A stretch of 64,000 nt of DNA from Streptomyces sp. CCM_MD2014 (GTDB lineage Bacteria; Actinomycetota; Actinomycetes; Streptomycetales; Streptomycetaceae). Position 1 is the stretch's first letter; each line of letters starts with the position of its first letter. The stretch is taken from NCBI RefSeq assembly GCF_000772045.1, contig NZ_CP009754.1:1-64000 (forward strand), written 5' to 3'. A program made the translations under genes and the position numbers. This document shows positions 1-64,000 of this stretch, piece by piece. The notes below the pieces were generated by a model that saw only the letters and a program-made list of their open reading frames with translations, made no database searches and was not told the origin of the DNA.

Positions 1-82
1 AGACTGTGAACAGACCACATGGCTCCGCCCGGCAGGCGTGGTCGGGGCCTGGCCGTGCTCCGCGAGCAAGGGTGACGGGCTC

Positions 83-379
83 TCAGGCGTGGGCGTGGCG
101 GCGGGTGCTTGGCAGCTTGTGCGGGGCAGCGTGGTGCGCGGGCCGGCCCGTTGCGGGAACTGCGAGGCGGCGAAGGGCGAGGCTCGCGGTGACGAGCAGT
201 ACGGCGAAGACGGCCAGGAGGAGGACGGACACCCACATCTGCCGGCTCCCCGGGGCCTGCCAGCCCGTCCAGGCAGTCGTCCCCGTCCACAGCAGGATGG
301 CCGCAGCGTAGAAGGAGCGGATACGGCGCAACTGCCGCACGGCCCGCAGGAACTGGATGCGTTCGGTCTTCGGTGCCAT
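83..379 (-). CDS. small two-span membrane protein, unknown
   Basis: I do not recognise the family. The 98-residue product has a basic N-terminus, two predicted membrane spans (about residues 22-40 and 48-69) with a short loop between them, and a His/Arg-rich tail. It is probably a small cytoplasmic-membrane protein with both ends inside. A GGGGG run about 11 nt before the ATG may be the ribosome-binding site. The next gene lies on the opposite strand and suggests no function. The roughly 250 bases between this gene and the next show nothing I can name. Confidence 0.55.
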   Translation of the reverse strand: MAPKTERIQFLRAVRQLRRIRSFYAAAILLWTGTTAWTGWQAPGSRQMWVSVLLLAVFAVLLVTASLALRRLAVPATGRPAHHAAPHKLPSTRRHAHA

Positions 380-626
380 GCGGCACCGTGTACCCCCGAT
401 GCGTGATGCCCATCAGGTCGGACGGGATCTCGTGGAGGGATCTGTCGAGGGAGTCTCACAAGACTGCCTCTCAATGTGATGCAGCATGTAGCATTAGCGC
501 AAAGTGGGGACACCCGGTAGCAGGTCATATCAGCCTCGATACTTAGCGCTGCAGCGGGCTGATGACCTGGATACCGGTCGAGCTGAGCGGCGGCGGTGGT
601 CGCCGTGCTTGGGGAGGAGCGGGGTT

Positions 627-968
627 GTGGGCTGGTACGTGCTGGTGGAGCGGGTCAGTTACGGGGAGTGTGAACTGGTGGACAAGATCGCCGTCGAAGG
701 CGGAGAGGAGGCGGCTGTTGCGCGCGCCGAGGAGAACGCTCGTACACGTCGCCCGAGGTACGGCACTGACTCCAGCCGGTCCGGCCGATTGGTCTTCCGC
801 ACTTCACCGACGAGCTGGCTTGTGGAGTTGACCGTGTCGTCCTGGAGCAAGGGCGACAAGTCGCCGACCACGTCCAGGGAGCACTTGCACATCCGTGTGG
901 CCGAACTCGTCCACGTACAGGAGTTGGTCCCTGCCGAGCCTCCGAAGAAGGGCCGCTTCGGCCGGTGA
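627..968 (+). CDS. hypothetical protein, about 113 aa
   Basis: The family is not recognised. The GTG at 627 is preferred because a GGAGGAG ribosome-binding site lies at 612-618, about 8 nt upstream; the longer upstream reading has unnatural composition. The product starts with a hydrophobic strand-like stretch (GWYVLVERV), has an acidic middle rich in E/A/R, and ends in a basic tail. That composition suggests a small soluble alpha/beta protein. It lies just upstream of another unknown gene and a helicase on the same strand, so co-transcription is possible but unproven. Confidence 0.5.
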   Translation: MGWYVLVERVSYGECELVDKIAVEGGEEAAVARAEENARTRRPRYGTDSSRSGRLVFRTSPTSWLVELTVSSWSKGDKSPTTSREHLHIRVAELVHVQELVPAEPPKKGRFGR

Positions 969-1013
969 AAGCATCGCGCTTCCTCGCCCTCGCACCGGCG
1001 GAAACTCCAGGGA

Positions 1014-1472
1014 GTGCGCGTGCCGAATGATCGCGGGCCTTCGTCCCTCGGCTTGGACTCCACTTATGGCGACGCCTCGATCTACGTGGACGCGGAGGCT
1101 GCCCCGCGGGTCCTGGGCCGGCTTCGAGGCGCCCTCGGTCTCATCGAGGACGACGGTCCGGAGCTGACTGTCGGGCCGGTGCGCGTGTACGGCGAGCGCA
1201 ATGACTATGCCGCAGGCCGGCGCGCCCATCCCTTCGACTTCCTTCAGTGGCCGACCGTGCTGGAGTGCGAGGCCCCCGAGGGGACGCCTGCCGAGGTGGT
1301 TCAGGCCGTCACGGCCGTGCTCGAAGCGCTGTGGCACGGTGGCTTCAAGGCCCTGGCCGCCTGCGACTTCGAGGACGAGCTGCCTGCACGCGGCGGGGCA
1401 GACAGGTATCCCCGCCCCGCTCCTGCCCCGACGGGAGCGGGGGCTCTTCGAGCACGTGGTGGAAGAACCTGA
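1014..1472 (+). CDS. hypothetical protein, about 152 aa
   Basis: No family is recognised. The central part (residues 15-110) alternates hydrophobic and charged residues like a folded alpha/beta domain. The last 25 residues, rich in Pro, Ala, Gly and Arg, look less natural and may be an extension past an original stop. It ends about 30 nt before the helicase gene on the same strand, so the two may share a transcript. The start is uncertain; no strong ribosome-binding site decides it. Confidence 0.45.
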   Translation: MRVPNDRGPSSLGLDSTYGDASIYVDAEAAPRVLGRLRGALGLIEDDGPELTVGPVRVYGERNDYAAGRRAHPFDFLQWPTVLECEAPEGTPAEVVQAVTAVLEALWHGGFKALAACDFEDELPARGGADRYPRPAPAPTGAGALRARGGRT

Positions 1473-1503
1473 TTTTGCCCGGAAAAAGGAAAGGTAGAAA
1501 TCT

Positions 1504-4170
1504 GTGATCAGCCTCCGGGAACATCAGGTGACCCAGAAAAAGGCCATTCGGGAATGGGTCAAATTCTTTGCAAGATCTTCTGTTCTCGAGCAGGGGGCTC
1601 GGGGCACGCTGGTGTCCGCCACCGGATCCGGTAAGACGATCACGGCTGCCGCGAGCGCGCTGGAGTGCTTCCCGGGCGGGCGGATCCTCGTGACCGTGCC
1701 GACCCTGGACCTGCTCGTGCAGACCGCCCAGGCGTGGCGGGCGGTCGGGCATCGGGCGCCGATGGTGGCGGTGTGTTCGCTGGAGAACGACCCGGTGCTG
1801 GGCGCGCTGGGGGTGCGCAGCACCACGAATGCGATCCAGCTGGCGCTGTGGGCTGGAACCGGGCCGGTGGTCGTGTTCGCTACGTATGCCTCGCTGGTGG
1901 ACCGTGAGGACTTCGACGACCCGATGGGCCAGGGGAAGGTTAGTGGGCCGCTGGAGGCCGCTCTGGCGGGCGGGGAGCGGCTGTATGGACAGCAGATGGA
2001 CGGTTTCGCGCTCGCCATCATCGACGAAGCCCACTCAACCGCAGGTGATCTTGGTCGGCCGTGGGCGGCGATCCACGACAACCAGCGGATCCCCGCCGAT
2101 TACCGGCTCTACCTCACCGCGACCCCGCGCATCCTCGCCGCGCCCCGCCCGCAGAAGGGCGCGGGCGGGATGGAGGTGGAGCTCGCGAGCATGGCCGACG
2201 ACCCGGACGGCACCTTCGGGGCCTGGCTTCCCGGCGCCGAACTGGGGCTCTCGGAGGCGATCGAGCGGGGCATCCTCGCCGGGTTCGAGATCGACGTCCT
2301 CGAGATCCACGACCCCTCCCCCATCGTCGGGGAGTCAGAGGAGGCGCGGCGGGGCCGGCGCCTGGCGCTGCTGCAGACCGCACTTTTGGAGCACGCCGCG
2401 GCGTACAACCTGCGTACGGTCATGACGTTCCACCAGAAGGTCGAGGAGGCCGCGGCGTTCGCGGAGAAGCTGCCGGAGACGGCCGCCGAGCTGTACGCGC
2501 GCGATGCCTCCGGCGAGGACCTGGCGGCCGCGGAGAAGCTGCCCGCGTCGTCGATCGGCGCTGGGTTCTACGAGCTGGAAGCCGGCCGGCACGTGCCGCC
2601 GGAGCGGGTGTGGTCGGCGTGGCTGTGCGGCGACCACCTCGTCACCGAACGACGCGAAGCCCTCCGCCAGTTCGCCAACGGCATCGACGCAGAGGGCCGG
2701 CGCGTCCACCGGGCGTTCCTCGCCAGCTGCCGCGTCCTCGGCGAAGGCGTCGACATCACCGGCGAACGCGGCGTCGAGGCCATCTGCTTCGCCGACACCC
2801 GCGGCTCACAGGTCGAGATCGTCCAGAACATCGGCCGGGCACTCCGACTCAACCAGGACGGCTCCACGAAGATCGCACGGATCATCGTGCCCGTCTTCCT
2901 TCGGCCCGGCGAAGACCCCACCGACATGGTCGCCAGCGCCTCGTATGCCGGGCTGGTCGCTGTCGTCCAAGGCCTGCGCTCCCACGATGAACGACTCGTC
3001 GAGCAGCTCGCCTCCCGCGCGCTCACCAGCGGCAAACGCAAGACCCACATCCAGCGCGACACCGACGGGCGGATCATCGCAACCAGCGGCGGGGACGCCG
3101 GCGAGGACCAGGAGGGCGGCACCGACGGTGCGGTCGAGTCCGCATTGCTCCACTTCTCCAGCCCGCGCGACGCGGCCACGATCGCGGCGTTCCTGCGCAC
3201 CCGCGTCTACCGGCCCGAATCCCTGGTCTGGCTGGAGGGCTACCAGGCGCTGCTGCGCTGGCGGAAGGAAAACGAGATCACCGGGCTGCACGCCGTTCCC
3301 TACGACACGGAGACCGGGGTCGGCGTCACAAAGGCCTTTCCGCTGGGGCGATGGGTGCACCAGCAGCGCAAAGCGCTACGGGCCGGGGAACTCGAACCGC
3401 GGCGCAAGAAGCTCCTCGACGCCCCCGAGGCAGGCATGGTCTGGGAGCCCAGCGAAGAAGCTTGGGAAACCAAGCTCGCCGTGCTCCGGTCCTACCGGCG
3501 CGCCACCGGACACCTCGCACCCCGCCAAGACGCGGTCTGGGGCGAGAGCGAGACCGAGGACCTCGTACCGATCGGGCAGTTTCTGGCGAACCTGCGTCGC
3601 AAGGGCGGCCTCGGCAAGAACCCCGAACGCGCGGAGACACGCGCCGCGCAGCTGACCGGGATCGACCCGGACTGGGACTGTCCCTGGCCACTGGGCTGGC
3701 AACGCCACTACCGCCACCTCACCCACCTCGCCGCCGATGAACCCGACGGAGTCCTGCCCGACATCGCACCCGGCGTACAGGTGGACGGCGACGACATCGG
3801 ACGATGGCTCCATCGGCAACGCCGGAACTGGAGACTGCTGTCGAGCGAGCAGCAGGACCGGCTGACCAAGCTGGGCGTACAGCCCGCCCAGGAGCCGCCT
3901 CCCGCCCCAACGATCAAGGGCGCGGCAAAGGGGAGCAAGGCCCAGCAGGCTTTTCAGCGCGGACTGGCAGCCCTCACCCAGTGGGTCGAACGGGAAGGCT
4001 CTCACCGGCCCGTACCGCGTGGTCATGCCGAGGAGATCGTGATCGACGGCGGGGCGGAGCCAGTGACCGTGAAGCTGGGTGTGTGGGTCTCGAACACCAA
4101 ATCGAGGCGGGACAAGCTCACCCAGGACCAGCTCGACGCATTGCGGAAGCTGGGCATCGACTGGATCTGA
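1504..4170 (+). CDS. DEAH-box superfamily 2 helicase with helicase-associated repeats
   Basis: An 888-residue ATP-dependent nucleic-acid helicase. The N-terminal core resembles restriction-type and SNF2-like SF2 enzymes: Walker A SATGSGKT near residues 38-45, DEAH box IIDEAH near 172-177, motif III LTATPR near 203-208, and a motif V/VI region with GEGVDITG and QNIGRALR near 415-448. The C-terminal half carries about four degenerate helicase-associated (HA) modules, each with a W/R-rich helix such as LGRWVHQQRKAL, IGQFLANLRRKG or IGRWLHRQRRNW. The GTG start fits the beginning of the SF2 fold (LREHQ). Similar HA-repeat helicases are common in terminal and mobile regions of Streptomyces genomes. 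The target and role (defence, plasmid or telomere maintenance) cannot be told from sequence. The frame is intact, unlike its neighbours. Confidence 0.85.
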   Translation: MISLREHQVTQKKAIREWVKFFARSSVLEQGARGTLVSATGSGKTITAAASALECFPGGRILVTVPTLDLLVQTAQAWRAVGHRAPMVAVCSLENDPVLGALGVRSTTNAIQLALWAGTGPVVVFATYASLVDREDFDDPMGQGKVSGPLEAALAGGERLYGQQMDGFALAIIDEAHSTAGDLGRPWAAIHDNQRIPADYRLYLTATPRILAAPRPQKGAGGMEVELASMADDPDGTFGAWLPGAELGLSEAIERGILAGFEIDVLEIHDPSPIVGESEEARRGRRLALLQTALLEHAAAYNLRTVMTFHQKVEEAAAFAEKLPETAAELYARDASGEDLAAAEKLPASSIGAGFYELEAGRHVPPERVWSAWLCGDHLVTERREALRQFANGIDAEGRRVHRAFLASCRVLGEGVDITGERGVEAICFADTRGSQVEIVQNIGRALRLNQDGSTKIARIIVPVFLRPGEDPTDMVASASYAGLVAVVQGLRSHDERLVEQLASRALTSGKRKTHIQRDTDGRIIATSGGDAGEDQEGGTDGAVESALLHFSSPRDAATIAAFLRTRVYRPESLVWLEGYQALLRWRKENEITGLHAVPYDTETGVGVTKAFPLGRWVHQQRKALRAGELEPRRKKLLDAPEAGMVWEPSEEAWETKLAVLRSYRRATGHLAPRQDAVWGESETEDLVPIGQFLANLRRKGGLGKNPERAETRAAQLTGIDPDWDCPWPLGWQRHYRHLTHLAADEPDGVLPDIAPGVQVDGDDIGRWLHRQRRNWRLLSSEQQDRLTKLGVQPAQEPPPAPTIKGAAKGSKAQQAFQRGLAALTQWVEREGSHRPVPRGHAEEIVIDGGAEPVTVKLGVWVSNTKSRRDKLTQDQLDALRKLGIDWI

Positions 4171-4217
4171 CGGTCCTCGGCCAGGGCCCTCTCGTTTGGC
4201 ATCGATCCGAGGTTGGG

Positions 4218-4796
4218 TCAGGGACGCGGGGGTGGTGTGGTGAGGTACGGCGCGAGTTGGGCTTCAAGATCTGCGATGTGTTTGTCCAGGAAGCGGTTGT
4301 TCTGGCGGGCGCTGGCTAGACGCTCTTGGAGGCGCTGGTTGTCCTGGGTGAGTTGTCGTACGTGCTGCTTCAGCGTGGTGTTCTCGGTGACGATCCGTTG
4401 AAGTGAGCCTTCGGGGAGATCGTGTTCGAGGTCGCGGATCTTGCCGAGGAGTTCTGCGATGCGGGTGCGCTGGGTGCGGATTTCGCGCTGGGTCTGGGTG
4501 AGTGCGTCTTCGGCGTTGAGGGCGCGCTCCCTCCAGGCGGGGTGTGTGCGGCTGCGGCTGCTGGAGGTGCCGGATTGGGGTCTGCTTGTGCGGGTGACCT
4601 GTTCGATCAGGGCTCTGGCCTGCTGGTTTTGGTAGAGAAAAGTGCGTGAGACACGGGCGGTACGGGCGAGGGCTGCGACGGTGACAGGCGTATGGTCGCG
4701 GACTGCGGCCGCCAGGGCGGTTTGGAGGCGTTGAAGCATCTCTTGGGTGGCTTGGCGGCGGGCTCGGACGGCCGCGTCTGTGCGGGAAGTGCTCAT
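4218..4796 (-). CDS. TnpC-like coiled-coil partner of tyrosine recombinases (DUF6262 type)
   Basis: 192 residues with an N-terminal helix-turn-helix-like segment (about residues 30-60, TVAALARTARVSRTFLYQ) followed by a long coiled coil (about 85-180, rich in E/Q/R/L). This matches the third protein of Tn554-like site-specific recombination modules, thought to help the two recombinases. The ATG at 4796 overlaps the stop of the upstream recombinase gene in an ATGA arrangement, which fixes the start. It converges on the helicase gene, with about 47 nt between the stop codons. The frame is intact although both partner recombinases are broken. Confidence 0.75.
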   Translation of the reverse strand: MSTSRTDAAVRARRQATQEMLQRLQTALAAAVRDHTPVTVAALARTARVSRTFLYQNQQARALIEQVTRTSRPQSGTSSSRSRTHPAWRERALNAEDALTQTQREIRTQRTRIAELLGKIRDLEHDLPEGSLQRIVTENTTLKQHVRQLTQDNQRLQERLASARQNNRFLDKHIADLEAQLAPYLTTPPPRP

Positions 4797-7390
4797 GCCT
4801 GTCCTGTGGCGTCGTCGGGGGCCTTCAGTGATGCGAGATCGCGGGCGCGGAAAGCGGTGCTCCAGGTGCGGTGGAAGTAGTCCTGGGGGCGCCGCAGGTC
4901 GAGGGTGAGGGCTTCGTCGAGGATGCCGAGGGCGGCCAGGGCCTGCTCGAGTCCTTTGATGGCCTTGGCGGTGGGTTCGAAGACGGTGTGGAGGTAGTCG
5001 GCGGTGGCATCGTCGGGGGCGTTCTCGGCGATGGATCGCCACTGTTCGGCTTTGCGTCGCCAGTAGAGGAGGTCTGCGGCGGAGAGGACGAAGTTGTCGC
5101 AGTTCTCGCAGTCGAGTTTCCAGGGGCAGGATCCGCCGTCGACGACGGGTTGGTAGGTGCAGAATCCGCCGTCGGCGGGGGTGCTGCGGCGGGAGAGGTC
5201 CAGGGCCAGGGCCAGGGCTGTCTCGCGGTTGATGGGGGTGGTGTCGCAGGAGAGGAGTTTGCCTGGGTTGGGGCGCCGGGCCCGGCTACCCAGATGGTGT
5301 TCAGGACGTCTTCGAGGTCGCTGTTGGTGATCTTCACGTAGTGCTCGGCCATGCGTTCGGAGAGCTGGCCGAGGTAGCGGCGGATGTGGGTGAGTGTGGC
5401 GCCGGCGCGCAGCAGGTTGGTAGCGAGGGTGTGGCGGGCTTGGTGGGCGACGTAGGCGCCGCCGAGGTCGAGGTCGGCGATCCAGGTCTTGAAGCGCTGG
5501 TTGAAGTGTCCGTAGGAGATCGGCTGTCGGCCGTTGGGGTTGCGGATGCGGGAGGGGAACAGGGCCAGGCCGGGGCGTTCAGCGGCTGCTGGGGTGCGGC
5601 CGTAGCGTTTTTCGAAGAGCTGGAGTGTCTTGGTGCGGCGGGTATCGAGGCGCTGGTAGATGGGCTCGGGGATGCGGATGCCCTCGTTGTAGTTGCCGAC
5701 CTTGGTCTGGTCGTGCCACAGCATGGCCAGACCGCGGTAGCGGCCGATGCAGTCCAGCCGCAGTCCGACGACCTCGCTGCAGCGACGTCCGGTGGCGACG
5801 ATGGTCTCCCAGATGTCCCGCAGGCCACGGTCGTTGAGGTCGAGTTCCTCCAGGCGGCGCAGGTTTGTCTCGTCGGTCAGCGCGCGGGCGACGTCGTCGC
5901 TGAAGGGCTGCGGGAACGCTGCTTGAGGCCGGTGCCGCCGAAGGGGATGGCGGTCAGGAAGCCGGTGTCGATGCCGAGGCGTTCGGCGTGGCCGGCGGTG
6001 ATGGCGCTGTAGAGCAGCTTGCGGGCTTGGTTGAAGACGAATTGGCAGCTCAGGTCGGTGACGGTGGGGGATCGTCCGTCGACCAGGACCATGCCCAGGG
6101 GCGGCAGGCCGTGGCGGGCGCGGTGGCGCTGGTCGGCGACAAACCGCTCGGGTGCTCACGGCGCAGCACAGTGGGGTCGTGGCCGGCGTCGGGGGCGTCG
6201 GCTTGGAGGAAGGCGCCCAGTTCGACGGCGGCGCGGCGCATCTGGTCGAAGGGGCCTCTGGAGCGGGGGCACTGCGGGGGTCTGAGCCACTCGGCGAGGT
6301 GATCCAGAGCAGGTCACGCAGCCACCGCTGGGAAACGGCGGTGATGTCGAAGTTGCTCTGGGCGTTCTTGAAGCGTCGTCCGAAGTGATCGGTTTCCAGG
6401 AAGCCGGCGTCCTTGGTGTCTGAGGGGCTGTAGTAGACGCAGCGCAGGCCGTTGATGATCTCCCGGATGATCTTGCGGACTTCGGAGTCCATCTGCTTGC
6501 GGGTCAGGTCTTTGAAGTCGGCGTCGTGCAGGTCCATCAGGGACGTGATGCTGCCTCGCCAGCAGTATCTGACGAGATTCCTGATGCCGTTGGTGGTCCA
6601 TTCGGAGTGTTGTGCGGACTGGGCGTGGGCATGCAGGCCCCACTGGATCTCGGCCCGCAGCAGCGCGGGCAGGCAGTGGAGGTTGACCAGCCCTGGCTGC
6701 GTGACCGGCTCCGCAGTGGCGCACCAGGCGCGGAATGCCTTCTCGTCGCCGTAGGTCACCGGGAGCGGCTGGCCGTCCTTGAGGGGGCCGCGTAAGTTCT
6801 GCGACCGGGCTGCCCCCGGACGGTTGTCGATCTTGTACCGGTTCAGGTGTTGGAGGCACAGGCCCAGTGAGGTGCAGGCCAGGAAGGGGCAGCGTGCCTG
6901 GCACAGGCCGTAGCCGGGCAGTGGGTGCTGGGTGCTGGGTGCGGGCCCATTGCTCGAACTGGTCTCGGTCCATGTCGGCGGCCTCGCCGTACTGCCACCT
7001 GGTCTGGTGTTGCTGGCACAGCCGGGTGGTGGGGTTGATCGCCGGGCGGTCGGGGCAGATCAGGCACCGGCCGTAGTCCACTCCCCGCGCGGCGGGCAGG
7101 GCGGTGGCCGCGTCCATGAAGGCGCGCTTGGTCTGCCCCGTCTGTTCGGCCTGCTCCCACTCCAGGTTGTGTGTGTTGCACAGGTTGTGGCTGATCCGGC
7201 GGATGCGCTTGCAGCCGTCAATGGCGCACTGCCAGGCGTAGACCGGGTGCTGGGGCGGGATGAAGATCAGCGTGTCGCGAAAGAGCGGGTCGAATGCGGG
7301 GGCCTCGATGAGGGCTGTGAGCAGTTCGAGCCGGTCACGGCCGATGCGGGTGGTGTCGGTGCGGCCGGGCAGCAGCGTCAGCGGGATCAC
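4793..7390 (-). pseudogene. frameshifted tyrosine recombinase, TnpB type of a Tn554-like module
   Basis: Reading the frames in order gives one recombinase of about 860 residues. The N-terminal half has Cys/His pairs (for example CAIDGCKRI and CLICPDRP) suggesting zinc binding. The catalytic C-terminal domain has Arg in ATGRRCSEVVGLRL, an HQARH box, and Tyr in MAEHYVKI. The C-terminus has another Cys cluster (CPWKLDCENC). The coding frame changes near 6930, 6280, 6110, 5925 and 5275, so no full-length protein can be made. The GTG start at 7390 overlaps the stop of the upstream recombinase (GTGA) and the end overlaps tnpC (ATGA), the tight coupling expected of the family. The 6930 shift falls in a tandem 7-bp repeat. 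Real decay is likelier than base-calling error, because large neighbouring genes are intact. Confidence 0.8.
6922..6943. repeat. tandem 7-bp repeat at a frameshift site
   Basis: The unit GGGTGCT is repeated back to back (about three partial units) exactly where the TnpB-like frame changes. Gain of one 7-bp unit shifts the frame by one and would explain this lesion by replication slippage. Confidence 0.6.
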
Positions 7391-8564
7391 GGCCGTGTCC
7401 CCCACACCTGCTCCAGCGCCGCGGTGAAGACCGGGTCGTGGACGTCCACGTGGCCGTAGACCTGCTCGACGGTCGCGGCCGAGGCCCAGCCGCCGGCCTC
7501 CCGTGCGATCACCGCATTGCCCCGTGCGGCGTCCAGCACTGCGGTGGCGAAGCTGTGCCGGAAGGCGTGCGGTACCACCCGGCCGATCTGACCACGGGCT
7601 GCGGCCCGGCGCAGCATGCCCCGGGCCGCAGCGGTGGTCCACGGCTGGCCTCGGGAGGGGCCGTGCAGGCTGACCAGGAGCATTCCGTGAGCAGTCTGGG
7701 CGGGGTACTGGGTGGTGATGTACTCGAAGTAGGTGTGGATCATCGCCGGCTCGCCCGGCGCACCGTACCCCCGCACACGGCGTTGTCCTGCCAGGTCCAG
7801 GGCGTCTTGGTCTTGACCCGGGCCCGGTTGGTGTTGTCCTCGCGGTGGCAGAGGTGCACGTGCGGCCCCCGGCATTGACCGCACGCGGCTTGCTCCCGCA
7901 GGTGCAGATTGACCAGGCGCAGCCCGCACAGCTCGCCGATCCGGAACCCACCGTCGGCCAGCCACGTGACCACCATCCGGTCCCGCGCGCACGAGGCCGC
8001 CCCCAGCAACAGATCCCGGGCACCCTCGGGCAACATCTTCGGATGCCGACGCACCCGCTCCGCGGGAGCCAGAGGGTTCGCGGGCATGCTGTGCAGGACG
8101 TGTCCGAGCATCGCCCGCCGCCGGTCCGCCCGCGTCGGCAAACGGGTAACGCGCAGTGCCTCCGCCAGTGCCGGGTTCACGCCGCGGGTGCCCAGGTGGA
8201 GGTAGAAGCCCTTCAGGCAGGCCGCCGCGGTCTTCAACGTGCTGTGTCCGTAGGGGCGCTTGCCTTCCCGCCACGGCAGACCGAACGGCCCCGGGTAATC
8301 CGCCCCGAGGGCCGCCATGTAGTGCCGTAGGTCCTCAAGCGACACCGACTCTGTGTCCAGGCCCGCGAACCGCAGCCACCGCAGATGATCCACCAGCACA
8401 TACGCGTACGTCCGGTCCGTACCCGCCCGGCAGGTACGCAGGAACCCGTCCGCCTCCTCCACCACCGAGCAGTCCGCATCCACGACCGTGTAGCAGACCC
8501 GCCCGTCGGCACGGACGATCTCCTGCACTCGTAAGTCGCCCACCACCAGTCGGCTATCCATCAT
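7387..8564 (-). pseudogene. frameshifted tyrosine recombinase, TnpA type of a Tn554-like module
   Basis: First gene of the recombinase triad. The ATG at 8564 has a GGAGGGGG ribosome-binding site just upstream. The product has an N-terminal core-binding domain (about residues 50-140) and a tyrosine-recombinase catalytic domain: Arg in GGFRIGELCGLRL, the HAFRH box, and Tyr in VEQVYGHV. A single frame change near 7750, after CGGTVRRAS, separates most of the catalytic domain from the N-terminus, so the enzyme is inactive as it stands. The stop overlaps the next recombinase start by 4 nt. Such modules insert site-specifically without terminal repeats; I found no target duplication. Confidence 0.8.
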
Positions 8565-8744
8565 GTACCGCCCCCTCCGAACCGGGAACCACCCCGCCGG
8601 CGGCACCTTCCGGTCCCGAGTCCACACCCCTCCCCCACCCCCACGGACCACTCCACACGAACGTCCCACACACCCCGGCGACGGTTGGTAAAGTCCGTCA
8701 CCCTCACACGCCAGAACGCCGCAGGAGCAATTTCGCTGCCGACG

Positions 8745-9446
8745 TCAGCGAGGACAGGCGTGCCCCTCCGCCCGGTGCCCCATCCACACCGCCACGTCGC
8801 ACACCCGCAGCGCACTCACCGTCTCCGGCACCCCGGCGATCTTGCGCAGCGCGAGCAACTGGCGATGCAGGGCGCAGTCGTCCGCGCGCAGCTCGGCATG
8901 CAGCGCCAGCCAGAACGAGGGGCGCGGGCGGCCCAGAGCGCAGCGCACCACACGGTCGTAGACCGGCAACAACCGCGGACGCTTGCGAGCCAAGAGCTTG
9001 CCAGCGATGACCCTGTTAACTCCGCGCTGGGCGCAGAGGAGGTGCCAGGCCTGGTCCGCCGGCGAGCCCTCGACCAAGACGTCCGCTTCGGCGTCGACCA
9101 TGTCGATGTCCCTGGGAATGGCGTGCAGCAGACCGGACAGCCGCACGCCGAGAGGGCCCTCCAGAAGATCCAACGCGACAGACGCCGGAACGGTCACCGA
9201 CAACGTCTGCACCGCGACCAAGTCCTCCGCCGTGACCCGGTCGGCAACGTCCGGCCGGTCTCCCCCACCCGCCAGATGCTCGAACCGACTGCCGGTGAAC
9301 ACCACCGCGCCGGGCGGCAGGCCCATGCCGAAGTAATGCCGCAGGTCACCGACAACGCGCTCGGAACTCAGCAGTCCGTGCAGCCGCTGCCCCAACGGCG
9401 ACGACGCCCCACCAGATACACCGGGCGCAGCGGTAGGAGAGGCCAT
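8745..9446 (-). CDS. DUF6308 family protein
   Basis: 233 residues resembling the actinobacterial DUF6308 family: a conserved N-terminal segment (LRHYFGMGLPPGAVVFTGSR), a central helical region with a lysine-rich turn (VIAGKLLARKRPRLLPVYD), and a tail with RVCDVAVWMGHR. The biochemical function of the family is not established to my knowledge. The central helical part and 'K-L-x-A-R-K-R-P' turn recall helix-hairpin-helix glycosylase-like folds, but that is only an impression. The gene stands alone between the decayed recombinase module and the conflict operon, with about 215 nt of unassigned sequence downstream of the conflict NTPase. Confidence 0.65.
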   Translation of the reverse strand: MASPTAAPGVSGGASSPLGQRLHGLLSSERVVGDLRHYFGMGLPPGAVVFTGSRFEHLAGGGDRPDVADRVTAEDLVAVQTLSVTVPASVALDLLEGPLGVRLSGLLHAIPRDIDMVDAEADVLVEGSPADQAWHLLCAQRGVNRVIAGKLLARKRPRLLPVYDRVVRCALGRPRPSFWLALHAELRADDCALHRQLLALRKIAGVPETVSALRVCDVAVWMGHRAEGHACPR

Positions 9447-9660
9447 GAGAACTCCGTCCTTCGTCGAGCTCGTGAGCGGGTGAGCAGCGCCAGAAGGTCC
9501 TGCCCGAGAAGCATCTGGTCAACGCTCTGCCGCAGCCACACCGGAGTTCCTCCACCAGCTGATGGCGGCCGGTGCCCCTGCGTGACCCACCGACCGGCTC
9601 GCCACAAGGCTTGAGGGGGTTGTACATCGGCTTGAGAGTGCCGCTGGCGGCTGGTCGGCA

Positions 9661-12600
9661 TTACTCGTCGATGCGTTGAAGCTCGACAGCTTCTCGGTCG
9701 CCAGCGGCGGCGAGGCCGTCGACAACGCGGCGCCATCGGCTCAGAGCAGCGGTGCCAGGTAGCCCGGTTTCGCGGAGTTCGGTGAGCCAGCCGGTGACGT
9801 TCCAGCAGTGGTTGGCGAAGGCGTCATAGCGGCCGTCGATCACGTGTTCCAGCCATGGCAGGCCTGTCGCATACTGCCAGGTGGACGGGGTGGTGCGGGC
9901 GAAACGTGCCAACGTATCGGCGGCCTTGGCCTCGCCTCGGGCCCGGTCGAGCCATCGTTCGGTCGCGTCGCTGATGGCGCTGGGTGCGAGCCAGTCGCGG
10001 TTCGCGCGGTTGAGGGTGTCGTCGGGGTTGAGGTCGGAGGTGCGCAGTTGTGGAGTGGGAAGCAGTGCAGCAATGGCGTACTCAGCCCAGCGACTGTTGT
10101 CCGCTCGCAGGGTGGCGCCTGCGTCAAGAGCATCGAGCGTGGTGGTGAGGATCAGCGGCCACACTGCTGGGAGAAGTGCGCGAAGCGGGGCGTCGTAGGT
10201 AAAGAGGGTAGCGGCGTCGTGCAGTAGCTGTTGCAGGGCGTTGGCGTTGTCAGCGAACGTCCGCAAGTGCGTGGTGAGGGGTTCCGTACTGCCTGCGGCG
10301 GCGAGGGTGATGAGGGTGCGGACGACGAGTTCGCGCTCGGGGCTGTCGTATCCGGCGTAGCCCTCGGTCATCCAGTGGTCGGCGCCGTTGCGGTGCGCAT
10401 CCATCAGGATCGGGAGGAGGAGGGTGGCCTGTTCGGCCAGGCAGGTGGTACTGCGGGCGGCGGCTGTGCAGGCGATCGGCATGGCAAGCCGGTTCACGAG
10501 CAGGTCGGTGGCCGGAACGGCGGGCAGAGTGTCGGAGTAGGGGGGCGGCAGGAACTCCGGCTGACGGTTTCCTGACCGCCAGGGGCCGAGGCGACAGCCT
10601 CCGAGGCCTGCTTGGACGGCGGCCCACAGGGGCTGGTGGCGCCGGCAGGGTGTGTCCGTGTCCTTGTCCGCTTCGCAGGGGGACTCCCACACGGGGGCGC
10701 AGCCAGCGGCGAAGAGGGTGCGGATGCCGTCTGGCAGCGCGGCCAGGGCGATGGTGTTCTGTTCGATGCGGTCCTGCGCGATGCCGAGGTGATCGAACTG
10801 GGCGAGGAGGAGAGAGGGGAGGGCGCGGGCGGCTGAGCCGGAGGCAGCCATCGGATATACCCAGCTGTCGTCGTCCCTGCTGCCGGGGGGCGCGGTCGTA
10901 GGGGTGGTGAGGAGCCTGTCGGCGGCCCATAGCAGGTCGTCGTCGGGGACGACCGCGAGCCCGCGAGCGTGGCTGACGACGGCGGCGGCCGCGACGGCGG
11001 TCGGAGCGTCTTGCGGATGCAGGGTGCCGAACAAGGGTGGATCGGAGGCGACCTTCCGCGCGAGCGCAAGATCAGCGAGAAGCGCATCGGCCTGCCACTT
11101 TTCGGGCCAGTTGTCGTAGTCGCCGTAGGTGTGCTGCAGGCGCAGCGCTTCACTGCCGGCTGCGACCTGGGCGGCGAGCGGAGCGAACTGCTCGGCGACT
11201 TCCGCGGGAGGCGTGTACTGCAGGACGACCATGTCGTTAGTCCGGTAGGCGGGATGGTTTTCCGACCGCAGCAGTGACGCCCACCCCTGGACCCTGGTGA
11301 GTTGCCCGTCGGAGTTGTCGCCGGCTTCGGCTCGCGCGGTAGCAACCAGTCGGTCGGCGACCTCGGCCAAAGCGTCCAGCCGTGCCTGATCTCCTGCGAC
11401 CATGGCACGCTGAGTCAGATCAGCGGCAACTTCGCGCGGGGGCGTCGTGCGCCGGTCGGCACCGGCCACATCGTCCAGCGCCGGTCCCCGCACATGGAAG
11501 TGGCCCTCGGTAGTCGTCCTCGAGCTCTCCAGGCCCCACACTGCCGGCGAAGTGAGCCAGACATCCAGCAGATCCCCGGCGTCTTCGAGACGACGGACGA
11601 GCAGGCCGACGACCAGGCCGGCCATAGCGAGATTGTTGCAGCCGCGCAGCAGCAGACGCACGACCCTCTCGTAGGGCATACCCGCCGCGATAAGGCTGTC
11701 GGCAAGCTGCTCGACCGCCATCAAGGCGCTCATGCACGGGTAGGGGCCGACGGTCGAAGCGCGGTACCAGCCCCAGACATGGCTGTCGCCGACGAAGTGG
11801 CGAGGCCCGATGCCAGGGATGTCGAGGCTGATTCCCTCGAGCGGGGCATCCAGCTCGTCAAGGTTCGAGCTGAGCTGGTGGAGCGTGCGGACACGACGTT
11901 CCGCTGCATGGTCGAGCATCCGATTGATCATGTCGAGGGCGTCGCCGGGCAGGCTGTGCAGAAGCCAGTAGAACGGTCCGAAGTGCCAGGCGGCGAAGGG
12001 CGGGCCGAAGCCCGTGTGGCGGTGGCTGCGGATCCCCTCGTCGCGCAGTCCTCCGCCGCCCCAGCGGCTTCGCTTGGGCTGGTGGATGTAGTAGGCCTCG
12101 GTGAGGTCCAGGAGCAGTCGCGGATGAGTCCGGGCCATGAAGACGGCACCGAGCGACTCCACGGCGGCTGCCAGGTGGCTTGGGGCCTTGGCGGCTGTGT
12201 TCCGCAGCCACTGCTCGCTGGCTTCGTCGGTGTCGGGCCCCAGGGTGGCGAGTGCCTCGACCGCAAAGTCGTCGTAGCGTTCCGGGTGCGCGGCGAGGAC
12301 GCGATCGCGGACCTGCTGGCGCAGCGGGTCGGGCCCCTGGGTGTCGCGGGCCATGCCGCGCAGCCATGCCAGCACGAGTTCGCGGATAGTCTTGCCCATC
12401 CCCCGGGGGTATGCATCGTTCTGTCCCAAGTCACGGTCGGTGCAGTAGGTCAGGGCGACCACCGGTGCAAGGGTGAACGGGTCTGCGACGGTGCTGGTGA
12501 TGTAGCGCAGGTCGGCTAGGCGCAGCAGGGTTTTGAGGCCGCGGTGGTCATCGGCGGCGAGGTCGTCCCAGACGTTTTCGATCGCGGTCTGGGCGTTGCC

Positions 12601-13476
12601 GAGGGTGAGGAGTGCTTCCATCGGAACTTCCGTCCACCGCTCCCCCTCGTCCTCACCGAGCTGCCGGAATTCGCTGTGCAGTTCGCGCCAGGCGGCTGCT
12701 CGGTCCCCGGCGAGCAGCTTCGCCTGGCAGGCGAGTCGTACCGCGCGGATCGCCCAGCGGGGCGCTCCGGCCTTCCTCAAGGGCTCCCATCCTTCGATGA
12801 AGAACAGGCGACACAAGGCGAAGTCGCGCATTAGGTCGGTGGCGAACTCGTCGCCTGCGGCGAACGCGGGGTTGGCCGGGGGGCGCAGGACCGCGTCGGA
12901 TCGCAGTCGCGGCAGTGACGCACCAGCGGCGGGTGGGCTGTCCGGCAGCTTGAGCGCGCGGCGGGCAACGGCGAGGACGGCCTGTTCCCGCTCGTCCGGT
13001 GACGCGCCTCCGGGAAGGTACTCCTCGCCGTTTCGGACGAGTCCGTTCCAGACGGCGACGAACACATCGGCTTCGGACAGCAGCGTGCTGGTCTCAGTGA
13101 CGGTGCCGGCCCGCAGCAGGACATCGACCAGGCCCGGCCGACCGACCAGCCAATCGGCTCGCGTGTCGGCGCTGAAGCGGATCAAGGTGTGAAAGGTCTC
13201 GGCGAGCTGGCGACGCTCGTCGAGAGTGAGCCGTGATACGACGTGCTGGGCCACCGTTTCGGGGCGGTCAGCCTGCGTTGCGGCGGACTGCACAACCTCG
13301 CGCACCCGCGTGGCCCCGTCACTGCGGGTCACGGCAACCACTCCGAGCCCGGCCCTGAAAGCAGCAGTGGCGACGTCCCTCAGCAGATCACGGCGACCCT
13401 CCAGGACGGCTTCTGCACCATCGATCACGAGCAAACGAACCGCCCGGATCTCTCCCGCCGCGAACACATCCGTCAA
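9661..13476 (-). CDS. C-terminal fragment of the interrupted STAND NTPase (1,271 aa open frame)
   Basis: Open frame from just after IS copy A to the original stop. It begins at Walker B (LLVID near fragment residue 15) and lacks Walker A, so it cannot bind ATP normally. The rest is long, mostly alpha-helical by appearance, with many Trp and Leu residues and no enzyme motif I recognise. Any translation would depend on an internal TTG/GTG start or read-out from the IS; no good ribosome-binding site is seen. It is best annotated as part of the split gene. Confidence 0.75.
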   Translation of the reverse strand: MTDVFAAGEIRAVRLLVIDGAEAVLEGRRDLLRDVATAAFRAGLGVVAVTRSDGATRVREVVQSAATQADRPETVAQHVVSRLTLDERRQLAETFHTLIRFSADTRADWLVGRPGLVDVLLRAGTVTETSTLLSEADVFVAVWNGLVRNGEEYLPGGASPDEREQAVLAVARRALKLPDSPPAAGASLPRLRSDAVLRPPANPAFAAGDEFATDLMRDFALCRLFFIEGWEPLRKAGAPRWAIRAVRLACQAKLLAGDRAAAWRELHSEFRQLGEDEGERWTEVPMEALLTLGNAQTAIENVWDDLAADDHRGLKTLLRLADLRYITSTVADPFTLAPVVALTYCTDRDLGQNDAYPRGMGKTIRELVLAWLRGMARDTQGPDPLRQQVRDRVLAAHPERYDDFAVEALATLGPDTDEASEQWLRNTAAKAPSHLAAAVESLGAVFMARTHPRLLLDLTEAYYIHQPKRSRWGGGGLRDEGIRSHRHTGFGPPFAAWHFGPFYWLLHSLPGDALDMINRMLDHAAERRVRTLHQLSSNLDELDAPLEGISLDIPGIGPRHFVGDSHVWGWYRASTVGPYPCMSALMAVEQLADSLIAAGMPYERVVRLLLRGCNNLAMAGLVVGLLVRRLEDAGDLLDVWLTSPAVWGLESSRTTTEGHFHVRGPALDDVAGADRRTTPPREVAADLTQRAMVAGDQARLDALAEVADRLVATARAEAGDNSDGQLTRVQGWASLLRSENHPAYRTNDMVVLQYTPPAEVAEQFAPLAAQVAAGSEALRLQHTYGDYDNWPEKWQADALLADLALARKVASDPPLFGTLHPQDAPTAVAAAAVVSHARGLAVVPDDDLLWAADRLLTTPTTAPPGSRDDDSWVYPMAASGSAARALPSLLLAQFDHLGIAQDRIEQNTIALAALPDGIRTLFAAGCAPVWESPCEADKDTDTPCRRHQPLWAAVQAGLGGCRLGPWRSGNRQPEFLPPPYSDTLPAVPATDLLVNRLAMPIACTAAARSTTCLAEQATLLLPILMDAHRNGADHWMTEGYAGYDSPERELVVRTLITLAAAGSTEPLTTHLRTFADNANALQQLLHDAATLFTYDAPLRALLPAVWPLILTTTLDALDAGATLRADNSRWAEYAIAALLPTPQLRTSDLNPDDTLNRANRDWLAPSAISDATERWLDRARGEAKAADTLARFARTTPSTWQYATGLPWLEHVIDGRYDAFANHCWNVTGWLTELRETGLPGTAALSRWRRVVDGLAAAGDREAVELQRIDE

Positions 13477-13491
13477 CGGGCGCCCGCCTAA

Positions 13492-14375
13492 CTGGCTCTA
13501 ACAAAAGCTGCTGATCATGAGACTGTCGGCCTCTCCGCTCGTAGGTCTGGGCATGGGAAACCGTCAGTCGCGGCCGTGGATCGTGTCGGATGAACTGTGG
13601 TCGCTGGTCGAGCCGTTGCTGCCGACGCCAGGTCCGAAGAAGGTCCAGGGCAGACCGCGGGTGCCGGACCGGCAGGCCCTGTGCGGAATCCTCTTCGTCC
13701 TGCACACCGGCATCCAGTGGGAGTACCTCCCTCAGGAACTCGGCTTCGGCTCGGGCATGACCTGCTGGCGGCGCCTTGCGTCCTGGAACGAGGCCGGCGT
13801 CTGGGACCAGCTCCACCAGCTGCTGCTGAACGAGCTGCGGTCGAAGGACCGGCTGGACTGGGAACGGGCGGTGATCGACTCCTCGCACGTGCGGGCTGCC
13901 CGACGGGGCCCAAAAGCGGACCGAGCCCGGTCGACCGCGCACGGCCGGGCAGCAAGCACCACCTCATCGTCGATGGTCAGGGCATCCCGCTCGCGGTATC
14001 GCTGACCGGCGGCAACCGCAATGACGTCACCCAGCTGCTGCCCCTCCTCGACAAGATCCCGCCCGTCGCGGGCCGGGTCGGCAGGCCCCGCCGGCGGCCG
14101 GACGCTCTGCTGGCCGACCGCGGCTACGACCACGACATCTACCGCCGCCAGCTCTGGCAGCGCGGCATCCGGCCCGTGATCGCCAGACGGGGCGAGCCAC
14201 ACGGCACCGGCCTGGGCATCTTCCGCTACGTCGTCGAGCGCACGATCGCCTGGCTCCACGGCTTCCGCCGCCTACGCATCCGCTGGGAACGACGCGACGA
14301 CATCCACGAAGCATTCCTCGGCCTCGCCACCTGCCTGATCACCCACCGCCACGTCCAACGCCTTTGTTAGGACCT
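13492..14375 (+). mobile_element. IS5-family (IS427-group-like) element, copy A, 884 bp
   Basis: Ends are imperfect inverted repeats: left CTGGCTCTAACAAAAGC, and right, read inward, AGGTCCTAACAAAGGC. They are flanked by a direct 4-bp CTAA (13488-13491 and 14376-14379). The element carries a two-frame transposase. Its translated frames are the same as those of copy B at 15030-15913, so at least one transposition is recent. The CTAA target resembles the (C)TA(G) target of the IS427 group. In both copies CTAA has the same orientation relative to the transposase. Confidence 0.9.
13553..14370 (+). CDS. IS5-family transposase, copy A, made by programmed -1 frameshift
   Basis: The DDE transposase is encoded in two overlapping frames. 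The first (from ATG 13553, MGNRQSRPW, ending at 14005) gives the N-terminal DUF4096-type domain and the first catalytic Asp (AVIDSSHV). The second frame (ending at 14370) gives the remaining catalytic part (ALLADRGYD, YVVERTIAWLHG). A canonical -1 slippery heptamer C CCA AAA lies at 13909-13915 in the overlap, and slipping there fuses the frames cleanly. This is the usual expression mode in this IS group. The element looks functional. Other in-frame starts (13517) are possible. Confidence 0.88.
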
Positions 14376-15025
14376 CTAAGAGGTGTTGGACCTGCACTAC
14401 CGATTCGGGAAGGTCACGCAGGCTCAAGCAGGCCACTGCCGCGCCGTGTTCGGTGAGCTGCTGTGCGGTTCGGATCGTCAGAGCGGACTTCCCGACGTCG
14501 GGCTCCCCCGTTACCACCAGGCCCGAACCCGCCCGGCCGGTCTGATCCATCAAAACGGCGAGCCGCGCCCGCTCCTCGGTCCGGTCGAGTTCCAGCCTCA
14601 CTTCGCCAGCCTGCAAATCCGGGCGGGTCCCCTCCCGGAGGCGATCCGCCATACCGTCCAGCATCGACCAGGCCTGCTGGTAGGAAAGGGTCCGGACCAG
14701 CGGGAAGCCGCTGAGTTCACGGCGCACCATCGTCCGGTCCAGGTCCGCGGCAGACGAAGCCCAGGCACCGGAGCGCTCCGCAAGGTGAGCGAAGACGCCG
14801 TCAGCCGCTGCCGTCGCTTCGTCAGCAACGATGCGCCGCAGCGCGGAGACGGCCGTGCTCCGGTCGGACTCATCCACGCCCTCCAATCGCATCTGCCGTA
14901 CCCGCAACGCCATCAGCCAGCGCCACGTCAGCTCCTCGGCATCAACCTGCGACAAATCGTCCTGGTCCTTGACGGCAGCAACGACCAGGGCATCCAGATG
15001 CTTGAGACGTGTCCGCACGGCGGCC
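14376..15025 (-). pseudogene. middle fragment of the STAND NTPase, between the two IS copies
   Basis: About 215 codons reading in the same direction as the other two pieces. It carries the linker helices and the Walker A loop (GEPDVGKSA) and stops at the CTAA/TTAG duplication of IS copy A. It reads through into IS sequence on the 3' side, adding meaningless residues. It is not inverted relative to the flanking pieces, so recombination between the two IS copies has not flipped it. Confidence 0.8.
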
Positions 15026-15029
15026 TTAG

Positions 15030-15913
15030 AGGTCCTAACAAAGGCGTTGGACGTGGCGGTGGGTGATCAGGCAGGTGGCGAGGCCGAGGAATGCTTCGTG
15101 GATGTCGTCGCGTCGTTCCCAGCGGATGCGTAGGCGGCGGAAGCCGTGGAGCCAGGCGATCGTGCGCTCGACGACGTAGCGGAAGATGCCCAGGCCGGTG
15201 CCGTGTGGCTCGCCCCGTCTGGCGATCACGGGCCGGATGCCGCGCTGCCAGAGCTGGCGGCGGTAGATGTCGTGGTCGTAGCCGCGGTCGGCCAGCAGAG
15301 CGTCCGGCCGCCGGCGGGGCCTGCCGACCCGGCCCGCGACGGGCGGGATCTTGTCGAGGAGGGGCAGCAGCTGGGTGACGTCATTGCGGTTGCCGCCGGT
15401 CAGCGATACCGCGAGCGGGATGCCCTGACCATCGACGATGAGGTGGTGCTTGCTGCCCGGCCGTGCGCGGTCGACCGGGCTCGGTCCGCTTTTGGGCCCC
15501 GTCGGGCAGCCCGCACGTGCGAGGAGTCGATCACCGCCCGTTCCCAGTCCAGCCGGTCCTTCGACCGCAGCTCGTTCAGCAGCAGCTGGTGGAGCTGGTC
15601 CCAGACGCCGGCCTCGTTCCAGGACGCAAGGCGCCGCCAGCAGGTCATGCCCGAGCCGAAGCCGAGTTCCTGAGGGAGGTACTCCCACTGGATGCCGGTG
15701 TGCAGGACGAAGAGGATTCCGCACAGGGCCTGCCGGTCCGGCACCCGCGGTCTGCCCTGGACCTTCTTCGGACCTGGCGTCGGCAGCAACGGCTCGACCA
15801 GCGACCACAGTTCATCCGACACGATCCACGGCCGCGACTGACGGTTTCCCATGCCCAGACCTACGAGCGGAGAGGCCGACAGTCTCATGATCAGCAGCTT
15901 TTGTTAGAGCCAG
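15030..15913 (-). mobile_element. IS5-family (IS427-group-like) element, copy B, 884 bp
   Basis: Inverted copy of the element at 13492-14375, same length and same encoded proteins, flanked by TTAG at 15026-15029 and 15914-15917 (CTAA on the minus strand). It interrupts the NTPase gene between codons for Ala157 and the following Lys. Excision with one CTAA restores GCT-AAG-GCC in frame. Confidence 0.9.
15035..15852 (-). CDS. IS5-family transposase, copy B, programmed -1 frameshift
   Basis: Same two-frame transposase as copy A, on the opposite strand, with the slippery heptamer at 15496-15490. N-terminal frame runs from ATG 15852 to 15400 and the catalytic frame ends at 15035. All visible catalytic blocks (AVIDSSHV, LLADRGYD, VVERTIAW) are present, so the copy should be active. 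Confidence 0.88.
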
Positions 15914-16386
15914 TTAGCCGCCCCGGGACGCTGCACAGCAGTGCGAAATCCGGCAGCAGAGGACACGGACCGCGCGATCCGGGCCAGCGCGTCGGTCTGC
16001 TGCACAGCCGTACTGGAGACGCCGACCGCGAGCGCCACCCGCCAGCGACCGGCCGCCACCTCATCCCAGTGTCCGGTAACCACCCGCAGGAAAGACCGCA
16101 CCAGCGGGACCGACTTCTCATCGCTCGTGGTCAGGCTGGGATCCCGGCGTACCCCGATCGACACCCGCCGCACGAGGCCGTCACGGGTGCTCCCCTCCAC
16201 TACGACGTCGTCGATCGGGCTGATGTAGCTGGCCTGAAGACGTACAGAATGCGGGACGACATCGTCACCGAGCTCGCTAATCGGATCCTCGGTCAGCAGG
16301 GCGGCAGCCAGCGTCGCCGCGTAACGGTGTTCGATCCAGACACCGCCCCCACCAGTGGAGTACGGAGAAGAGGCATCAGTCGTCAT
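15914..16386 (-). pseudogene. N-terminal fragment of the STAND NTPase
   Basis: About 157 codons from the true ATG, which overlaps the caspase stop. It forms a small N-terminal domain (about residues 15-140) with beta-rich character (VWIEHRYAATLAAALL, SVRLQASYISPIDDVVVEG) that I cannot name; N-terminal domains of such NTPases often link to the effector. Translation ends at a TAA inside the left end of IS copy B. Confidence 0.75.
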
Positions 16387-17321
16387 CGGCACGCCTGCCA
16401 GCTTACGAGCAGGCACTGACACCCCGACCGGCCGGCAGAACGCTCGCCGACTGCCCGGTGGGTCAGGCCGCTGATCACCCGGACGTCTGCAAGGGCGGTG
16501 AAGAAGCCCGTGACGGTGCGGACGGACCGCGGATCCGGCCATGGTCGCTCACCGGTCACGGTGCCGAATGCAAGAACGGCCGGGGAAGCGGGTAGGGCTG
16601 CGTGGTTGCGTCCAAGTGCCAGCCGGGCACCGCTGTTGCGGTCCCTGGCCTGCGGGACGGGATGTCCCCTCGCTTCCAGGGTGCGGCGCAGATGCTGGTA
16701 GAGGGCCGCGAGATCGAGCAGGGCCGGACCGCCCGGAATGCCGTGGTGCAGGGTGTCGAGCAGTGCGCCGGTGAAGGCGGTGCAGGTGTCCCCGACCGGC
16801 GCCAGGGCGGTCCGGGTCTCTGCGGCGGCCGCCAGGAGGAAGCTGCCCTCCACCGCGGCCTGGTCAGCGAGCCCGGGTGAGGCGCTCATCCTCCCCGGAG
16901 CCAGGCCGCTGCAGCAGCAGTCCAGAATCACGACGTGCCGCTCGGCACGGGAGTCAAGGAGGAGAACCTGGCGCAGCCAGTCATAGGGCAGGCTGGTCTC
17001 GATGCGCCCGTACTCGGTGTCCGGCAAGGCCAGGCTGAGCGCGTCCGCATCGACCGAGCCGTGCCCGGCAAAGTAGACGATCAATGTGTCGGTGGCTTCG
17101 GCAGCCGCCTGCCTCACTGCCCCCACCGCGCTCTGCCCGGCGGCCGGGCTCTCGACGACGCGGACATTCTGGGCGGGCAGGTGCAGGGACACCGGGCTGG
17201 TCAGGAGGCCGGCGAGGGCCCGTAGATTGTTCGAGACCGCCGGCAACTGCTCGAGGTGCCGGTAGCGGCTCGTGCCGATCAGGACCGCGCGCGACGCTCC
17301 CGGGTCGGGCAGCACACTCAC
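16383..17321 (-). CDS. caspase-fold (C14) protease of an EACC1 conflict operon
   Basis: 312-residue caspase-like cysteine protease. The catalytic His is in IVYFAGHGSVD (His87), and the catalytic Cys is in VILDCCCSG (residues 131-139, probably Cys136). Upstream strands (AVLIGTSRY near residue 12) match the start of the p20 fold. The C-terminal 60 residues beyond the caspase core are unassigned. The GTG start at 17321 overlaps the EACC1 stop (GTGA) and the stop overlaps the NTPase start (ATGA), so all three proteins are translationally coupled. In bacterial conflict systems such caspases are killing or maturation effectors released by the NTPase; that role here is inferred from context. The gene itself is intact, though its NTPase partner is broken. 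Confidence 0.88.
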   Translation of the reverse strand: MSVLPDPGASRAVLIGTSRYRHLEQLPAVSNNLRALAGLLTSPVSLHLPAQNVRVVESPAAGQSAVGAVRQAAAEATDTLIVYFAGHGSVDADALSLALPDTEYGRIETSLPYDWLRQVLLLDSRAERHVVILDCCCSGLAPGRMSASPGLADQAAVEGSFLLAAAAETRTALAPVGDTCTAFTGALLDTLHHGIPGGPALLDLAALYQHLRRTLEARGHPVPQARDRNSGARLALGRNHAALPASPAVLAFGTVTGERPWPDPRSVRTVTGFFTALADVRVISGLTHRAVGERSAGRSGCQCLLVSWQACR

Positions 17322-17686
17322 CGGCCTGCCTCCCCGTCGCCGTCGAGGTGGTCAAGTGCCCGCGTCGCCTGCTGGATCTCCTGTTCGGAACAGTCGGTGA
17401 GAACGATGACCGTGTCCCCGCGGCGAATCTCCACCCGCGGCCGCTGCGGGCGCGTCTGCCGCCACGCCGCCACCGCCAGCACGAACGATGCCGCACTCCA
17501 CCCATTGCCCGTCACCAACTGCAGGACATCAAGCGCCGTGCCCATGTCTCCCGGACCGGGGACACCGCCCCGCACGTATGCCGTCGCCGACCGGCGCGCC
17601 TCGGGATCCGCACGCAACCAGCCTTGCAGTGAACGCAGTTCCCCCGCAGACGGATCGACCCGCACCTCTAGCAGCACTGCGCCCAC
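17318..17686 (-). CDS. EACC1 family small protein (effector-associated constant component 1)
   Basis: 122 residues matching the EACC1 pattern: an N-terminal strand (VLLEVRVD), a conserved SLQGWLRAD helix, the PGPGDMG turn near residue 45, a hydrophobic GWSAASFVLAVAAW helix near residues 62-76, then a strand (VEIRRGDTVIVLT) and a final helix. EACC1 proteins were described by comparative genomics as constant partners of variable effectors in NTP-dependent conflict systems of multicellular bacteria; their biochemistry is unknown. It is the first gene of the operon (GTG start, GGGAG upstream) and overlaps the caspase start by 4 nt. It is a strong marker for the type of system. Confidence 0.8.
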   Translation of the reverse strand: MGAVLLEVRVDPSAGELRSLQGWLRADPEARRSATAYVRGGVPGPGDMGTALDVLQLVTGNGWSAASFVLAVAAWRQTRPQRPRVEIRRGDTVIVLTDCSEQEIQQATRALDHLDGDGEAGR

Positions 17687-18092
17687 CCCGGCTCCCGCAC
17701 CGATTCCAACGACGATGCAGACCTATCCCCCGCGATGGCTGGAGAATCCAGAACGCTCGCGCGGGCTGTCTCCGTACCGGCCCCGCAGCCGTGCCCAGTA
17801 CGCGGCACGGTAAGGGGAATGCGGGCACTCAAGAAGAAGGCATCCCATCCGGCACGCTGCCTGAAGGCCGCGGTATGACGGTCGCGTTGCGGCGGGCGCG
17901 GCGCCGTCGCCCGGCCGGGCTGGGGCTGTCGTGCCCCCCCTCCTTGCAGCCCGGGCAGACCGTTGGCCGGCTGCGTGTACGGGCCGCACGAGGGACGCCT
18001 GTGTCCTGCGCCGGCGTGGGGCACCGTCGGCTGGCCGGCGTCGTGCCTGCCGTGTACGCCGGCCGCAGGGGTGTGCGGGACCACACGCGAAA

Positions 18093-18119
18093 GCCGGCGC
18101 CCGGGGGACGGGTGCCGGC
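18093..18119. terminator. GC-rich stem-loop, possible terminator
   Basis: Eleven-base-pair stem (GCCGGCGCCCG against CGGGTGCCGGC, one G-T pair) with a GGGGA loop. No T-run follows, which is usual for Streptomyces. It could insulate the two divergent transcription units. Confidence 0.5.
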
Positions 18120-18178
18120 TCGGTGCGGGCAGGCCACGCGCCAACGTGGGTTGTGCCGGGTGTCCCTGTCAGCATCGG

Positions 18179-18196
18179 TTGCAGCCAGTAGCAGTT
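18179..18196 (+). repeat. 18-bp direct repeat, copy 1
   Basis: TTGCAGCCAGTAGCAGTT, identical to 18541-18558. A short GC-rich hairpin (GGCCGG, loop CAGGA, CCGGCC) follows at 18210-18226. Possible regulator-binding site or remnant of a duplicated leader. Confidence 0.7.
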
Positions 18197-18540
18197 CAAG
18201 GACGTTCGCGGCCGGCAGGACCGGCCTCGTGGTGTTGTGCGGCCCACCATCACTCATAGACAGGGACTGCGGCAAGCCGAGCGTGGACGCGAATGAACCA
18301 TCCCGGCGGCCGGGCCCGTCCTGCGCCGCCGTCGTACGACACCAGTGCTGGTCAGAGGGGGACGCAGGAGCGGGGGGTGAGAACCGCTCTCTTGGACACC
18401 AGCGAACCAAAAAACTCCCATACCCCACATGTGGAATTTTACGGGCGCTGATCGCTCTGCGGGGAGCGGCCTCGTCCTGGAATGATGGAGATCTCCCCCG
18501 GCACAGCTGGTGACGCCAATCGCCGCTGTGCACACGGGGT

Positions 18541-18558
18541 TTGCAGCCAGTAGCAGTT
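18541..18558 (+). repeat. 18-bp direct repeat, copy 2
   Basis: Same 18-mer as at 18179, here 53 nt before the ATG of the small membrane protein and followed by a larger GC-rich hairpin at 18563-18592. Its place in the leader of the 18611 gene suggests a regulatory role. Confidence 0.7.
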
Positions 18559-18610
18559 TCGCGCCCGGCCCGCCGTCTTCTGGCGGCCGGGCATGCCGAG
18601 AGGACGTCAT

Positions 18611-18886
18611 ATGCCCACCGAGACCACCCCCGCAGTGCCCGTCCCCGCCGAGCCCGTGCGGACGGACCCTGCCTCCCGGTTCGGCGCGCCGCAGGCCTTC
18701 ACCGCTGTGTCCTTCCCCGTCCTGGGCGGTGCCCTGCACGTGGCCGGGGTGCCGCTGCAGGACATCTTCGTCCTGCTGGGCGGCTGCGGTGCCCTGGGCG
18801 CGGCGGCGGTCGTGGCCGTCGGCGGCGGCCGCCGCCGTGCGGCGGCGCTGGCCGGTGCGGTGCTGCGCGCCGCCGCCGGAAAGTAG
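18611..18886 (+). CDS. small membrane protein upstream of an HTH gene
   Basis: 91 residues. A Pro/Thr-rich N-terminus is followed by hydrophobic stretches (LGGALHVAGVPLQDIFVLL and GCGALGAAAVVAVGGG, about residues 38-72) and an Arg/Ala tail. It resembles in style the small hydrophobic spread (Spd) proteins of Streptomyces plasmids, but I cannot assign it. The ATG at 18611 has a GAGAGGA ribosome-binding site 6 nt upstream. It ends 9 nt before the HTH gene, so the two form an operon, led by the hairpin and 18-bp repeat described above. Confidence 0.6.
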   Translation: MPTETTPAVPVPAEPVRTDPASRFGAPQAFTAVSFPVLGGALHVAGVPLQDIFVLLGGCGALGAAAVVAVGGGRRRAAALAGAVLRAAAGK

Positions 18887-18895
18887 GAGGCCGCG

Positions 18896-19909
18896 ATGGG
18901 ACGCCGGGAGAATCCCGTCGACCACAGCCGGCCCGCCCGGGGCCGGCTGGCCGCATATCTGCGCCTGCGGCGGCAGTCGGCCGCCATGACCTACCGGGAA
19001 CTGGCCCGTGCGACGGGGCTGTCGCCGGCCACGCTCAAGCGGGCGGCCTCGGGCACCGTGGTGCCCCGGCACACGACGGTCGAGGCCTACGTCGAGGGCT
19101 GCGGCGGCGGGGCGGCACAGGTGCAGTACGCCGGTGAGCTGTGGCGGCACGCGCGCATCGAGGAACGCGGCCGGCTGTCCGGGCTGCACGCCCCGCGGCC
19201 CGAACTCATCAGCGACGCCGCTGACCTGAGCCGGGCTCTGGAAGTGGTGTGGGAGCAGGCAGGGGCACCGAGTCTACGGGACATCCGGGACCGTTCGGGC
19301 AACCCGCTGGCCCTGCCCGTCAGCAGTGCCGCCCGCATCGTCAACCGTGACGCCATACCCGCCGACGAGCAGCAGCTGGAGGCGTTCCTTGCCGGCTGCG
19401 GCGTCCCGCCCGACAAGCACGCCGCCTGGACGGCCGCCTTCGCCAAGGCCACCACCGCCGCGCACGAGCTGCCGCAGGAACCGGCAGCTGCGGACCGCCC
19501 CGTCGAGCGGCGCCTGCTGCACATGGCGTCCGCCCACGCGGGCGGGCCGGGTACGCGGACCAACAGCCAGGCATGGAGGCGGCTGGTCGAACTGCTGCCG
19601 CCCGCCGCGCTGGATGAAGCCGTCGCGATCGGCATGCACAGCTACCTGGCGTCGCAAGCCTCCCTCAACGGCAAGAGCCCGCACGCTCCACTCGCCTGGC
19701 AGCCGGACCTCTTCACGACGCACGACGGCCAGTACGTGGCGGTCGAAGTGAAGACCCTCTCCAGCCGGGGCCGCGGCGGCCCCGCAGCCGGCGGGAGTGT
19801 GCACAAGCCCCGCACACCGGCCGGAGGAAGCCCTCCCACCGCCCGGGCCGCACAGGTCCAGGCGACGCGCCGCCAGCCGGCCACACACCGGCTGACGGCC
19901 GTCCGCTGA
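18896..19909 (+). CDS. XRE-type helix-turn-helix protein with unassigned C-terminal domain
   Basis: 337 residues. An XRE-like helix-turn-helix occupies about residues 18-65 (MTYRELARATGLSPATLKRA). A second related helical segment (SLRDIRDRSGNPLALP... to AFLAGCGVPPD) spans about 120-180. The C-terminal third contains DLFTTHDGQYVAVEVKT near residues 273-289, a D-x(n)-E-x-K spacing reminiscent of PD-(D/E)XK nucleases, but only this half-motif is visible, so nuclease activity is speculative. The last 50 residues are basic and disordered. It follows a small membrane protein in one operon and converges on tpg across a strong stem-loop. Confidence 0.65.
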   Translation: MGRRENPVDHSRPARGRLAAYLRLRRQSAAMTYRELARATGLSPATLKRAASGTVVPRHTTVEAYVEGCGGGAAQVQYAGELWRHARIEERGRLSGLHAPRPELISDAADLSRALEVVWEQAGAPSLRDIRDRSGNPLALPVSSAARIVNRDAIPADEQQLEAFLAGCGVPPDKHAAWTAAFAKATTAAHELPQEPAAADRPVERRLLHMASAHAGGPGTRTNSQAWRRLVELLPPAALDEAVAIGMHSYLASQASLNGKSPHAPLAWQPDLFTTHDGQYVAVEVKTLSSRGRGGPAAGGSVHKPRTPAGGSPPTARAAQVQATRRQPATHRLTAVR

Positions 19910-19958
19910 CCTCCCCCGGACAGCACACGGACCGCATCAGGCGGTCAAAGGGGCCCCT

Positions 19959-19996
19959 GCTGGGCAGGGTTTCGCTGCGGTGAAACGCTGCCCAGC
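19959..19996. terminator. bidirectional stem-loop between HTH gene and tpg
   Basis: Nine-pair outer stem (GCTGGGCAG/CTGCCCAGC), one G-G mismatch, then a five-pair inner stem (GTTTC/GAAAC) around an 8-nt loop. It lies between convergent genes and can terminate both. Confidence 0.7.
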
Positions 19997-20074
19997 GGAT
20001 GGGCACGAGCAGCCGGGCGGGCGCGCGGGCCTCGGCAGCCCGGGGCTCTCGCTCCGCAGGCCGGGGCCTGGCTG

Positions 20075-20631
20075 TTACAGGTCGAACTCGAGGTGCTCGA
20101 TGTCCGTGAAGCGGACTTCTCTTCCAGGGAGCAGGCGCGGCGGCCGCCGTCCTGGAAGTACACGTCTTTGAGGGCTTCGGCCGCGATCTCGCGCAGGCGG
20201 GCGCCGCTGACGCCGGCTTCACGGGCGCCGAAGAGCTGGGCGGCGTAGTGCGGGGGCAGGGTGACGGTCAGGTGGCGGACGCGGTCCTGGTCGGTGGATC
20301 CGATGGGTGCGGTGCAGCCCAGGCGGGCGCGGGTGTCGATGACGATGCCGTCGGTGGTTGCCGCCCGGTGCCGAGCCCGGGCACGGATCTGCAGCTGCCA
20401 CCGCTGGGTCACCTCGCGCTCCTGGCGGGCGGCGACACCGGGGCGGGGCTGAGTGATCTGGTTCTTGACGTAGCGTTCGACGGTGCGCTGGACAATTCGC
20501 AGCAACTGGGCCACCGCGCGGGTGCCTTTGCGGTTTCTGACGAGGTAGCGCATCTGCGCGGGCGCGGTCTCGAGTACGGGGCGGGCGAACGCCTTGTGCA
20601 CGGCGTCCAGGCCGTCCGCGAACATGCTCAT
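20075..20631 (-). pseudogene. tpg: telomere terminal protein Tpg, frameshifted near the C-terminus
   Basis: Strong resemblance to Streptomyces Tpg, the roughly 185-residue protein bound covalently to telomere 5' ends that primes end patching. Visible landmarks: MSMFADGLDAV at the start, an HTH-like segment (AVAQLLRIVQRTVERYVKNQ, about residues 39-58), TDGIVIDTRARLG and RHLTVTLPPHYAAQLF in the middle, and ALKDVYFQDGGRRA near the end. The ATG at 20631 has a GGGAG ribosome-binding site. Near 20125 the frame changes by one, replacing the conserved acidic tail (EVRFTDIEHLEFDL, still readable in the next frame up to TAA at 20075) with a long wrong extension. A protein could still be made with an altered C-terminus. 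The presence of tpg implies a linear replicon or DNA derived from one. Confidence 0.85.
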
Positions 20632-21189
20632 CGGCCGTCTGCTCCCTACTCGCCGTGGCCGGTGTCGGTGACGGTGCCGTCCTTGATGTACCGGGCGAGG
20701 TTGAGGTCGGGGGCGTCGTAGCGGTCGCGGACCTCTTCGCCCCACGGGACACTCCGGGCGCCCCCGTGTTGACCAGGCCGGGGTTGATGCCGAGTTTGAA
20801 ACCGCCGGGAAGCGGCTTGCCACAGCGGCGCAAGCCGGCCGGTATCCGGCCAGCCGCAGCCCGGCAGGGTGCGGCGCAGCGGGGGCGAGAGTGCAGAACT
20901 CTCACTGACACCGGCGCCCCCGCCCGACACCTGGATACCGGGCGCATCCCAACAACCCCCGGTTGCACTGATGTTGCGGTTACCGGCCGGTTCTGCTGCG
21001 CGGCAGGTCAGGTATGGCGTTGTGCGGAATACGTGATCACCGACAGCAGCCAGGAGGCCGCATCGTCCGCGGTACCCGAGGCCAGGTGCCGCATCCCCGA
21101 GCCGCACAGCACGCATGGTGCTGTGCGACACGAAGGCGCTCTAGTGCTGCGACCGGATTGGTTCACCGGGTCGGCGGTACTGTCCGCGC
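20632..21189 (-). other. region upstream of tpg with a possible 3' remnant of its partner gene
   Basis: A minus-strand frame ends at 20646, 14 nt before tpg, with a natural-looking tail (VPWGEEVRDRYDAPDLNLARYI). This is where tap, the telomere-associated partner of tpg, normally lies, but I cannot confirm tap from so short a piece, and farther upstream the frame looks non-coding. The rest of the stretch (about 20880-21189) holds nothing I can name. Confidence 0.35.
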
Positions 21190-21599
21190 ATGCATCAGTT
21201 CCCATGCACTTTGGAAGCCCTCGTTGTGCGCACCGATCTCTCCGCAGACAGTGCTTGGGACGCTCTGCGGGCGGCGCTGCGCTCGCCCAGCAGGGACGGC
21301 TTCTTGGCCAACGTCGCACTTGCCGATGACCGGAGATACGAGGGCTAGACGCCCGAGTCGGCCCTCGGCCTCATCCCGGCGGAGTATCAGCATCCACTTC
21401 TTGTCCTTGCAGACCCTGTAGCTGTCGCCTCGCCTGACTTGCCGCTTCTCGTAGTGATCTGCGGCGTGAGCGTGGGCGGTGTGTCCGCGTTGTGGCAGCC
21501 GAGCTGTGGAGCATCGAGAACAACCTCTCGGAGGCGAACATGGACTTCGAGGAGTTCGCCGGCGCCGTCGACGACGACGGCGTTTTCCGCGGCTTCTGA
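21190..21599 (+). pseudogene. DUF6924 family gene, broken by a stop and a frameshift
   Basis: The N-terminal part (LVVRTDLSADSAWDALRAAL) and C-terminal part (ELWSIENNLSEANMDFEEFA, then DGVFRGF) match the small actinobacterial DUF6924 family, whose function is unknown. An in-frame TAG at 21347 follows RRYEG, and one base appears missing near 21460, so the conserved middle (LLVVDL) is split. The ATG at 21190 is likely the original start. The 3' end abuts an IS630 element. Confidence 0.7.
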
Positions 21600-21621
21600 G
21601 TCACTGGCCGCCAGGCGGTGT

Positions 21622-22743
21622 TCAGGCTGCGGGTGCGAGGGAGCGCCCGCCCCAGCGGATGCCCTTTTCGCTGCGGATGCGGGCGCGATCTCTGCGCTGG
21701 GCTGCAAGGACGTCGGGGTGACGGGCATTGGTATTGCGCCAGCACAGGTATCGGTGCAGGGCCCGGGTTTGCGCGGGGTCGCTGCGATGGTTCGAGCTGG
21801 CCAGGGTGAACTGCCGCAGCGGGCCGAAGTGGGCCTCAATCGGGTCGGCCCAGCAGGCGTAGGTCGGAGTGAAGCACAGCTCGACCTTTCTCTTCTCCGC
21901 CCAGCGGCAGATGTCCACTCCGGTATGGGCGGAGAGATCATCCAGGATGATGTAGATCGGGGCGCCGTCGGGTCTGGCGGCGCGGATCGACGTCAGGGCG
22001 GCCAGGGTGTTGGCAGTGCCCTTTCCGCGACGGTTGACGCCCCACAGACGGTCGTCGCCGACGGAGTAGCAGCCGTGGAAGTAGGTGACGCCGTGGGTGC
22101 GGCGGTAGGTTGCCGGCAGGCGGGCGGGCTTGCCCTGCTTCGCCCAGCAGGAGCCTGCGATGGGTCTGATCCCCAGGGGCCCAAACTCGTCGAAGGCGAA
22201 CACCCGGTCCGGGAAGCGGTCCAGCACGCGCTCGATGCGGTCAAGCCTGGCGGCACGTTCGGGGCCGGGCGACTCCTTCCATGTCTCGGTGCGCTGGAAG
22301 GTGATACCGCAGCGCAGCAGCAGGCACCGTAAAGCCTCCCGGCCGATGCGGATGACGCGTCCGTGTACGCGGCGCAGGTAGGCGGCGCGTTTACAAAGCG
22401 ACCAGCGGGTGAAGGGCTGGCCGAGCTTGGTGGGGCGGGTGGTGGCCGTCTGGACGACGTACTCCTCGTCGTCACGACTGAGCAGGCGGGGACGGCCTCC
22501 CGCCCATCAAGGGTCCAGACAGGCCAAACCGATCTCGATGAACCGGTGGATCACATCCCGGACGGTGTCCTCGTCGGCCTGGACCAGCTGGGCGATCACC
22601 AGGACGCGGATTCCGCCGACGGACACCAGCAGCATCATCACCCCCCGGTAGCGCACCGAACTGGTACTGCCCCGCCGCACGATCTGCTGCAGCTTCTGCC
22701 CCTCCTGGTCCGTCAGTCTACGCACCCGCACAGGCTGCGCCAC
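21622..22743 (-). pseudogene. IS630-family transposase with an in-frame stop
   Basis: A 373-codon gene in one frame from GTG 22743 to TGA 21622, interrupted by TGA at 22509-22507 after ACLDP (homologues continue with a sense codon before WAGGRPR). The N-terminus is an HTH domain (LTDQEGQKLQQIVRRG). The DDE catalytic part has VFAFDEFGPLG, IYIILDDLSAHTG and TPTYACWADPIEAHFG. Nonsense codon aside, the frame is undamaged, so inactivation looks recent. The minus-strand outer end (CTAGTGTTCTGGCC... near 22790-22830) meets the stop codon of the glycosyltransferase gene. A short remnant of the same IS type lies at 61582-61665. Confidence 0.8.
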
Positions 22744-22826
22744 CACACCTCCAACGGTCGGAACGAACGTCACCACCCATCCAACCGCCCCGATCACCAA
22801 CCCGGCGAACCTTCCCGGCCAGAACA

Positions 22827-23702
22827 CTAGATGATGGGCGGGCGGCCCAGGCGGGTCATCCGTGCCACCGTCGCCCACCGCATCGGCCGCCGCTGACCGC
22901 CCGACTCCCGGACACCCTCGGCGAAGCCGCCCGCCCAGGCACGCCATCCGTCCCACGACCGTGTGCGCACCACCGTCAGCGCAGCCCACACCCCGAGATA
23001 GACCGGGACCAGGGGTGCGGGCAGATGCCGCTTGGCCAGCCACACCCGGTTGCGGGCCGTCATCCGGTAGTAGACCGCGTGCCGGGCCGGTGACGTCCAG
23101 GGGTGCTGCAGCAGCAGCGACGGCTCGTACACCACCCGCCAGCCGTCATCCAGCGCCCGCCACGCCAGATCGGTCTCCTCATGTGCGAAGAAGAACTGCT
23201 CGGGCCAGCCGCCGATCCGCTCCAGCATCCGCATCGACAGCCCGTGCCCGCCGCCCAGGAACGTCGTCACTTCCCCGGCCCGCATCGGGTCCTTCGACCG
23301 CAGGCGCGGCACATGCCGGCGCTGCGTACGTCCCCGCTCGTCAGCGATCCGGAACGACACGATCCCCAGCCGCTCATCCGCCTCGTACATCGAGGCCAGC
23401 TTCGCGCACACGCCGGTGTCCACGAGCAGCCCGTCGTCGTCCAGGTCAACGACGACATCCACGTCCCCGCATGCCCGCAGATGCTCGATGGCCACGTTCC
23501 GGCCCCCGGACACCCCGAGGTTCTCCTCCAGCTCGACTCCGTCCACGCCCACGGGCAGCTCCGGCAGCGGGCTGCCGTTGCCCACCACCACGATCCGCGT
23601 GGCCGGCAGCGTTTGCCCAGCCACCGACTTCAGCAGCGCCTTCAGCTCGACAGGCCGGTTGCCCATGGTCAGGACCGCGATCCCCAGGCGTGGACGACTC
23701 AC
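22827..23702 (-). CDS. family 2 glycosyltransferase (GT-A fold)
   Basis: About 291 residues from the preferred GTG at 23702 (VSRPRLGIAVLTMGNR). It has the GT2 Rossmann-like start, a nucleotide-binding acidic motif VVDLDDDG near residue 85, the ED-like catalytic region FFFAHEETDLAWRA near 185, and a C-terminal WLAKRHLPAPLVPVYLGVWAALTV helix that may touch the membrane. It would transfer a sugar from a nucleotide donor to an unknown acceptor. The divergent neighbour encodes a left-handed beta-helix transferase, hinting at a small surface-glycan locus. The stop codon (TAG) appears to be supplied by, or at the edge of, the adjacent IS630 end, so the true C-terminus may be altered. Confidence 0.8.
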   Translation of the reverse strand: MSRPRLGIAVLTMGNRPVELKALLKSVAGQTLPATRIVVVGNGSPLPELPVGVDGVELEENLGVSGGRNVAIEHLRACGDVDVVVDLDDDGLLVDTGVCAKLASMYEADERLGIVSFRIADERGRTQRRHVPRLRSKDPMRAGEVTTFLGGGHGLSMRMLERIGGWPEQFFFAHEETDLAWRALDDGWRVVYEPSLLLQHPWTSPARHAVYYRMTARNRVWLAKRHLPAPLVPVYLGVWAALTVVRTRSWDGWRAWAGGFAEGVRESGGQRRPMRWATVARMTRLGRPPII

Positions 23703-23784
23703 AGGTGAACTCCGATCGACTTCCGATCGACGCAGCCTAGCGGCCCGCCACCGCTTCACGACGACACGGACAGGAGACCATCGC

Positions 23785-24395
23785 GTGACGACACCGCACT
23801 TCCTCTCTCTCGGCAACTACCTCACCCACCCGGCCGACCCCGCCCTCGCCTCCACCGCATACGCCCGCCCGGCCTCCAGCGACCTCGCCGCATGGCTGAC
23901 CCAGTGGCCCGACCTCCACGCCCAGGCCCTCAAGACCCTCGCCCGCCGCATCCATCCCACCGCCCGGATCCACCCCACCGCGATCATCGGCGACGACGTC
24001 ATCATCGGCCCGACGTCAAGGTCTGGGAGTTCACCACCGTCCTCGGCCACCGCATCGGCCTCAACCGCACCCTTGTCAGCGACCAGGCCCACCTTTCCGC
24101 CGACGTCATGGCAGCAGCGCTCCACCTCACCACCGACATGACACACCCCAGCCGCGACACCTTCCTCCGGCTGCCCGACGGCATCTACCCCTGCCGCACC
24201 CCGCGTTTCGGCGCCCTCATCGGCGACCGCGTCCAGACCGGCAGCCGCATCACCCTCGGCCCCGGAACCGCCATCGGCCGCGGCTGCCTCATCCACTCCC
24301 ACACCGCCGTCAGCCCGACCGTGGTCGTACCCGACCACCACACCATCACCCCCACCGACCGCCCCACCCACCACACACGCATCCGGCGCACCTGA
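23785..24395 (+). pseudogene. left-handed beta-helix (hexapeptide) transferase, 1-nt frameshift
   Basis: The first 75 codons from GTG 23785 end in hexapeptide-like repeats (ARIHPTAIIGDDVIIG). Near 24012 one C seems missing (ATCGGCCCGACG where GGC-CCC-GAC is expected), after which the next frame continues naturally (DVKVWEFTTVLGHRIGLNRT, then RFGALIGDRVQTGSRITLGP). This gives a protein of about 203 residues resembling acyl- or nucleotidyltransferase-like beta-helix proteins. Divergent from the GT2 gene with about 80 nt between starts. The single lesion in a C-run could be a genuine mutation or a sequencing slip; as written the gene is broken. Confidence 0.7.
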
Positions 24396-24435
24396 CCGGC
24401 CGGGACTACCCAACTCTCCCGGTGCTGCAACACCA

Positions 24436-24629
24436 CGAGGGGCGGGGCCCGGGCCGGGGCGTGCTGCACGCGCCGGACTGCGAAGAGGCACCCGAGGGTG
24501 CCGCTGCTCGATGTGCAGCGGGTCCTGGACGTCGCGGAGAACCCGGGGACGCGGCTGTGCACGCTGTGCGGGTGCGCTCAGGACCTGACGCCGCTGCTGA
24601 GCGGCTTCGACCACATCACCGACTCCTGA
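24436..24629 (+). pseudogene. C-terminal remnant resembling DUF6233 proteins
   Basis: Two frames together read HAPDCEEAPEG, then VQRVLDVAENPGTRLCTLCG and LTPLLSGFD, a pattern (H-x2-DC ... C-x2-CG) I associate with the C-terminus of Streptomyces DUF6233 proteins. The frame changes near 24500. The N-terminal part is missing. Confidence 0.45.
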
Positions 24630-24691
24630 CTTGCCCCGCTGTGGGCCGTACGGGTGACTGCGCTGGTCAACAGGGGTGCAAGGGACGGACT

Positions 24692-24982
24692 ATGAGGGCT
24701 ATGAGCACAGACGAGCCTGATGTTCCGTCGACCGACTTCCAGCCGGGTGATTCCCTCACCGGCTCCGCCTGGCCGGGCATCCTGGGCGCGGCCTTGCCCG
24801 TCGCCACTGCGGTCACGGTCGCCGGGCGGGTGGCGAAGGCACACATCGAGCAGCGCGGCGAGACGGAGCGGACGGCCATCGAACAGCGTGGCGAAACGCA
24901 GCGCGCGGTCATCGCTGCCGAGGTCGAACGTGAGCGGATCCGCCAGCCTCAGCTTCCGGCCGGCGACGGCGACGCCGCCTGA
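24692..24982 (+). CDS. small hypothetical protein with one span and an EQRGET repeat
   Basis: 96 residues; the family is not recognised. An acidic N-terminus is followed by a hydrophobic stretch (WPGILGAALPVATAVTVAG, about residues 28-46) and a charged helix in which EQRGETERTAI and EQRGETQRAVI form a tandem repeat of about 11 residues, likely a short coiled coil. The ATG at 24692 has AGGGAC about 6 nt upstream; a second ATG at 24701 is possible. It stands between gene remnants and no operon is evident. Confidence 0.6.
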   Translation: MRAMSTDEPDVPSTDFQPGDSLTGSAWPGILGAALPVATAVTVAGRVAKAHIEQRGETERTAIEQRGETQRAVIAAEVERERIRQPQLPAGDGDAA

Positions 24983-25044
24983 ACGCTCCGGACCCTCGGG
25001 ACCCGGCGGACCCGCCGGACCTGCGGCCACCGCTACTCGGTGGT

Positions 25045-25395
25045 GTGCTCAGGGTCCGGCAGTTGGAGCGGGAAGTGGCGCTCAAGGATCTCCACCCACC
25101 GGTGCAGGACTACAAAGCCGGTGGTGCCGGCCTGCGCCTGGACCAACTCGAGTTCGACACCGACTTCATCGCCGAGTTCGCCTCGGTGGCAACGAGGGAG
25201 AACCTGTCCAAGGACGTGCTGCGGCCGCCTGCTGCTGGTGTTGTTGGGGCTGGGCACCAGCATGGGCATCAAGCGGGTCGTGGCGACCGGCAAGCACGGC
25301 GAGTCCGAGGCGACGCTGCGCCGGGTGCGACACCTGTTCATCAACCTGTGCCGGTGGGACCAGGCACCGCCAAGCCTTCGGGCGAGGTTTCGTGG
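25045..25395 (+). pseudogene. Tn3-family transposase fragment
   Basis: Two adjoining frames encode the late part of a Tn3-type DDE transposase: LEREVALKDLHPPVQDYKAG, FIAEFASVATREN, then after a frame change near 25230 LLLVLLGLGTSMGIKRV and GESEATLRRVRHLFI. Both ends of the gene are missing. It is a scar of a larger transposon. Confidence 0.75.
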
Positions 25396-25429
25396 TGACC
25401 CGGCAGCCCTATTACCGGGCCACCTCCGA

Positions 25430-25825
25430 TCAGTGGGTTTCGGTGCGCCTTTCGAGGCGGGTGCCGTGGCGGAGGGTGATCGACATCAGGTCGCTGGGAG
25501 CGTCCAGTTCCAGACGGTGCCAGCGGCCGCGGGGGACGATCACAGCGGCGCCTGCCTGCAGTTGCACCATGTCCTCGGTCCCGCCGGGCGCGTCGGGACG
25601 GAAGTAGAGGCGGATGCCGCCGATCAGGCAGCACACTGCTTCCTCAGCCTCCGGGTGCATCTCCCAGTGGTCGGCGTGGACGTCGGCGTTGGTCTCCACG
25701 TGAAACGTAGCGATCTGCCAGGCGCCGGAACTGCTGCTCGTCATCTGCCGTTCGACGGCTCGGACATCGCCGTCGGGGTGGAAATGCAGCGCCGAGGCGA
25801 ACAGGTCGACGGGGGTGGTCGTCAT
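25430..25825 (-). CDS. cupin-domain protein
   Basis: 131 residues forming a single cupin barrel: motif 1 region HADHWEMHPEAEEAVCCLIGG (about residues 50-70) and motif 2 region VPRGRWHRLEL (about 97-107), with His and Glu in positions used for metal binding. The substrate is unknown. The ATG at 25825 overlaps the stop of the upstream MFS gene (ATGA), so it is translationally coupled to the exporter and probably under the divergent TetR regulator. It may detoxify or modify the compound that the exporter removes. Confidence 0.75.
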   Translation of the reverse strand: MTTTPVDLFASALHFHPDGDVRAVERQMTSSSSGAWQIATFHVETNADVHADHWEMHPEAEEAVCCLIGGIRLYFRPDAPGGTEDMVQLQAGAAVIVPRGRWHRLELDAPSDLMSITLRHGTRLERRTETH

Positions 25826-27270
25826 GAAAGTGTTCCTTCCAACTGGTTCTCTGCGGGGTCGGTGGATCGCGGGACAGGGGTGACGGCTCTGCGGCGCGGC
25901 AGTACACCGATGGCCACGACTGCCGCGAGCCCGAAGATGGCGGCGGCGATGGCCAGGCCCAGGGCGTAGCCGTCGTTGAGTGCGGCGGGGTCGGCGGTCG
26001 TGCCGGTGTGGTGCGCGGCGATGGTGGCCAGGGCGGCCAGGCCGATGCAGCCGCCGAGTTGGCGGGAGCTGTTCATGAGGCCGCTGGCCATGCCGGCCTC
26101 ACGCGGAGCGACGCCGGTGGTCGCGGCGGCGGCAACTGGAGCCAGGACCAGCCCGGCGCCGACGCTGGTGACGAGGGACGGGCCGAGCACGTCGGTGAGG
26201 AAGCTGCCATCGGGGCTGATGAGGGCGAACCAGGCCATGCCCGCTGCGGCCAGCAGGGCGCCGGGCACCAGGGATGCGCGGGGGGTGCGGGACGCGGTGA
26301 CGCGGGTGGCGACTATGGTTCCCGCGACCAGGCCCAGGGAGAAGGGCAAGAATGCGGTGCCGGTCGCTGCGGCACCCATGCCCAGGACCTGCTGCATGTA
26401 CAGGGACACGAAGTAGAACGCCGTGAATTGTCCGGCCGCGGCCAGGAACACCAGCACGTTCGCGCCGGCGACCCAGCGGCTGCGCAGCAGGCCGAGGCGC
26501 AGCAGCGGTGCGACGACCCTCGCCTCGGCGAAGGCAAAGATGCCCAGCATCACGGCTGCGGCGGCAAGGGTCGCCCACGTGGCCGGGGAGCCCCAGCCCA
26601 GGGTGTCGGTTCGGACGACGCCGAGCACCAGTAGCCCGACTCCGCCTGTAGCCAGGACGGCGCCCAGCGCGTCCAGCCTCTCGCGCCGAGCAGGTGCTGC
26701 TCCGGCGGATACCCCTGCGGGGATGAGCGCGAGAGCCGCCGCGACGATGGGTAGGTTGATCAGCATGACCCAGCGCCAGCCCGCGTACTCGGTCAGCAGT
26801 CCACCTGCCAGCACGCCCAGCGCGCCGCCCGCGGCGTTCACCGCGCTCCACACCCCCAGCGCCCGAACACGCTGAGGGCCTTCGGCGAAGGTGGTGGTGA
26901 GCATCGCAAGCGCGGCCGGCGCGGCTGCGGCGGCGCCCAGGCCCTGACCGGCGCGTGCGGCGATCAGTTGCCAGGGATCCTGGGCCAGCCCGCCCACCAG
27001 CGAGCACAGCCCGAAGACGGTCAGCCCCAGCACGAACATCCGACGCCGGCCGTACAGGTCGCAAGCATGTCCCCCCAACAGCAGGAACCCGCCGAACGTA
27101 AGCGCATATACGTGCACGACCCACGACAGGTCGAGCGGCGCGAATCCCAGCGCCGTGCGGATCGCGGGTAACGCGACGTTGACCACGGACATGTCCAGGG
27201 CGACGACGAACTGGGCGACGGCGGCTGCCGCCAGCACCACTCCGGGCCTCCCGCGCGAGTTTCTATACAT
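25822..27270 (-). CDS. MFS drug exporter, DHA2 (EmrB/QacA-like, 14 spans)
   Basis: About 482 residues from ATG 27270. The DHA2 signature in the first spans is clear (ALDMSVVNVALPAI near residues 22-35, GHACDLYGRRR in loop 2-3 near 67-77), and the length and spacing fit 14 spans. A longer upstream reading exists but starts in promoter sequence. Such proteins expel drugs or metabolites with proton antiport. It forms an operon with the cupin gene and diverges from a TetR gene with 57 nt between starts. A near-palindrome overlapping this start is the likely operator. Confidence 0.85.
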   Translation of the reverse strand: MYRNSRGRPGVVLAAAAVAQFVVALDMSVVNVALPAIRTALGFAPLDLSWVVHVYALTFGGFLLLGGHACDLYGRRRMFVLGLTVFGLCSLVGGLAQDPWQLIAARAGQGLGAAAAAPAALAMLTTTFAEGPQRVRALGVWSAVNAAGGALGVLAGGLLTEYAGWRWVMLINLPIVAAALALIPAGVSAGAAPARRERLDALGAVLATGGVGLLVLGVVRTDTLGWGSPATWATLAAAAVMLGIFAFAEARVVAPLLRLGLLRSRWVAGANVLVFLAAAGQFTAFYFVSLYMQQVLGMGAAATGTAFLPFSLGLVAGTIVATRVTASRTPRASLVPGALLAAAGMAWFALISPDGSFLTDVLGPSLVTSVGAGLVLAPVAAAATTGVAPREAGMASGLMNSSRQLGGCIGLAALATIAAHHTGTTADPAALNDGYALGLAIAAAIFGLAAVVAIGVLPRRRAVTPVPRSTDPAENQLEGTLS

Positions 27271-27278
27271 GTAAGAAA
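27260..27278. promoter_or_regulatory. candidate TetR operator
   Basis: The near-palindrome TTTCTATACATGTAAGAAA, built around TACATGTA, overlaps the start codon of the exporter gene and lies 50 nt from the divergent TetR start. It is distinctly AT-rich against its surroundings. Confidence 0.45.
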
Positions 27279-27327
27279 AGTTAGCGTCAGGGTTCGCCGT
27301 TGTCGACACCTGGGGAATGATGGGGGC

Positions 27328-27996
27328 ATGCCGCAACCGTCCGCACCGCGCAAAGCCCTGGGCCGACCTCCCCGCATCTCTCGCGAGGAGATCATTGAGA
27401 CAGCCCGCCGGATCGTGGATGAGGGAGGCGTGGACCGTCTGACCATGCGGCGGCTGGCCACGGAAGTCGGCAGTACGCCGATGGCGCTCTACCACCACGT
27501 CCGCGACAAGGAGGAACTGCTCGTCCTCCTGCTGGACGACTACGCCGACCGGACCCTAAGCCGACCGGAACTGCCCGCCCACCCTCGCGAGCGGATCATC
27601 GTGGCCGCCACCGCAGTCCACGAGGCGCTCGCCGCCTGCCCCTGGATCGTGGAGGTGCTGACCGCCGACGACTTGCTGTCCACGAGCGCGCTGTGGTTCG
27701 TCGAGCAGATCGTCGACGGCTTGGTCGAATGCGGCCTCTCCCTCGACCTGGCCGTGCACGGCTACCGTGCGATCTGGTACTACACCGCCGGAGAAATCGT
27801 GGTCAGGACAACAGCGGCCCGACGGCGCGCAGACGATGACCGTGCGACCTACCGGGAGCACGTCTTCGCCGATCTCGACCCAAGCGAGCTGCCCCGCTTG
27901 GCACAGGCCGCAGACCGTTGGGCTCCGCTGACCGCTGAGGACACCTATCGGGACGGGCTCCAGGCCCTGGTGGACGGCCTTCTCGTCCCCCGCTGA
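27328..27996 (+). CDS. TetR/AcrR-family regulator
   Basis: 222 residues. The N-terminal TetR helix-turn-helix is clear (ISREEIIETARRIVDEGG, then LTMRRLATEVGSTPMALYHH, about residues 18-60), followed by a TetR_C_1-like ligand domain (about 75-215). It is divergent from the DHA2 exporter/cupin operon and probably represses it until a substrate binds. The ATG at 27328 is taken as the start; the next gene-like feature downstream is an IS end. Confidence 0.85.
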   Translation: MPQPSAPRKALGRPPRISREEIIETARRIVDEGGVDRLTMRRLATEVGSTPMALYHHVRDKEELLVLLLDDYADRTLSRPELPAHPRERIIVAATAVHEALAACPWIVEVLTADDLLSTSALWFVEQIVDGLVECGLSLDLAVHGYRAIWYYTAGEIVVRTTAARRRADDDRATYREHVFADLDPSELPRLAQAADRWAPLTAEDTYRDGLQALVDGLLVPR

Positions 27997-28185
27997 CAGG
28001 CTCGCCGCCAGTGATGTGCCTGGCCGCTGACACCACGGCTCCCAAGTGTCGGAAAACGATCGATTGCCGACAGGCGGCCGACGCGTCCAATGAACCCGTG
28101 CAATCCGGAGGTTCTCGGCGGCACGAATCTAAAGTCTGTCCCGTAAATGATCTATGGCATGCTGACTGACCAGCGGTGCTGCCCC

Positions 28186-28948
28186 TCACCCTGTGAGGGT
28201 GAGGTTGTGGAGGCGGGCGATGCCGAGCGTGGTGTGGTGGACGCCCTCGTCCTTTAGGCGGCAGTCGCGGAGGATCTTTCACGTCTTCATGCGTGTGAAG
28301 GCGTGCTCGACGCGGGCGCGGACCTTGCGGTGGGAGGCGTTGTGCTCCTCTTTCCATGTTGGCAGTTCGGCCTGGTCGCGTCCCCGGCGGTGAGGGATGA
28401 CCAAGCCGGTGCCGCGGTAGCCGCCGTCAGCGATCACGGTTGTCCTGCCGACGGCGGCCTTCGCCCCGGACAGTTCCCATGCCTTGCAGTCGTTGCGGTT
28501 ACCCGGCAGGGGAGGACCGACGGCGACGACGCGCCGGGTGTCGGCGTCGATGACGACCTGGTGGTTGGTGGGGTATCGGTAATTCTTCGAACGCTCGGCG
28601 ATGCTGTGGTCGCGGGTGGGGACCAAGGTGCCGTCCACAATCAACACGGCATCCTTGCGAAACCGTCGGCGTTGGCGCAGAGCGAGGGCGGGCCCGAGGT
28701 GGTCGATGATGCGGTCGGCGGCCGACTTCGATATCCCGAACAGGAGGGCGAGCTGTCGCAGTGTCATGTAGGTCCGCCAGTAAGCGATGACCAGTAGCAC
28801 GCGGTCCTCCAGCGGGAGACCCCACGGCCGTCCCCTGCGTACCGGGACCGCGCCTTCCTTGCGCAGAGCGGTGATGAGCGTGCCGAACTGACTGCGGGCT
28901 CAGCCCGGTGAACGGGCTCATCCAGCGGGGCTCCGATGCCGTGATCAC
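28186..28948 (-). pseudogene. IS5-family (DDE_Tnp_4) transposase, decayed
   Basis: Related to the copy at 36404-37036. From GTG 28948 it reads ITASEPRWMSPFTGL, shifts frame near 28900, then continues QFGTLITALRKEGAVPVRRG, an HTH (YMTLRQLALLFGISKSAADR) and the DDE region (VLIVDGTLVPTRDH, VIADGGYRG, VRARVEHAF). A TGA at about 28276 replaces the Trp codon of the MK(T)WKILRDC block. Two lesions make it inactive. Confidence 0.8.
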
Positions 28949-28986
28949 GGCGAGATCATCTCCCGGCCCCGAGGAGCCGTGCTGAG

Positions 28987-29718
28987 CTACGGGATGTCGG
29001 GGTACTGAGGGCGCTTCCGTTTGAGCTTGGCCAAGTCACTGAGATCGATGCCCGTAGCCTTGGCATACTGCCTGGACCAGTCGGCGACGGCCTGCCGGAA
29101 CAGGTAGTCGGGGCGGCGAGCCACCGGCTTCTCGCCGCGGTTCCGCAACTTAGCGACAGCGGCCCGCTCCAGATCCCGATCACCGCACTGACGAGCCAGA
29201 AGGATGGCTTTCGCAAGTCGTGACGGCTCGTTGATGGCCGGCGCGAACGACCAGACCCCGTCCCGGTGAACATGGGTGTCCGCCAGGAGCAGCAGTCCCA
29301 GGTCGTGGGAGTCGCGGACAAAGCGCAGGGACGGCGGCCCGTAGTAAGTGACGTCGGCGGAGACTGCAGAGGCGAGCGGAGCACTGCCCGCTGGCCAGGG
29401 ATAGCATGCAGCGGGAGGAATGTCAGTCGGACCTGCGTCGCCGGACGGCGAGTGGTGGTCGATCCGGATGCCCACTCCACCAAAGCCGTCCATCCGGTCA
29501 CCGAGACCGCAGTGGTCCGTGTGCACCATCCAGCCGAAGAGCGACCGGTCGTAACGGTCCTTCCAAATCGAAAGCATGGTGCACAGGCTTCCCCGGACGA
29601 ACTTCAGCTCACCACCATCGATGCTGGTAGGAGCCATCCCGAGCAGCTCAACAAACTGCTCGGCCACCCTTCGTACCGTCCACGGTCGCGTCACGAGGGC
29701 ATGGTAGGTGCTACCCAC
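28987..29718 (-). CDS. hypothetical protein within IS-like boundaries, about 243 aa
   Basis: No family is recognised. The sequence is well-ordered, with few low-complexity stretches, and shows a strand/helix alternation, a CGLGDRMDGFGGVGIRIDH segment near residue 75, and a helical C-terminus (LAKAILLARQCGDRDLERAAVAKL). It lies between a decayed transposase and the outer IS end on the same strand. Its codon usage fits Streptomyces. The GTG at 29718 or 29694 may be the start. Location suggests cargo, but no function can be offered. Confidence 0.6.
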   Translation of the reverse strand: MGSTYHALVTRPWTVRRVAEQFVELLGMAPTSIDGGELKFVRGSLCTMLSIWKDRYDRSLFGWMVHTDHCGLGDRMDGFGGVGIRIDHHSPSGDAGPTDIPPAACYPWPAGSAPLASAVSADVTYYGPPSLRFVRDSHDLGLLLLADTHVHRDGVWSFAPAINEPSRLAKAILLARQCGDRDLERAAVAKLRNRGEKPVARRPDYLFRQAVADWSRQYAKATGIDLSDLAKLKRKRPQYPDIP

Positions 29719-29853
29719 GACGCGCCGACCGACCGGAGCACCAGCGTGCCTGCCAGGTCACTCGCCACCCGAAGATCGATTACGGGACAGCCCTTAGGGC
29801 CGACATACTCACCCGCGCCGGGGAGGGGATGTGTCAGAGCCCCGGCGCATGGT

Positions 29854-30387
29854 CTACGCGGCGCTTGGAGGGGTCGGCGCACTTGCAGGGGTCGGCGCAC
29901 TTGCAGGGGTCGGCGCGCCGGACGGCGCGGGGGCCGTGAAGCGGGCGATGTCCACTCCGCGTGACCGCAGTCGTTCCTCCGCGCTGTCGGCCAGTCGGCG
30001 GTAGTGGGCCCAGGTCGGAACCCCCGGCCAGAACGCGTCCCGGTGCGAGAGAAAGTCCCCGGCGGCGTACTTCACCTTGGTCAGCGAAGGCGCCCAGAGA
30101 TCCAGGACGTCCTTCTCGCTGACGTACTTCATGTGGCAGTACAGGCCTGCGGCATCGAACACCGCCAGCGCGCGGTTCACGCTGGTGTAGTCGTCGGGTG
30201 GCAGATCCTCCACGCGTCCGCCTCGCGCGTAGAGCTCGAACAGTATGCGTCTGCCGTTCTGCAGCTCGGGGCTGATCAGCAGTTCGTGGAGCTTGAGGAA
30301 GGTGTCCCTCCGATCCTTGCGCCGATTCACGTACAGGGACAACAGGCTGATGGTGACTGCGATCGCGGAGATGATGATGGACGTCAT
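29854..30387 (-). CDS. membrane-anchored hypothetical protein with Pro/Ala repeat tail
   Basis: 177 residues from ATG 30387. A single N-terminal span (SIIISAIAVTISLLSLYVN, residues 3-21) is followed by a basic stop-transfer sequence (RRKDRR) and a helical cytoplasmic domain reminiscent of DUF4760-type proteins (FLKLHELLISPELQNGRRIL, VNRALAVFDAAGLYC, DVLDLWAPSL). The C-terminus consists of APTPAS repeats encoded by an 18-bp tandem repeat, so its length may vary between strains. It lies next to a fragmentary gene; function unknown. Confidence 0.6.
   Translation of the reverse strand: MTSIIISAIAVTISLLSLYVNRRKDRRDTFLKLHELLISPELQNGRRILFELYARGGRVEDLPPDDYTSVNRALAVFDAAGLYCHMKYVSEKDVLDLWAPSLTKVKYAAGDFLSHRDAFWPGVPTWAHYRRLADSAEERLRSRGVDIARFTAPAPSGAPTPASAPTPASAPTPPSAA
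29872..29916. repeat. 18-bp tandem repeat, about 2.5 units
   Basis: Unit GGTCGGCGCACTTGCAGG in tandem at 29872-29907 plus a partial third copy. It encodes the APTPAS repeats at the C-terminus of the membrane protein and is likely to vary in length. Confidence 0.8.
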
Positions 30388-30439
30388 GCGGTACTCGACC
30401 TCCCAAGTGTCCACGCTGTGCGTGGGATGGCTGCGTGAC

Positions 30440-30849
30440 ACCCTCAGCAAACCCCGGCGGATGGGTCGGCAGCCAGAGCGCGTCCCGTGTCCTGCGCCGA
30501 CCAATCCCCACCGTTGGCCAGCCGGCCGTCGCCCCGTCGGGATCGATCCCGGCCAGTTCCCAGGTGGTGTCGCGTACGCCGAAAACGATCAGTCCGCAGC
30601 GGGCGTTGGCCATCGCAGCGACGTCCTTGGCCCGTTCGACCGGCCGTCCCGCAGAGGGCCGAGGAAGGTATTCCATCCAGTCCAGGTCGTCGGACAGGGA
30701 TGCTGGTGCTTCCAGGACGCCCCAGTGGTGGGATGCGCGGGGACGCAGGTGTAAGGGCAGAACGATGCCCAGGTATGCGCGGCCCTCGTGGCCCGGCCAG
30801 GTCGGATCGATGACGTGCCCGTCCGCGTCCGTGCACCAGGCGTGGGGGT
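30440..30849 (-). pseudogene. chimeric remnant: 'HAW' protein tail joined to an AlbA_2-like fragment
   Basis: One continuous minus-strand frame without a start reads PHAWCTDADGHVIDPTWPG, resembling the tail of a widespread actinobacterial family with an E/P-HAW-C motif. It then runs into AKDVAAMANARCGLIVFGV, the hallmark of AlbA_2 (Schlafen-like ATP-binding) domains. TAG codons precede it, and the frame beyond 30440 looks non-coding. This looks like a deletion junction between two unrelated genes. Confidence 0.55.
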
Positions 30850-31023
30850 CTACCGCCTACTACTAAAGCGTGAGACAAGCAGGGCGCATGTACTGAGACA
30901 GGCGAGTCCAAGTGCGCTCCACCATACGGGCATGATGTCAAGAGCGTTGGGTGAGAAGATAATCAGAGACAGCACCGCAACGATCAGACACGCGAGGAAG
31001 ACGCCTTGCAGTTGTTTCGACAT
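30850..31023 (-). CDS. 57-residue two-span protein, candidate RHS immunity protein
   Basis: Starts at ATG 31023 (MSKQLQGVFLACLIVAVL) with an AGAAAGGGG ribosome-binding site and ends at TAG 30850. Two hydrophobic spans (about residues 7-24 and 33-51) are joined by a short PNALDIMPVWW loop, and the tail is basic (SRFSSRR). It lies immediately downstream of the RHS/YD-repeat gene on the same strand, separated by a strong hairpin. Polymorphic toxin genes are usually followed by their immunity gene. A small membrane protein would suit protection against a membrane-active tip, which is what the RHS C-terminus looks like. The immunity role is inferred from position only. Confidence 0.6.
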   Translation of the reverse strand: MSKQLQGVFLACLIVAVLSLIIFSPNALDIMPVWWSALGLACLSTCALLVSRFSSRR

Positions 31024-31047
31024 GTTGCGTCCCCTTTCTCCGGGAGT

Positions 31048-31076
31048 GCCCTGGCCCCCGTGCTGGGGGCCAGGGC
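31048..31076 (-). terminator. strong hairpin between RHS gene and small membrane-protein gene
   Basis: Perfect 12-bp stem (GCCCTGGCCCCC / GGGGGCCAGGGC) with a 5-nt loop, 20 nt after the RHS stop and about 25 nt before the next start. It may terminate or attenuate RHS transcription. Confidence 0.75.
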
Positions 31077-31096
31077 AGGGCAGCCGTTATCGACGG

Positions 31097-34000
31097 TTAG
31101 CAGGCGTTCTCGTCTGACACGCCACACGCGATGGCGCCAACGAAGCCCGCCTGAGATACAGCCAGACCAATACCGCCAGCCACTGTCAGCGAAGCACCGC
31201 CAGTCGGGATGGCTGTGATCAGAGCCACCGTCGCAAAAGCGGTTGCGACCGTGTCCCACCCCGTCCACAGCCCGGTCGGGTCACCGTGGTTGATGGGATC
31301 GCCAGCGGCGTAGAGGTAGGGGTTGGTTTCCTGGCCGGAGGGGTCGGGCTGGGTGAAGCGGCCGAGGGCGGGGTCGTAGTAGCGGTGGCCCATCTTGTAC
31401 AGGCCGGTCGGGTCGGCGTACGCGCCCGCGTAGCGGTACGGCTGGGGGGCGGCCTCGGTGGTGGTGCCTCGGGGCGTGCCCGTCGGACCGTAGGCGTAGG
31501 TGTGCGTCCGCTTGCCGGTGTCGTCGACGAGGCCGAGGACGTTGCCGGTGGCGTCGGTGAGGTAGTAGTAGGACTTCCCCCCAGTCGTCATGGAGTTCAG
31601 CGTGCCCGAAGGCTCGCGGATGAATCCCGTGTCGACACCGTTCGTGGTCGTGGACGCGAGACCCAGTGCGGTGTGGTGGAACCACGTCGAGCCGAGCTTG
31701 GTGCGTTCGGCGTTGGTGGTGCCGGCATGGACCAGGTCGTAGTTCGTGCCGCCAGTGGTGATGCCGGCGAGCTGGCTGTAGTCGGTCCAGGACTCGTTCG
31801 TGCGAGCGGTGCCGCTGGCTGCGCCGGTTTCGTTGCCGAGCTTGTCGTAGGACCAGCCCGTGGTGGAGCCGTTCTTACCGGTCAGCTCGCTGGCGTCGTT
31901 GTAGGTGTACGTGGTGCCGCCGGGGCAGGTGTTCTTGCTGCCGTCCTGGCTGGTGAGGTTGCCTGCCTTGTCCCAGCAGTACAGCCACGACGCCTTCCGC
32001 GCACCCGCCGAGTCGGCCTCCAGGGCGTAGGAGAGGCGGTCCTGGGAGTCGTAGGTGTAGCTGGTCTTGAGCTTGGTGAGGTTGTCGGTGCGGGTACGGA
32101 TCTTGGTGGTGTCCTTGCCCGCGCTCGCGTAGCTGTAGGTGAGGTCGACGAACGTCTGCGTGCCCGAGGTGGTCTTGATGCGCTCGGGGCGGCCGTTGTC
32201 GTCGATGGTGACGGTCTGGGTGGTGCCGCCGGGGTAGACCGTCTTGGTGCGCTTGTCGTTGTTGTTGTAGTCGAAATCCGACTTCTTGCCGTCCGGCGCG
32301 GTCAGGTAGTCGAGGCGGCCGGCCTTGTCCCAGGTGTAATCCGTCGTCCCGGTCGGGTCGGTGTAGAAGTCGACGTCACCGCCCGGGGTGTACGCCAGCG
32401 CGGTCTGCGCGCCGTTCTGCAGGGTGCGCACGCTCTCGCGGTTGAGCTTGTCGTACTCCCACTTGGTGAAACCAGAGGCGTCGGAGCGGGTCGTGACGTT
32501 GCCGTCGCCGTCGTAGGTGTAGGTGACGGTGAAGTTGGTGGAGGAGACCTCGCGCACCCGGTCGCGGGAGTCGTAGCCGTAGACGGTGGTGACGCCGCGG
32601 CCGTCCTCGACCGTCTCCACCCGGCCCAGCGCGTCGTAGGTGTAGGACGTCTCCCCCAACGGCGCCGGCGGCTTCACCCTGATCAGATTGCCCTGGTCGT
32701 CGTAGGTGAAGGAGGTGACCTTGCCGTTGCCGTCCTTTGCCGTGCAGCGCTGGCCTTCGAAACCGCCGCAGGTGGGGGTGTCCTTGTTGTAGGTGTACTC
32801 GCGGGTCGCTCCGGCGGTGCCCGAGGTGGTCACTGACAGGGTGTTGCCGTTGGCGTCGTACTTGAAGGAGTCCTTGCGACCGTCGGCGGTGGTGAAGTCG
32901 TTGGGCAGGTCGGTGCCGGCGATCGTCTGGTAGGCGGTCACCGATGCCGTCGCGCCCATCGGCAGTTTCTGGGATACGGCGTTGTTGCGGTCGTCCCAGC
33001 CGTAGGTGGTGGTGTTGCCGCCCGTGCCGTCCGTGCCGGTGCCCATCGCGTCGGTCGCGGTCTGGGTCAAATGGTTTTTGTACGTGGAGTGGCGGGAATG
33101 ACCGAGCGGGTCGGTGACCTTGGTGATCTCGCCGTCCGCGTTGTGGACGTACTTGGTGGCGTCGCCGTCGGGATCGGTGACCGTCGTCGTGCCCGCATCC
33201 GACGGGGTCGCGGCTGTGTAGTCGTAGCGCCAGGTCGGGCCCGTGTGACCGCTCGACGACGACTCCGTTGCCCGTTGCATGGAGGTGACGCGGTTGTGGC
33301 TGTCGTAGGTGAAGACCGTGACCGTGCCCTCGGGTGTGGTCACCTTCGTCACCCGGCGCGAGGAGTCGTACTCATAGGTGGTGGCTTTGCCGGCGGTGTC
33401 GGTGACCTTGGCGAGGTTGCCGGCCTCATCGAGGTCAAAGACGGCGGTACGGCCGGTGTGGTCCTTGGCCTGCCACTGGTTCGGGTAGGTCTTGACCAGG
33501 TCGATCCAGCGGCCCGAGCGGGTTTCGGTGAGCTTGAAGCCCTTGTGCTCGCTGCCTTCGTCGTGCTGGTCGACGGTGATCGTGCCGTCGTTCTTGTCCG
33601 TGACCTTGGTCAGGGTGCCGTACTGGTTGTAGGTGTCCTTGGTGCCGGACTTGCGGTCGGTGAGGGTGTAGGTGCCGTCCGCGTTCTTCTTCAGGTCCTT
33701 CGAGTAGCCCGTCGGCGTCGTGTACGTGCCGTCCGCATCCACGGTGAAGCGCAGCAGGTTGCCGGTGGTGTCGAAGACGTCGACCTCGCCGTCGTTGATC
33801 TGGAGGTAGCGCTCATAGGCCTGCCACCAGCGCTGGGACACCTTCCCCCACGGCGCCTCGAGGGAGTTGTAGGTGCGGGTGAGCTGGAGTTTCTGGCCGA
33901 CTCCGGCGATGTCGAAGTCCGTGGCGGCGAGCATCAGGTTGCCGTTGGAGACGTTCACCCGCGCGACCAGGGCGTCGTTGAGGCGGGTGTCGCGGATCTG

Positions 34001-34381
34001 GTGCCAGGGCACCTCGCCCTGGCCCTCGGGCAGGTAGTCGTCCATCACTTCGGCAGCGGCCGACCGGGACGCGGAGCTCTTGGCCTTCCCGCCCGTGGCG
34101 CGGGCCTTCTGAGCTGAGCGCCAGGCGGTCACCTCGGCCGGCAGCTTGGCCTCCGCCTCCGACTCCGGGGCTTTGGTTGATCCGGCCGGCGTGGCGGGTG
34201 CCTCGACCTTCGTCGGCTTCGTCCACGGACTCTCCGGCTCAGGCAGCCTCGGCTTCGGCGTCGCCGCCAGGCCGGGAGCCGCAGCGATCACCACCGCCGC
34301 GGTGGTGATCGCGGAGACGAGAGCGGTTCTGTGTGTTCTCCGGGCACGCCACATGGGCGTGCGCGCAGCACGCGAGTGCAT
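31097..34381 (-). CDS. secreted RHS/YD-repeat protein with short hydrophobic C-terminal tip
   Basis: About 1,094 residues from ATG 34381. A basic N-terminus and a hydrophobic stretch ending ALVSAITTAAVVIAAAPGLAA form a signal peptide. A linker and an RHS N-terminal region (residues about 100-230, VNVSNGNLMLAATDFDIAG) precede many YD repeats (for example TTYEYDSSRRVTKVTTPEGT) that build the hollow RHS shell. The core ends with the usual NPYLYAAGDPINHGDPTGLW, after which RHS toxins carry a variable toxin. Here the tip is only about 55 residues, Gly/Ala-rich and hydrophobic (GGASLTVAGGIGLAVSQAGF), ending CGVSDENAC. No nuclease or other enzymatic motif is seen, so it may act on membranes or be a truncated tip. 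A two-span protein gene follows. Confidence 0.88.
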   Translation of the reverse strand: MHSRAARTPMWRARRTHRTALVSAITTAAVVIAAAPGLAATPKPRLPEPESPWTKPTKVEAPATPAGSTKAPESEAEAKLPAEVTAWRSAQKARATGGKAKSSASRSAAAEVMDDYLPEGQGEVPWHQIRDTRLNDALVARVNVSNGNLMLAATDFDIAGVGQKLQLTRTYNSLEAPWGKVSQRWWQAYERYLQINDGEVDVFDTTGNLLRFTVDADGTYTTPTGYSKDLKKNADGTYTLTDRKSGTKDTYNQYGTLTKVTDKNDGTITVDQHDEGSEHKGFKLTETRSGRWIDLVKTYPNQWQAKDHTGRTAVFDLDEAGNLAKVTDTAGKATTYEYDSSRRVTKVTTPEGTVTVFTYDSHNRVTSMQRATESSSSGHTGPTWRYDYTAATPSDAGTTTVTDPDGDATKYVHNADGEITKVTDPLGHSRHSTYKNHLTQTATDAMGTGTDGTGGNTTTYGWDDRNNAVSQKLPMGATASVTAYQTIAGTDLPNDFTTADGRKDSFKYDANGNTLSVTTSGTAGATREYTYNKDTPTCGGFEGQRCTAKDGNGKVTSFTYDDQGNLIRVKPPAPLGETSYTYDALGRVETVEDGRGVTTVYGYDSRDRVREVSSTNFTVTYTYDGDGNVTTRSDASGFTKWEYDKLNRESVRTLQNGAQTALAYTPGGDVDFYTDPTGTTDYTWDKAGRLDYLTAPDGKKSDFDYNNNDKRTKTVYPGGTTQTVTIDDNGRPERIKTTSGTQTFVDLTYSYASAGKDTTKIRTRTDNLTKLKTSYTYDSQDRLSYALEADSAGARKASWLYCWDKAGNLTSQDGSKNTCPGGTTYTYNDASELTGKNGSTTGWSYDKLGNETGAASGTARTNESWTDYSQLAGITTGGTNYDLVHAGTTNAERTKLGSTWFHHTALGLASTTTNGVDTGFIREPSGTLNSMTTGGKSYYYLTDATGNVLGLVDDTGKRTHTYAYGPTGTPRGTTTEAAPQPYRYAGAYADPTGLYKMGHRYYDPALGRFTQPDPSGQETNPYLYAAGDPINHGDPTGLWTGWDTVATAFATVALITAIPTGGASLTVAGGIGLAVSQAGFVGAIACGVSDENAC

Positions 34382-34890
34382 CGGCTTCCCCCACAGGAAG
34401 TCAGACCCGGCGACCCCAGCGGTCGCCAGCGGCACACAAGCTGTCACAAGAAGCACACAAATCGGCGCTGCGTCCCCTCGAACGTCAAATGCACACGGGC
34501 CGGAATACGCCCCACCGCTTAACCGGGCAATATGCACTTCTATCGTCGCAATAGGGTTGTCGAGCAGGCCCAGTTGATGGAAGCTTCACCGATCTTGGCG
34601 TGAGATTTGACTGAATACGCTCGAACAGGGCCCGTGCCTGAGGGTCCAAGGCCAGCGACCGGGCCTTTTCAGTCAGGTTCGGACCAGCAGGCCGGCCATG
34701 AGGCGGTAGTCACCAAGTCGTTCATGCTGGCCATGCCATGAATGCACTGGTCACAGAAGTTGTCTCAGACGCGGTGGCGTACACGGGCAGTTCCTGAATG
34801 CAGGCTTCACGGAATGCACACTTGCCCCGTCCTGCATGCGTGGTCCCCCAGCCCGCGGCAACCACCCCTGCTGTGAAGGACCCCTCTCCG
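34382..34890. other. intergenic region upstream of the RHS gene
   Basis: About 500 bp without a convincing gene. It must hold the RHS promoter on the minus strand. Around 34629-34669 a GGCCCG/CGGGCC stem with a long loop is followed by TTTT, a weak terminator-like structure. Base composition is lower in GC between 34500 and 34620, suggesting imported or promoter DNA. Confidence 0.4.
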
Positions 34891-35205
34891 ATGAACGCAC
34901 CGGGCAGACGCATGCCCTGCTCCCGCTCCACCCGCCACCACTCCCCCGCCCCCTGCCGGCTCACCCTCGCCGTCCGGTGGGCCGGACGCCTGCTGTGCTG
35001 GAGCCTCGCCGCCGGCATGACCACCGCCGCCCTCGACCTCCTCGCCACGCCCCAAGCAGCCTGGTGGCCCACCGTCTGGCCACTGCCCTGGTACCTCACC
35101 TGCCTCTCAGTCCCGGCCTGGGCCATCCTGCGCGCCCGCGAAAAGGCCACACAGGACCCGCCCGACGAGGACACCCGCCCGGACCACTGGGACCGGGCAG
35201 CATAG
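34891..35205 (+). CDS. small hypothetical membrane protein
   Basis: 104 residues from ATG 34891. A basic N-terminus is followed by two hydrophobic segments (about residues 28-48, AGRLLCWSLAAGMTTAALDL, and 58-80, PTVWPLPWYLTCLSVPAWAIL) and an acidic tail (DPPDEDTRPDHWD). It resembles small two-span proteins found on Streptomyces plasmids, but I cannot assign a family. Nothing nearby clarifies its role. Confidence 0.5.
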   Translation: MNAPGRRMPCSRSTRHHSPAPCRLTLAVRWAGRLLCWSLAAGMTTAALDLLATPQAAWWPTVWPLPWYLTCLSVPAWAILRAREKATQDPPDEDTRPDHWDRAA

Positions 35206-35252
35206 GAACGGCCGACCCTTCAAGAACACGGCCGGCACTGAAAACGGCGGCC

Positions 35253-35761
35253 ATGCTGATCGCCACGTACTGCCAACGCACAGGCGTGGGCAGGGAGTCC
35301 CTGGCGCCGTACCTCCAGCTGGAACAGCAGCGCGACCGCGCCAAGGCCCAGCAGAGGGAGAGTGGGCGCACCTGGCGGGCCTGCTGGGCGAAGGCGCCCC
35401 CGCCAGCGCGAGCGAGCCGGGGACCTGGGCCAGCATGCAGTTCCGCACCGGTCAGAGGCACGCCACCAACGCGCAGCAGGCGGAGGACGACCCGCAGAAG
35501 CTGTTCACCGAGGCGTGCATGCACGACATAAAGGCCCGTCTGTGCGACGACGTCGGCTCCCTGGACAGCTACCTGACGCCGCACTCGCGGAGCTGGCAAG
35601 GAAAGTCGCCAGCGTTCTGGAGGTACCGCGAACGCGACATCCGAACCTGGCTCGCCGACTGGAACGAGCACCCCAGACCGTTCGTCTGGACGAAGAGCGC
35701 CGACGAGATCCTTGACAAAGTCGCCGCCTACTGCCGACGAATCTCTGACTCAGGTCACTAG
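35253..35761 (+). pseudogene. hypothetical gene fused to the C-terminus of an IS630-like transposase
   Basis: From ATG 35253 the frame reads IATYCQRTGVGRESLAPYLQ, shifts near 35357, then continues WAHLAGLLGEGAPASASEPG and FTEACMHDIKARLCDDVGSL. The last part (IRTWLADWNEHPRPFVWTK, ADEIL, then CRRISDSGH) is the typical end of an IS630-family transposase. At least one frameshift and one fusion are present. The first part belongs to a family I do not recognise. Confidence 0.5.
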
Positions 35762-36148
35762 TAGCCCGGCATGTTGGGGTTGAGGCCCAGGTACTGCGAG
35801 TCCGCGAGATCCTTCGCCGTCTTACCATCACGCTTCTCGAACCAGGCGGCAAAATTCGCGTCTGCCGACCCAATTGCCGGGCTATTTGCGTTCTCCCGGG
35901 CCTCCTTCTCCGCCTGCCATACACGGTCTCCCAAGGCGGGAAGTCGTGCGGCAGGTAGCGTCATTGCACCCCGGTGCGGTCCACGTACAGGATGGCGTTC
36001 ATGATCTCGTGCAGATCGTGCTCGGGCGGCTGGCCGATGTTCAGTGCCTGCCGACGACGCTCGGCCCGCCAGGCGCGGTCAGCACCGGCTCGATCAACTC
36101 CCAGCGGGCATCGGACAGATCACTCGGATACGCGCGACGTTCGGCCAT
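35758..36148 (-). pseudogene. IS5-family transposase N-terminus joined to an unrelated gene tail
   Basis: From ATG 36148 the frame starts like an IS5-type transposase (AYPSDLSDARWELIEPVLT). After a shift near 36050 it continues LNIGQPPEHDLHEIMNAILY and RYLPHDFPPW up to about 35930. There it meets a different, lower-GC tail ending NFAAWFEKRDGKTAKDLADS, then NMPGY and a stop at 35758. The tail is the end of an unknown gene cut by the IS fragment. Confidence 0.6.
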
Positions 36149-36403
36149 GACTTGGACGTACCGCCGCTCGGGGGCGTGTGCCCAGGCGTGCACCGCAAGC
36201 GGCGGAAGCACGGGCCGTGCGACGGGCGTCTTGGGATGAGACAGACGCAAGCCGCGCTGCGCCCCAGGCGTCACCCCAGGAAGCACATGCACCACATCTT
36301 CCCCACCAGACCCGGCGCAACGACCAACCCGCACCGAGATATGCAGGATGAAGCTCCTAAGGGCTGTCCCGTAATTGCTGGTCACGAGTGAGATGATCTT
36401 GCT

Positions 36404-37036
36404 GTGTCTGGTGTGATCACGGCGTCGGAGCCGTCCTGGATAGCCCCGTTCACCGGCCTCAGCTCACGTCAGTTCGGCAAGCTCATGACTGCGTTGCGGC
36501 GCGAGGGCGCGGACCCGGTCCGCAAGGGCCGGCCGTGGAGCCTGTCGCTGGAGGACCGCGTCCTGCTGGTTGCCGCGTACTGGCGGACCAACCTCACCCT
36601 GCGCCAGCTGGCCCCGCTGTTCGGGGTTTCGAAGTCGACCGCCAACCGTGTCATCGTCCACCTCGGGCCGTCGCTCGCACTCCAGCAACGCAGAAGGTTC
36701 CGCACGGACGCCGTGCTGATCGTGGACGGCACCCTGGTCCCGACCCGCGACCACACCATCGCCGAGCAGTCAAAGAATTACCCGTACTCCACCAACCATC
36801 AGGTCGTCATCGACGCCGACTCTCAACTCGTCGTCGCCGTCGGCCGGCCGCTGCCCGGCAACCGTAACGATTGCAAGGCGTGGGAACGTTCCGGTAAGGT
36901 CCGGGCCCGCGTCGAGCACGTCTTCGCGCGGATGAAAGCCTGGAAGATCCTTCGTGACTGCCGCCTGAAAGGCAGCGGCGTTCACACGGCCATGCTCGGC
37001 ATCGCCCGGCTGTACATCCTCGCCCTCGCGGGGTAA
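36404..37036 (+). pseudogene. IS5-family (DDE_Tnp_4) transposase, in-frame internal deletion
   Basis: 210 codons, intact frame. HTH block LTLRQLAPLFGVSKSTANRV and first catalytic block VLIVDGTLVPTRDH are present. After NRNDCKAWERSG it jumps to KVRARVEHVFARMKAWKIL, missing about 45 residues that the related copy at 28186-28948 still has, including the IADGGYRG catalytic block. An Asp of the DDE triad is therefore lost and the protein should be inactive. Confidence 0.8.
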
Positions 37037-37113
37037 CTCCCGGCCTGTACGAGACCAGGGAGGCCCAAGGGAGATGGCTCCCCGCCTCCCCGCCTCCCCG
37101 CCTCAAAGGACGA

Positions 37114-37542
37114 TCAGTCGATACAGAACTCGTTGCCCTCGATGTCCAGCATCGGGATGCACGAGTCGTTGCCGTCGTACAGCGTTTGCACATGGACCGC
37201 GCCGAGCGGGATCAGCCGTTTGCATTCGGCCTCGAGTGCGGCGAGGCGTTCCTCACCCACGAGTCCCGTGCCGACCCTCACATCGAGATGCACCCGGTTT
37301 TTGACGGCCTTGCCCTCGGGGACGCGCTGGAAGTACAGTCGCGGGCCCACACCCGAGGGGTCGACGCAGGCGAACCACGCATCCCGCTCCTCAGGCGACT
37401 GTGAAAGCTTGAAATCGTCCCAGGTGGCGAACCCCGCGGGTGGCGGCGGCACGACGTAGCCCAGCACCTCGCACCAGAAGCGGGCGAGGCGCTCGGGTTC
37501 CGCGCAGTCGAAGGTGACCTGGAAGGTCCTGATAACTGACAT
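37114..37542 (-). CDS. VOC-family (glyoxalase/bleomycin-resistance-like) protein
   Basis: 142 residues from ATG 37542 (MSVIRTFQVTFDCAEPERLA). It shows the vicinal-oxygen-chelate pattern: paired beta-alpha-beta-beta-beta modules, ARFWCEVLGYVV near residue 20, VHLDVRVGT near 82 and LDIEGNEFCID at the end with a metal-type Glu. Such proteins bind or break down small molecules, or sequester drugs; the substrate is unknown. It lies inside the IS-like boundaries at 36357-37763, running opposite to the transposase remnant, which suggests mobilisation. Confidence 0.75.
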   Translation of the reverse strand: MSVIRTFQVTFDCAEPERLARFWCEVLGYVVPPPPAGFATWDDFKLSQSPEERDAWFACVDPSGVGPRLYFQRVPEGKAVKNRVHLDVRVGTGLVGEERLAALEAECKRLIPLGAVHVQTLYDGNDSCIPMLDIEGNEFCID

Positions 37543-37783
37543 CGGCGCACCGTACCGCGTCCCATGGGGACCCCGCCGCTCATTTCCCCAGGCGGATCCG
37601 TCCGCCACCCGTCGCATCCTGGGCCACCTTGGACACCAAGTGATCAAACCGAGCAGTCCAGGAGAACCACGCGGCCGTGGCGGCGGAGCGCCCCAGTAGT
37701 CCCCAGGATCCAGTCGCTGACCAACCACCTTCAGATCAAGATCATTTGCGGGACAACCCTTAGCGAGGGTGAAACGACCTCTC

Positions 37784-37813
37784 AAAGAGCGTTTTGTCCT
37801 GGCCAGGGTGCTT
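37784..37813 (+). repeat. 30-bp inverted repeat, left copy
   Basis: Perfectly inverted with respect to 39277-39306 (core GTTTTGTCCTGGCCAGGGTG). The pair encloses an unknown gene and an IS5-family transposase. Confidence 0.85.
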
Positions 37814-37885
37814 GGTAACTGGTGCGGTGCCGGGCCAGTTGGAGCCCGTGCTGGCGTGCGAGGATCCGCCTGTGGAGTGTGATGT

Positions 37886-38269
37886 GTGCGGGCGGTCGAT
37901 GTGGCGGTGGCCGGTGCCTCCGACGGTCTGGGAAGAGAGATCTGGTCCTGCTTGTGGTGCCATGCGGCCACCCATGTGGGCGGCGAGTGGTTCGAGATTG
38001 CGCGACCGCCGTATCTGCCCCTGGGGATGCGTTGGGAGAAGGCCGTCGCGGACGGCCTTGTCTCTGGCGTCTCTCACGCGTTCGGCATCTTCGACAAGAC
38101 GCTGTGCGGCATCCAGGAAGCCGGCATGTCACCGTCCGACCACTGGTGGCTGCCGGAACGGGAAGACGCCTGCGGCGCCTGTCGGGAAGCGGCGCGTCTC
38201 ATCGATGACCGCTGGCCGCGGGCGATGAGAGGTGAGGACGCGCGGGTCAGCGTGGCTCGGCGGCTATGA
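37886..38269 (+). CDS. hypothetical protein with Cys/His pairs
   Basis: About 110-127 residues depending on the start, which is uncertain. The coherent part begins near EIWSCLWCHAATHVGGEW and ends DACGACREAARLIDDRWP. The CLWCH and CGAC pairs could bind zinc. The family is not recognised beyond resemblance to short Streptomyces hypothetical proteins. It lies between the 30-bp inverted repeat and a decayed IS5 transposase whose 3' end it touches. Confidence 0.5.
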   Translation: MRAVDVAVAGASDGLGREIWSCLWCHAATHVGGEWFEIARPPYLPLGMRWEKAVADGLVSGVSHAFGIFDKTLCGIQEAGMSPSDHWWLPEREDACGACREAARLIDDRWPRAMRGEDARVSVARRL

Positions 38270-39104
38270 GTATTCCAGTTCGGAGTCGATTCTCGGGTGA
38301 GTCTGCGGCTCATCAGGTCGACCATGGCCACCTTGATCATGGCTGCGGAGCGGTGGGGGTGGGTTTCGTAGTCGTGGGCGAGGCGACGGTGGTGCATGAG
38401 CCAGCCGAAGGTCCGCTCGACGACCCAGCGCCGCCAGATCACCTTGAAGCCCTTCTGGGCAGGGTCGCGGCGGGTGACTTCGACGTCGATGCCCAGGCGG
38501 GCGCCGTGGTCGATGCCTTGGTGCGGTAGCCGGTGTCGGCCCAGGCTTTGGTGATGCGGGGGTGGGCTGCGGCGATGTCCGAGAGCAGGTGGATGCCGTC
38601 GGCGTTGTCGGAGACGCTGGCGGCGGTGACCAGCACGGCCAGGAGGAGGCCGAGTCTGTCGACGCCGATGTGCCGTTTGCGTCCCGCGATCTTCTTGCCC
38701 GCGTCGATGCCCTGGCCGGCCGCGGGCACATTGGCCGAGGTCTTGATGCTCTGGGCATCCAGGACACAGGCGCTGGGCTCGGCGTCACGGCCTTCGGCCT
38801 CCCGGACCAGGCGCCGCAGGAGACCATTGAGCTGCTCGAAGACCTCACCCTTCTGCCAGGCGGCGAAGTACCCGTAGACGGTTTCCCATGGAGGGAAGTC
38901 GTGCGGCAGGTATCGCCACGGGATCCCGGTGCGGTCGAAGTAGAGGATGGCGTCCATGATCCGGCGCAGATCGTGCTCGGGCGTCCGGCCGATGTCCAGG
39001 CCCTTCCCTCTCCGTTCGGCCCGCCAGGCTGTCAGAGTTGGTGTCAGCAGATCCCAACGGGCATCGGACAGGTCACTCGGATACGGCCGCTGCTTGCGAG
39101 GCAT
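38266..39104 (-). pseudogene. IS5-family transposase, frameshifted
   Basis: From ATG 39104 (MPRKQRPYPSDLSDARWDLL) it has the DUF4096 N-terminal domain, then VLDAQSIKTSANVPA (first Asp), ADTGYRTKA, and, after a frame change near 38515, GIDVEVTRRDPAQKGFKVIW and RRWVVERTFGWLMHHRRLAH (last Glu). The normal stop after ESTPNW is missing and the frame runs on into flanking DNA, so the 3' end of the element is truncated or rearranged. Confidence 0.8.
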
Positions 39105-39276
39105 GTTTCCGTAGTACCGATGGCCGCCGGCCCGCTACAGGGCGCAAACCCGCTTGACCGGGGGCGAGTTGGGATCAGACAAGAGCGAAGGGCCCGAAAC
39201 GGGCCCTTGAAGACTGTCATCCGCCGCACCCGCCACAAGAGCTGACCCGAAGCGGTCCGCCGCCTGAACTGCAATG

Positions 39277-39306
39277 AAGCACCCTGGCCAGGACAAAACG
39301 CTCTTT
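39277..39306 (-). repeat. 30-bp inverted repeat, right copy
   Basis: Exact inverse of 37784-37813. It sits directly next to the left end of the 39309-41327 element, so it may be part of that element's outer terminus. Confidence 0.85.
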
Positions 39307-39321
39307 CAGCTTGTTCTTTAT

Positions 39322-40764
39322 CTACCAAGATCTTCCGGGCTTGCCGATGGCCTTGAGAGTTTCGGGGCGTTTGACGGTCTTGCCGACGTCGTAGCGGGGT
39401 GCCCGGTGTCTGTTCTTGACGCCGGGTGGCCGTCCAGGGCCGGCGCCTCGGGGTTTGGGAACACGGGCCGGGCAGACGAGGTGAGCGCGGATGTTCCTGA
39501 ACCCCCGGCGGACCCGGGCCGGGGTGAGCCGGTCGGATGCGGCGGGCTTCTCCCAGGGGCGGCGGAGGTCCGCAGCCAGAGGCCGGGCGAGCCGGAGCTG
39601 GGTGTGAGCCACGATCACGATCCAAGTCCAGCGGTCCGCGGCCTCGGGAGTACGGAGTTTCGGGGTGGTCCAGCCCAGGGTCTGCTTCGCGAACCGGAAG
39701 GTGTGTTCCAGGTCGAAACGGCGGAGGAATGCCTGCCAGAAGCGGTCCACGTCGTCCGGGGTGGCACTGGTCTTGGAGGACCACAACCACACTGGCGGGG
39801 CATCCCGGTCCTTCGACAGATGCTCGACCTTCAGCCGCATCAACGTCCCCTCGACCACTGGGAGTTCACCGTCGTGGTCGAGCCAGGAAGAGCGGTGGGT
39901 GAGCCGGGGGTGAACCCGGTCCCACGCCCGGGTCTCGGCCTTGCCGTAGTTGGTGGTGTCGGTGACGGTGGTGATCGCGGGCTCGGGCCAGGTCTCCGGC
40001 TTCGTGAAGCGGAACTCAGGTCCGTGCTTGGGCGGGCGGCCGTTGACGCCGTGCTTCCGCGGCGGCTTCGGCAGCCGCATCACACGGTCGGAGCGGACCC
40101 GGCCCACCAGCTCGACCGGCAGGTCGCACAGAACCCAGGCCAGGCGGGTGACGTCGTAGCCGGCATCGCTCACGACCACGATGTGCGGGTCCCCGTCCTG
40201 CCACTGACCAGCGGCGATGAGCCGCTCAACCACTTCTCTCAGCTGGGCGGCGGTGACCGCGGTCGCGTCGTCGGCAGGTCCCAGCCGGACTGCGTCCAGG
40301 ATCGCGGTCCAGGATGTGGCACCCGGCTCCAGCACTGCGACGAAGGAGTAGGGCCAGCCCGGAATGAACTGCGAGGCCGTCTTCGCACGCCCGTAGACGT
40401 GGCAGAACAGCCGATCCGCCGAGCACGGCGCGTCCGACCGGAGCCACGGCGACACATCGACCGCCAGGACCAGGCGCCCGCCGTCGAAACGCGGCAGTGG
40501 CAGTCCGGCCAGCACGGCCCGCAGCCGGCCGACGTCGATCCGGCCGTGGTTCAGGCCGCCGTACATCGCTCCGTGCCCACGACGATGCTCGGGCAACAGC
40601 GTCAGGTCCACCGGGGACCTCACCGCACCGTCCGCACACAGCACGGCGTCGGCCAGTTCGAACAACTCATCCCGCCGGGCAGTCAGACACTCGTAAAACT
40701 CGCCCCGGAAGCGTGACGCTTCCGCGAACGCTTCCCTCCGGACAGCCTCAGGCAGCAGACTCAC
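39322..40764 (-). CDS. transposase, IS701-like (NF041680 type)
   Basis: 480 residues from the preferred GTG 40764 (VSLLPEAVRREAFAEASRF). DDE-type motifs: LVLAVDVSPWLRSDA near residue 105, VVVSDAGYDVTRLAWVL near 210, and the late glutamate region FDLEHTFRFAKQTLGWT near 385, typical of the IS701/IS4-like clan. The frame is intact and the element probably functional. It ends with its stop in the inverted repeat at the left boundary. Confidence 0.85.
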   Translation of the reverse strand: MSLLPEAVRREAFAEASRFRGEFYECLTARRDELFELADAVLCADGAVRSPVDLTLLPEHRRGHGAMYGGLNHGRIDVGRLRAVLAGLPLPRFDGGRLVLAVDVSPWLRSDAPCSADRLFCHVYGRAKTASQFIPGWPYSFVAVLEPGATSWTAILDAVRLGPADDATAVTAAQLREVVERLIAAGQWQDGDPHIVVVSDAGYDVTRLAWVLCDLPVELVGRVRSDRVMRLPKPPRKHGVNGRPPKHGPEFRFTKPETWPEPAITTVTDTTNYGKAETRAWDRVHPRLTHRSSWLDHDGELPVVEGTLMRLKVEHLSKDRDAPPVWLWSSKTSATPDDVDRFWQAFLRRFDLEHTFRFAKQTLGWTTPKLRTPEAADRWTWIVIVAHTQLRLARPLAADLRRPWEKPAASDRLTPARVRRGFRNIRAHLVCPARVPKPRGAGPGRPPGVKNRHRAPRYDVGKTVKRPETLKAIGKPGRSW

Positions 40765-40922
40765 CTCACGGCCTTCGTCGTGTTCACGTGCACCTTGGTC
40801 GGAGCACATGATCAGACGAAGGCCGCCCTCACGTCCGGTGAACCCTCAGGCGAGCGAATCCGTTCGAGGGACTGTTCGAGGTCGTGGCACCATGTACGGC
40901 ATGACGACCAACCGAAAGGTCC

Positions 40923-41318
40923 ATGCCGCGTAGACGGCCAGGACGCATCCGGGCCAGCATCCCGGACCGACAGCAGTCACAGCACTCAAGGCCAGCCATC
41001 GACCGCCTCTCCTCACGAGCGTTGGCCGAGATAGTTCGCCTTGAACGCACTCGGAACTATCTCCAGCCGGGTGACACCAGCGCGGCATTGCGCCTGTGGA
41101 AGGACTACGTCCACCGCCCCGCACGCGAACTCTGGCACGACGACGAGTTCGGCAACGTGCACTGGTACTGCTGCGGCAACCCTCTCGATGGCCGTGCCCT
41201 ACTCGACGACGTGATCCGAGCAATGTCACCTCGCGGAGCCCGCGAACTCCGAAAGCTCATCGAAGATCTGGACGCCTGCATGGGCCCGGCTGACCCGGCC
41301 ACAGACCACCGAAGATAA
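40923..41318 (+). CDS. 131-aa protein divergent from the transposase, element-borne
   Basis: No family is recognised. It has a basic N-terminus, then helices (LSSRALAEIVRLERTRNYLQ), a central block with RELWHDDEFGNVHWYCCGNP and a C-terminal helix (PRGARELRKLIEDLDACM). The TAA stop at 41316-41318 lies in the right inverted repeat, and the gene starts about 160 nt from the divergent transposase start, so it belongs to the mobile element rather than to the host. It may be a cargo or accessory protein. Confidence 0.6.
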   Translation: MPRRRPGRIRASIPDRQQSQHSRPAIDRLSSRALAEIVRLERTRNYLQPGDTSAALRLWKDYVHRPARELWHDDEFGNVHWYCCGNPLDGRALLDDVIRAMSPRGARELRKLIEDLDACMGPADPATDHRR

Positions 41319-41381
41319 AGAACAAGCTCAGAAGGTGTTTTTGAACCGAAGACTCGGAGACCGGACGACGTTGACGAGGGA

Positions 41382-42239
41382 TCAGATGGTGGCTAGCAGG
41401 AAGTCCTCTCCGCTTGACGGGCGAAGTCCGTCGGTCCGGTCTGTGAAGTAGCGCTCGGCGAGCGAAGTCCCCGGTACGTGCCGGGCGTCTGCGAAGCCGG
41501 CTTCGCGTGCCAGCGCCAGCATCTCCTGCGGGGTGTAGAAGCTGATGAACGGTGTTCCAGATCCTCGTGCGCCTTGCTCGCTCGCCCGGAGGCCGGGGCG
41601 GTCGGCGTCGTCGACAAGTTCGGTCGGCAGCAGGAAGGTCATGGCGAGCGTGGTGCCGGGTGCAAGCCCGGCAATCTGGCGCAGGGTGGCCGCGGTGGCG
41701 TCTTTGGTGAGATACATGGTGACGCCGGTGGAGACGATGACCGCTGGCTGGCCGGGATCGAAGCCGGCAGTGGACAGCCGCCCGGGCCAGGACGCGCCGG
41801 CCTCGAAGTCGACCGGTACCAGGCGCAGCCAGTCGGGGATGTCGTAGCCGAGTTCGACCAGGCGGTGGCGCTTCCATGCCTGGGTGCCGGGCTGGTCGAT
41901 CTCGAAGATCCGCAGGCGGGAGGCGAGCTCCGGCTTGCGCTGGGCGAAGGTGTCCAGGCCGGCTCCCAGGATGACGTACTGGGTCACGCCCCGGTCGGCC
42001 TGTTCAGCGATCAGGTCCTCGATGAAGCGAGCTCGGGCAACGATGGCTGCCCGGAACCCGCTGGTGGCCTGCGGGTCCATGTCCGGGCGGTCGCGCCAGT
42101 CATCGCCGGGGGCCACCAGTTGCAGGCCGATTTCGTCCTCGATCACATGCGGGGGCGGGTCGACCTGGAGGTGCATCGCCCGCCAGAGGGCGGTCCGCAC
42201 TGCTGTGTTGTCCGGTTGCCCCATCTGCTCGTGCGTCAT
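41382..42239 (-). CDS. class I SAM-dependent methyltransferase, LCMT/Ppm2-like
   Basis: 285 residues. SAM-binding motif I is QYVILGAGLDTFAQRKP near residues 95-111; an acidic motif II (RIFEIDQPGTQAWKRHRL) near 120 and VIVSTGVTMYLTKDA near 173 match leucine-carboxyl-methyltransferase-like enzymes common in actinomycetes. It probably O-methylates a small molecule or acid. It is the last gene of a three-gene operon after a ribbon-helix-helix regulator and a VOC protein, with 21 nt to the VOC stop. Confidence 0.82.
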   Translation of the reverse strand: MTHEQMGQPDNTAVRTALWRAMHLQVDPPPHVIEDEIGLQLVAPGDDWRDRPDMDPQATSGFRAAIVARARFIEDLIAEQADRGVTQYVILGAGLDTFAQRKPELASRLRIFEIDQPGTQAWKRHRLVELGYDIPDWLRLVPVDFEAGASWPGRLSTAGFDPGQPAVIVSTGVTMYLTKDATAATLRQIAGLAPGTTLAMTFLLPTELVDDADRPGLRASEQGARGSGTPFISFYTPQEMLALAREAGFADARHVPGTSLAERYFTDRTDGLRPSSGEDFLLATI

Positions 42240-42260
42240 GGTATTCCCCCTTCGTCGCGG

Positions 42261-42605
42261 TCAGTTCTTGGCGGGAGCCTGGAGACTCCACAGGCGCCCG
42301 TCGGGGTCGCGGACGGTCATCTCCTTGGTCCCGTAATGGGTGCCCTCGAACGGCGTGACGATCTCGACGACAGGATCGGGACGGAACGCGTCTGCGTCCG
42401 GCACCTTCAGCGCGATCCGTGTCCGGGGCTCTTGGTCCTCGGGGACCTCGGCGATGAACACGGAGGGACCGTCGCCGTTGCGGAGCTGGCCGGAGTTGTG
42501 GTCCGTCGCGAACTCCAGCTCGTAACCCAGCTCTTGGAAGAACTTTGCCGCCTTGCCCCAGTTGTGCGTCGTCAGGAATACGGCCTCGATGCCTTCGGTC
42601 GTCAT
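42261..42605 (-). CDS. VOC-family protein
   Basis: 114 residues with one glyoxalase-like unit pair: EAVFLTTHNWGKAAKFFQEL at the start, then RTRIALKVPDADAF, and MTVRDPDGRLWSLQAP at the end. The ATG at 42605 follows the RHH stop by one nucleotide, so translation is coupled. It may bind the compound that the neighbouring methyltransferase acts on, or confer resistance; that is inference from context. Confidence 0.78.
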   Translation of the reverse strand: MTTEGIEAVFLTTHNWGKAAKFFQELGYELEFATDHNSGQLRNGDGPSVFIAEVPEDQEPRTRIALKVPDADAFRPDPVVEIVTPFEGTHYGTKEMTVRDPDGRLWSLQAPAKN

Positions 42606-42606
42606 G

Positions 42607-42786
42607 TCAGGTCTCCTTCTCAGGCGATCGCTGTTTGTTTCCGTGGACGTCGTCGAGGTAGGCGCGCAGAGCGTCGGCGGCCAGTGCCGACAACGACATG
42701 CCCGACTCGATGGCGCGGTACTTGACCTGCTTGATCAGCCCGATCGGCAGGTACACGTTGAACTGCTTGACTTCCTCATCACCCAC
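42607..42786 (-). CDS. 59-residue ribbon-helix-helix DNA-binding protein
   Basis: Short CopG/Arc-like repressor starting at GTG 42786: beta strand [20 protein letters not shown], then helix-turn-helix [20 protein letters not shown] (residues about 7-46), and a charged tail. It is first in an operon with the VOC and methyltransferase genes (1-nt gap to the VOC start). A 14-bp perfect palindrome lies 6 nt before its start and is a likely autoregulatory operator. No strong ribosome-binding site precedes the GTG, so a leaderless transcript is possible. Confidence 0.7.
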
Positions 42787-42791
42787 GAGCC

Positions 42792-42805
42792 GGATGCTAG
42801 CATCC
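42792..42805. promoter_or_regulatory. perfect 14-bp palindrome, candidate RHH operator
   Basis: GGATGCTAGCATCC immediately upstream of the ribbon-helix-helix gene. It is followed farther upstream by TAGCAAGCTA, giving repeated TAGC half-sites. The location suits autorepression of the RHH-VOC-methyltransferase operon. Confidence 0.65.
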
Positions 42806-42858
42806 TAGCAAGCTAGATCGTCATGCTGCGCCGATACGGCAAACCAGCCCGAGCCGGT

Positions 42859-43136
42859 TCAGGTCGCCGGTGCCGACTTCTTCGCCCAGCGCGGTGCCGG
42901 GTGCTTGCGGGTCAGGCGTCGGGTCATGGTGGAGATGAGCGCCCAGTTCAGGTGGGCTTCGGAGTGCTGGGGCAGGCGCTCGCAGTCGCGCGCGTTACGG
43001 CGGGCGTTCATGCACCAGCCGATGGTGCGTTCGACATTCCAGCGGCGTGGCGGGACGATGAAGCCCTTGGTGCCCTTGGGTCTGGAGACGACGCGCAGGG
43101 TGAGCCAGAGGCGTTCGCGGGCCCGTCCTCCGAAGG
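42859..43136 (-). pseudogene. C-terminal remnant of an IS5-family transposase
   Basis: The frame reads KGFIVPPRRWNVERTIGWCM and ends LTRKHPAPRWAKKSAPAT, the standard end of an IS5-type transposase including the last catalytic Glu. The N-terminal two-thirds is missing. Confidence 0.75.
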
Positions 43137-43192
43137 CCGCTGAAAGTGCGTGGATACGGATTCCGATTAACTGCCCATGTCCTTGAGATGAG

Positions 43193-43232
43193 GAGACGGG
43201 CGGGCCGGAGACGTCTCCGGCCCGCCCGTCTC
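43193..43232. terminator. perfect 40-bp palindrome, terminator of the catabolic operon
   Basis: Twenty bases (GAGACGGGCGGGCCGGAGAC) followed at once by their exact reverse complement. It lies 11 nt past the stop of the MFS transporter gene, the last gene of the operon. Confidence 0.85.
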
Positions 43233-43243
43233 GCGTGGGGTTC

Positions 43244-44626
43244 TCAGGGAGTAGCGGTGACGGATCGCGGCCGGGACTGCGCGGCCGCCTCCGCCGCCAG
43301 CCGGCGCCGCCGGGTCGCCGGTCCGAACACCGCCAGGACCAGCGCGCCGAGCGTCCAGGTTCCCGCGATGACCATGAAGACTGCCTGGTAGCCGACGCCG
43401 TTGTACACACCGGCGATCATCAGCGGGCCCACCGCGTTCGACAGCCGCCCCAGACCGTAGGCGATGCTGGTGCCCAGCGAGCGCCCCTCGGTGCTGTACA
43501 GCTCGGGGGCGTATGCGTACGCCAAGGCGGTGTAGCCCCGCTCGAACAGGTTGACCAGGAAGCCGAAGACGACGATCAGCACCGGGGTGAACGTCAGCCC
43601 GTAGAGCAGTCCGGACACGGCGATGACCAGTCCGAACACCACCAGGCACCACTTGCGCTCGAAGCGGTCGGTGACCAGCGCCGCGAGGAAGGAGCCGAGT
43701 GGCGCGCCCACTGTCGTCAGTGCGACGTAGAAGATCGAGTCCTCCACGCTGACGCCCTCGGCGGCCAGCAGGGTCGGCGCCCAGCTGGAGTAGCCGAAGA
43801 AGCCGATGGTCTGGGTGATCCACAGAACCGACAGCAGGATCGTCGGGTACAGGAACTTCTTGTCCTTGAGCATGCCCAGACCCGGCTTGACCATGGGGCC
43901 CTTGGGCTTGGGCTGCTGCGGCTCGGACAGCGGGCCGTGCTCGGCCACCGCGCGGGCCTCGATGCGGGACAGAGTCGCCTCCGCCTCCTCGTGCCGGCCG
44001 CGCGCCTCCAGCCACAGCGGGGACTCCTCGAGCCGCCGCACGAGGAACAGGAACAACGCGCCCAGCGAGCCCCACAGGTACACCAGCCGCCACGACCAGT
44101 CCGACAACGGCACCACCGCGGAGGCGATCAGGTTGGTGACGGGCGTGCCGCAGATGCCGATGACGATGGCGTACGCCTGGAACTTGCCGCGCTTGGCGCT
44201 GGGGAACAGCTCGCTGATGTAGACGACGGCGACGACCGTCATCGCCGACAGGCCCGCGGAGGTCAGCACGCGGAACACGCCGAGGGACCAGATGTCCCAG
44301 GCGAACACGCAGGCGAACGACCACACCGTGAACCACAGGGTGGTCAGGGTCAGCGTCTGTTTGCGGCCCAGCCGGTCGGCCAGCCCGCCGGCCACGACGG
44401 CGCCGACGAACATGCCCACGAAGGACAGCGAGGTGACGTACGCGACGTGGTTCACGTCGGCGCCCCACTGCTCGCGCACCACCGGTGCCGTGATGGCGAA
44501 GGTGTTGATGTCAGCGAACTCGAAGAAGTAGGCGAACGCCACCGCGAGGATGGTCCGCTTGTGGAACTTCGTGATCGGCAGCCGGTCGAGCCGGTTCGCC
44601 GCGTTGGTGATGCGGATGTGCTGCAC
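43244..44626 (-). CDS. MFS transporter, likely for an aromatic acid
   Basis: About 460 residues from GTG 44626 (VQHIRITNAANRLDRLPITK) with a CAGGAGC ribosome-binding site. Twelve spans; the sugar/aromatic-acid porter signature GGLADRLGRKQTLTL is in loop 2-3 near residue 85, PSAKRGKFQAYAI near 140 and RRLEESPLWLEARGRHEEAE before the central loop. It is the last gene of an operon of meta-cleavage enzymes, so its substrate is probably gallate, protocatechuate or a related acid (a GalT-like role). That assignment rests on context. Confidence 0.8.
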   Translation of the reverse strand: MQHIRITNAANRLDRLPITKFHKRTILAVAFAYFFEFADINTFAITAPVVREQWGADVNHVAYVTSLSFVGMFVGAVVAGGLADRLGRKQTLTLTTLWFTVWSFACVFAWDIWSLGVFRVLTSAGLSAMTVVAVVYISELFPSAKRGKFQAYAIVIGICGTPVTNLIASAVVPLSDWSWRLVYLWGSLGALFLFLVRRLEESPLWLEARGRHEEAEATLSRIEARAVAEHGPLSEPQQPKPKGPMVKPGLGMLKDKKFLYPTILLSVLWITQTIGFFGYSSWAPTLLAAEGVSVEDSIFYVALTTVGAPLGSFLAALVTDRFERKWCLVVFGLVIAVSGLLYGLTFTPVLIVVFGFLVNLFERGYTALAYAYAPELYSTEGRSLGTSIAYGLGRLSNAVGPLMIAGVYNGVGYQAVFMVIAGTWTLGALVLAVFGPATRRRRLAAEAAAQSRPRSVTATP

Positions 44627-44678
44627 TGCACGCTCCTGGGAAAAGGGGTGGACCCGTCTCACCGGGCCGGGGGTGACG

Positions 44679-45605
44679 TCAGCGGGCCTCTTCGGGCCAG
44701 TACAGACGCAGGGGGTTGTCGACCAGCAGTGCCCGCTGCTGCTCGGCGGTGGTGGCGATGTGCGGGATGTGGTCGACGAGCAGACCGTCGTCGGGCATGT
44801 GGTTCTTCAGGTTCGGGTGCGGCCAGTCGGTGCCCCACAGCGCCCGGTCGGTGAATTCCTCGACGACCTTGCGGGCGAAGGGCACCACGTCCCGGTAGGC
44901 CTGCCGCTCCCCGTCGAGCGCGGGCGGTCCCGAGACCGTCAGCCGCTCGGGGCAGGAGACCTTCACCCACACGTCGTTCGCCGCCACGAAACGCAGGAAG
45001 CGAGCGAACTCGGGTCCGTCCGCGCTGCGGGTGACATCGGGGCGCCCCATGTGGTCGATGACCAGCGGCACCGGCAGGGAGGCGAAGAACGGCTCCAGGT
45101 CGGGCAGGTCCGCCGCCTCGAAGTAGAGGACGACATGCCAGCCCAGCGGCGCCACCCGGCGGGCCACGGCATCCAGGGCCTCGCGCGGCGCCGCGTCCAC
45201 CAGGCGGCGGACGAAGTTGAAGCGCACCCCGCGCACCCCTGCGTCATGCAGCCGCCGCAGCTCCGCGTCGGTGACGTCCGGCCGTACCGTCGCCACCCCG
45301 CGGGCGCGACCGCCGGCCGCGTGCAGGGCGTCCACCAGGGCGCTGTTGTCCGCGCCGTGGCAGGTGGCCTGCACGATCACGTTGCGGTCGACGCCCAGAT
45401 GGTCGCGCAGCGCGAACAGGTCGTGCTTGGAGGCGTCGACCGGCGTGTACTTCCGCTCCGGGGCGAACGGGAACTCGGCGGCGGGGCCGAACACGTGGCA
45501 GTGGGCGTCCACCGCTCCCGGCGGCAGGACGAAGGCGGGCTTGGTCGGCCCCCGGTACCAGTCGAGCCAGCCCGGGGTGACCGCGGTGTCGTGGTCGCTC
45601 ATCAT
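44679..45605 (-). CDS. ligI: LigI-like 2-pyrone-4,6-dicarboxylate hydrolase (amidohydrolase)
   Basis: 308 residues. Amidohydrolase metal motif VDAHCHVFGP near residues 32-41; conserved FAPERKYTPVDAS follows. Later blocks are VIDHMGRPD near 180 and LWGTDWPHPNLKN with the catalytic Asp near 255. The combination is typical of LigI, which opens 2-pyrone-4,6-dicarboxylate to 4-oxalomesaconate in the protocatechuate 4,5-cleavage pathway without needing a divalent metal. The start has a GAGGAGC ribosome-binding site (ATG ATG at 45605/45602). Within the operon it precedes the transporter. Related lactonases cannot be excluded. Confidence 0.8.
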   Translation of the reverse strand: MMSDHDTAVTPGWLDWYRGPTKPAFVLPPGAVDAHCHVFGPAAEFPFAPERKYTPVDASKHDLFALRDHLGVDRNVIVQATCHGADNSALVDALHAAGGRARGVATVRPDVTDAELRRLHDAGVRGVRFNFVRRLVDAAPREALDAVARRVAPLGWHVVLYFEAADLPDLEPFFASLPVPLVIDHMGRPDVTRSADGPEFARFLRFVAANDVWVKVSCPERLTVSGPPALDGERQAYRDVVPFARKVVEEFTDRALWGTDWPHPNLKNHMPDDGLLVDHIPHIATTAEQQRALLVDNPLRLYWPEEAR

Positions 45606-45616
45606 GCTCCTCGGGT

Positions 45617-46300
45617 TCAGTCGACGTAGGTGAGGCCGAGCTCGGCCAGCGGGCCGCGCATGCCGTACATGTCCAGGCCCAGCTCGCCGGTCCGGAACCG
45701 CTCCCGCTTGCCCTCCTCCGCGGCCTCGCGGCGCGCGGACGCCTCGGCGACCTCGGCGGCTCGGGCGGCCGGCACGACCACCACGCCGTCGGCGTCGGCG
45801 ACGATCACGTCACCAGGGTTGACCAGGGCGTTCGCCACGACGACGGGCACGTTCACCGAACCCAGGGTGGCCTTGACGGTGCCCTTGGCGTTGACCGCCC
45901 GGGAGAACACGGGGAAGTCCATCCGGCGCAGGTCGTCCACGTCACGGCAGCCGCCGTCGATCACCAGGCCCCGGGCGCCCCGGGCGCGCAGCGAGGTGGC
46001 GAGCAGCTCCCCGAAGAAGCCGTCCTCGCTCTCGGTGGTGCAGCCGGCCACCACCACGTCGCCCTCGCGCACCTGCTCGGCGGCGACGTGCAGCATCCAG
46101 TTGTCGCCCGGCTGCAGCAGCGCCGTCACCGCGGTGCCGCACAGCTTCGCTCCCTCGTACACGGGCCGCATGTAGGGGCGCATCAGGCCGAGGCGGCCCA
46201 TCGCCTCGTGCACGGTCGCGACCCCGAACCGCGACAGGGCCTCGACCGCGGCCGGGTCGGCGCGGTCGACGGTCCGGTGGACGACTCCGAGGTGGTGCAT
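45617..46300 (-). CDS. ligK: LigK-like 4-carboxy-4-hydroxy-2-oxoadipate aldolase
   Basis: 227 residues from ATG 46300 (MHHLGVVHRTVDR) with an AGGAGCC ribosome-binding site. RraA-like fold: ATVHEAMGRLGLM near residue 27, the GD-x-W block LLQPGDNWMLHVA near 65, VIDGGCRDVDDLRRMDFPVF near 115 with the catalytic Arg and Asp, and an NPGDVIVADADGVVVVP strand near 165. Family members cleave 4-carboxy-4-hydroxy-2-oxoadipate to pyruvate and oxaloacetate and decarboxylate oxaloacetate, the last step of the protocatechuate 4,5 and gallate routes. Context with LigI- and LigJ-like genes supports this over a plain RraA regulator. Confidence 0.82.
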   Translation of the reverse strand: MHHLGVVHRTVDRADPAAVEALSRFGVATVHEAMGRLGLMRPYMRPVYEGAKLCGTAVTALLQPGDNWMLHVAAEQVREGDVVVAGCTTESEDGFFGELLATSLRARGARGLVIDGGCRDVDDLRRMDFPVFSRAVNAKGTVKATLGSVNVPVVVANALVNPGDVIVADADGVVVVPAARAAEVAEASARREAAEEGKRERFRTGELGLDMYGMRGPLAELGLTYVD

Positions 46301-46364
46301 GGTGCGGCTCCTTGCTTCTGCGGGCATTCTCGGCCCGTGGTGAACGGTCGGGGACGGCGGGGGA

Positions 46365-47390
46365 TCAGCGGCCCTGGGCGGTCAGCCGGGCGTCGAGGCG
46401 GGGGTAGACCCGCCGCGCGTTGCGCTCCTCGACGGCCGCCAGGTCCTCGGGGGTCAAGCCCGCCTTCTCGACGTAGCGGCGGGTGTCGTCGAAGTGGTGG
46501 CCGGTGCGCGGGTCGATGCCGCGCACCGCGCCGACCATCTCGGAGGCGAAGAGGACGTTCTCCACGGGCATCACCTCCAGCAGCAGGTCGATGCCCGGCT
46601 GGTGGTAGACACAGGTGTCGAAGAAGACGTTGCGCAGCAGCGACTCCTCCGGCTCCGGCCGGCCGAGCGCCTGCGCCAGCCCTCGGAAGCGGCCCCAGTG
46701 GTACGGCACCGCGCCGCCGCCGTGCGGGATCACCAGCCGCAGGCCGGGGAAGTCGGCGAACAGGTCACCGGCCAGCAGCTGCATGAACGCGGTGGTGTCG
46801 GCGTTGAGGTAGTGCGCCCCGGTGGTGTGGAAGGCCGGGTTGCAGCTGGTGGAGACGTGCACCATGGCCGGCACGTCCAGCTCGACGAGCTTCTCCCACA
46901 CCGGGTACCAGGACCGGTCGGTCAGCGGCGGAGCGGTCCAGTGGCCGCCGCTCGGGTCCGGGTTGAGGTTGACGGTGACCGCGCCCAGCTCCAGCACCGC
47001 CCGCTCGATCTCCGGGACGACGGTGGCCGGGTCCACGCCGGGGGACTGTGGCAGCATGGCGCCGGGGACGAAACGGTCCGGGTACAGCTCGGACACGCGG
47101 TGGCACAGGTCGTTGCAGATCCGCGCCCAGGCGGCGGACGTGGCGAAGTCGCCGACGTGGTGCGCCATGAACGAGGCGCGGGGGGAGAAGACGGTGACGT
47201 CGATGCCGCGCTCGTCCATCAGCCGCAGCTGGTTGGTCTCGATCGACTCGCGTATCTCGTCGTCGCCGATCGCCGGACCCGCCGGGTCGGGCGCCAGTGG
47301 CGGGTCGGTGAGCGCGGCCACCTGCGCGTCCCGCCACTGCCCGAGGGGGGCGGGGGCCGTGGTGTAGTGACCGTGGATGTCGATGATCAC
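46365..47390 (-). CDS. ligJ: LigJ-like 4-oxalomesaconate hydratase (amidohydrolase superfamily)
   Basis: 341 residues beginning MIIDIHGHYTTAPA with the metal-binding H-x-H. Other blocks: VTVFSPRASFMAHH near 65, MVHVSTSCNPAFHTTGAHYL near 180, LVIPHGGGAVPYHWGR near 228, VLFASEMVGAVRG near 283. These match LigJ, which hydrates 4-oxalomesaconate to 4-carboxy-4-hydroxy-2-oxoadipate. The ATG at 47390 overlaps the PrpF stop (4 nt), so the tautomerase and hydratase are coupled, as is sensible for consecutive steps. Confidence 0.82.
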   Translation of the reverse strand: MIIDIHGHYTTAPAPLGQWRDAQVAALTDPPLAPDPAGPAIGDDEIRESIETNQLRLMDERGIDVTVFSPRASFMAHHVGDFATSAAWARICNDLCHRVSELYPDRFVPGAMLPQSPGVDPATVVPEIERAVLELGAVTVNLNPDPSGGHWTAPPLTDRSWYPVWEKLVELDVPAMVHVSTSCNPAFHTTGAHYLNADTTAFMQLLAGDLFADFPGLRLVIPHGGGAVPYHWGRFRGLAQALGRPEPEESLLRNVFFDTCVYHQPGIDLLLEVMPVENVLFASEMVGAVRGIDPRTGHHFDDTRRYVEKAGLTPEDLAAVEERNARRVYPRLDARLTAQGR

Positions 47391-48574
47391 GCGTGCTTCT
47401 CCTGACGGGTGGGAATGGGGTCCCAGACGGATGGGGGAACGAGCAGGTCGCCGGCCATGAGCAGGCGAGCGGTGCGTAGCAGCGCGGAGCGGGTCACCCG
47501 CTGCGGGTCGTCGGGGTGGAGGCCGAGGGTGACGCTGAATTCGCCGGACGGGTGCTCGACGGAGACGGTGGGCTCCGTGCCGGACACCCCGGCCGCCACG
47601 TCCCGGGCGACGGTGCCCTCGATGACGCAGGCGGTGGCGGCGGTGACGGCGGCCAGCACGCCGATCGACTGGTGGCAGACCCGGGGAATGAGGCTGCGGG
47701 TGGTGAGCGTGCCGCCGTGCCGAGGCGGCGCGACCAGGGTCATCTTCGGATAGTTCCGCCCGCTGACGTCACCGAGGCCCATCGCCTCTCCGCACACCAG
47801 GCGCAGCGCCTCCACGCGGGCCTTGAGTGCCTCGTCGGCGTCGATGCCCGCGGGGGACTCGTAGCCTGTGGCGCCCAGACGGGCGGCCTCGACGATCACC
47901 AGCGGCTGGCCGTTGTCGATCAGCGTGACGTCCACGGCGCCCACCCCCGGTACCTCCACGGTGTCCCGTGCGCGCCCCGTGGGCAGCAGGGACCCCGCGA
48001 CGGAACCGGCGGTGTCGAGGAAACCGATCTCGACCGGGGCGGCGGTGCCGGGAACGCCGTCGATACGGGCGGCGCCCTCGTAGGAGACGTGCCGTGTCCC
48101 GTCGGCGGCGACGGGGGTGGCGACGGTGATCTCGGCGACCACACCGGTGTTCCGGGTCAGCACCCGGGCCGTCGTACGGTCCCCGGTCGGTACGACCATG
48201 CCGGTCTCCACGGCGAAGGGCAGCACGGCGGCGAGCATGTTGCCGCAGTTGGCCGACGTGTCGACGGTGTTCCCGTCGGGCTGCACCTGTGCGAAGGTCC
48301 ATTCCACGTCGATCCCGGCCTGCGTGCTCGGGCACACCAGGCCGGTCTTGCTGGTCAGGGGGTGTGCCCCGCCGATGCCGTCGATCTGCCGCGGGTCCGG
48401 CGAGCCCAGCGCCGCCAGCAGCACGGCGTCCCGCAGGTTGGTGTCGGCGGGCAGCAGCCGCGCGTCGAAGAAGGGCCCGCGTGAGGTGCCGCCCCGCATG
48501 AACAGGCACGGAATCGCGGTCTGGGAACCGCGTCGGATGACCTCGCGGGCCCGGGCGGCTGCGACGGCGGACAT
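47387..48574 (-). CDS. PrpF-family isomerase, likely 4-oxalomesaconate tautomerase
   Basis: 395 residues from ATG 48574 (AAGGAGC ribosome-binding site); a longer start at 48613 is less likely. PrpF fold landmarks: IPCLFMRGGTSRGPFFD near residue 20, IDGIGGAHPLTSKTGLV near 65, VDTSANCGNMLAAV near 105, and PRVCHQSIGVLAAVTAATAC near 315. PrpF relatives include GalD and LigU, which tautomerise or isomerise 4-oxalomesaconate. As first gene of an operon with LigJ-, LigK- and LigI-like genes that is the most likely role. Divergent from the GntR gene. Confidence 0.82.
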   Translation of the reverse strand: MSAVAAARAREVIRRGSQTAIPCLFMRGGTSRGPFFDARLLPADTNLRDAVLLAALGSPDPRQIDGIGGAHPLTSKTGLVCPSTQAGIDVEWTFAQVQPDGNTVDTSANCGNMLAAVLPFAVETGMVVPTGDRTTARVLTRNTGVVAEITVATPVAADGTRHVSYEGAARIDGVPGTAAPVEIGFLDTAGSVAGSLLPTGRARDTVEVPGVGAVDVTLIDNGQPLVIVEAARLGATGYESPAGIDADEALKARVEALRLVCGEAMGLGDVSGRNYPKMTLVAPPRHGGTLTTRSLIPRVCHQSIGVLAAVTAATACVIEGTVARDVAAGVSGTEPTVSVEHPSGEFSVTLGLHPDDPQRVTRSALLRTARLLMAGDLLVPPSVWDPIPTRQEKHA

Positions 48575-48657
48575 GGTCGCTCCTTCGGTGGACGGATCCG
48601 ACGCGGTGGACACAGGGGAGCGCCGGGGTGATGTGAAGATGCGAGGAAGCTAAATCA

Positions 48658-48676
48658 TCAACGAGATTGTTGACAA
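48658..48676. promoter_or_regulatory. candidate GntR/FCD operator
   Basis: TCAAC, six bases, GTTGA (48658-48673) overlapping TTGTTGACAA in the divergent promoter region. TTGT-n-ACAA sites are typical of FCD-type GntR regulators. It lies about 84 nt from the PrpF start and 123 nt from the regulator start. Confidence 0.5.
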
Positions 48677-48798
48677 GATGTTCCGAAGAAAATGCTGACC
48701 AAATGGATCCCGGGTGCGGCCGCCTCCGTACCGCACACTAGGGTTCTCCCTGCGAGGGCCGCCGAGTATGGACGGAAGACGAGGGAGAGGTCGACGGA

Positions 48799-49464
48799 GT
48801 GACGGACAAGCTTACGGGCGCTGCCGGCCGGGAGTATGTGGCGAACACCATCAGGCAGGCCCTGCGCTCCGGGGACCTGGTGCCCGGGCAGCGGCTCGTC
48901 GAACTCGACCTCGCGGAGTCCTACGGCGCCACACGCGGCGCCGTCCGCGAGGCGCTGCAGGACCTGGCGGCCGAGGACATCGTCGAGATCGTCCCCCGCC
49001 GCGGCGCCCGGATCCGCGCCGTTTCCGTCGAGGAAGCCGTGCAGATCACCGAGTGCCGGTCGGCACTCGAGCAGCTGTGCGCGCGCAAGGCGGCCACCCG
49101 GGCGGACGAGGAGCAGCGCGCCGAGCTGCGTCTGATCGGCGTCGACATGCGGCAGGCCGTCGCCGACGGGGCCTGGGACACGTACTCCGCCCTCAACCAG
49201 CGCCTCCACGAACTCGTCATCGAGGCCAGCGGACAGGAAGTCGCCCGCCGTCAACTCGAGCGGCTGAACGGGCCGATGGTCCGCTTCCAGTTCCGGCTCG
49301 CCCTGCGGCCCGGACGCCCCGCCCAGTCCCTGCCGCAGCACCTGGCGATCATCGACGCGGTCGCCGGCGGCGACCCCGACGCGGCGGCGCGGGCAGCCGC
49401 AGCGCACCTGGACGACGTGATCGAACAGCTCAAGTCGTCGGCCGCACAGACCGCGGCACCCTGA
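48799..49464 (+). CDS. GntR-family regulator, FCD type
   Basis: 221 residues. Winged helix-turn-helix at about residues 10-75 (VPGQRLVELDLAESYGATRGAVREAL, in part) and an all-helical FCD ligand domain at about 82-210 with metal-type residues (ITECRSALEQLCAR, ALNQRLHELVIEASG, LPQHLAIIDAVAGGD). The GTG start at 48799 lies 11 nt after a GAGAGG sequence. It is divergent from the aromatic catabolic operon and probably represses it until a pathway acid binds. Confidence 0.85.
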   Translation: MTDKLTGAAGREYVANTIRQALRSGDLVPGQRLVELDLAESYGATRGAVREALQDLAAEDIVEIVPRRGARIRAVSVEEAVQITECRSALEQLCARKAATRADEEQRAELRLIGVDMRQAVADGAWDTYSALNQRLHELVIEASGQEVARRQLERLNGPMVRFQFRLALRPGRPAQSLPQHLAIIDAVAGGDPDAAARAAAAHLDDVIEQLKSSAAQTAAP

Positions 49465-49551
49465 CGACGAAGGGTTCACCCTCTGCGGCAGCACCGGTTG
49501 CCGCTGCCCAGTGACGGTACGCGGCGGCCGCGTACCCGGCCGTGGTGCCGA

Positions 49552-49839
49552 TCACCGAGACCCACGAGCCGCGTCGGGGGCGACGGGCTTGTACGAGCCT
49601 GGCGCCGAGTGGTCTGCCCGACTGGATCGGTGTCCCTTGCCGACCACGAGGATGTCCCGGCCCGCGTGGTCGACGCCGGTCACCTTGGGGCTGCGGCAGC
49701 AGCAGTCGCGGCATACGACGATGCGGCACGGCACGGGGCCGGTGGCCGTCGCAGGCCTCTCGTCGTCCGTCGTTGGTCCGGTCGGGGCCGTCGTTGGTCC
49801 GGTCGAGTCCGTCGTTGGTCCCCTCGGTGTCGCGGGCAT
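49552..49839 (-). CDS. truncated (2Fe-2S) ferredoxin-like protein under a cobalamin riboswitch
   Basis: 95 residues from ATG 49839. A leader made of three PTT(D/A)xTG repeats (encoded by a 21-bp tandem repeat) is followed by CRIVVCRDCCCRSPKVTGVDHA. That matches the N-terminal Cys cluster of actinobacterial (2Fe-2S) ferredoxin-domain proteins linked to B12 genes. The normal continuation with the second Cys pair is absent; after DHA the sequence changes to an unrelated tail (GRDILVVGKGHRSS). The gene therefore seems truncated and fused. It follows a cobalamin riboswitch on the same strand, so its expression should fall when B12 is present. It converges on the GntR gene. Confidence 0.55.
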   Translation of the reverse strand: MPATPRGPTTDSTGPTTAPTGPTTDDERPATATGPVPCRIVVCRDCCCRSPKVTGVDHAGRDILVVGKGHRSSRADHSAPGSYKPVAPDAARGSR

Positions 49840-49889
49840 GCGGCGCCGTCCCTCTCTCCGGGGAGATCCGCCCCTGTGGTCCGTCGAGG

Positions 49890-50050
49890 AGGCGACCGCG
49901 TGAGTCTCCTGGCTCTCGGGGCGATGCTCGTCCCGGCCTTCCCACCCGTTGCGGGGCAGTGGCCTGTCGGGACTCGCTCGCCGATCACAGTGGTGGGACC
50001 GCGCCGGATTCACACCGGCTTCCTCGTTCCGCCGGCGCTCTGTCGTCCGT
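49890..50050 (-). ncRNA. cobalamin riboswitch (minus strand)
   Basis: Read on the minus strand it contains the conserved blocks in order: GGAA near 50030, GCCGGTGTGAATCCGGCGC, GGTCCCACCACTGTGA, a CACTGCCCCGCAACGGGTGG arm, and GCCAGGAGACTC (the B12-box region) near 49902-49915. Boundaries are approximate. It sits between the ferric-reductase-like gene and the truncated ferredoxin-like gene and would control the latter. Confidence 0.85.
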
Positions 50051-50096
50051 CATCGTCCCATCCCGGTACGTCCTCCGGCCCGCCCGGTGCCGGCCG

Positions 50097-51077
50097 TCAG
50101 TCCGTCTCCTGGGCGTGCGGGGCCGTCGCGGGCGGATGGGTCGGCCGGTCCCGTCCGCCGTCGCGACCGGACACCACCGCGACGACCAGCCCGACGACAA
50201 CGGCCCCGACCGCGAGCCGTCCCGCCCCCCGTACCCACCACCCCGGCCTGGCCACGTCCCTGCCGGGTGGACCCAGTCGTTCGGCCCGCCTGGCGGGCCG
50301 CAGCAGACGGACCAACAGGAGTACCGCGACCGGGAGTTGCAGCACCCAAAGGACGGTGCGCGGCCACTCCCCGTACCAGACGTTGGTTCCGTACAGCAGC
50401 GTGTGCCACACGCTCAGCACGTAGACGACGATCACGAACCGGTGGAGCCGTCGCCAGGTGTTCGCTCCGATGCGGTGCCGGACGTAGAAGAGCAGCCCCA
50501 GCGGAATCGCCAGGTAGAGGGCACCCTGGCCGATGGGGATGGCGATCCGGCCGGTTCCGGAGTCGTACCAGCCGGGCACGAAGCTGTCGGCGAAGGCCAC
50601 CCAGAGCCGTTCCGCCCAGTCCACCTCGGTCTCGTAGCGTACGAGTTCCGCCGCGAACATCAGCGCGTGGGCGAACATCAGCGCCATGGTCGTCAGGCTC
50701 GTGGTGCGGTGCCAGCGCTCCAGCACCTGCCGGGAGACCGGCAGCCGGACTGGTCGCGGCCCCGACAACAACAGGCCGAGCATGACCGTGCCCCACGCCC
50801 ACAGCAGCCCCGACCAGCCGAACGCCTGGCTGAGCAAGTACATCCAGTAGGTGCCGGCATCGTCCATGAACGGCATGACCGCGACGGTGTCCGAAGCACC
50901 CGACTCCATGCGGGCCCACAGGAGGGCGAACACAAGCGCGGTAACCACCACCGACGCGGTGGCGTCGGGAAGGGCGGACCGCAGATCGCCACGCAGAGCG
51001 ACACGGTCCCCGGGAGGCCGCAGCCGTCCGGGCGGGGCCACTGCCCCGTCTTCGTCCGGCCTCGTGTCTGACGTCAT
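50097..51077 (-). CDS. ferric-reductase-like transmembrane haem protein
   Basis: About 326 residues from ATG 51077 (GGGAGG upstream). Seven or so hydrophobic segments with paired His residues in LERWHRTTSLTTMALMFAHA (near residue 115-133) and WRRLHRFVIVVYVLSVWHTL (near 205-223) fit the ferric-reductase/NOX/YedZ b-type haem core. There is no FAD or NAD domain, so it needs a partner. The C-terminus is a basic loop plus a final span and a Pro/His-rich tail. Probable electron transfer across the membrane; substrate unknown. It lies upstream of a cobalamin riboswitch on the same strand. Confidence 0.7.
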   Translation of the reverse strand: MTSDTRPDEDGAVAPPGRLRPPGDRVALRGDLRSALPDATASVVVTALVFALLWARMESGASDTVAVMPFMDDAGTYWMYLLSQAFGWSGLLWAWGTVMLGLLLSGPRPVRLPVSRQVLERWHRTTSLTTMALMFAHALMFAAELVRYETEVDWAERLWVAFADSFVPGWYDSGTGRIAIPIGQGALYLAIPLGLLFYVRHRIGANTWRRLHRFVIVVYVLSVWHTLLYGTNVWYGEWPRTVLWVLQLPVAVLLLVRLLRPARRAERLGPPGRDVARPGWWVRGAGRLAVGAVVVGLVVAVVSGRDGGRDRPTHPPATAPHAQETD

Positions 51078-51339
51078 CAGGGGCCTCCCGGTCACGGGTC
51101 ACCGCAGCAGCAGCGGTGCTCATGTGGCGTCATGTGGCGTGGGGCAACAAGTCTGGCCGATGAGAGAGTGATCTCCAGAGGCTCTATCCGGCCAGAGCCG
51201 CCACGAGGACTGCACGGGGGGCCACACCTGGTTTCTGCCGCCCCTCCCCATGCAAGACAACAGCCGAAGCCCCACTGCCGCGGGAATGGACGCGCCTCTG
51301 CGCTGATGCACGCAGTCGGTTCGCGCCTCCCGTCCGCCC

Positions 51340-51515
51340 GGACGCCGGCGGCGCGACGCCAGAGGGAACCCGGTGCGAGTCCGGGACTGTCCCGCAGCGG
51401 TGAGTGGGAACGAAAGCCGTCGATGTCACTGGGCCCGCGTCAGGGCCGGGGAAGAGACGGCCGGCAGGTGTCCGCCCTTTCGGCGGACGAGCCCGCGAGT
51501 CCGAAGACCTGCCAC
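51340..51515 (+). ncRNA. cobalamin riboswitch (plus strand)
   Basis: Conserved blocks in order: GAGGGAACCCGGTGCGAGTC near 51361, GGGACTGTCCCGCAGCGGTGA near 51382-51402, a variable arm, and GCGAGTCCGAAGACCTGCCA near 51494-51513, ending in the usual pairing with GGCAGGTG at 51461-51468. It is a complete B12 riboswitch by pattern. The sequence that follows is a truncated asparagine synthetase gene, not a B12 gene. Confidence 0.88.
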
Positions 51516-51569
51516 TGCGCCCGCGTTGCGCGCGGGCCGTGCACGTGACCTCGTGGACTGGGTCGGCTG

Positions 51570-52423
51570 GACGCCCAGGCCCCCTCGCCGACCCCGGGGT
51601 CCGTGCCGAGGTCGTCCGCGCCCGGGACCTGCCGGCCGGCCTCGGCGACATGGACGCCTCCCTGTACCTGCTCTTCCGGGCGATCCGCGACCACTCCACC
51701 GTGGCGCTGTCCGGCGAGTCCGCCGACGAGGTCTTCGGCGGATACCTGCAGTTCTTCGACGAGGAGGCACGCCGCGCCGACACCTTCCCCTGGCTGGTGT
51801 CGATGATCCGCCACATGGGGGAGGACACGGACGTGCTGCGCCCCGAGCTGACGGCGGAACTGGACCTGCCCGCGTACGTCGCCGACGGCTACCGCGACGC
51901 CGTGGCCGGCATCCGGCGCCTGGACGGCGAGAGCGACTTCGAGTACCGGATGCGGCGGATCTGCCACCTGCACCTGACCCGCTTCGTGCGCATCCTGCTC
52001 GACCGCAAGGACCGCGCCAGCATGGCCGTCGGCCTGGAGGTCCGCGTCCCCTTCTGCGACCACCGGCTCGTCGAGTACGTGTACAACACCCCCTGGGCGC
52101 TGAAGTCCTTCGACGGCCGGGAGAAGACCCTGCTGCGCGAGGCGACCGCGGACGTGCTGCCGCAGTCCGTCTACGACCGGGTCAAGAGCCCCTACCCGTC
52201 CACCCAGGACCCCCAGTACGCGGCAGCCCTCCAGGACCAGGCCAAGGACCTGCTCACCCGCACCGGCCACCCCGTCTTCGACCTCGTCGACCCCGGCCGC
52301 CTGCGGCGGGCCGCCGAACGGAAGGCGCCGATGAACAGCCAGACGGACCGGCGCGGCCTGGAACGAGCCCTCGACCTCGCCCTCTGGCTGGACCTCTACC
52401 AGCCCGAACTGGATCTGAGCTGA
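51570..52423 (+). pseudogene. asnB: C-terminal half of a class B asparagine synthetase
   Basis: About 284 codons of the synthetase domain, beginning around PLADPGVRAEVVRARDLPAG. It includes VALSGESADEVFGGY (ATP-site loop), DRASMAVGLEVRVPFCDHRLVEY (in part) and RVKSPYPSTQDPQYAAAL, and ends LDLYQPELDLS. The whole N-terminal glutaminase domain and the SGG-x-DS pyrophosphate loop are absent, so it cannot make asparagine. The coding stretch starts about 55 nt after the cobalamin riboswitch. This is best explained by a deletion that joined the riboswitch leader of a lost gene to the interior of asnB. Confidence 0.85.
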
Positions 52424-52504
52424 ACGACTCGTCCCTGGACCTGTCCTGTCGGCCCGGATGCCCGGGTGCCCGTGTGCCCGGTGCCCCGGCGGGTCGGTGC
52501 TTCC

Positions 52505-52538
52505 CTCCGCCCGGCCCCGGGAGAGGGGCCGGGCGGAG
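52505..52538. terminator. perfect 14-bp stem-loop between convergent genes
   Basis: CTCCGCCCGGCCCC, loop GGGAGA, then the exact complement. It separates the asnB fragment (plus) from the antitoxin-like gene (minus). Confidence 0.85.
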
Positions 52539-52590
52539 CTGAACGGTTCGGCACGGACAGGACACGGGGCTCGTACGCGACGGCGTGTCG

Positions 52591-52788
52591 TCAGTCCTTC
52601 TTGTCGCCCAGCTTCTCGATGTAGTCCTGGGCCTTGTCGACGGCGGCGTCGATCTTGTCACTGTGCTTGCCGCCGGTCTTGTCGTCGATGAGGTCGCCGG
52701 CCTTCTCCAGACCACTGGTGATCTTGTCACCGTGCTCCTCGGCGACATCCTCCAGCTTGTCCTTGAGGTGCTTCAGGCTGTCGAACAT
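52591..52788 (-). CDS. MT0933-type small antitoxin-like protein
   Basis: 65 residues, highly charged and helical (MFDSLKHLKDKLEDVAEEHG, then TGGKHSDKIDAAVDKAQDYI), matching the MT0933/Rv0909 antitoxin-like family of actinomycetes. A GGGGG-rich ribosome-binding site precedes ATG 52788. The Mycobacterium relative is paired with a toxin, but Streptomyces members often stand alone, and no toxin gene is adjacent here, so a general stress or structural role is equally possible. Confidence 0.75.
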   Translation of the reverse strand: MFDSLKHLKDKLEDVAEEHGDKITSGLEKAGDLIDDKTGGKHSDKIDAAVDKAQDYIEKLGDKKD

Positions 52789-52933
52789 GAACCGTCCCCC
52801 TTCTACAGGGCTGTAGTAGTCAGGTGCTCATGATCTCACCCGTAAACGGCCCGAAGGGCCGAGCAGGGCGTGAAGCCGAAGGTCGGCCCGGTCCCTGCCC
52901 GGCGACCGGCGCCGTACCGCAGCCGTCAAGCGT

Positions 52934-53731
52934 TCACCGCACCATCGCGAGAGCCACCGCGGCCAGCAGCCCTACGTACGTCCAGGCGTGCAGGCGGTCG
53001 GGGATGCTCGGCGGGCGTCGGCGCAGCACCGCGATCACCGGCAGGGCGCCCAGCAGCAGCGCTCCGGCCGCGCGCGGGTCGACGAGGCCCACCAAGGTCA
53101 CGTCGGCCTCGGTGCCGACAAGGCCCCCGGAGCCGCCCAGGAAGACGGCGGCGGCCGGGAGCGCGATCGCGAGGGTCAGCGGGTTGGCCAGCGCGGTCGC
53201 CACGTGCATCGTGTACCCGGCCCGGCGCATCGCGGGGACGGTCATGACACTACCCCCCACGCCGAGGAAGGCGGCGACCGCGCCGACGGGTGCGCCGACG
53301 GCGGCCGGCAAGGGGCGCGGGGCACCCGGGGCCACCGCGGCCCGGGCGCGCGGGCGCAGGAAGCCGGGGCGCAGCAGCAGGTCGACGACGGTGAGGACGA
53401 CGTACGCGACGAACGCCCAGCGGATCAGCCCGGCCGGCGCGTGGCGCGCGGCCAGTGCCCCGGCCGAGGCGCCGGCGCCGAGCAGGAGGAGCAGCGGGCC
53501 GCCGCCGCGGAGGACGCCCAGCACCCGGCGGGGCGTGACGACGGTGGCGAAGGCGGCGTTGGCCACCATGACCAGGGCCGAGGTGGCCGTCGCCACCCGT
53601 ATCGCGTCCGCGCCGAGCGCGGAGTCCGCCCACACCACGACGGGGACGGTGACGAAACCGCCGCCGAACCCGAACAGGACGGTGGTCACACCGGTCAGGA
53701 GCCCGATTCCGAGCAGAGCCACGAATTCCAC
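52934..53731 (-). CDS. TauE/SafE (TSUP) family membrane exporter
   Basis: About 265 residues from GTG 53731 (VEFVALLGIGLLTGVTTVLF). The pattern of two repeated four-span halves is visible: FGFGGGFVTVPVVV near residue 20 and FLGVGGSVMTVPAMRRAGY near 155, the glycine-rich signature of the family. Members export sulfite, sulfoacetate or related anions; the substrate here is unknown. A divergent AraC-type regulator starts about 90 nt away and probably controls it. Confidence 0.82.
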   Translation of the reverse strand: MEFVALLGIGLLTGVTTVLFGFGGGFVTVPVVVWADSALGADAIRVATATSALVMVANAAFATVVTPRRVLGVLRGGGPLLLLLGAGASAGALAARHAPAGLIRWAFVAYVVLTVVDLLLRPGFLRPRARAAVAPGAPRPLPAAVGAPVGAVAAFLGVGGSVMTVPAMRRAGYTMHVATALANPLTLAIALPAAAVFLGGSGGLVGTEADVTLVGLVDPRAAGALLLGALPVIAVLRRRPPSIPDRLHAWTYVGLLAAVALAMVR

Positions 53732-53824
53732 ACCGGCCACTTCACCAGTCCGGCGGCGGCGCCCGCATTCGATGTCCGGCACCATACTTTCGCGACCCGG
53801 CCACGACGGCCGTAGGCTGGCCGG

Positions 53825-54631
53825 GTGAAGAACGTCCCCTTGGCCGACGTCGACGACGTGGACCGGGCCGTGCTGCCGATCGGCACCGATTACCCGCCCG
53901 GCCACCTCCTGGACTGGCACGAGCACCGGCGCGCGCAGTTCCTGTACGGCGCCACCGGAGTCATGGTGGTCGACACCGACGACGGCACCTGGACCGTGCC
54001 GCCCGAGCGGGCCGTCCTGATCCCGTCCGGCACCCGGCACCGGGTGCGGATGCTGGGCGTGAGCACTCGCAGTCTGTACATCGAGCCGGACGCCGTGCCG
54101 TGGTGGCCCGACACCTGCACGGTCGTGGACGTGCCGCCGCTCCTGCGTGAACTGCTGCTGGCGGCCGTGGAGTTCGAGGCCGACTACAGCCTGGCCGGAC
54201 GCGACGGCAGCGTGGCCGACCTCCTGCTGCACGAGATCGCCGCGCGTGCCCCGCTCCCGTTCCACGTCCGCATCCCCGCGTCCGCGGACCTGGCGGCGCT
54301 GTGCCGGGAGTATCTGGCCGCCCCGGACACCGGGGTCTCCAATGCCGCCTGGGCGGCGCGGACGCACCTGAGCGAGCGGGCGTTCACGCGGCGCTTCCGG
54401 GCCGAGACGGGCGACAGTCCGGCCGTCTGGCGGGGCCGGGCGCGCCTGCTCGCGGCGGTGCCGCTGCTGCGGTCCGGTTCGGTCAGCGAGGTATCCGGCC
54501 GGCTCGGCTACGCCTCCCCCGCCGCGTTCACCGCCGCCTTCACCCGCACCTTCGGTGTCCCACCGTCCCGGTTCACCCGGGGGCACCGGGGGCGGTCGAC
54601 CGTGCACGGCCTCGTCAGGGACCCTTCGTGA
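53825..54631 (+). CDS. AraC-family regulator with N-terminal cupin
   Basis: 268 residues from GTG 53825. An N-terminal cupin sensor (LLDWHEHRRAQFLYG near residue 28, VLIPSGTRHRV near 65) and a C-terminal double helix-turn-helix (NAAWAARTHLSERAFTRRFR near 178, and VSGRLGYASPAAFTAAFTRT near 225). It is divergent from the TauE/SafE gene, the usual arrangement for a ligand-responsive activator or repressor of an exporter. Confidence 0.85.
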   Translation: MKNVPLADVDDVDRAVLPIGTDYPPGHLLDWHEHRRAQFLYGATGVMVVDTDDGTWTVPPERAVLIPSGTRHRVRMLGVSTRSLYIEPDAVPWWPDTCTVVDVPPLLRELLLAAVEFEADYSLAGRDGSVADLLLHEIAARAPLPFHVRIPASADLAALCREYLAAPDTGVSNAAWAARTHLSERAFTRRFRAETGDSPAVWRGRARLLAAVPLLRSGSVSEVSGRLGYASPAAFTAAFTRTFGVPPSRFTRGHRGRSTVHGLVRDPS

Positions 54632-54850
54632 ACAGAACGCCCGGCGACCCGGAGGCGTCTCCCTCCAGGTGACGGTTCCATCGGCACACCCGGGTCCTCG
54701 GGGCGACGGCTACCGCGGCGAGGGCCGACGCTCGCGTGCCGAAATCCGTCGACGACCACGTGCGCGGCGGAGAACATCCGGGGCCATGACTTCTGTCGAC
54801 GAACCCGCGCCCCCCGGAGCGGTCCGTCGCGCGGATGTGGCGGCAAGACC

Positions 54851-56045
54851 GTGAGTGGCGAGCCGTTCCCCGTGCTGTGGCTCCGCGGTCCGCCGGGAGT
54901 CGGGAAGACCACGGTCGCCTGGGAGCTGTACTCCCGCCTCGGGCGGGACGGGATCGAGGGCGCCTTCGTCGACGTCGACCAGGTGGGGATCTGCTACCCC
55001 GAGCCTGCGGGGGTCCGGGGCGGCACCGTATGAAGGCACGCAACGTGGGTGCCGTGGTGGCCGGATCCGGGCGGCCGGCGCACGGTGTCTCGTCGTGCCG
55101 GGTGTCGTCGGTCCCGCCCGCGGAGCCACATGGAGGAGATTCCGCGGGCCGCGGTGACGGTCTGCCGTCTGCGTGCCGACCGGGAGGTGCTCCGGCAGTG
55201 GCTCACCGGGCGTGGAGGGCCTGCCGAGGTGGTCGACGAGATGCTGTGGGAGGCCGAGGTGCTGGACGTGAGCACCTTCGCGGATGCCTGCGTCGACACC
55301 AGCGGATTGCGGGTGGACGAGGTGGTGCGGCGCGTGGGGGAACGGACCGGTGGCTGGCCGGTCCCGGCTTTCGGCCGGCCGGCTGACGCGTCCGAGCCTT
55401 CGGTGGTCGCCGCCGGGCACGGGAACCCGCGCCCGGCGCGGGCGGAGCCTTCCGCCCGTCCTCCGGTTCTGTGGCTGTGCGGCACGACCGGCGTCGGCAA
55501 GTCGGCCGTCGGCTTCGAGGTCTACCGAAGAGTCCTGGGCGCCGGTGCCACCGCCGCGTGTCTCGATCTCGACCAGCTCGGTTGGTGCGGCCCGGTTCCG
55601 GGTGGTCCCGCCAACCACGGGGTCAAGGCCGGCCCGCAATCCGGCCGCCGTGTGGCGGACCTACCGCGAGGCCGGGGCCCAGTGCCTCGTCGTGTCCGGC
55701 CCGGTCGAGGGCGAGGCCATGGTCCGGGCGTACTCCGAAGCGGTGCCTGCGGCCGCGTTCGCCCTGAGCCGACTGCACGCCGGACGACGGCACTTGGCGG
55801 CACGCATCATCTGCCGCGGTCGAGGCCGCAGTTGGACTCAACCGGGCGGCCCTCTACGGGGTCAGCCCGTCGCACGCCTCCTGCACGTCGCCGACCAAGC
55901 GGCGGCGGTGGCCGCCGGCATGGAAGACGCCGGGACCGGTGATCGGTGCGTCGACACCGACGGACTCACCGTCGAGCAGGTGGTCGATGCGATCGTGGCC
56001 GGTGCCGCGGTACCCCTGCTGTCGGTGCCCTTGTCGGGGCAGTAA
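54851..56045 (+). pseudogene. decayed protein with two tandem P-loop kinase-like domains
   Basis: From GTG 54851 the first Walker A is VLWLRGPPGVGKTTVAWELY, then FVDVDQVGICYPEPAG; the second domain has VLWLCGTTGVGKSAVGFEVY near 55465 and CLDLDQLGWCGPVPG. Both halves end in the same style (VDTSGLRVDEVVRRV near 55300 and VDTDGLTVEQVVDAIV near 55955), so the protein is an internal duplication. Frame changes occur near 55030, 55115, 55460 and 55640, so it is inactive. Intact relatives are small-molecule-kinase-like proteins of unknown substrate in Streptomyces. Confidence 0.7.
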
Positions 56046-56224
56046 ACGGCGGGGACGACGTCCTCGATGGCCGGGTCGTCGCGGCGGAGGTGGAGTTCAC
56101 CGCCGGCAGGGTCCGCCGGAGGCAGTCGTCCGGCGAACCCTGCCGTTCGCCGGAGGCAGTCGCCCGGTCCCCCGTGATCCACCTCACGACACTCGTAAAG
56201 TTGCGCAACCTCTAAACTGTCACC

Positions 56225-56455
56225 ATGGACACTGCCGACGCGACAAGCTGGGAGACCGCGCTGCTCACCGGGGGGCCGGTCGACGGGGCACACATGAGGG
56301 TGGCGGGGCGGCCCTGGGTGATCCAGGTGACCCGCCCCTGCGCACCGGACGACGTGCCCGACGGAGTGCGGGTGGAGGCCGTGTACGTCTACCGGCGCGA
56401 CGTCCGGGTGAAGGACCAGCCCCTGCGGTACGGATTCGACGCGGCCAGCCCCTGA
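56225..56455 (+). CDS. small hypothetical protein, 76 aa
   Basis: Starts MDTADATSWETALLTGGPVD and contains WVIQVTRP and VYVYRRDVRVKDQPLRYGFD. The beta-rich, charged sequence resembles small conserved Streptomyces proteins but I cannot assign a family. It converges on tatA, with 18 nt between the stop codons. The roughly 180 nt upstream hold a short direct repetition of GGAGG-rich sequence and no other gene. Confidence 0.6.
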   Translation: MDTADATSWETALLTGGPVDGAHMRVAGRPWVIQVTRPCAPDDVPDGVRVEAVYVYRRDVRVKDQPLRYGFDAASP

Positions 56456-56473
56456 TCCGGGGACGCCCGGGTC

Positions 56474-56746
56474 TCAGCGGGCCGAGTCGCCCCCGGCGGC
56501 CGGCCGGGCCTCCCCCGGCGCGGTGCCGCCCACTCGCGGCACCGCGGCGGTGGGGGTGGGCGCGTCGCCGGTCCCAGCGGGACGCGTGGCGTCGTCGGCC
56601 TTCATGGCCTTGGCCTCGCTCTTGAGGATGCGCATCGACTTGCCCAGGGCGCGGGCGGTCTCGGGCAGCTTCTTCGACCCGAACAGCGCGATGGTCACGA
56701 TCGCCACGATCAGCAGGTGCCAGGGTTCCAGTCCATTGCGGAGCAT
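56474..56746 (-). CDS. tatA: twin-arginine translocase subunit TatA
   Basis: 90 residues from ATG 56746 (GGAGAG upstream). A single N-terminal span (WHLLIVAIVTIALFGSKKLP, residues 9-28) with the invariant FG, an amphipathic helix (ETARALGKSMRILKSEAKAM) and a disordered Pro/Ala/Gly tail are diagnostic. TatA multimers form the pore for folded Tat substrates. It is not next to tatC, so it is probably one of several paralogues. Divergent from the LCP gene. Confidence 0.9.
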   Translation of the reverse strand: MLRNGLEPWHLLIVAIVTIALFGSKKLPETARALGKSMRILKSEAKAMKADDATRPAGTGDAPTPTAAVPRVGGTAPGEARPAAGGDSAR

Positions 56747-56897
56747 TCCGTCCACTCTCCTTGTCGCCGGTTGGCGGTCCGCACCGGACGGCACGGAGCC
56801 AACAATTGCTATATTGCGCAACTGTACAACCATGGGAGTGGGGTCAGTCGTCCCCTCCGTATGAGCCGTATGGATGAGGACGTATGAGGACGCGCCA

Positions 56898-58454
56898 GTG
56901 ACCACCACGCACGATCGCACCAGCCCTTCCCGCCGTCGGCGCCGGGTGGATCCGCCCCGCCGCGGTGGATCCACCCGGCGCCGCGCCGCGACAGCGCGGC
57001 GCCGCAGGCGCAGCACTCTGCGGATCACGCTCCTGACCGCACTGGCCGTGACGGTGCTGGGCACGGCCGGCCTGGGCTGGATCTATCTGAAGCTCAGCGG
57101 CAACATCGACACCTTCGACGGCGACGGCCTGTCCAAGAACCGTCCGGAGGCCGGCTCCTCCAAGGGCGGGAACGTCCTCGTCATCGGCTCGGACGCGCGC
57201 ACGGACGGCAACAGCGCGCTGGGAGGCGGCAGCAAGGACGACGTCGGCCGCTCCGACACGGCGTTCCTGCTGCACATCCACGCCGACCACAAACACGCGA
57301 CAGCCGTCTCCATCCCGCGCGACACCTTGCTGACCATCCCGCCGTGCAAGCTTCCCGACGGCACCTGGACGACGACGCGGACCAACGCGATGTTCAACTC
57401 GGCGTTCTCGGTGGGGCAGACGGCGAAGGGCAACCCCGCCTGCACTCAGAACACGGTCGAGAAGCTCACCGGTCTGCGCGTGGACCACACCGTCGTCGTC
57501 GACTTCAAGGGCTTCGCGGCACTGACGGACGTCGTGGGCGGGGTGGACGTGTGCCTCCCCGGCGACGTGCACGAGAAGGACCTCAACCCCCACCGCACCA
57601 CACAGGGCCGCCTGCTCTTCAAGAAGGGCGAGCAGACCGTCGCCGGACAGCAGGCCCTCGACTACGTACGCCTCCGGCACGGCATCGGCGACGGCTCGGA
57701 CATCGGCCGCATCAAACGCCAACAGGCCTTCGTCGCCAGCCTCATCGGCAAGATCAAGAGCAACGGGCTCACGCCGACCAAGCTGCTCCCCCTCGCCGAC
57801 GCGGCCACCAAGTCGATGACCGTCGACCCGGGCCTGGGCACGGCCGACAAGCTGATCTCCTTCGCGATGTCGTTGAAGGACATCGACCTGCACAGTACGA
57901 AGTTCGTCACCATACCCTGGCGGTACGAGGGCAGCCGCGTCGCGATCGTCGAGCCGGACGCCGAGCGGTTGTGGGCCGCGCTCAGGGCCGACCGCACCGT
58001 CGACGGCACCGATGCCAGCGGCAGGAGTACGGCACAGGCCTCCGCCTCCGCCTCACCGAGGGCGGAGGCCGAGGAGCGGGTGTCCGGCGACGGCATCGAG
58101 GTCGCGGTCTACAACGGCACCACCGTGCCCGGCCTGGCCTCGAACGCCGCGGCGACGCTCACCGAGCACGGCTTCACGGTCACCGGCACCGCCAACGCGA
58201 ACAGTCAGGACCACGCCACCACCGTGATCGAGTACGGCGCGGGCCTCGAAACCCAGGCCCGGACGGTCGCCGCGGTCTTCTCCGGCGCTCAGCTCCGGCC
58301 CGCCGACGGGTCCGGCGTCCGTGTGGTCCTGGGAGCGTCCTACGCCACCAGCGGCAGCTCCGCCGCGCCCGAACCGTCCACCGTGCCCTCCTCCGTTGCG
58401 GACGGGGCCCGCTCCGCCGACGACGACCTGTGCTCGGACCTGTCCTACGGGTGA
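56898..58454 (+). CDS. LytR-CpsA-Psr (LCP) family cell-wall glycopolymer ligase
   Basis: About 518 residues; GTG 56898 is preferred (GAGGACGC upstream), ATG 56874 is possible. A long Arg-rich cytoplasmic start and one span (ITLLTALAVTVLGTAGLGWIY, about residues 38-58) precede the LCP catalytic domain (about 90-330): VLVIGSDARTDG, DTAFLLHIHADHKHATAVSI, PRDTLL, and LDYVRLRHGIGDGSDIGRIK with the catalytic Arg/Asp residues. A LytR_C domain follows (EVAVYNGTTVPGLASNAAA, about 405-485). LCP enzymes attach teichoic acids, arabinogalactan-type or capsular polymers to peptidoglycan outside the membrane. It overlaps the convergent P-type ATPase gene by 10 nt. Confidence 0.88.
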   Translation: MTTTHDRTSPSRRRRRVDPPRRGGSTRRRAATARRRRRSTLRITLLTALAVTVLGTAGLGWIYLKLSGNIDTFDGDGLSKNRPEAGSSKGGNVLVIGSDARTDGNSALGGGSKDDVGRSDTAFLLHIHADHKHATAVSIPRDTLLTIPPCKLPDGTWTTTRTNAMFNSAFSVGQTAKGNPACTQNTVEKLTGLRVDHTVVVDFKGFAALTDVVGGVDVCLPGDVHEKDLNPHRTTQGRLLFKKGEQTVAGQQALDYVRLRHGIGDGSDIGRIKRQQAFVASLIGKIKSNGLTPTKLLPLADAATKSMTVDPGLGTADKLISFAMSLKDIDLHSTKFVTIPWRYEGSRVAIVEPDAERLWAALRADRTVDGTDASGRSTAQASASASPRAEAEERVSGDGIEVAVYNGTTVPGLASNAAATLTEHGFTVTGTANANSQDHATTVIEYGAGLETQARTVAAVFSGAQLRPADGSGVRVVLGASYATSGSSAAPEPSTVPSSVADGARSADDDLCSDLSYG

Positions 58455-61174
58455 CGCGGGCCGCGGACCGGACGGATGCGCCCGGAGCCGGGCCCTCGCC
58501 GTTGGTCGTAGCGCGTCCTCGCCGCCGTCAGCCCGGCCGCGTAGAGCACGAGGACGACGGCGAGCAGCACGTAGTACAGGACCGGCAGGGCCGTGAGGCC
58601 GAGCAGGGAACCGAGGGGCGAGACCGGTAGCAGCAGTCCCGCGGCGGTCAGCGCGACCGCCGCCCAGGCGACCGGGCCCGGGACGCGCCCCGCGCCGCGC
58701 AGGATCAGCATCACCAGGGCCTGGGTGACCAGGTTCTCGGTGAACCAACCGGAGTGGAAGACCGCCTCGTCGTCCAGGCCGTCGGGCCCGTACAGGGTGA
58801 GGGCGAGGACACCGAAGGTGGCCAGGTCGGCGACGGCGTTGAGCAGGCCGAAGCCGGTGATGAAGCGCAAGAGCTGGCGCGGACGCAGCAGGGTGGGGCG
58901 GCGCAGCGTCCGCGGATCGGGCCGGTCGTGGGCGAAGGCGAGCTGGGCCGCGTCGAAGCAGAGGTTCTGGGCGAGGACCTGGGCCGGGAGCATCGGCAGG
59001 AAGGGGAGCAGGAGCCCCGCGGCGAGCATCGCGATCACGTTGCCCAGGTTCGAGGACAGGATGATGCGCAGATAGGTGGCGATGTTGGCGCCGGAGTGAC
59101 GCCCCGCCGTGATGGCGTGGTCGATCGCGGTGAGGTCCTTGTCCGCGAGGACCACGTCGGCACTCTCCCGGGCGACGGCCACGGCGTCGCGGTGGACGAT
59201 GCCGACGTCGGCCGCGTGCAGGGCCGGCAGGTCGTTGACACCGTCGCCGAGGAAGCCGACGGTGTGCCCGCCGGAGCGGAGGGCGGCGGCGATCCGGGCC
59301 TTGTGGTCGGGAGTGCAGCGCGCGAAGACGGTGGCACGCCGTGCGGCAGCGGCGAGTTCGTCGTCGCCGAGCCCGTCGACGTCCGCGGCGGTGAGGACGG
59401 CCTCCGGGCCGACCTGGACGCCCAGGTCGCGGCAGGCCCGGACAGCGGTCCCCGGGTGGTCGCCGGTCAACAGCTTGACCGTGACGCCTCGGTCCGCGAG
59501 GGCGGTCAGCGTGTCGGCGGCGGTGGGCGCAGGTGCGTCCCGGAAGGTGACGAAGCCCCGGAAGACCAGGCCGCGTTCGTCGGCCGGGGTGTAGTCGCGG
59601 GTGCGAGCGGGTCGTTCGGCGGTGGCGACCGCCAGCACGCGCAGGCCGTCCTTCGCCTGCGCGGTGGCGCGGGCGAGCAGGCCGTCCCGCTCGTCCTCCG
59701 CCAGCGCGCAACGCTCCAGAACGGCCTCGACGGCTCCCTTGACGACCAGCGTGTGCGTGCCCAGCCGGCCCGGCGTGCGGACGACCGCGGTGGCAAGGCG
59801 CCGCACCGGGTCGAAGGGCAGGACCGCCACCGCGTCGTGCGACATGAGGGCGTCTTCGTCCACCGCGTCCAGGACCGCCTCGTCGAGGGCGTCGGGGGCG
59901 GGCAGATCGGCCAGATGAAGGGTCGACCAGGCGTTCACCGCGGCCCAGCGCAGCGCCGCGGAGTTCTCGGTGCCGTCCGGGTCGAGGGCGCGGTGGACGA
60001 CGGGACGGTCCTGGGTGAGGGTACCGGTCTTGTCCAGGCAGAGAACGTCGACGGCGCCGAGGTCGTGCAGGGCCGTCAGCCGTTTGACGATCACCCCGTG
60101 CGTACGGGCCAGCAGCGCCGCCGCGCGGGCCATGCAGGTGGAGACGATGACCGGCAGCATCTCCGGGGTCAGCCCGACCGCCACCGCGACGGCGAACGGC
60201 ACCGTTTCCAGGCCGCGCCCGCGCAGCGCGGCATTGGCCATCAGGACCAGCGGCGGGGTCAGCAGCATGAACCGGATCAGGATCCAGGAGACGCCGCGCA
60301 CGGAGCGGTCGAAGGCGCTCGTCTCCCGCTGCACGGCGAGGCGGCCGTGGGCCTCGGCGAACCGGGTCCGCGCACCGGTCGCCACGACGACCGCCGTGCC
60401 GCTGCCGGAGGCGACGCTGCTGCCCTGGAAACAGAGGCGGGGATCGTGGAATCCCCCCACTCCGGGATGCGTGCCGCGCGCGGCGGAACCCGTGTGGGAA
60501 CCGGCCACGACCGGCGTGTCGCCGGCGTCCTTGGCGTCCTTGGCCACGGGGGCCGACTCCCCGGTGAGCGCGGCCTGATACACCGTCAGCCCGCGGGTGC
60601 GCAGCAGCCGTACGTCGGCCGGGACCGGGTCCCCCGGACCGAGGCGGACCACGTCACCGGGCACCAGTTCGTCCACCGGTATCTCACGCGGCACGGGAGC
60701 CGCGTCGTCCTCCGTGCGGCGCTGGGTGGCGGCGGTGGTGGCGACCATCTTGCGCAGCGTGGCCATGGAACGGTCGGCCCGATGCTCCGGGGTCGCGCGC
60801 AGGACGCAGCTGACTCCGACGAGCAGCAGGATCACGCAGGCCGTGCCCCACGAGGCGACGGTCGCCGACACCAGGCCGAGACATCCCAGGACCGCCGTGA
60901 ACGGGTCCCGCAGGCTGCGGGCGAAAAGCCGCGGCCACGAGGCTCCGCGATGCACGGGGAGCGTGTTCGGCCCGATCCGTGCCAGCCGCTCCTGGGCCTG
61001 CGCCTCGGTCAGCCCGCGCGGAGTGCTGTCGAGTCGCCGCAGCACCTGCAGCACGGTCGGAACACGGGGGCCTGCGACGGGGACGCCGGCGGCCGCGAAG
61101 TCCTCCCGCGCCGACGCGGCACCCTGAGCCGGCCCTTCACCGCCGGGCTGCGACGCCGGGGCCGGCTCACGCAC
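58445..61174 (-). CDS. mgtA: P-type ATPase, MgtA-like (P3B) magnesium importer
   Basis: 909 residues. An N-terminal cation-ATPase domain (LRRLDSTPRGLTEAQAQERL, about 45-65) and actuator loop LTGESAPV near 200 are followed by the phosphorylation site VLCLDKTGTLTQD near 375, the hinge VGFLGDGVNDLPALHAADVG near 640 and six C-terminal spans. The gaps PVIVSTCMARAA before the phosphorylation site and NLGNVIAMLAAG in the C-terminal membrane part are characteristic of MgtA/MgtB. It would import Mg2+ from the periplasmic side. Its start overlaps the upstream ArsR-family gene by 8 nt, so it is regulated with, and perhaps by, that protein. Confidence 0.85.
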   Translation of the reverse strand: MREPAPASQPGGEGPAQGAASAREDFAAAGVPVAGPRVPTVLQVLRRLDSTPRGLTEAQAQERLARIGPNTLPVHRGASWPRLFARSLRDPFTAVLGCLGLVSATVASWGTACVILLLVGVSCVLRATPEHRADRSMATLRKMVATTAATQRRTEDDAAPVPREIPVDELVPGDVVRLGPGDPVPADVRLLRTRGLTVYQAALTGESAPVAKDAKDAGDTPVVAGSHTGSAARGTHPGVGGFHDPRLCFQGSSVASGSGTAVVVATGARTRFAEAHGRLAVQRETSAFDRSVRGVSWILIRFMLLTPPLVLMANAALRGRGLETVPFAVAVAVGLTPEMLPVIVSTCMARAAALLARTHGVIVKRLTALHDLGAVDVLCLDKTGTLTQDRPVVHRALDPDGTENSAALRWAAVNAWSTLHLADLPAPDALDEAVLDAVDEDALMSHDAVAVLPFDPVRRLATAVVRTPGRLGTHTLVVKGAVEAVLERCALAEDERDGLLARATAQAKDGLRVLAVATAERPARTRDYTPADERGLVFRGFVTFRDAPAPTAADTLTALADRGVTVKLLTGDHPGTAVRACRDLGVQVGPEAVLTAADVDGLGDDELAAAARRATVFARCTPDHKARIAAALRSGGHTVGFLGDGVNDLPALHAADVGIVHRDAVAVARESADVVLADKDLTAIDHAITAGRHSGANIATYLRIILSSNLGNVIAMLAAGLLLPFLPMLPAQVLAQNLCFDAAQLAFAHDRPDPRTLRRPTLLRPRQLLRFITGFGLLNAVADLATFGVLALTLYGPDGLDDEAVFHSGWFTENLVTQALVMLILRGAGRVPGPVAWAAVALTAAGLLLPVSPLGSLLGLTALPVLYYVLLAVVLVLYAAGLTAARTRYDQRRGPGSGRIRPVRGPRHP

Positions 61175-61529
61175 CGGACCCGCGCAGCCGGCGCACCGGG
61201 GCGGATGCGCCCTGGGCCCGGGCGGTGAGCTGGCCGACCATCAGGCGCACCACCGTCACCACGTCGGAGTCGTCGACGAAGTAGACGACCCGTCGGCCTT
61301 CCCTGCGGGAGCGCACCAGACCGGCCAGCTTGAGCTTCGCCAGGTGCTGGCTGACCGCGGGCAACGCCCCTCCCACCCGGTCCGCGAGGTGACTCACGTC
61401 ACTCTCACCCTGCGACAACGCCCACACGATGTGCAGCCGGGCGGACGACGCCAGCAGCCCGAACGCGGCGGCCGCCTCCGTCAGCACCTCGGCGGGCGGA
61501 TCCTCGGACCCACCGACGTCTGACGCCAC
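61167..61529 (-). CDS. ArsR-family winged-helix regulator
   Basis: About 120 residues from GTG 61529 (GGAAGGGAG upstream; an earlier in-frame start exists at 61556). The wHTH is LLASSARLHIVWALSQGESD to LPAVSQHLAKLKLAGLVRSR (about residues 22-70), followed by the wing REGRRVVYF. The usual metal Cys of helix 3 (C-x-C) is absent and the C-terminal helix lacks the D-x-H/H-x3-H pattern, so the inducer is unclear. Overlap with the MgtA-like gene suggests it controls that transporter. Confidence 0.82.
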   Translation of the reverse strand: MASDVGGSEDPPAEVLTEAAAAFGLLASSARLHIVWALSQGESDVSHLADRVGGALPAVSQHLAKLKLAGLVRSRREGRRVVYFVDDSDVVTVVRLMVGQLTARAQGASAPVRRLRGSGA

Positions 61530-61581
61530 GGTCCTGCTCCCTTCCGGCCTGATCACCAGCTCCGTGCCTTGCGCCGACCAG

Positions 61582-61665
61582 TCTAGTGCTCTGACCAGGA
61601 AGGTTCGCCGGGTTGGTGAAGGGCATCCGCTGGGGCGGACGCCCGCTCACGATGGCGGCCTGACC
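61582..61665 (+). mobile_element. internally deleted IS630 remnant
   Basis: Begins CTAGTGCTCTGACCAGGAAG, continues GGTTCGCCGGGTTGGTGA like the outer end of the IS630 copy at 22790-22830, then jumps directly to the last codons of that transposase type (KGIRWGGRPL, then stop). About 1 kb is missing between the end and the C-terminus, leaving a MITE-like scar. Confidence 0.65.
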
Positions 61666-61789
61666 AGCTGTTCCGGCAGCTCAGACCACCAGCGTCGCGT
61701 GGAGCGCACGGAATGCTTCACGGCATCGTCACCGTTGGGAGTCGGGCGCACGAGAAAGGCGAACCCGTCCTCGACGGGCTCCGCCTTCA

Positions 61790-62010
61790 ACGTCAGCAGA
61801 TTGTTCCGCCCGGGAAGCGCGGCACCTGCCGCCTCTTCGTACTGCCCGCGAACTGCCCCATCGCCAGGATGTCGCTTGCGACGCCCTCCTTCTTCATCGC
61901 GCCACTCGCGAGACTCAGCAACGACACCCTGCTGGGGTCCGTGTTGTTGATCGGGTCGCCGCCCGCGTAGAGGTGGGGGTTGGCCTCCTGCCGGGAGGGA
62001 TCGCGGTAGT
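61790..62010 (-). pseudogene. RHS-repeat C-terminal remnant
   Basis: Minus-strand reading gives YRDPSRQEANPHLYAGGDPI followed by NNTDPSRVSLLSLASGAMKK, the conserved end of an RHS core plus the start of a variable tip. No upstream repeats remain. Downstream, 61680-61790 shows another short frame (LTLKAEPVEDGFAFLVRPTP) that I cannot assign. Confidence 0.65.
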
Positions 62011-62059
62011 GATGCGCCGCGGGGGGGGCACTCGGAGGAAGTACGGAGGGAGCTCCGAG

Positions 62060-62245
62060 ATGGCGGACGACGACTTCTACACACGAGACCGGCCGGCAGA
62101 TGCACCGCTGCCGGAAGATCGTCCCCGGGGCGGAGGAGGCCCCGAGGATGTGGCGGGCCGCGGCAGGAGCCGGCGGGGGAAGTTCTGGCTCATCCTCGCC
62201 TTGATCGTTCTGGTGGTGATCTTTCTGGCTCTCTTTATGCCTTGA
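62060..62245 (+). CDS. 61-residue tail-anchored small protein
   Basis: ATG 62060 follows GGAGGGAG. A charged hydrophilic N-terminus (MADDDFYTRDRPADAPLPED) leads to an Arg-rich linker and one C-terminal span (FWLILALIVLVVIFLALFMP, residues 42-61). This is the layout of small tail-anchored membrane proteins found in many actinomycetes; function unknown. It converges on the DUF2231 remnant. Confidence 0.6.
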   Translation: MADDDFYTRDRPADAPLPEDRPRGGGGPEDVAGRGRSRRGKFWLILALIVLVVIFLALFMP

Positions 62246-62830
62246 GCAGGTCCGGAAGGCCCAATGCCCGCGACCAGCGCACCGTCGCCGGGGCTGAACG
62301 GGGCGGCGGAGCTCGGACAGCGGGCCCGCCATGTGGCTGCAGCGGTCGGCCAACACGTGGCGGGAAGTCCGACACCTCCCCCAGCGCGTGCCGGCCGGGA
62401 GTGACCACATGCGCCACATACCCGGCGTGGTGGGCGCCCGACGCCTGCCGGTGGGCCAGGTGGCCGCCCAGCGCGCCGCCGACACCGGTCAGCGTGAGTC
62501 CGATCAGGCTGAGCCCTCTGCCCAGGGCGTGGCTGTTTCCCGGGAGCGTGCCATGAGGGAGGCGGTGAATACGCCCACGGCCGCGACGTCGGACAGGGCG
62601 TGCACAAGGCCGACGCGCTGCTGCTGGCGGTGGAGCTCGGCCCAGTCGCCCCACCCGGAGACCGCGGCGGGAAGGGCACCTTCACCCCGGGTGAGGAAGG
62701 ACGTCAGGACCCCGAACCCCGCCGGGGTCCGAGTCGACGACGTGGCCGTGCAAGATGTTGTAGAGCCTGGTCTGGAGATCCAACGCGGCCCGCGCCAGGG
62801 AGGCCCCGTACCGGTCCATGTAGCTGCGTT
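62235..62830 (-). pseudogene. DUF2231-like membrane protein, frameshifted
   Basis: Two frames together read RVGLVHALSDVAAVGVFTAS, then GRGLSLIGLTLTGVGGALGG and HLAHRQASGAHHA, a four-span pattern I associate with DUF2231 proteins, with the frame change near 62540. After the last span the sequence continues past the normal end. The 5' part beyond 62650 is not clearly related. It is a remnant. Confidence 0.5.
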
Positions 62831-62982
62831 GCTCCCACGCCGAAGGCGGCGTTGCTGCCAGTACCTGAAAGGCGTGGCGACCGCGTCAGCGCAGACGGCG
62901 ACAATCGCCGACGCCGGAGACAACGAGTCCACGTATCCCCGGGCACGGTACCGTCCTGCGCCACCAGGCTGGGCAGTTTCGT

Positions 62983-63240
62983 TTGGATCAGTTGGTTGTT
63001 GGTCCGGGTGTGCCGTTGACTGATGCGCAGTGGGCGCGGATCGAGCCGTCGGCTCCCGGAGTGGGTGCACCTGCCGGAGAAGTACGGCAACTGGCGAGGG
63101 GTCTACAACCGGCTGCGGATGTGGCCGCCGACGGCACCTGGGAGCGGGTGTTCACCGCCCTGGTGGCCCAGGCCGACGCGGACGAGGACCTCGACTGGGC
63201 CGTGTCGGTGGGCTCCACGACCGGGGACGACGTGGTCGCG
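62983..63240 (+). pseudogene. IS5-family transposase N-terminal remnant
   Basis: VPLTDAQWARIEPSAPG is the usual start of an IS5-type transposase. In other frames, after a missing segment, WVHLPEKYGNWRGVYNRLRM and ADGTWERVFTALVAQADADE, then WAVSVGST follow. At least one deletion and frame change are present and the catalytic part is gone. Confidence 0.7.
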
Positions 63241-63269
63241 TCGCCGGGCTCCCACGGCCCCCGGGGGCC

Positions 63270-64000
63270 TCAGCATGGATCCTGCTCGGCCAGTTCCCAG
63301 TCGACGTCCCAGATGTGCACGGAGCCGTCGTCGCCGGCGGCCAGGACGTGCTGCCAGTCGGCGGTCATGCACACGGCGTTCACGTCGCAGCCGTGTCCGT
63401 CGAGCCGGCCGGCGTTCTGTCCGGTGGCGACGTCCCACAGGCGCAGCACGTGGTCCGTACCGGCGGTGAGGACGAAGCCGCCCACGGGCACGGCGTGGAC
63501 GGCGCGCAGCAGTCCCGCGCCGATCCCGGCGTCGAGGCGGCGGACGAAGCGGCCGGAGGCCAGGTGCCGGATGCGCACGCCGCCCTGCGACGGCAGCATC
63601 GTGGCCGTCACGAGGTGGCCGTCCGGGGTCAGGCACAGGGAACCGGGTCCCTCGGCCGGGTAGGTCTCCGGGATCCGGACGCAGCGGCCGGTGCCCAGGT
63701 CCCACTGGCGGACGCCCGCGTCGAGGATGCCGGCGGACAGGACGAACCGGCTGTCGGGCGTCACGCACACGGACCCGACGGGTCCCCGGTGGCCGGTCAA
63801 CGTGTGGACGCACGCGCCCGTGCCCAGGTCCCACACCCGGACGGTGCCGTCCGCGCCACCGGTCACGGCACGCCGGCCGTCCGGCGTCGCACAGACGGCG
63901 AGCACCTCGGCGCCGTGCCCGGTGAGGGTGTGGTAGCGGCCGGAGAACACGGTGTCCGGCGGGCGACGCGGGTCGATGGGCGGCACGGTGAGGTCCCACA
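63270..64000 (-). CDS. WD40-repeat protein, C-terminal part (runs off the window edge)
   Basis: At least five WD40 blades are visible: GHGAEVLAVCATPDGRRAVT with VRVWDLGTG, GHRGPVGSVCVTPDSRFVLS with VRQWDLGTG, a third centred on RIRHLASGR, VLRLWDVATG, and GHGCDVNAVCMTADWQHVLA with VHIWDVD at the C-terminus. The frame remains open to position 64000, where WDLT marks the end of an earlier blade, so the gene continues outside the window. Streptomyces WD40 proteins are often fused to kinases or NTPases that act as signalling or conflict proteins; the missing N-terminus would decide. Confidence 0.82.
   Translation of the reverse strand, partial: WDLTVPPIDPRRPPDTVFSGRYHTLTGHGAEVLAVCATPDGRRAVTGGADGTVRVWDLGTGACVHTLTGHRGPVGSVCVTPDSRFVLSAGILDAGVRQWDLGTGRCVRIPETYPAEGPGSLCLTPDGHLVTATMLPSQGGVRIRHLASGRFVRRLDAGIGAGLLRAVHAVPVGGFVLTAGTDHVLRLWDVATGQNAGRLDGHGCDVNAVCMTADWQHVLAAGDDGSVHIWDVDWELAEQDPC

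Follow-up and report, generated by a model that had tools for sequence, protein, structure and literature searches.

The EACC1-caspase system has been described as a two-gene system in which a variable domain is fused to the caspase (System 4, PMC7159879), and in that paper's account of these systems STAND NTPases appear as fused domains and not as a separate gene. The replacement of chromosomal arms is documented for Streptomyces (PMC5869714, PMC8627663); in the case set out in PMC5869714, sequence duplicated on both arms provided the crossover, and whatever lay further out was incorporated into the terminal repeat. Here we analyzed a window of 64,000 nucleotides, bases 1 to 64000 of a single 8,274,043-bp contig, in which an EACC1 gene, a caspase gene and a large NTPase gene (ATG at 16386, end at 9661) follow one another on the minus strand. 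The names of the nearest homologues point to a Streptomyces chromosome, with the locus near its left end. The NTPase gene is split into three pieces, N, M and C, by two identical copies of one insertion sequence (IS), B and A, which lie in opposite orientation (Table 1). We hold it to be quite probable that this is an Avs4-like NTPase gene split by neutral IS insertions, with an IS-mediated exchange of chromosome ends and a join that clipped the caspase.

Table 1. Coordinates of the features of the NTPase locus within the window
Feature	Position	Strand	Remarks
Segment with inverted repeat at right contig end (8274043-8266897)	7226..14382		
NTPase piece C	9661..13488	-	Walker-B-like motif, Avs4-like C-terminal part; second copy in right-end repeat
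IS copy A, 885 bp	13492..14376	+	Target duplicates TAA 13489-13491 and 14377-14379; also inner boundary of the terminal inverted repeat
Copy A transposase ORF1	13517..14005	+	First half of IS5 model
Copy A transposase ORF2	13597..14370	+	-1 frame; second half of IS5 model
NTPase piece M	14380..15025	-	Native orientation; P-loop GEPDVGKS
IS copy B, 885 bp	15029..15913	-	Target duplicates TTA 15026-15028 and 15914-15916
Copy B transposase ORF1	15400..15888	-	
Copy B transposase ORF2	15035..15808	-	
NTPase piece N	15917..16386	-	Begins with the start codon at 16386; compared with P0001 over residues 1-155
Join, caspase homology to NTPase-leader homology	16421..16425		
Caspase gene, 312 aa	16383..17321	-	C-terminal 84 residues of 384-aa homologues missing
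EACC1 gene	17318..17686	-	

All three pieces lie in the same codon phase, the gene being lengthened by 888 nt (3 x 296) at each insertion. By arithmetic alone, the pieces not being physically joined, 6726 - 1776 leaves 4950 nt, or 1650 codons including the stop. Read in place, the frame stops within copy B after 160 codons, and each IS copy contains four in-phase stops; we infer that no functional NTPase is produced from this locus. A first-pass annotation of this DNA had proposed that the same IS hit one gene twice in opposite orientations, interrupting a single frame of 1,649 codons, and had suggested a search for the uninterrupted homologue. Both proposals were borne out, the first by the identical inverted copies and the shared phase, and the second by a natural protein of exactly 1649 aa, P0001, which belongs to a cluster of 19 sequences and is encoded on an 8,220,879-bp contig. 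P0001 is collinear with N (residues 1-155), M (161-372) and C (379-1649) and shows 8 differences among the 1638 compared residues. Because of these differences it probably belongs to a different strain; its contig differs in length from that of the window, so that P0001 comes from another assembly, probably of a sister strain. N, M and C also occur in the same order in 114 of the 120 homologues compared (120 listed of 365 found); S. aurantiogriseus is among the sources of a natural intact homologue. Among the other six, P0007, P0021 and P0048 have no match to N, while P0030, P0038 and P0108 match C only. An inverted or missing middle piece in the homologues, named beforehand as the finding that would speak against a single broken gene, is ruled out by the 114 collinear cases. 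At the 11 best-scoring distant loci, the three pieces are collinear in five, another five share just N and roughly half of M, and one has half of M together with C.

The protein has a central STAND-type NTPase with both Walker motifs, the Walker A motif lying in M and a Walker-B-like motif, LLVIDGAEAV, at the start of C. P333, V335, G336, K337, D397 and G398 are invariant in 30 aligned homologues, and the match of the NTPase to AAA_16 is below the cut-off. The C-terminal sensor half matches the fold of Avs4 (AVAST type 4 STAND NTPase, PDB 8dgf). The match of P0001 to the PADLOC Avs4 model is partial (E 2e-6 over positions 713-858 of 1570), and other homologues match the PADLOC candidate PDC-M54A instead of this model. 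For the N domain, a Foldseek search gave no match at E 0.001; in a second look at the fold list for this domain, some rows were not nucleases. Taken together, the gene is predicted to encode an Avs4-like STAND NTPase, a putative sensor of phage infection. A literature search on Streptomyces anti-phage STAND or Avs proteins and insertion sequences did not return this locus in the titles and abstract openings of the matches listed, and a search on insertion sequences, autoimmunity and pseudogenes in defence systems surfaced only a microbial-defence review and a piRNA paper.

The two IS copies in the gene form inverted arms of 896 nt that are 100% complementary (13485-14380 and 15025-15920). The genome holds five identical full copies, A, B and those at 111403-112290, 8247731-8248618 and 8266903-8267790; judged by the ORF lists, the copies at 111403 and 8247731 look intergenic. 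As in IS5-family elements of Streptomyces, the two transposase frames match complementary halves of the IS5 model NF033580 (117.5 and 127.4 bits, cut-off 110), and copies on Streptomyces plasmids are up to 93.9% identical; however, the left end of the element is unlike that of three of the five relatives compared. ORF2 is shifted by -1 relative to ORF1, and within their overlap the heptamer C-CCA-AAA occurs in the ORF1 phase; a -1 frameshift is therefore predicted. The insertions had been called recent, which agrees with the identity of all five full copies and the absence of any divergence between A and B; old insertions are ruled out by this identity. The copies had also been described as 884 bp long and flanked by CTAA. 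The short target duplicates stand, but the relatives point to TAA and to 885 bp: in five elements that are 83-86% identical, the base preceding TAA is c, c, g, a and c, and CTAA as the sole target definition was dropped because this base varies. TAA flanks both sides of four copies in the genome and of the five relatives, and the target duplicate looks like a 3-bp TAA rather than CTAA, the element then being 885 bp. In this genome, C precedes TAA in each of the four left flanks that could be read, and target sites were counted under both definitions (TAA/TTA and CTAA).

The first-pass annotation had taken the NTPase for the sensor of a caspase system whose EACC1 and caspase genes were left intact. 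As in the System 4 loci described in PMC7159879, the EACC1 gene lies 5' of the gene for an EACC1-associated caspase, and such a pair is adjacent at both chromosome ends; here, however, both caspases are clipped at their 3' ends, and the adjoining NTPase gene lies outside the system as published there. The EACC1 of the window is whole by Pfam (PF19953, 90.9 bits, cut-off 23.6), and in this respect the earlier description was accurate. The caspase is readily recognized (NF047832 caspase_w_EACC1, 230 bits, cut-off 140), but it is not intact: it matches homologues of about 384 aa only up to residue 298-300 or so, the end of homology falling inside an HTH_31-like stretch at 277-337 (HTH_31 itself scoring just below cut-off), and it does not carry the variable C-terminal part otherwise fused to the caspase. 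At least 60 further residues are present in 106 of the 107 caspase homologues compared (120 listed). The NTPase-leader homology of relatives begins at about position 16425. As caspase homology ends where NTPase-leader homology starts, the most fitting reading is a join that clipped the caspase, and the EACC1-caspase pair would be a separate module joined to the NTPase gene at about 16421-16425.

Other genomes are consistent with two separate modules. Matches to the caspase were obtained in 88 of 295 genomes of the genus. Of the 11 other loci with the best scores we examined 10, leaving out G006 with its internal stops; EACC1 adjoins the caspase in all 10, and none shows a match to N, M or C in the 9-13 kb covered. 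Conversely, neither EACC1 nor caspase gave a match at any of the four close NTPase relatives for which upstream DNA was available (L052-L055; L056, a fragment of 3.4 kb, stands outside the count) or at any of the 11 distant NTPase loci. A separate adjacent NTPase gene was thus not found as a component of the EACC1-caspase system, and the proposed role of the NTPase as the sensor of the caspase is not supported by the two-gene composition of the published system, the 10 loci without the NTPase, the four close NTPase loci without EACC1 or caspase, or the match of its own sensor half to the phage sensor Avs4.

Positions 7226-14382 of the window recur in inverted orientation at 8274043-8266897, and the repeat ends at the inner end of copy A. 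The right arm continues inward of the repeat with another EACC1 gene, distinct from that of the window, and then with a caspase gene that is cut by the same IS, so that the order at the right end is caspase fragment, IS, NTPase piece C. This second caspase is cut about 34 codons short of its expected end, as judged by P0122 alone (393 aa, 57% identical), the only nearly full-length homologue without other fused domains. The simplest reading of the right end would be an exchange in which copy A recombined with an IS residing in the right-arm caspase gene, the left end thereby replacing the right end. Such an event would resemble the arm replacement described in PMC5869714, which, as presented there, involved duplicated genes and induced breaks, whereas here the homology would be the IS itself and the event a natural one. 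A search of plasmids with piece C of the NTPase gave no match.

A rival reading is that IS repeats were misjoined during assembly, at least at the right-end junction. The right contig end is 7.2 kb shorter than the left, and the repeat copies, identical over 8510-14376, show 14 differences (12 of them single-base indels) that all fall within 7232-8509, corresponding to the terminal 1.3 kb of the contig on the right; going by their kind and position in the sequence, these differences look like sequencing error. However, the assembly is one 8.27-Mb contig, both in-gene copies have unique flanks and matching target duplicates, and the order of the pieces agrees with that in an independent protein, which makes an artefact very unlikely. 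The gene could also be a reversible switch, turned on and off by precise excision of the IS or by flipping of M between the inverted copies. In favour of this, the length of each insertion is divisible by 3 and its target duplicates are short, the piece that carries the P-loop is flanked by identical inverted copies, and an empty-site form is found in another assembly (P0001). Restoration by excision would require two precise events, however, and DDE elements of this kind as a rule rarely excise precisely; flipping would keep both copies in place, M is in its native orientation here, and P0001, with its 8 differing residues, probably represents another strain. We regard such a switch as highly improbable.

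A further rival reading is that the gene was disarmed by selection: active conflict systems at the chromosome ends would have been costly, and IS insertions or joins that broke them would have been favoured. The first-pass annotation saw a sign of selection in the sparing of the EACC1 and caspase genes, but there are no TAA/TTA sites in EACC1 (369 bp) or in the homologous part of the caspase (900 bp) versus 11 in the NTPase gene, including the two occupied ones (CTAA: 0, 0 and 5). Since the two spared regions offer no target, their being spared is uninformative, and the caspase is truncated in any case. Next to each of the two EACC1 loci that the genome contains lies a gene interrupted by this IS, and both caspases have lost their 3' ends. 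The probability that at least two of the five IS hits fall in the NTPase gene is 0.026 on the basis of 197 TAA/TTA sites (0.12 with 38 CTAA sites), both counts being taken over 124 kb on the left and the 52 kb specific to the right arm. For at least three of five hits in the NTPase gene and the right EACC1-caspase locus it is 0.002 (CTAA: 0.02), and this concentration of sites in two EACC1-caspase neighbourhoods stands against a purely neutral model. These probabilities were calculated post hoc; they presuppose an insertion as the origin of the right-arm junction and take no account of local hopping, which could place B beside A. Among the 8 residues that differ from P0001, three changed on the window side, four on the other side and one on a side that is unclear, so that the window side has not evolved faster, although one of its changes affects a glycine that 117 of 120 homologues share. 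Furthermore, once the gene was dead, another insertion should bring no gain, and cooperation between NTPase and caspase would be hypothetical. The evidence for selection is thus weak and confounded, and we consider selected disarmament possible but unlikely. Neutral subtelomeric decay together with IS-mediated end exchange is the best reading: neutral insertion at two of the TAA target sites of the NTPase gene would most likely have split it into three.

In summary, the double insertion is recent and clean and most likely represents the ordinary inactivation, by an IS, of an immune gene in the subtelomeric region, linked to a probable exchange of chromosome ends. On a wider and rather doubtful reading, chromosome ends may shuffle immune modules: on the left, a clipped EACC1-caspase would have been welded to an Avs4-like leader, and on the right, IS-to-IS arm replacement would have set the cut end of a second EACC1-caspase before a sensor half, so that a single family of IS would break, duplicate and recombine conflict genes, with the effector ends clipped and the EACC1-protease cores preserved. 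It is of note that adjacent EACC1, caspase and NTPase genes should not be read as one system, as their adjacency here apparently stems from a recombination join. The Avs4-like family in actinobacteria is a candidate for phage-sensing tests. The locus offers a clean and recent snapshot of the loss of an immune sensor at a chromosome end, with relatives that keep intact forms, and a natural case of an IS setting the boundary of a terminal inverted repeat.

Among the 11 best-scoring distant NTPase loci, five (L041, L043, L044, L050, and L051) have in common with the window NTPase gene only the N piece and about half of the M piece, whereas in a further one, L042, the similarity is confined to the remaining half of M plus the C piece; the border between the shared and unshared parts lies near residue 105-120 of M. 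This split sharing suggests that modules may have been exchanged within the gene. Homologue length was 1,740 to 1,830 aa in 61 of the 120 listed and compared (P0001 to P0120, from 365 found), and a Pfam scan of two homologues in this length range gave weak winged-helix matches in the extra N-terminal part.

In two close relatives, the matches do not all fall in one reading frame: the N match of the Kutzneria locus is out of frame relative to M and C, and the C matches in the Streptomyces milbemycinicus fragment are spread over three frames. These frame differences possibly reflect independent decay or sequencing errors in the relatives.

Coordinates of the features discussed here
Feature	Coordinates	Location
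Insertion site A	window 13489-13491	NTPase gene
Putative tyrosine recombinase ORFs	window 4218-8669	between NTPase gene and left chromosome end
Second EACC1-caspase pair, differing from left-end pair	L003:10309-11900 (chromosome 8265352-8266943)	right chromosome end
Kutzneria NTPase locus	L055:8907-9979	
S. milbemycinicus NTPase fragment	L056:2-1382	

The ORFs toward the left end resemble a set of tyrosine recombinases, and the right contig end terminates inside a stretch matching them. At the right-end locus (L003), the caspase gene is broken close to its 3' end by an IS identical to copies A and B, the order being cut caspase, IS, and then the duplicated NTPase C piece.

Site A falls within a TTA leucine codon. 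In Streptomyces, TTA codons are rare and bldA dependent; a TAA-targeting IS would thus tend to strike TTA-carrying genes.
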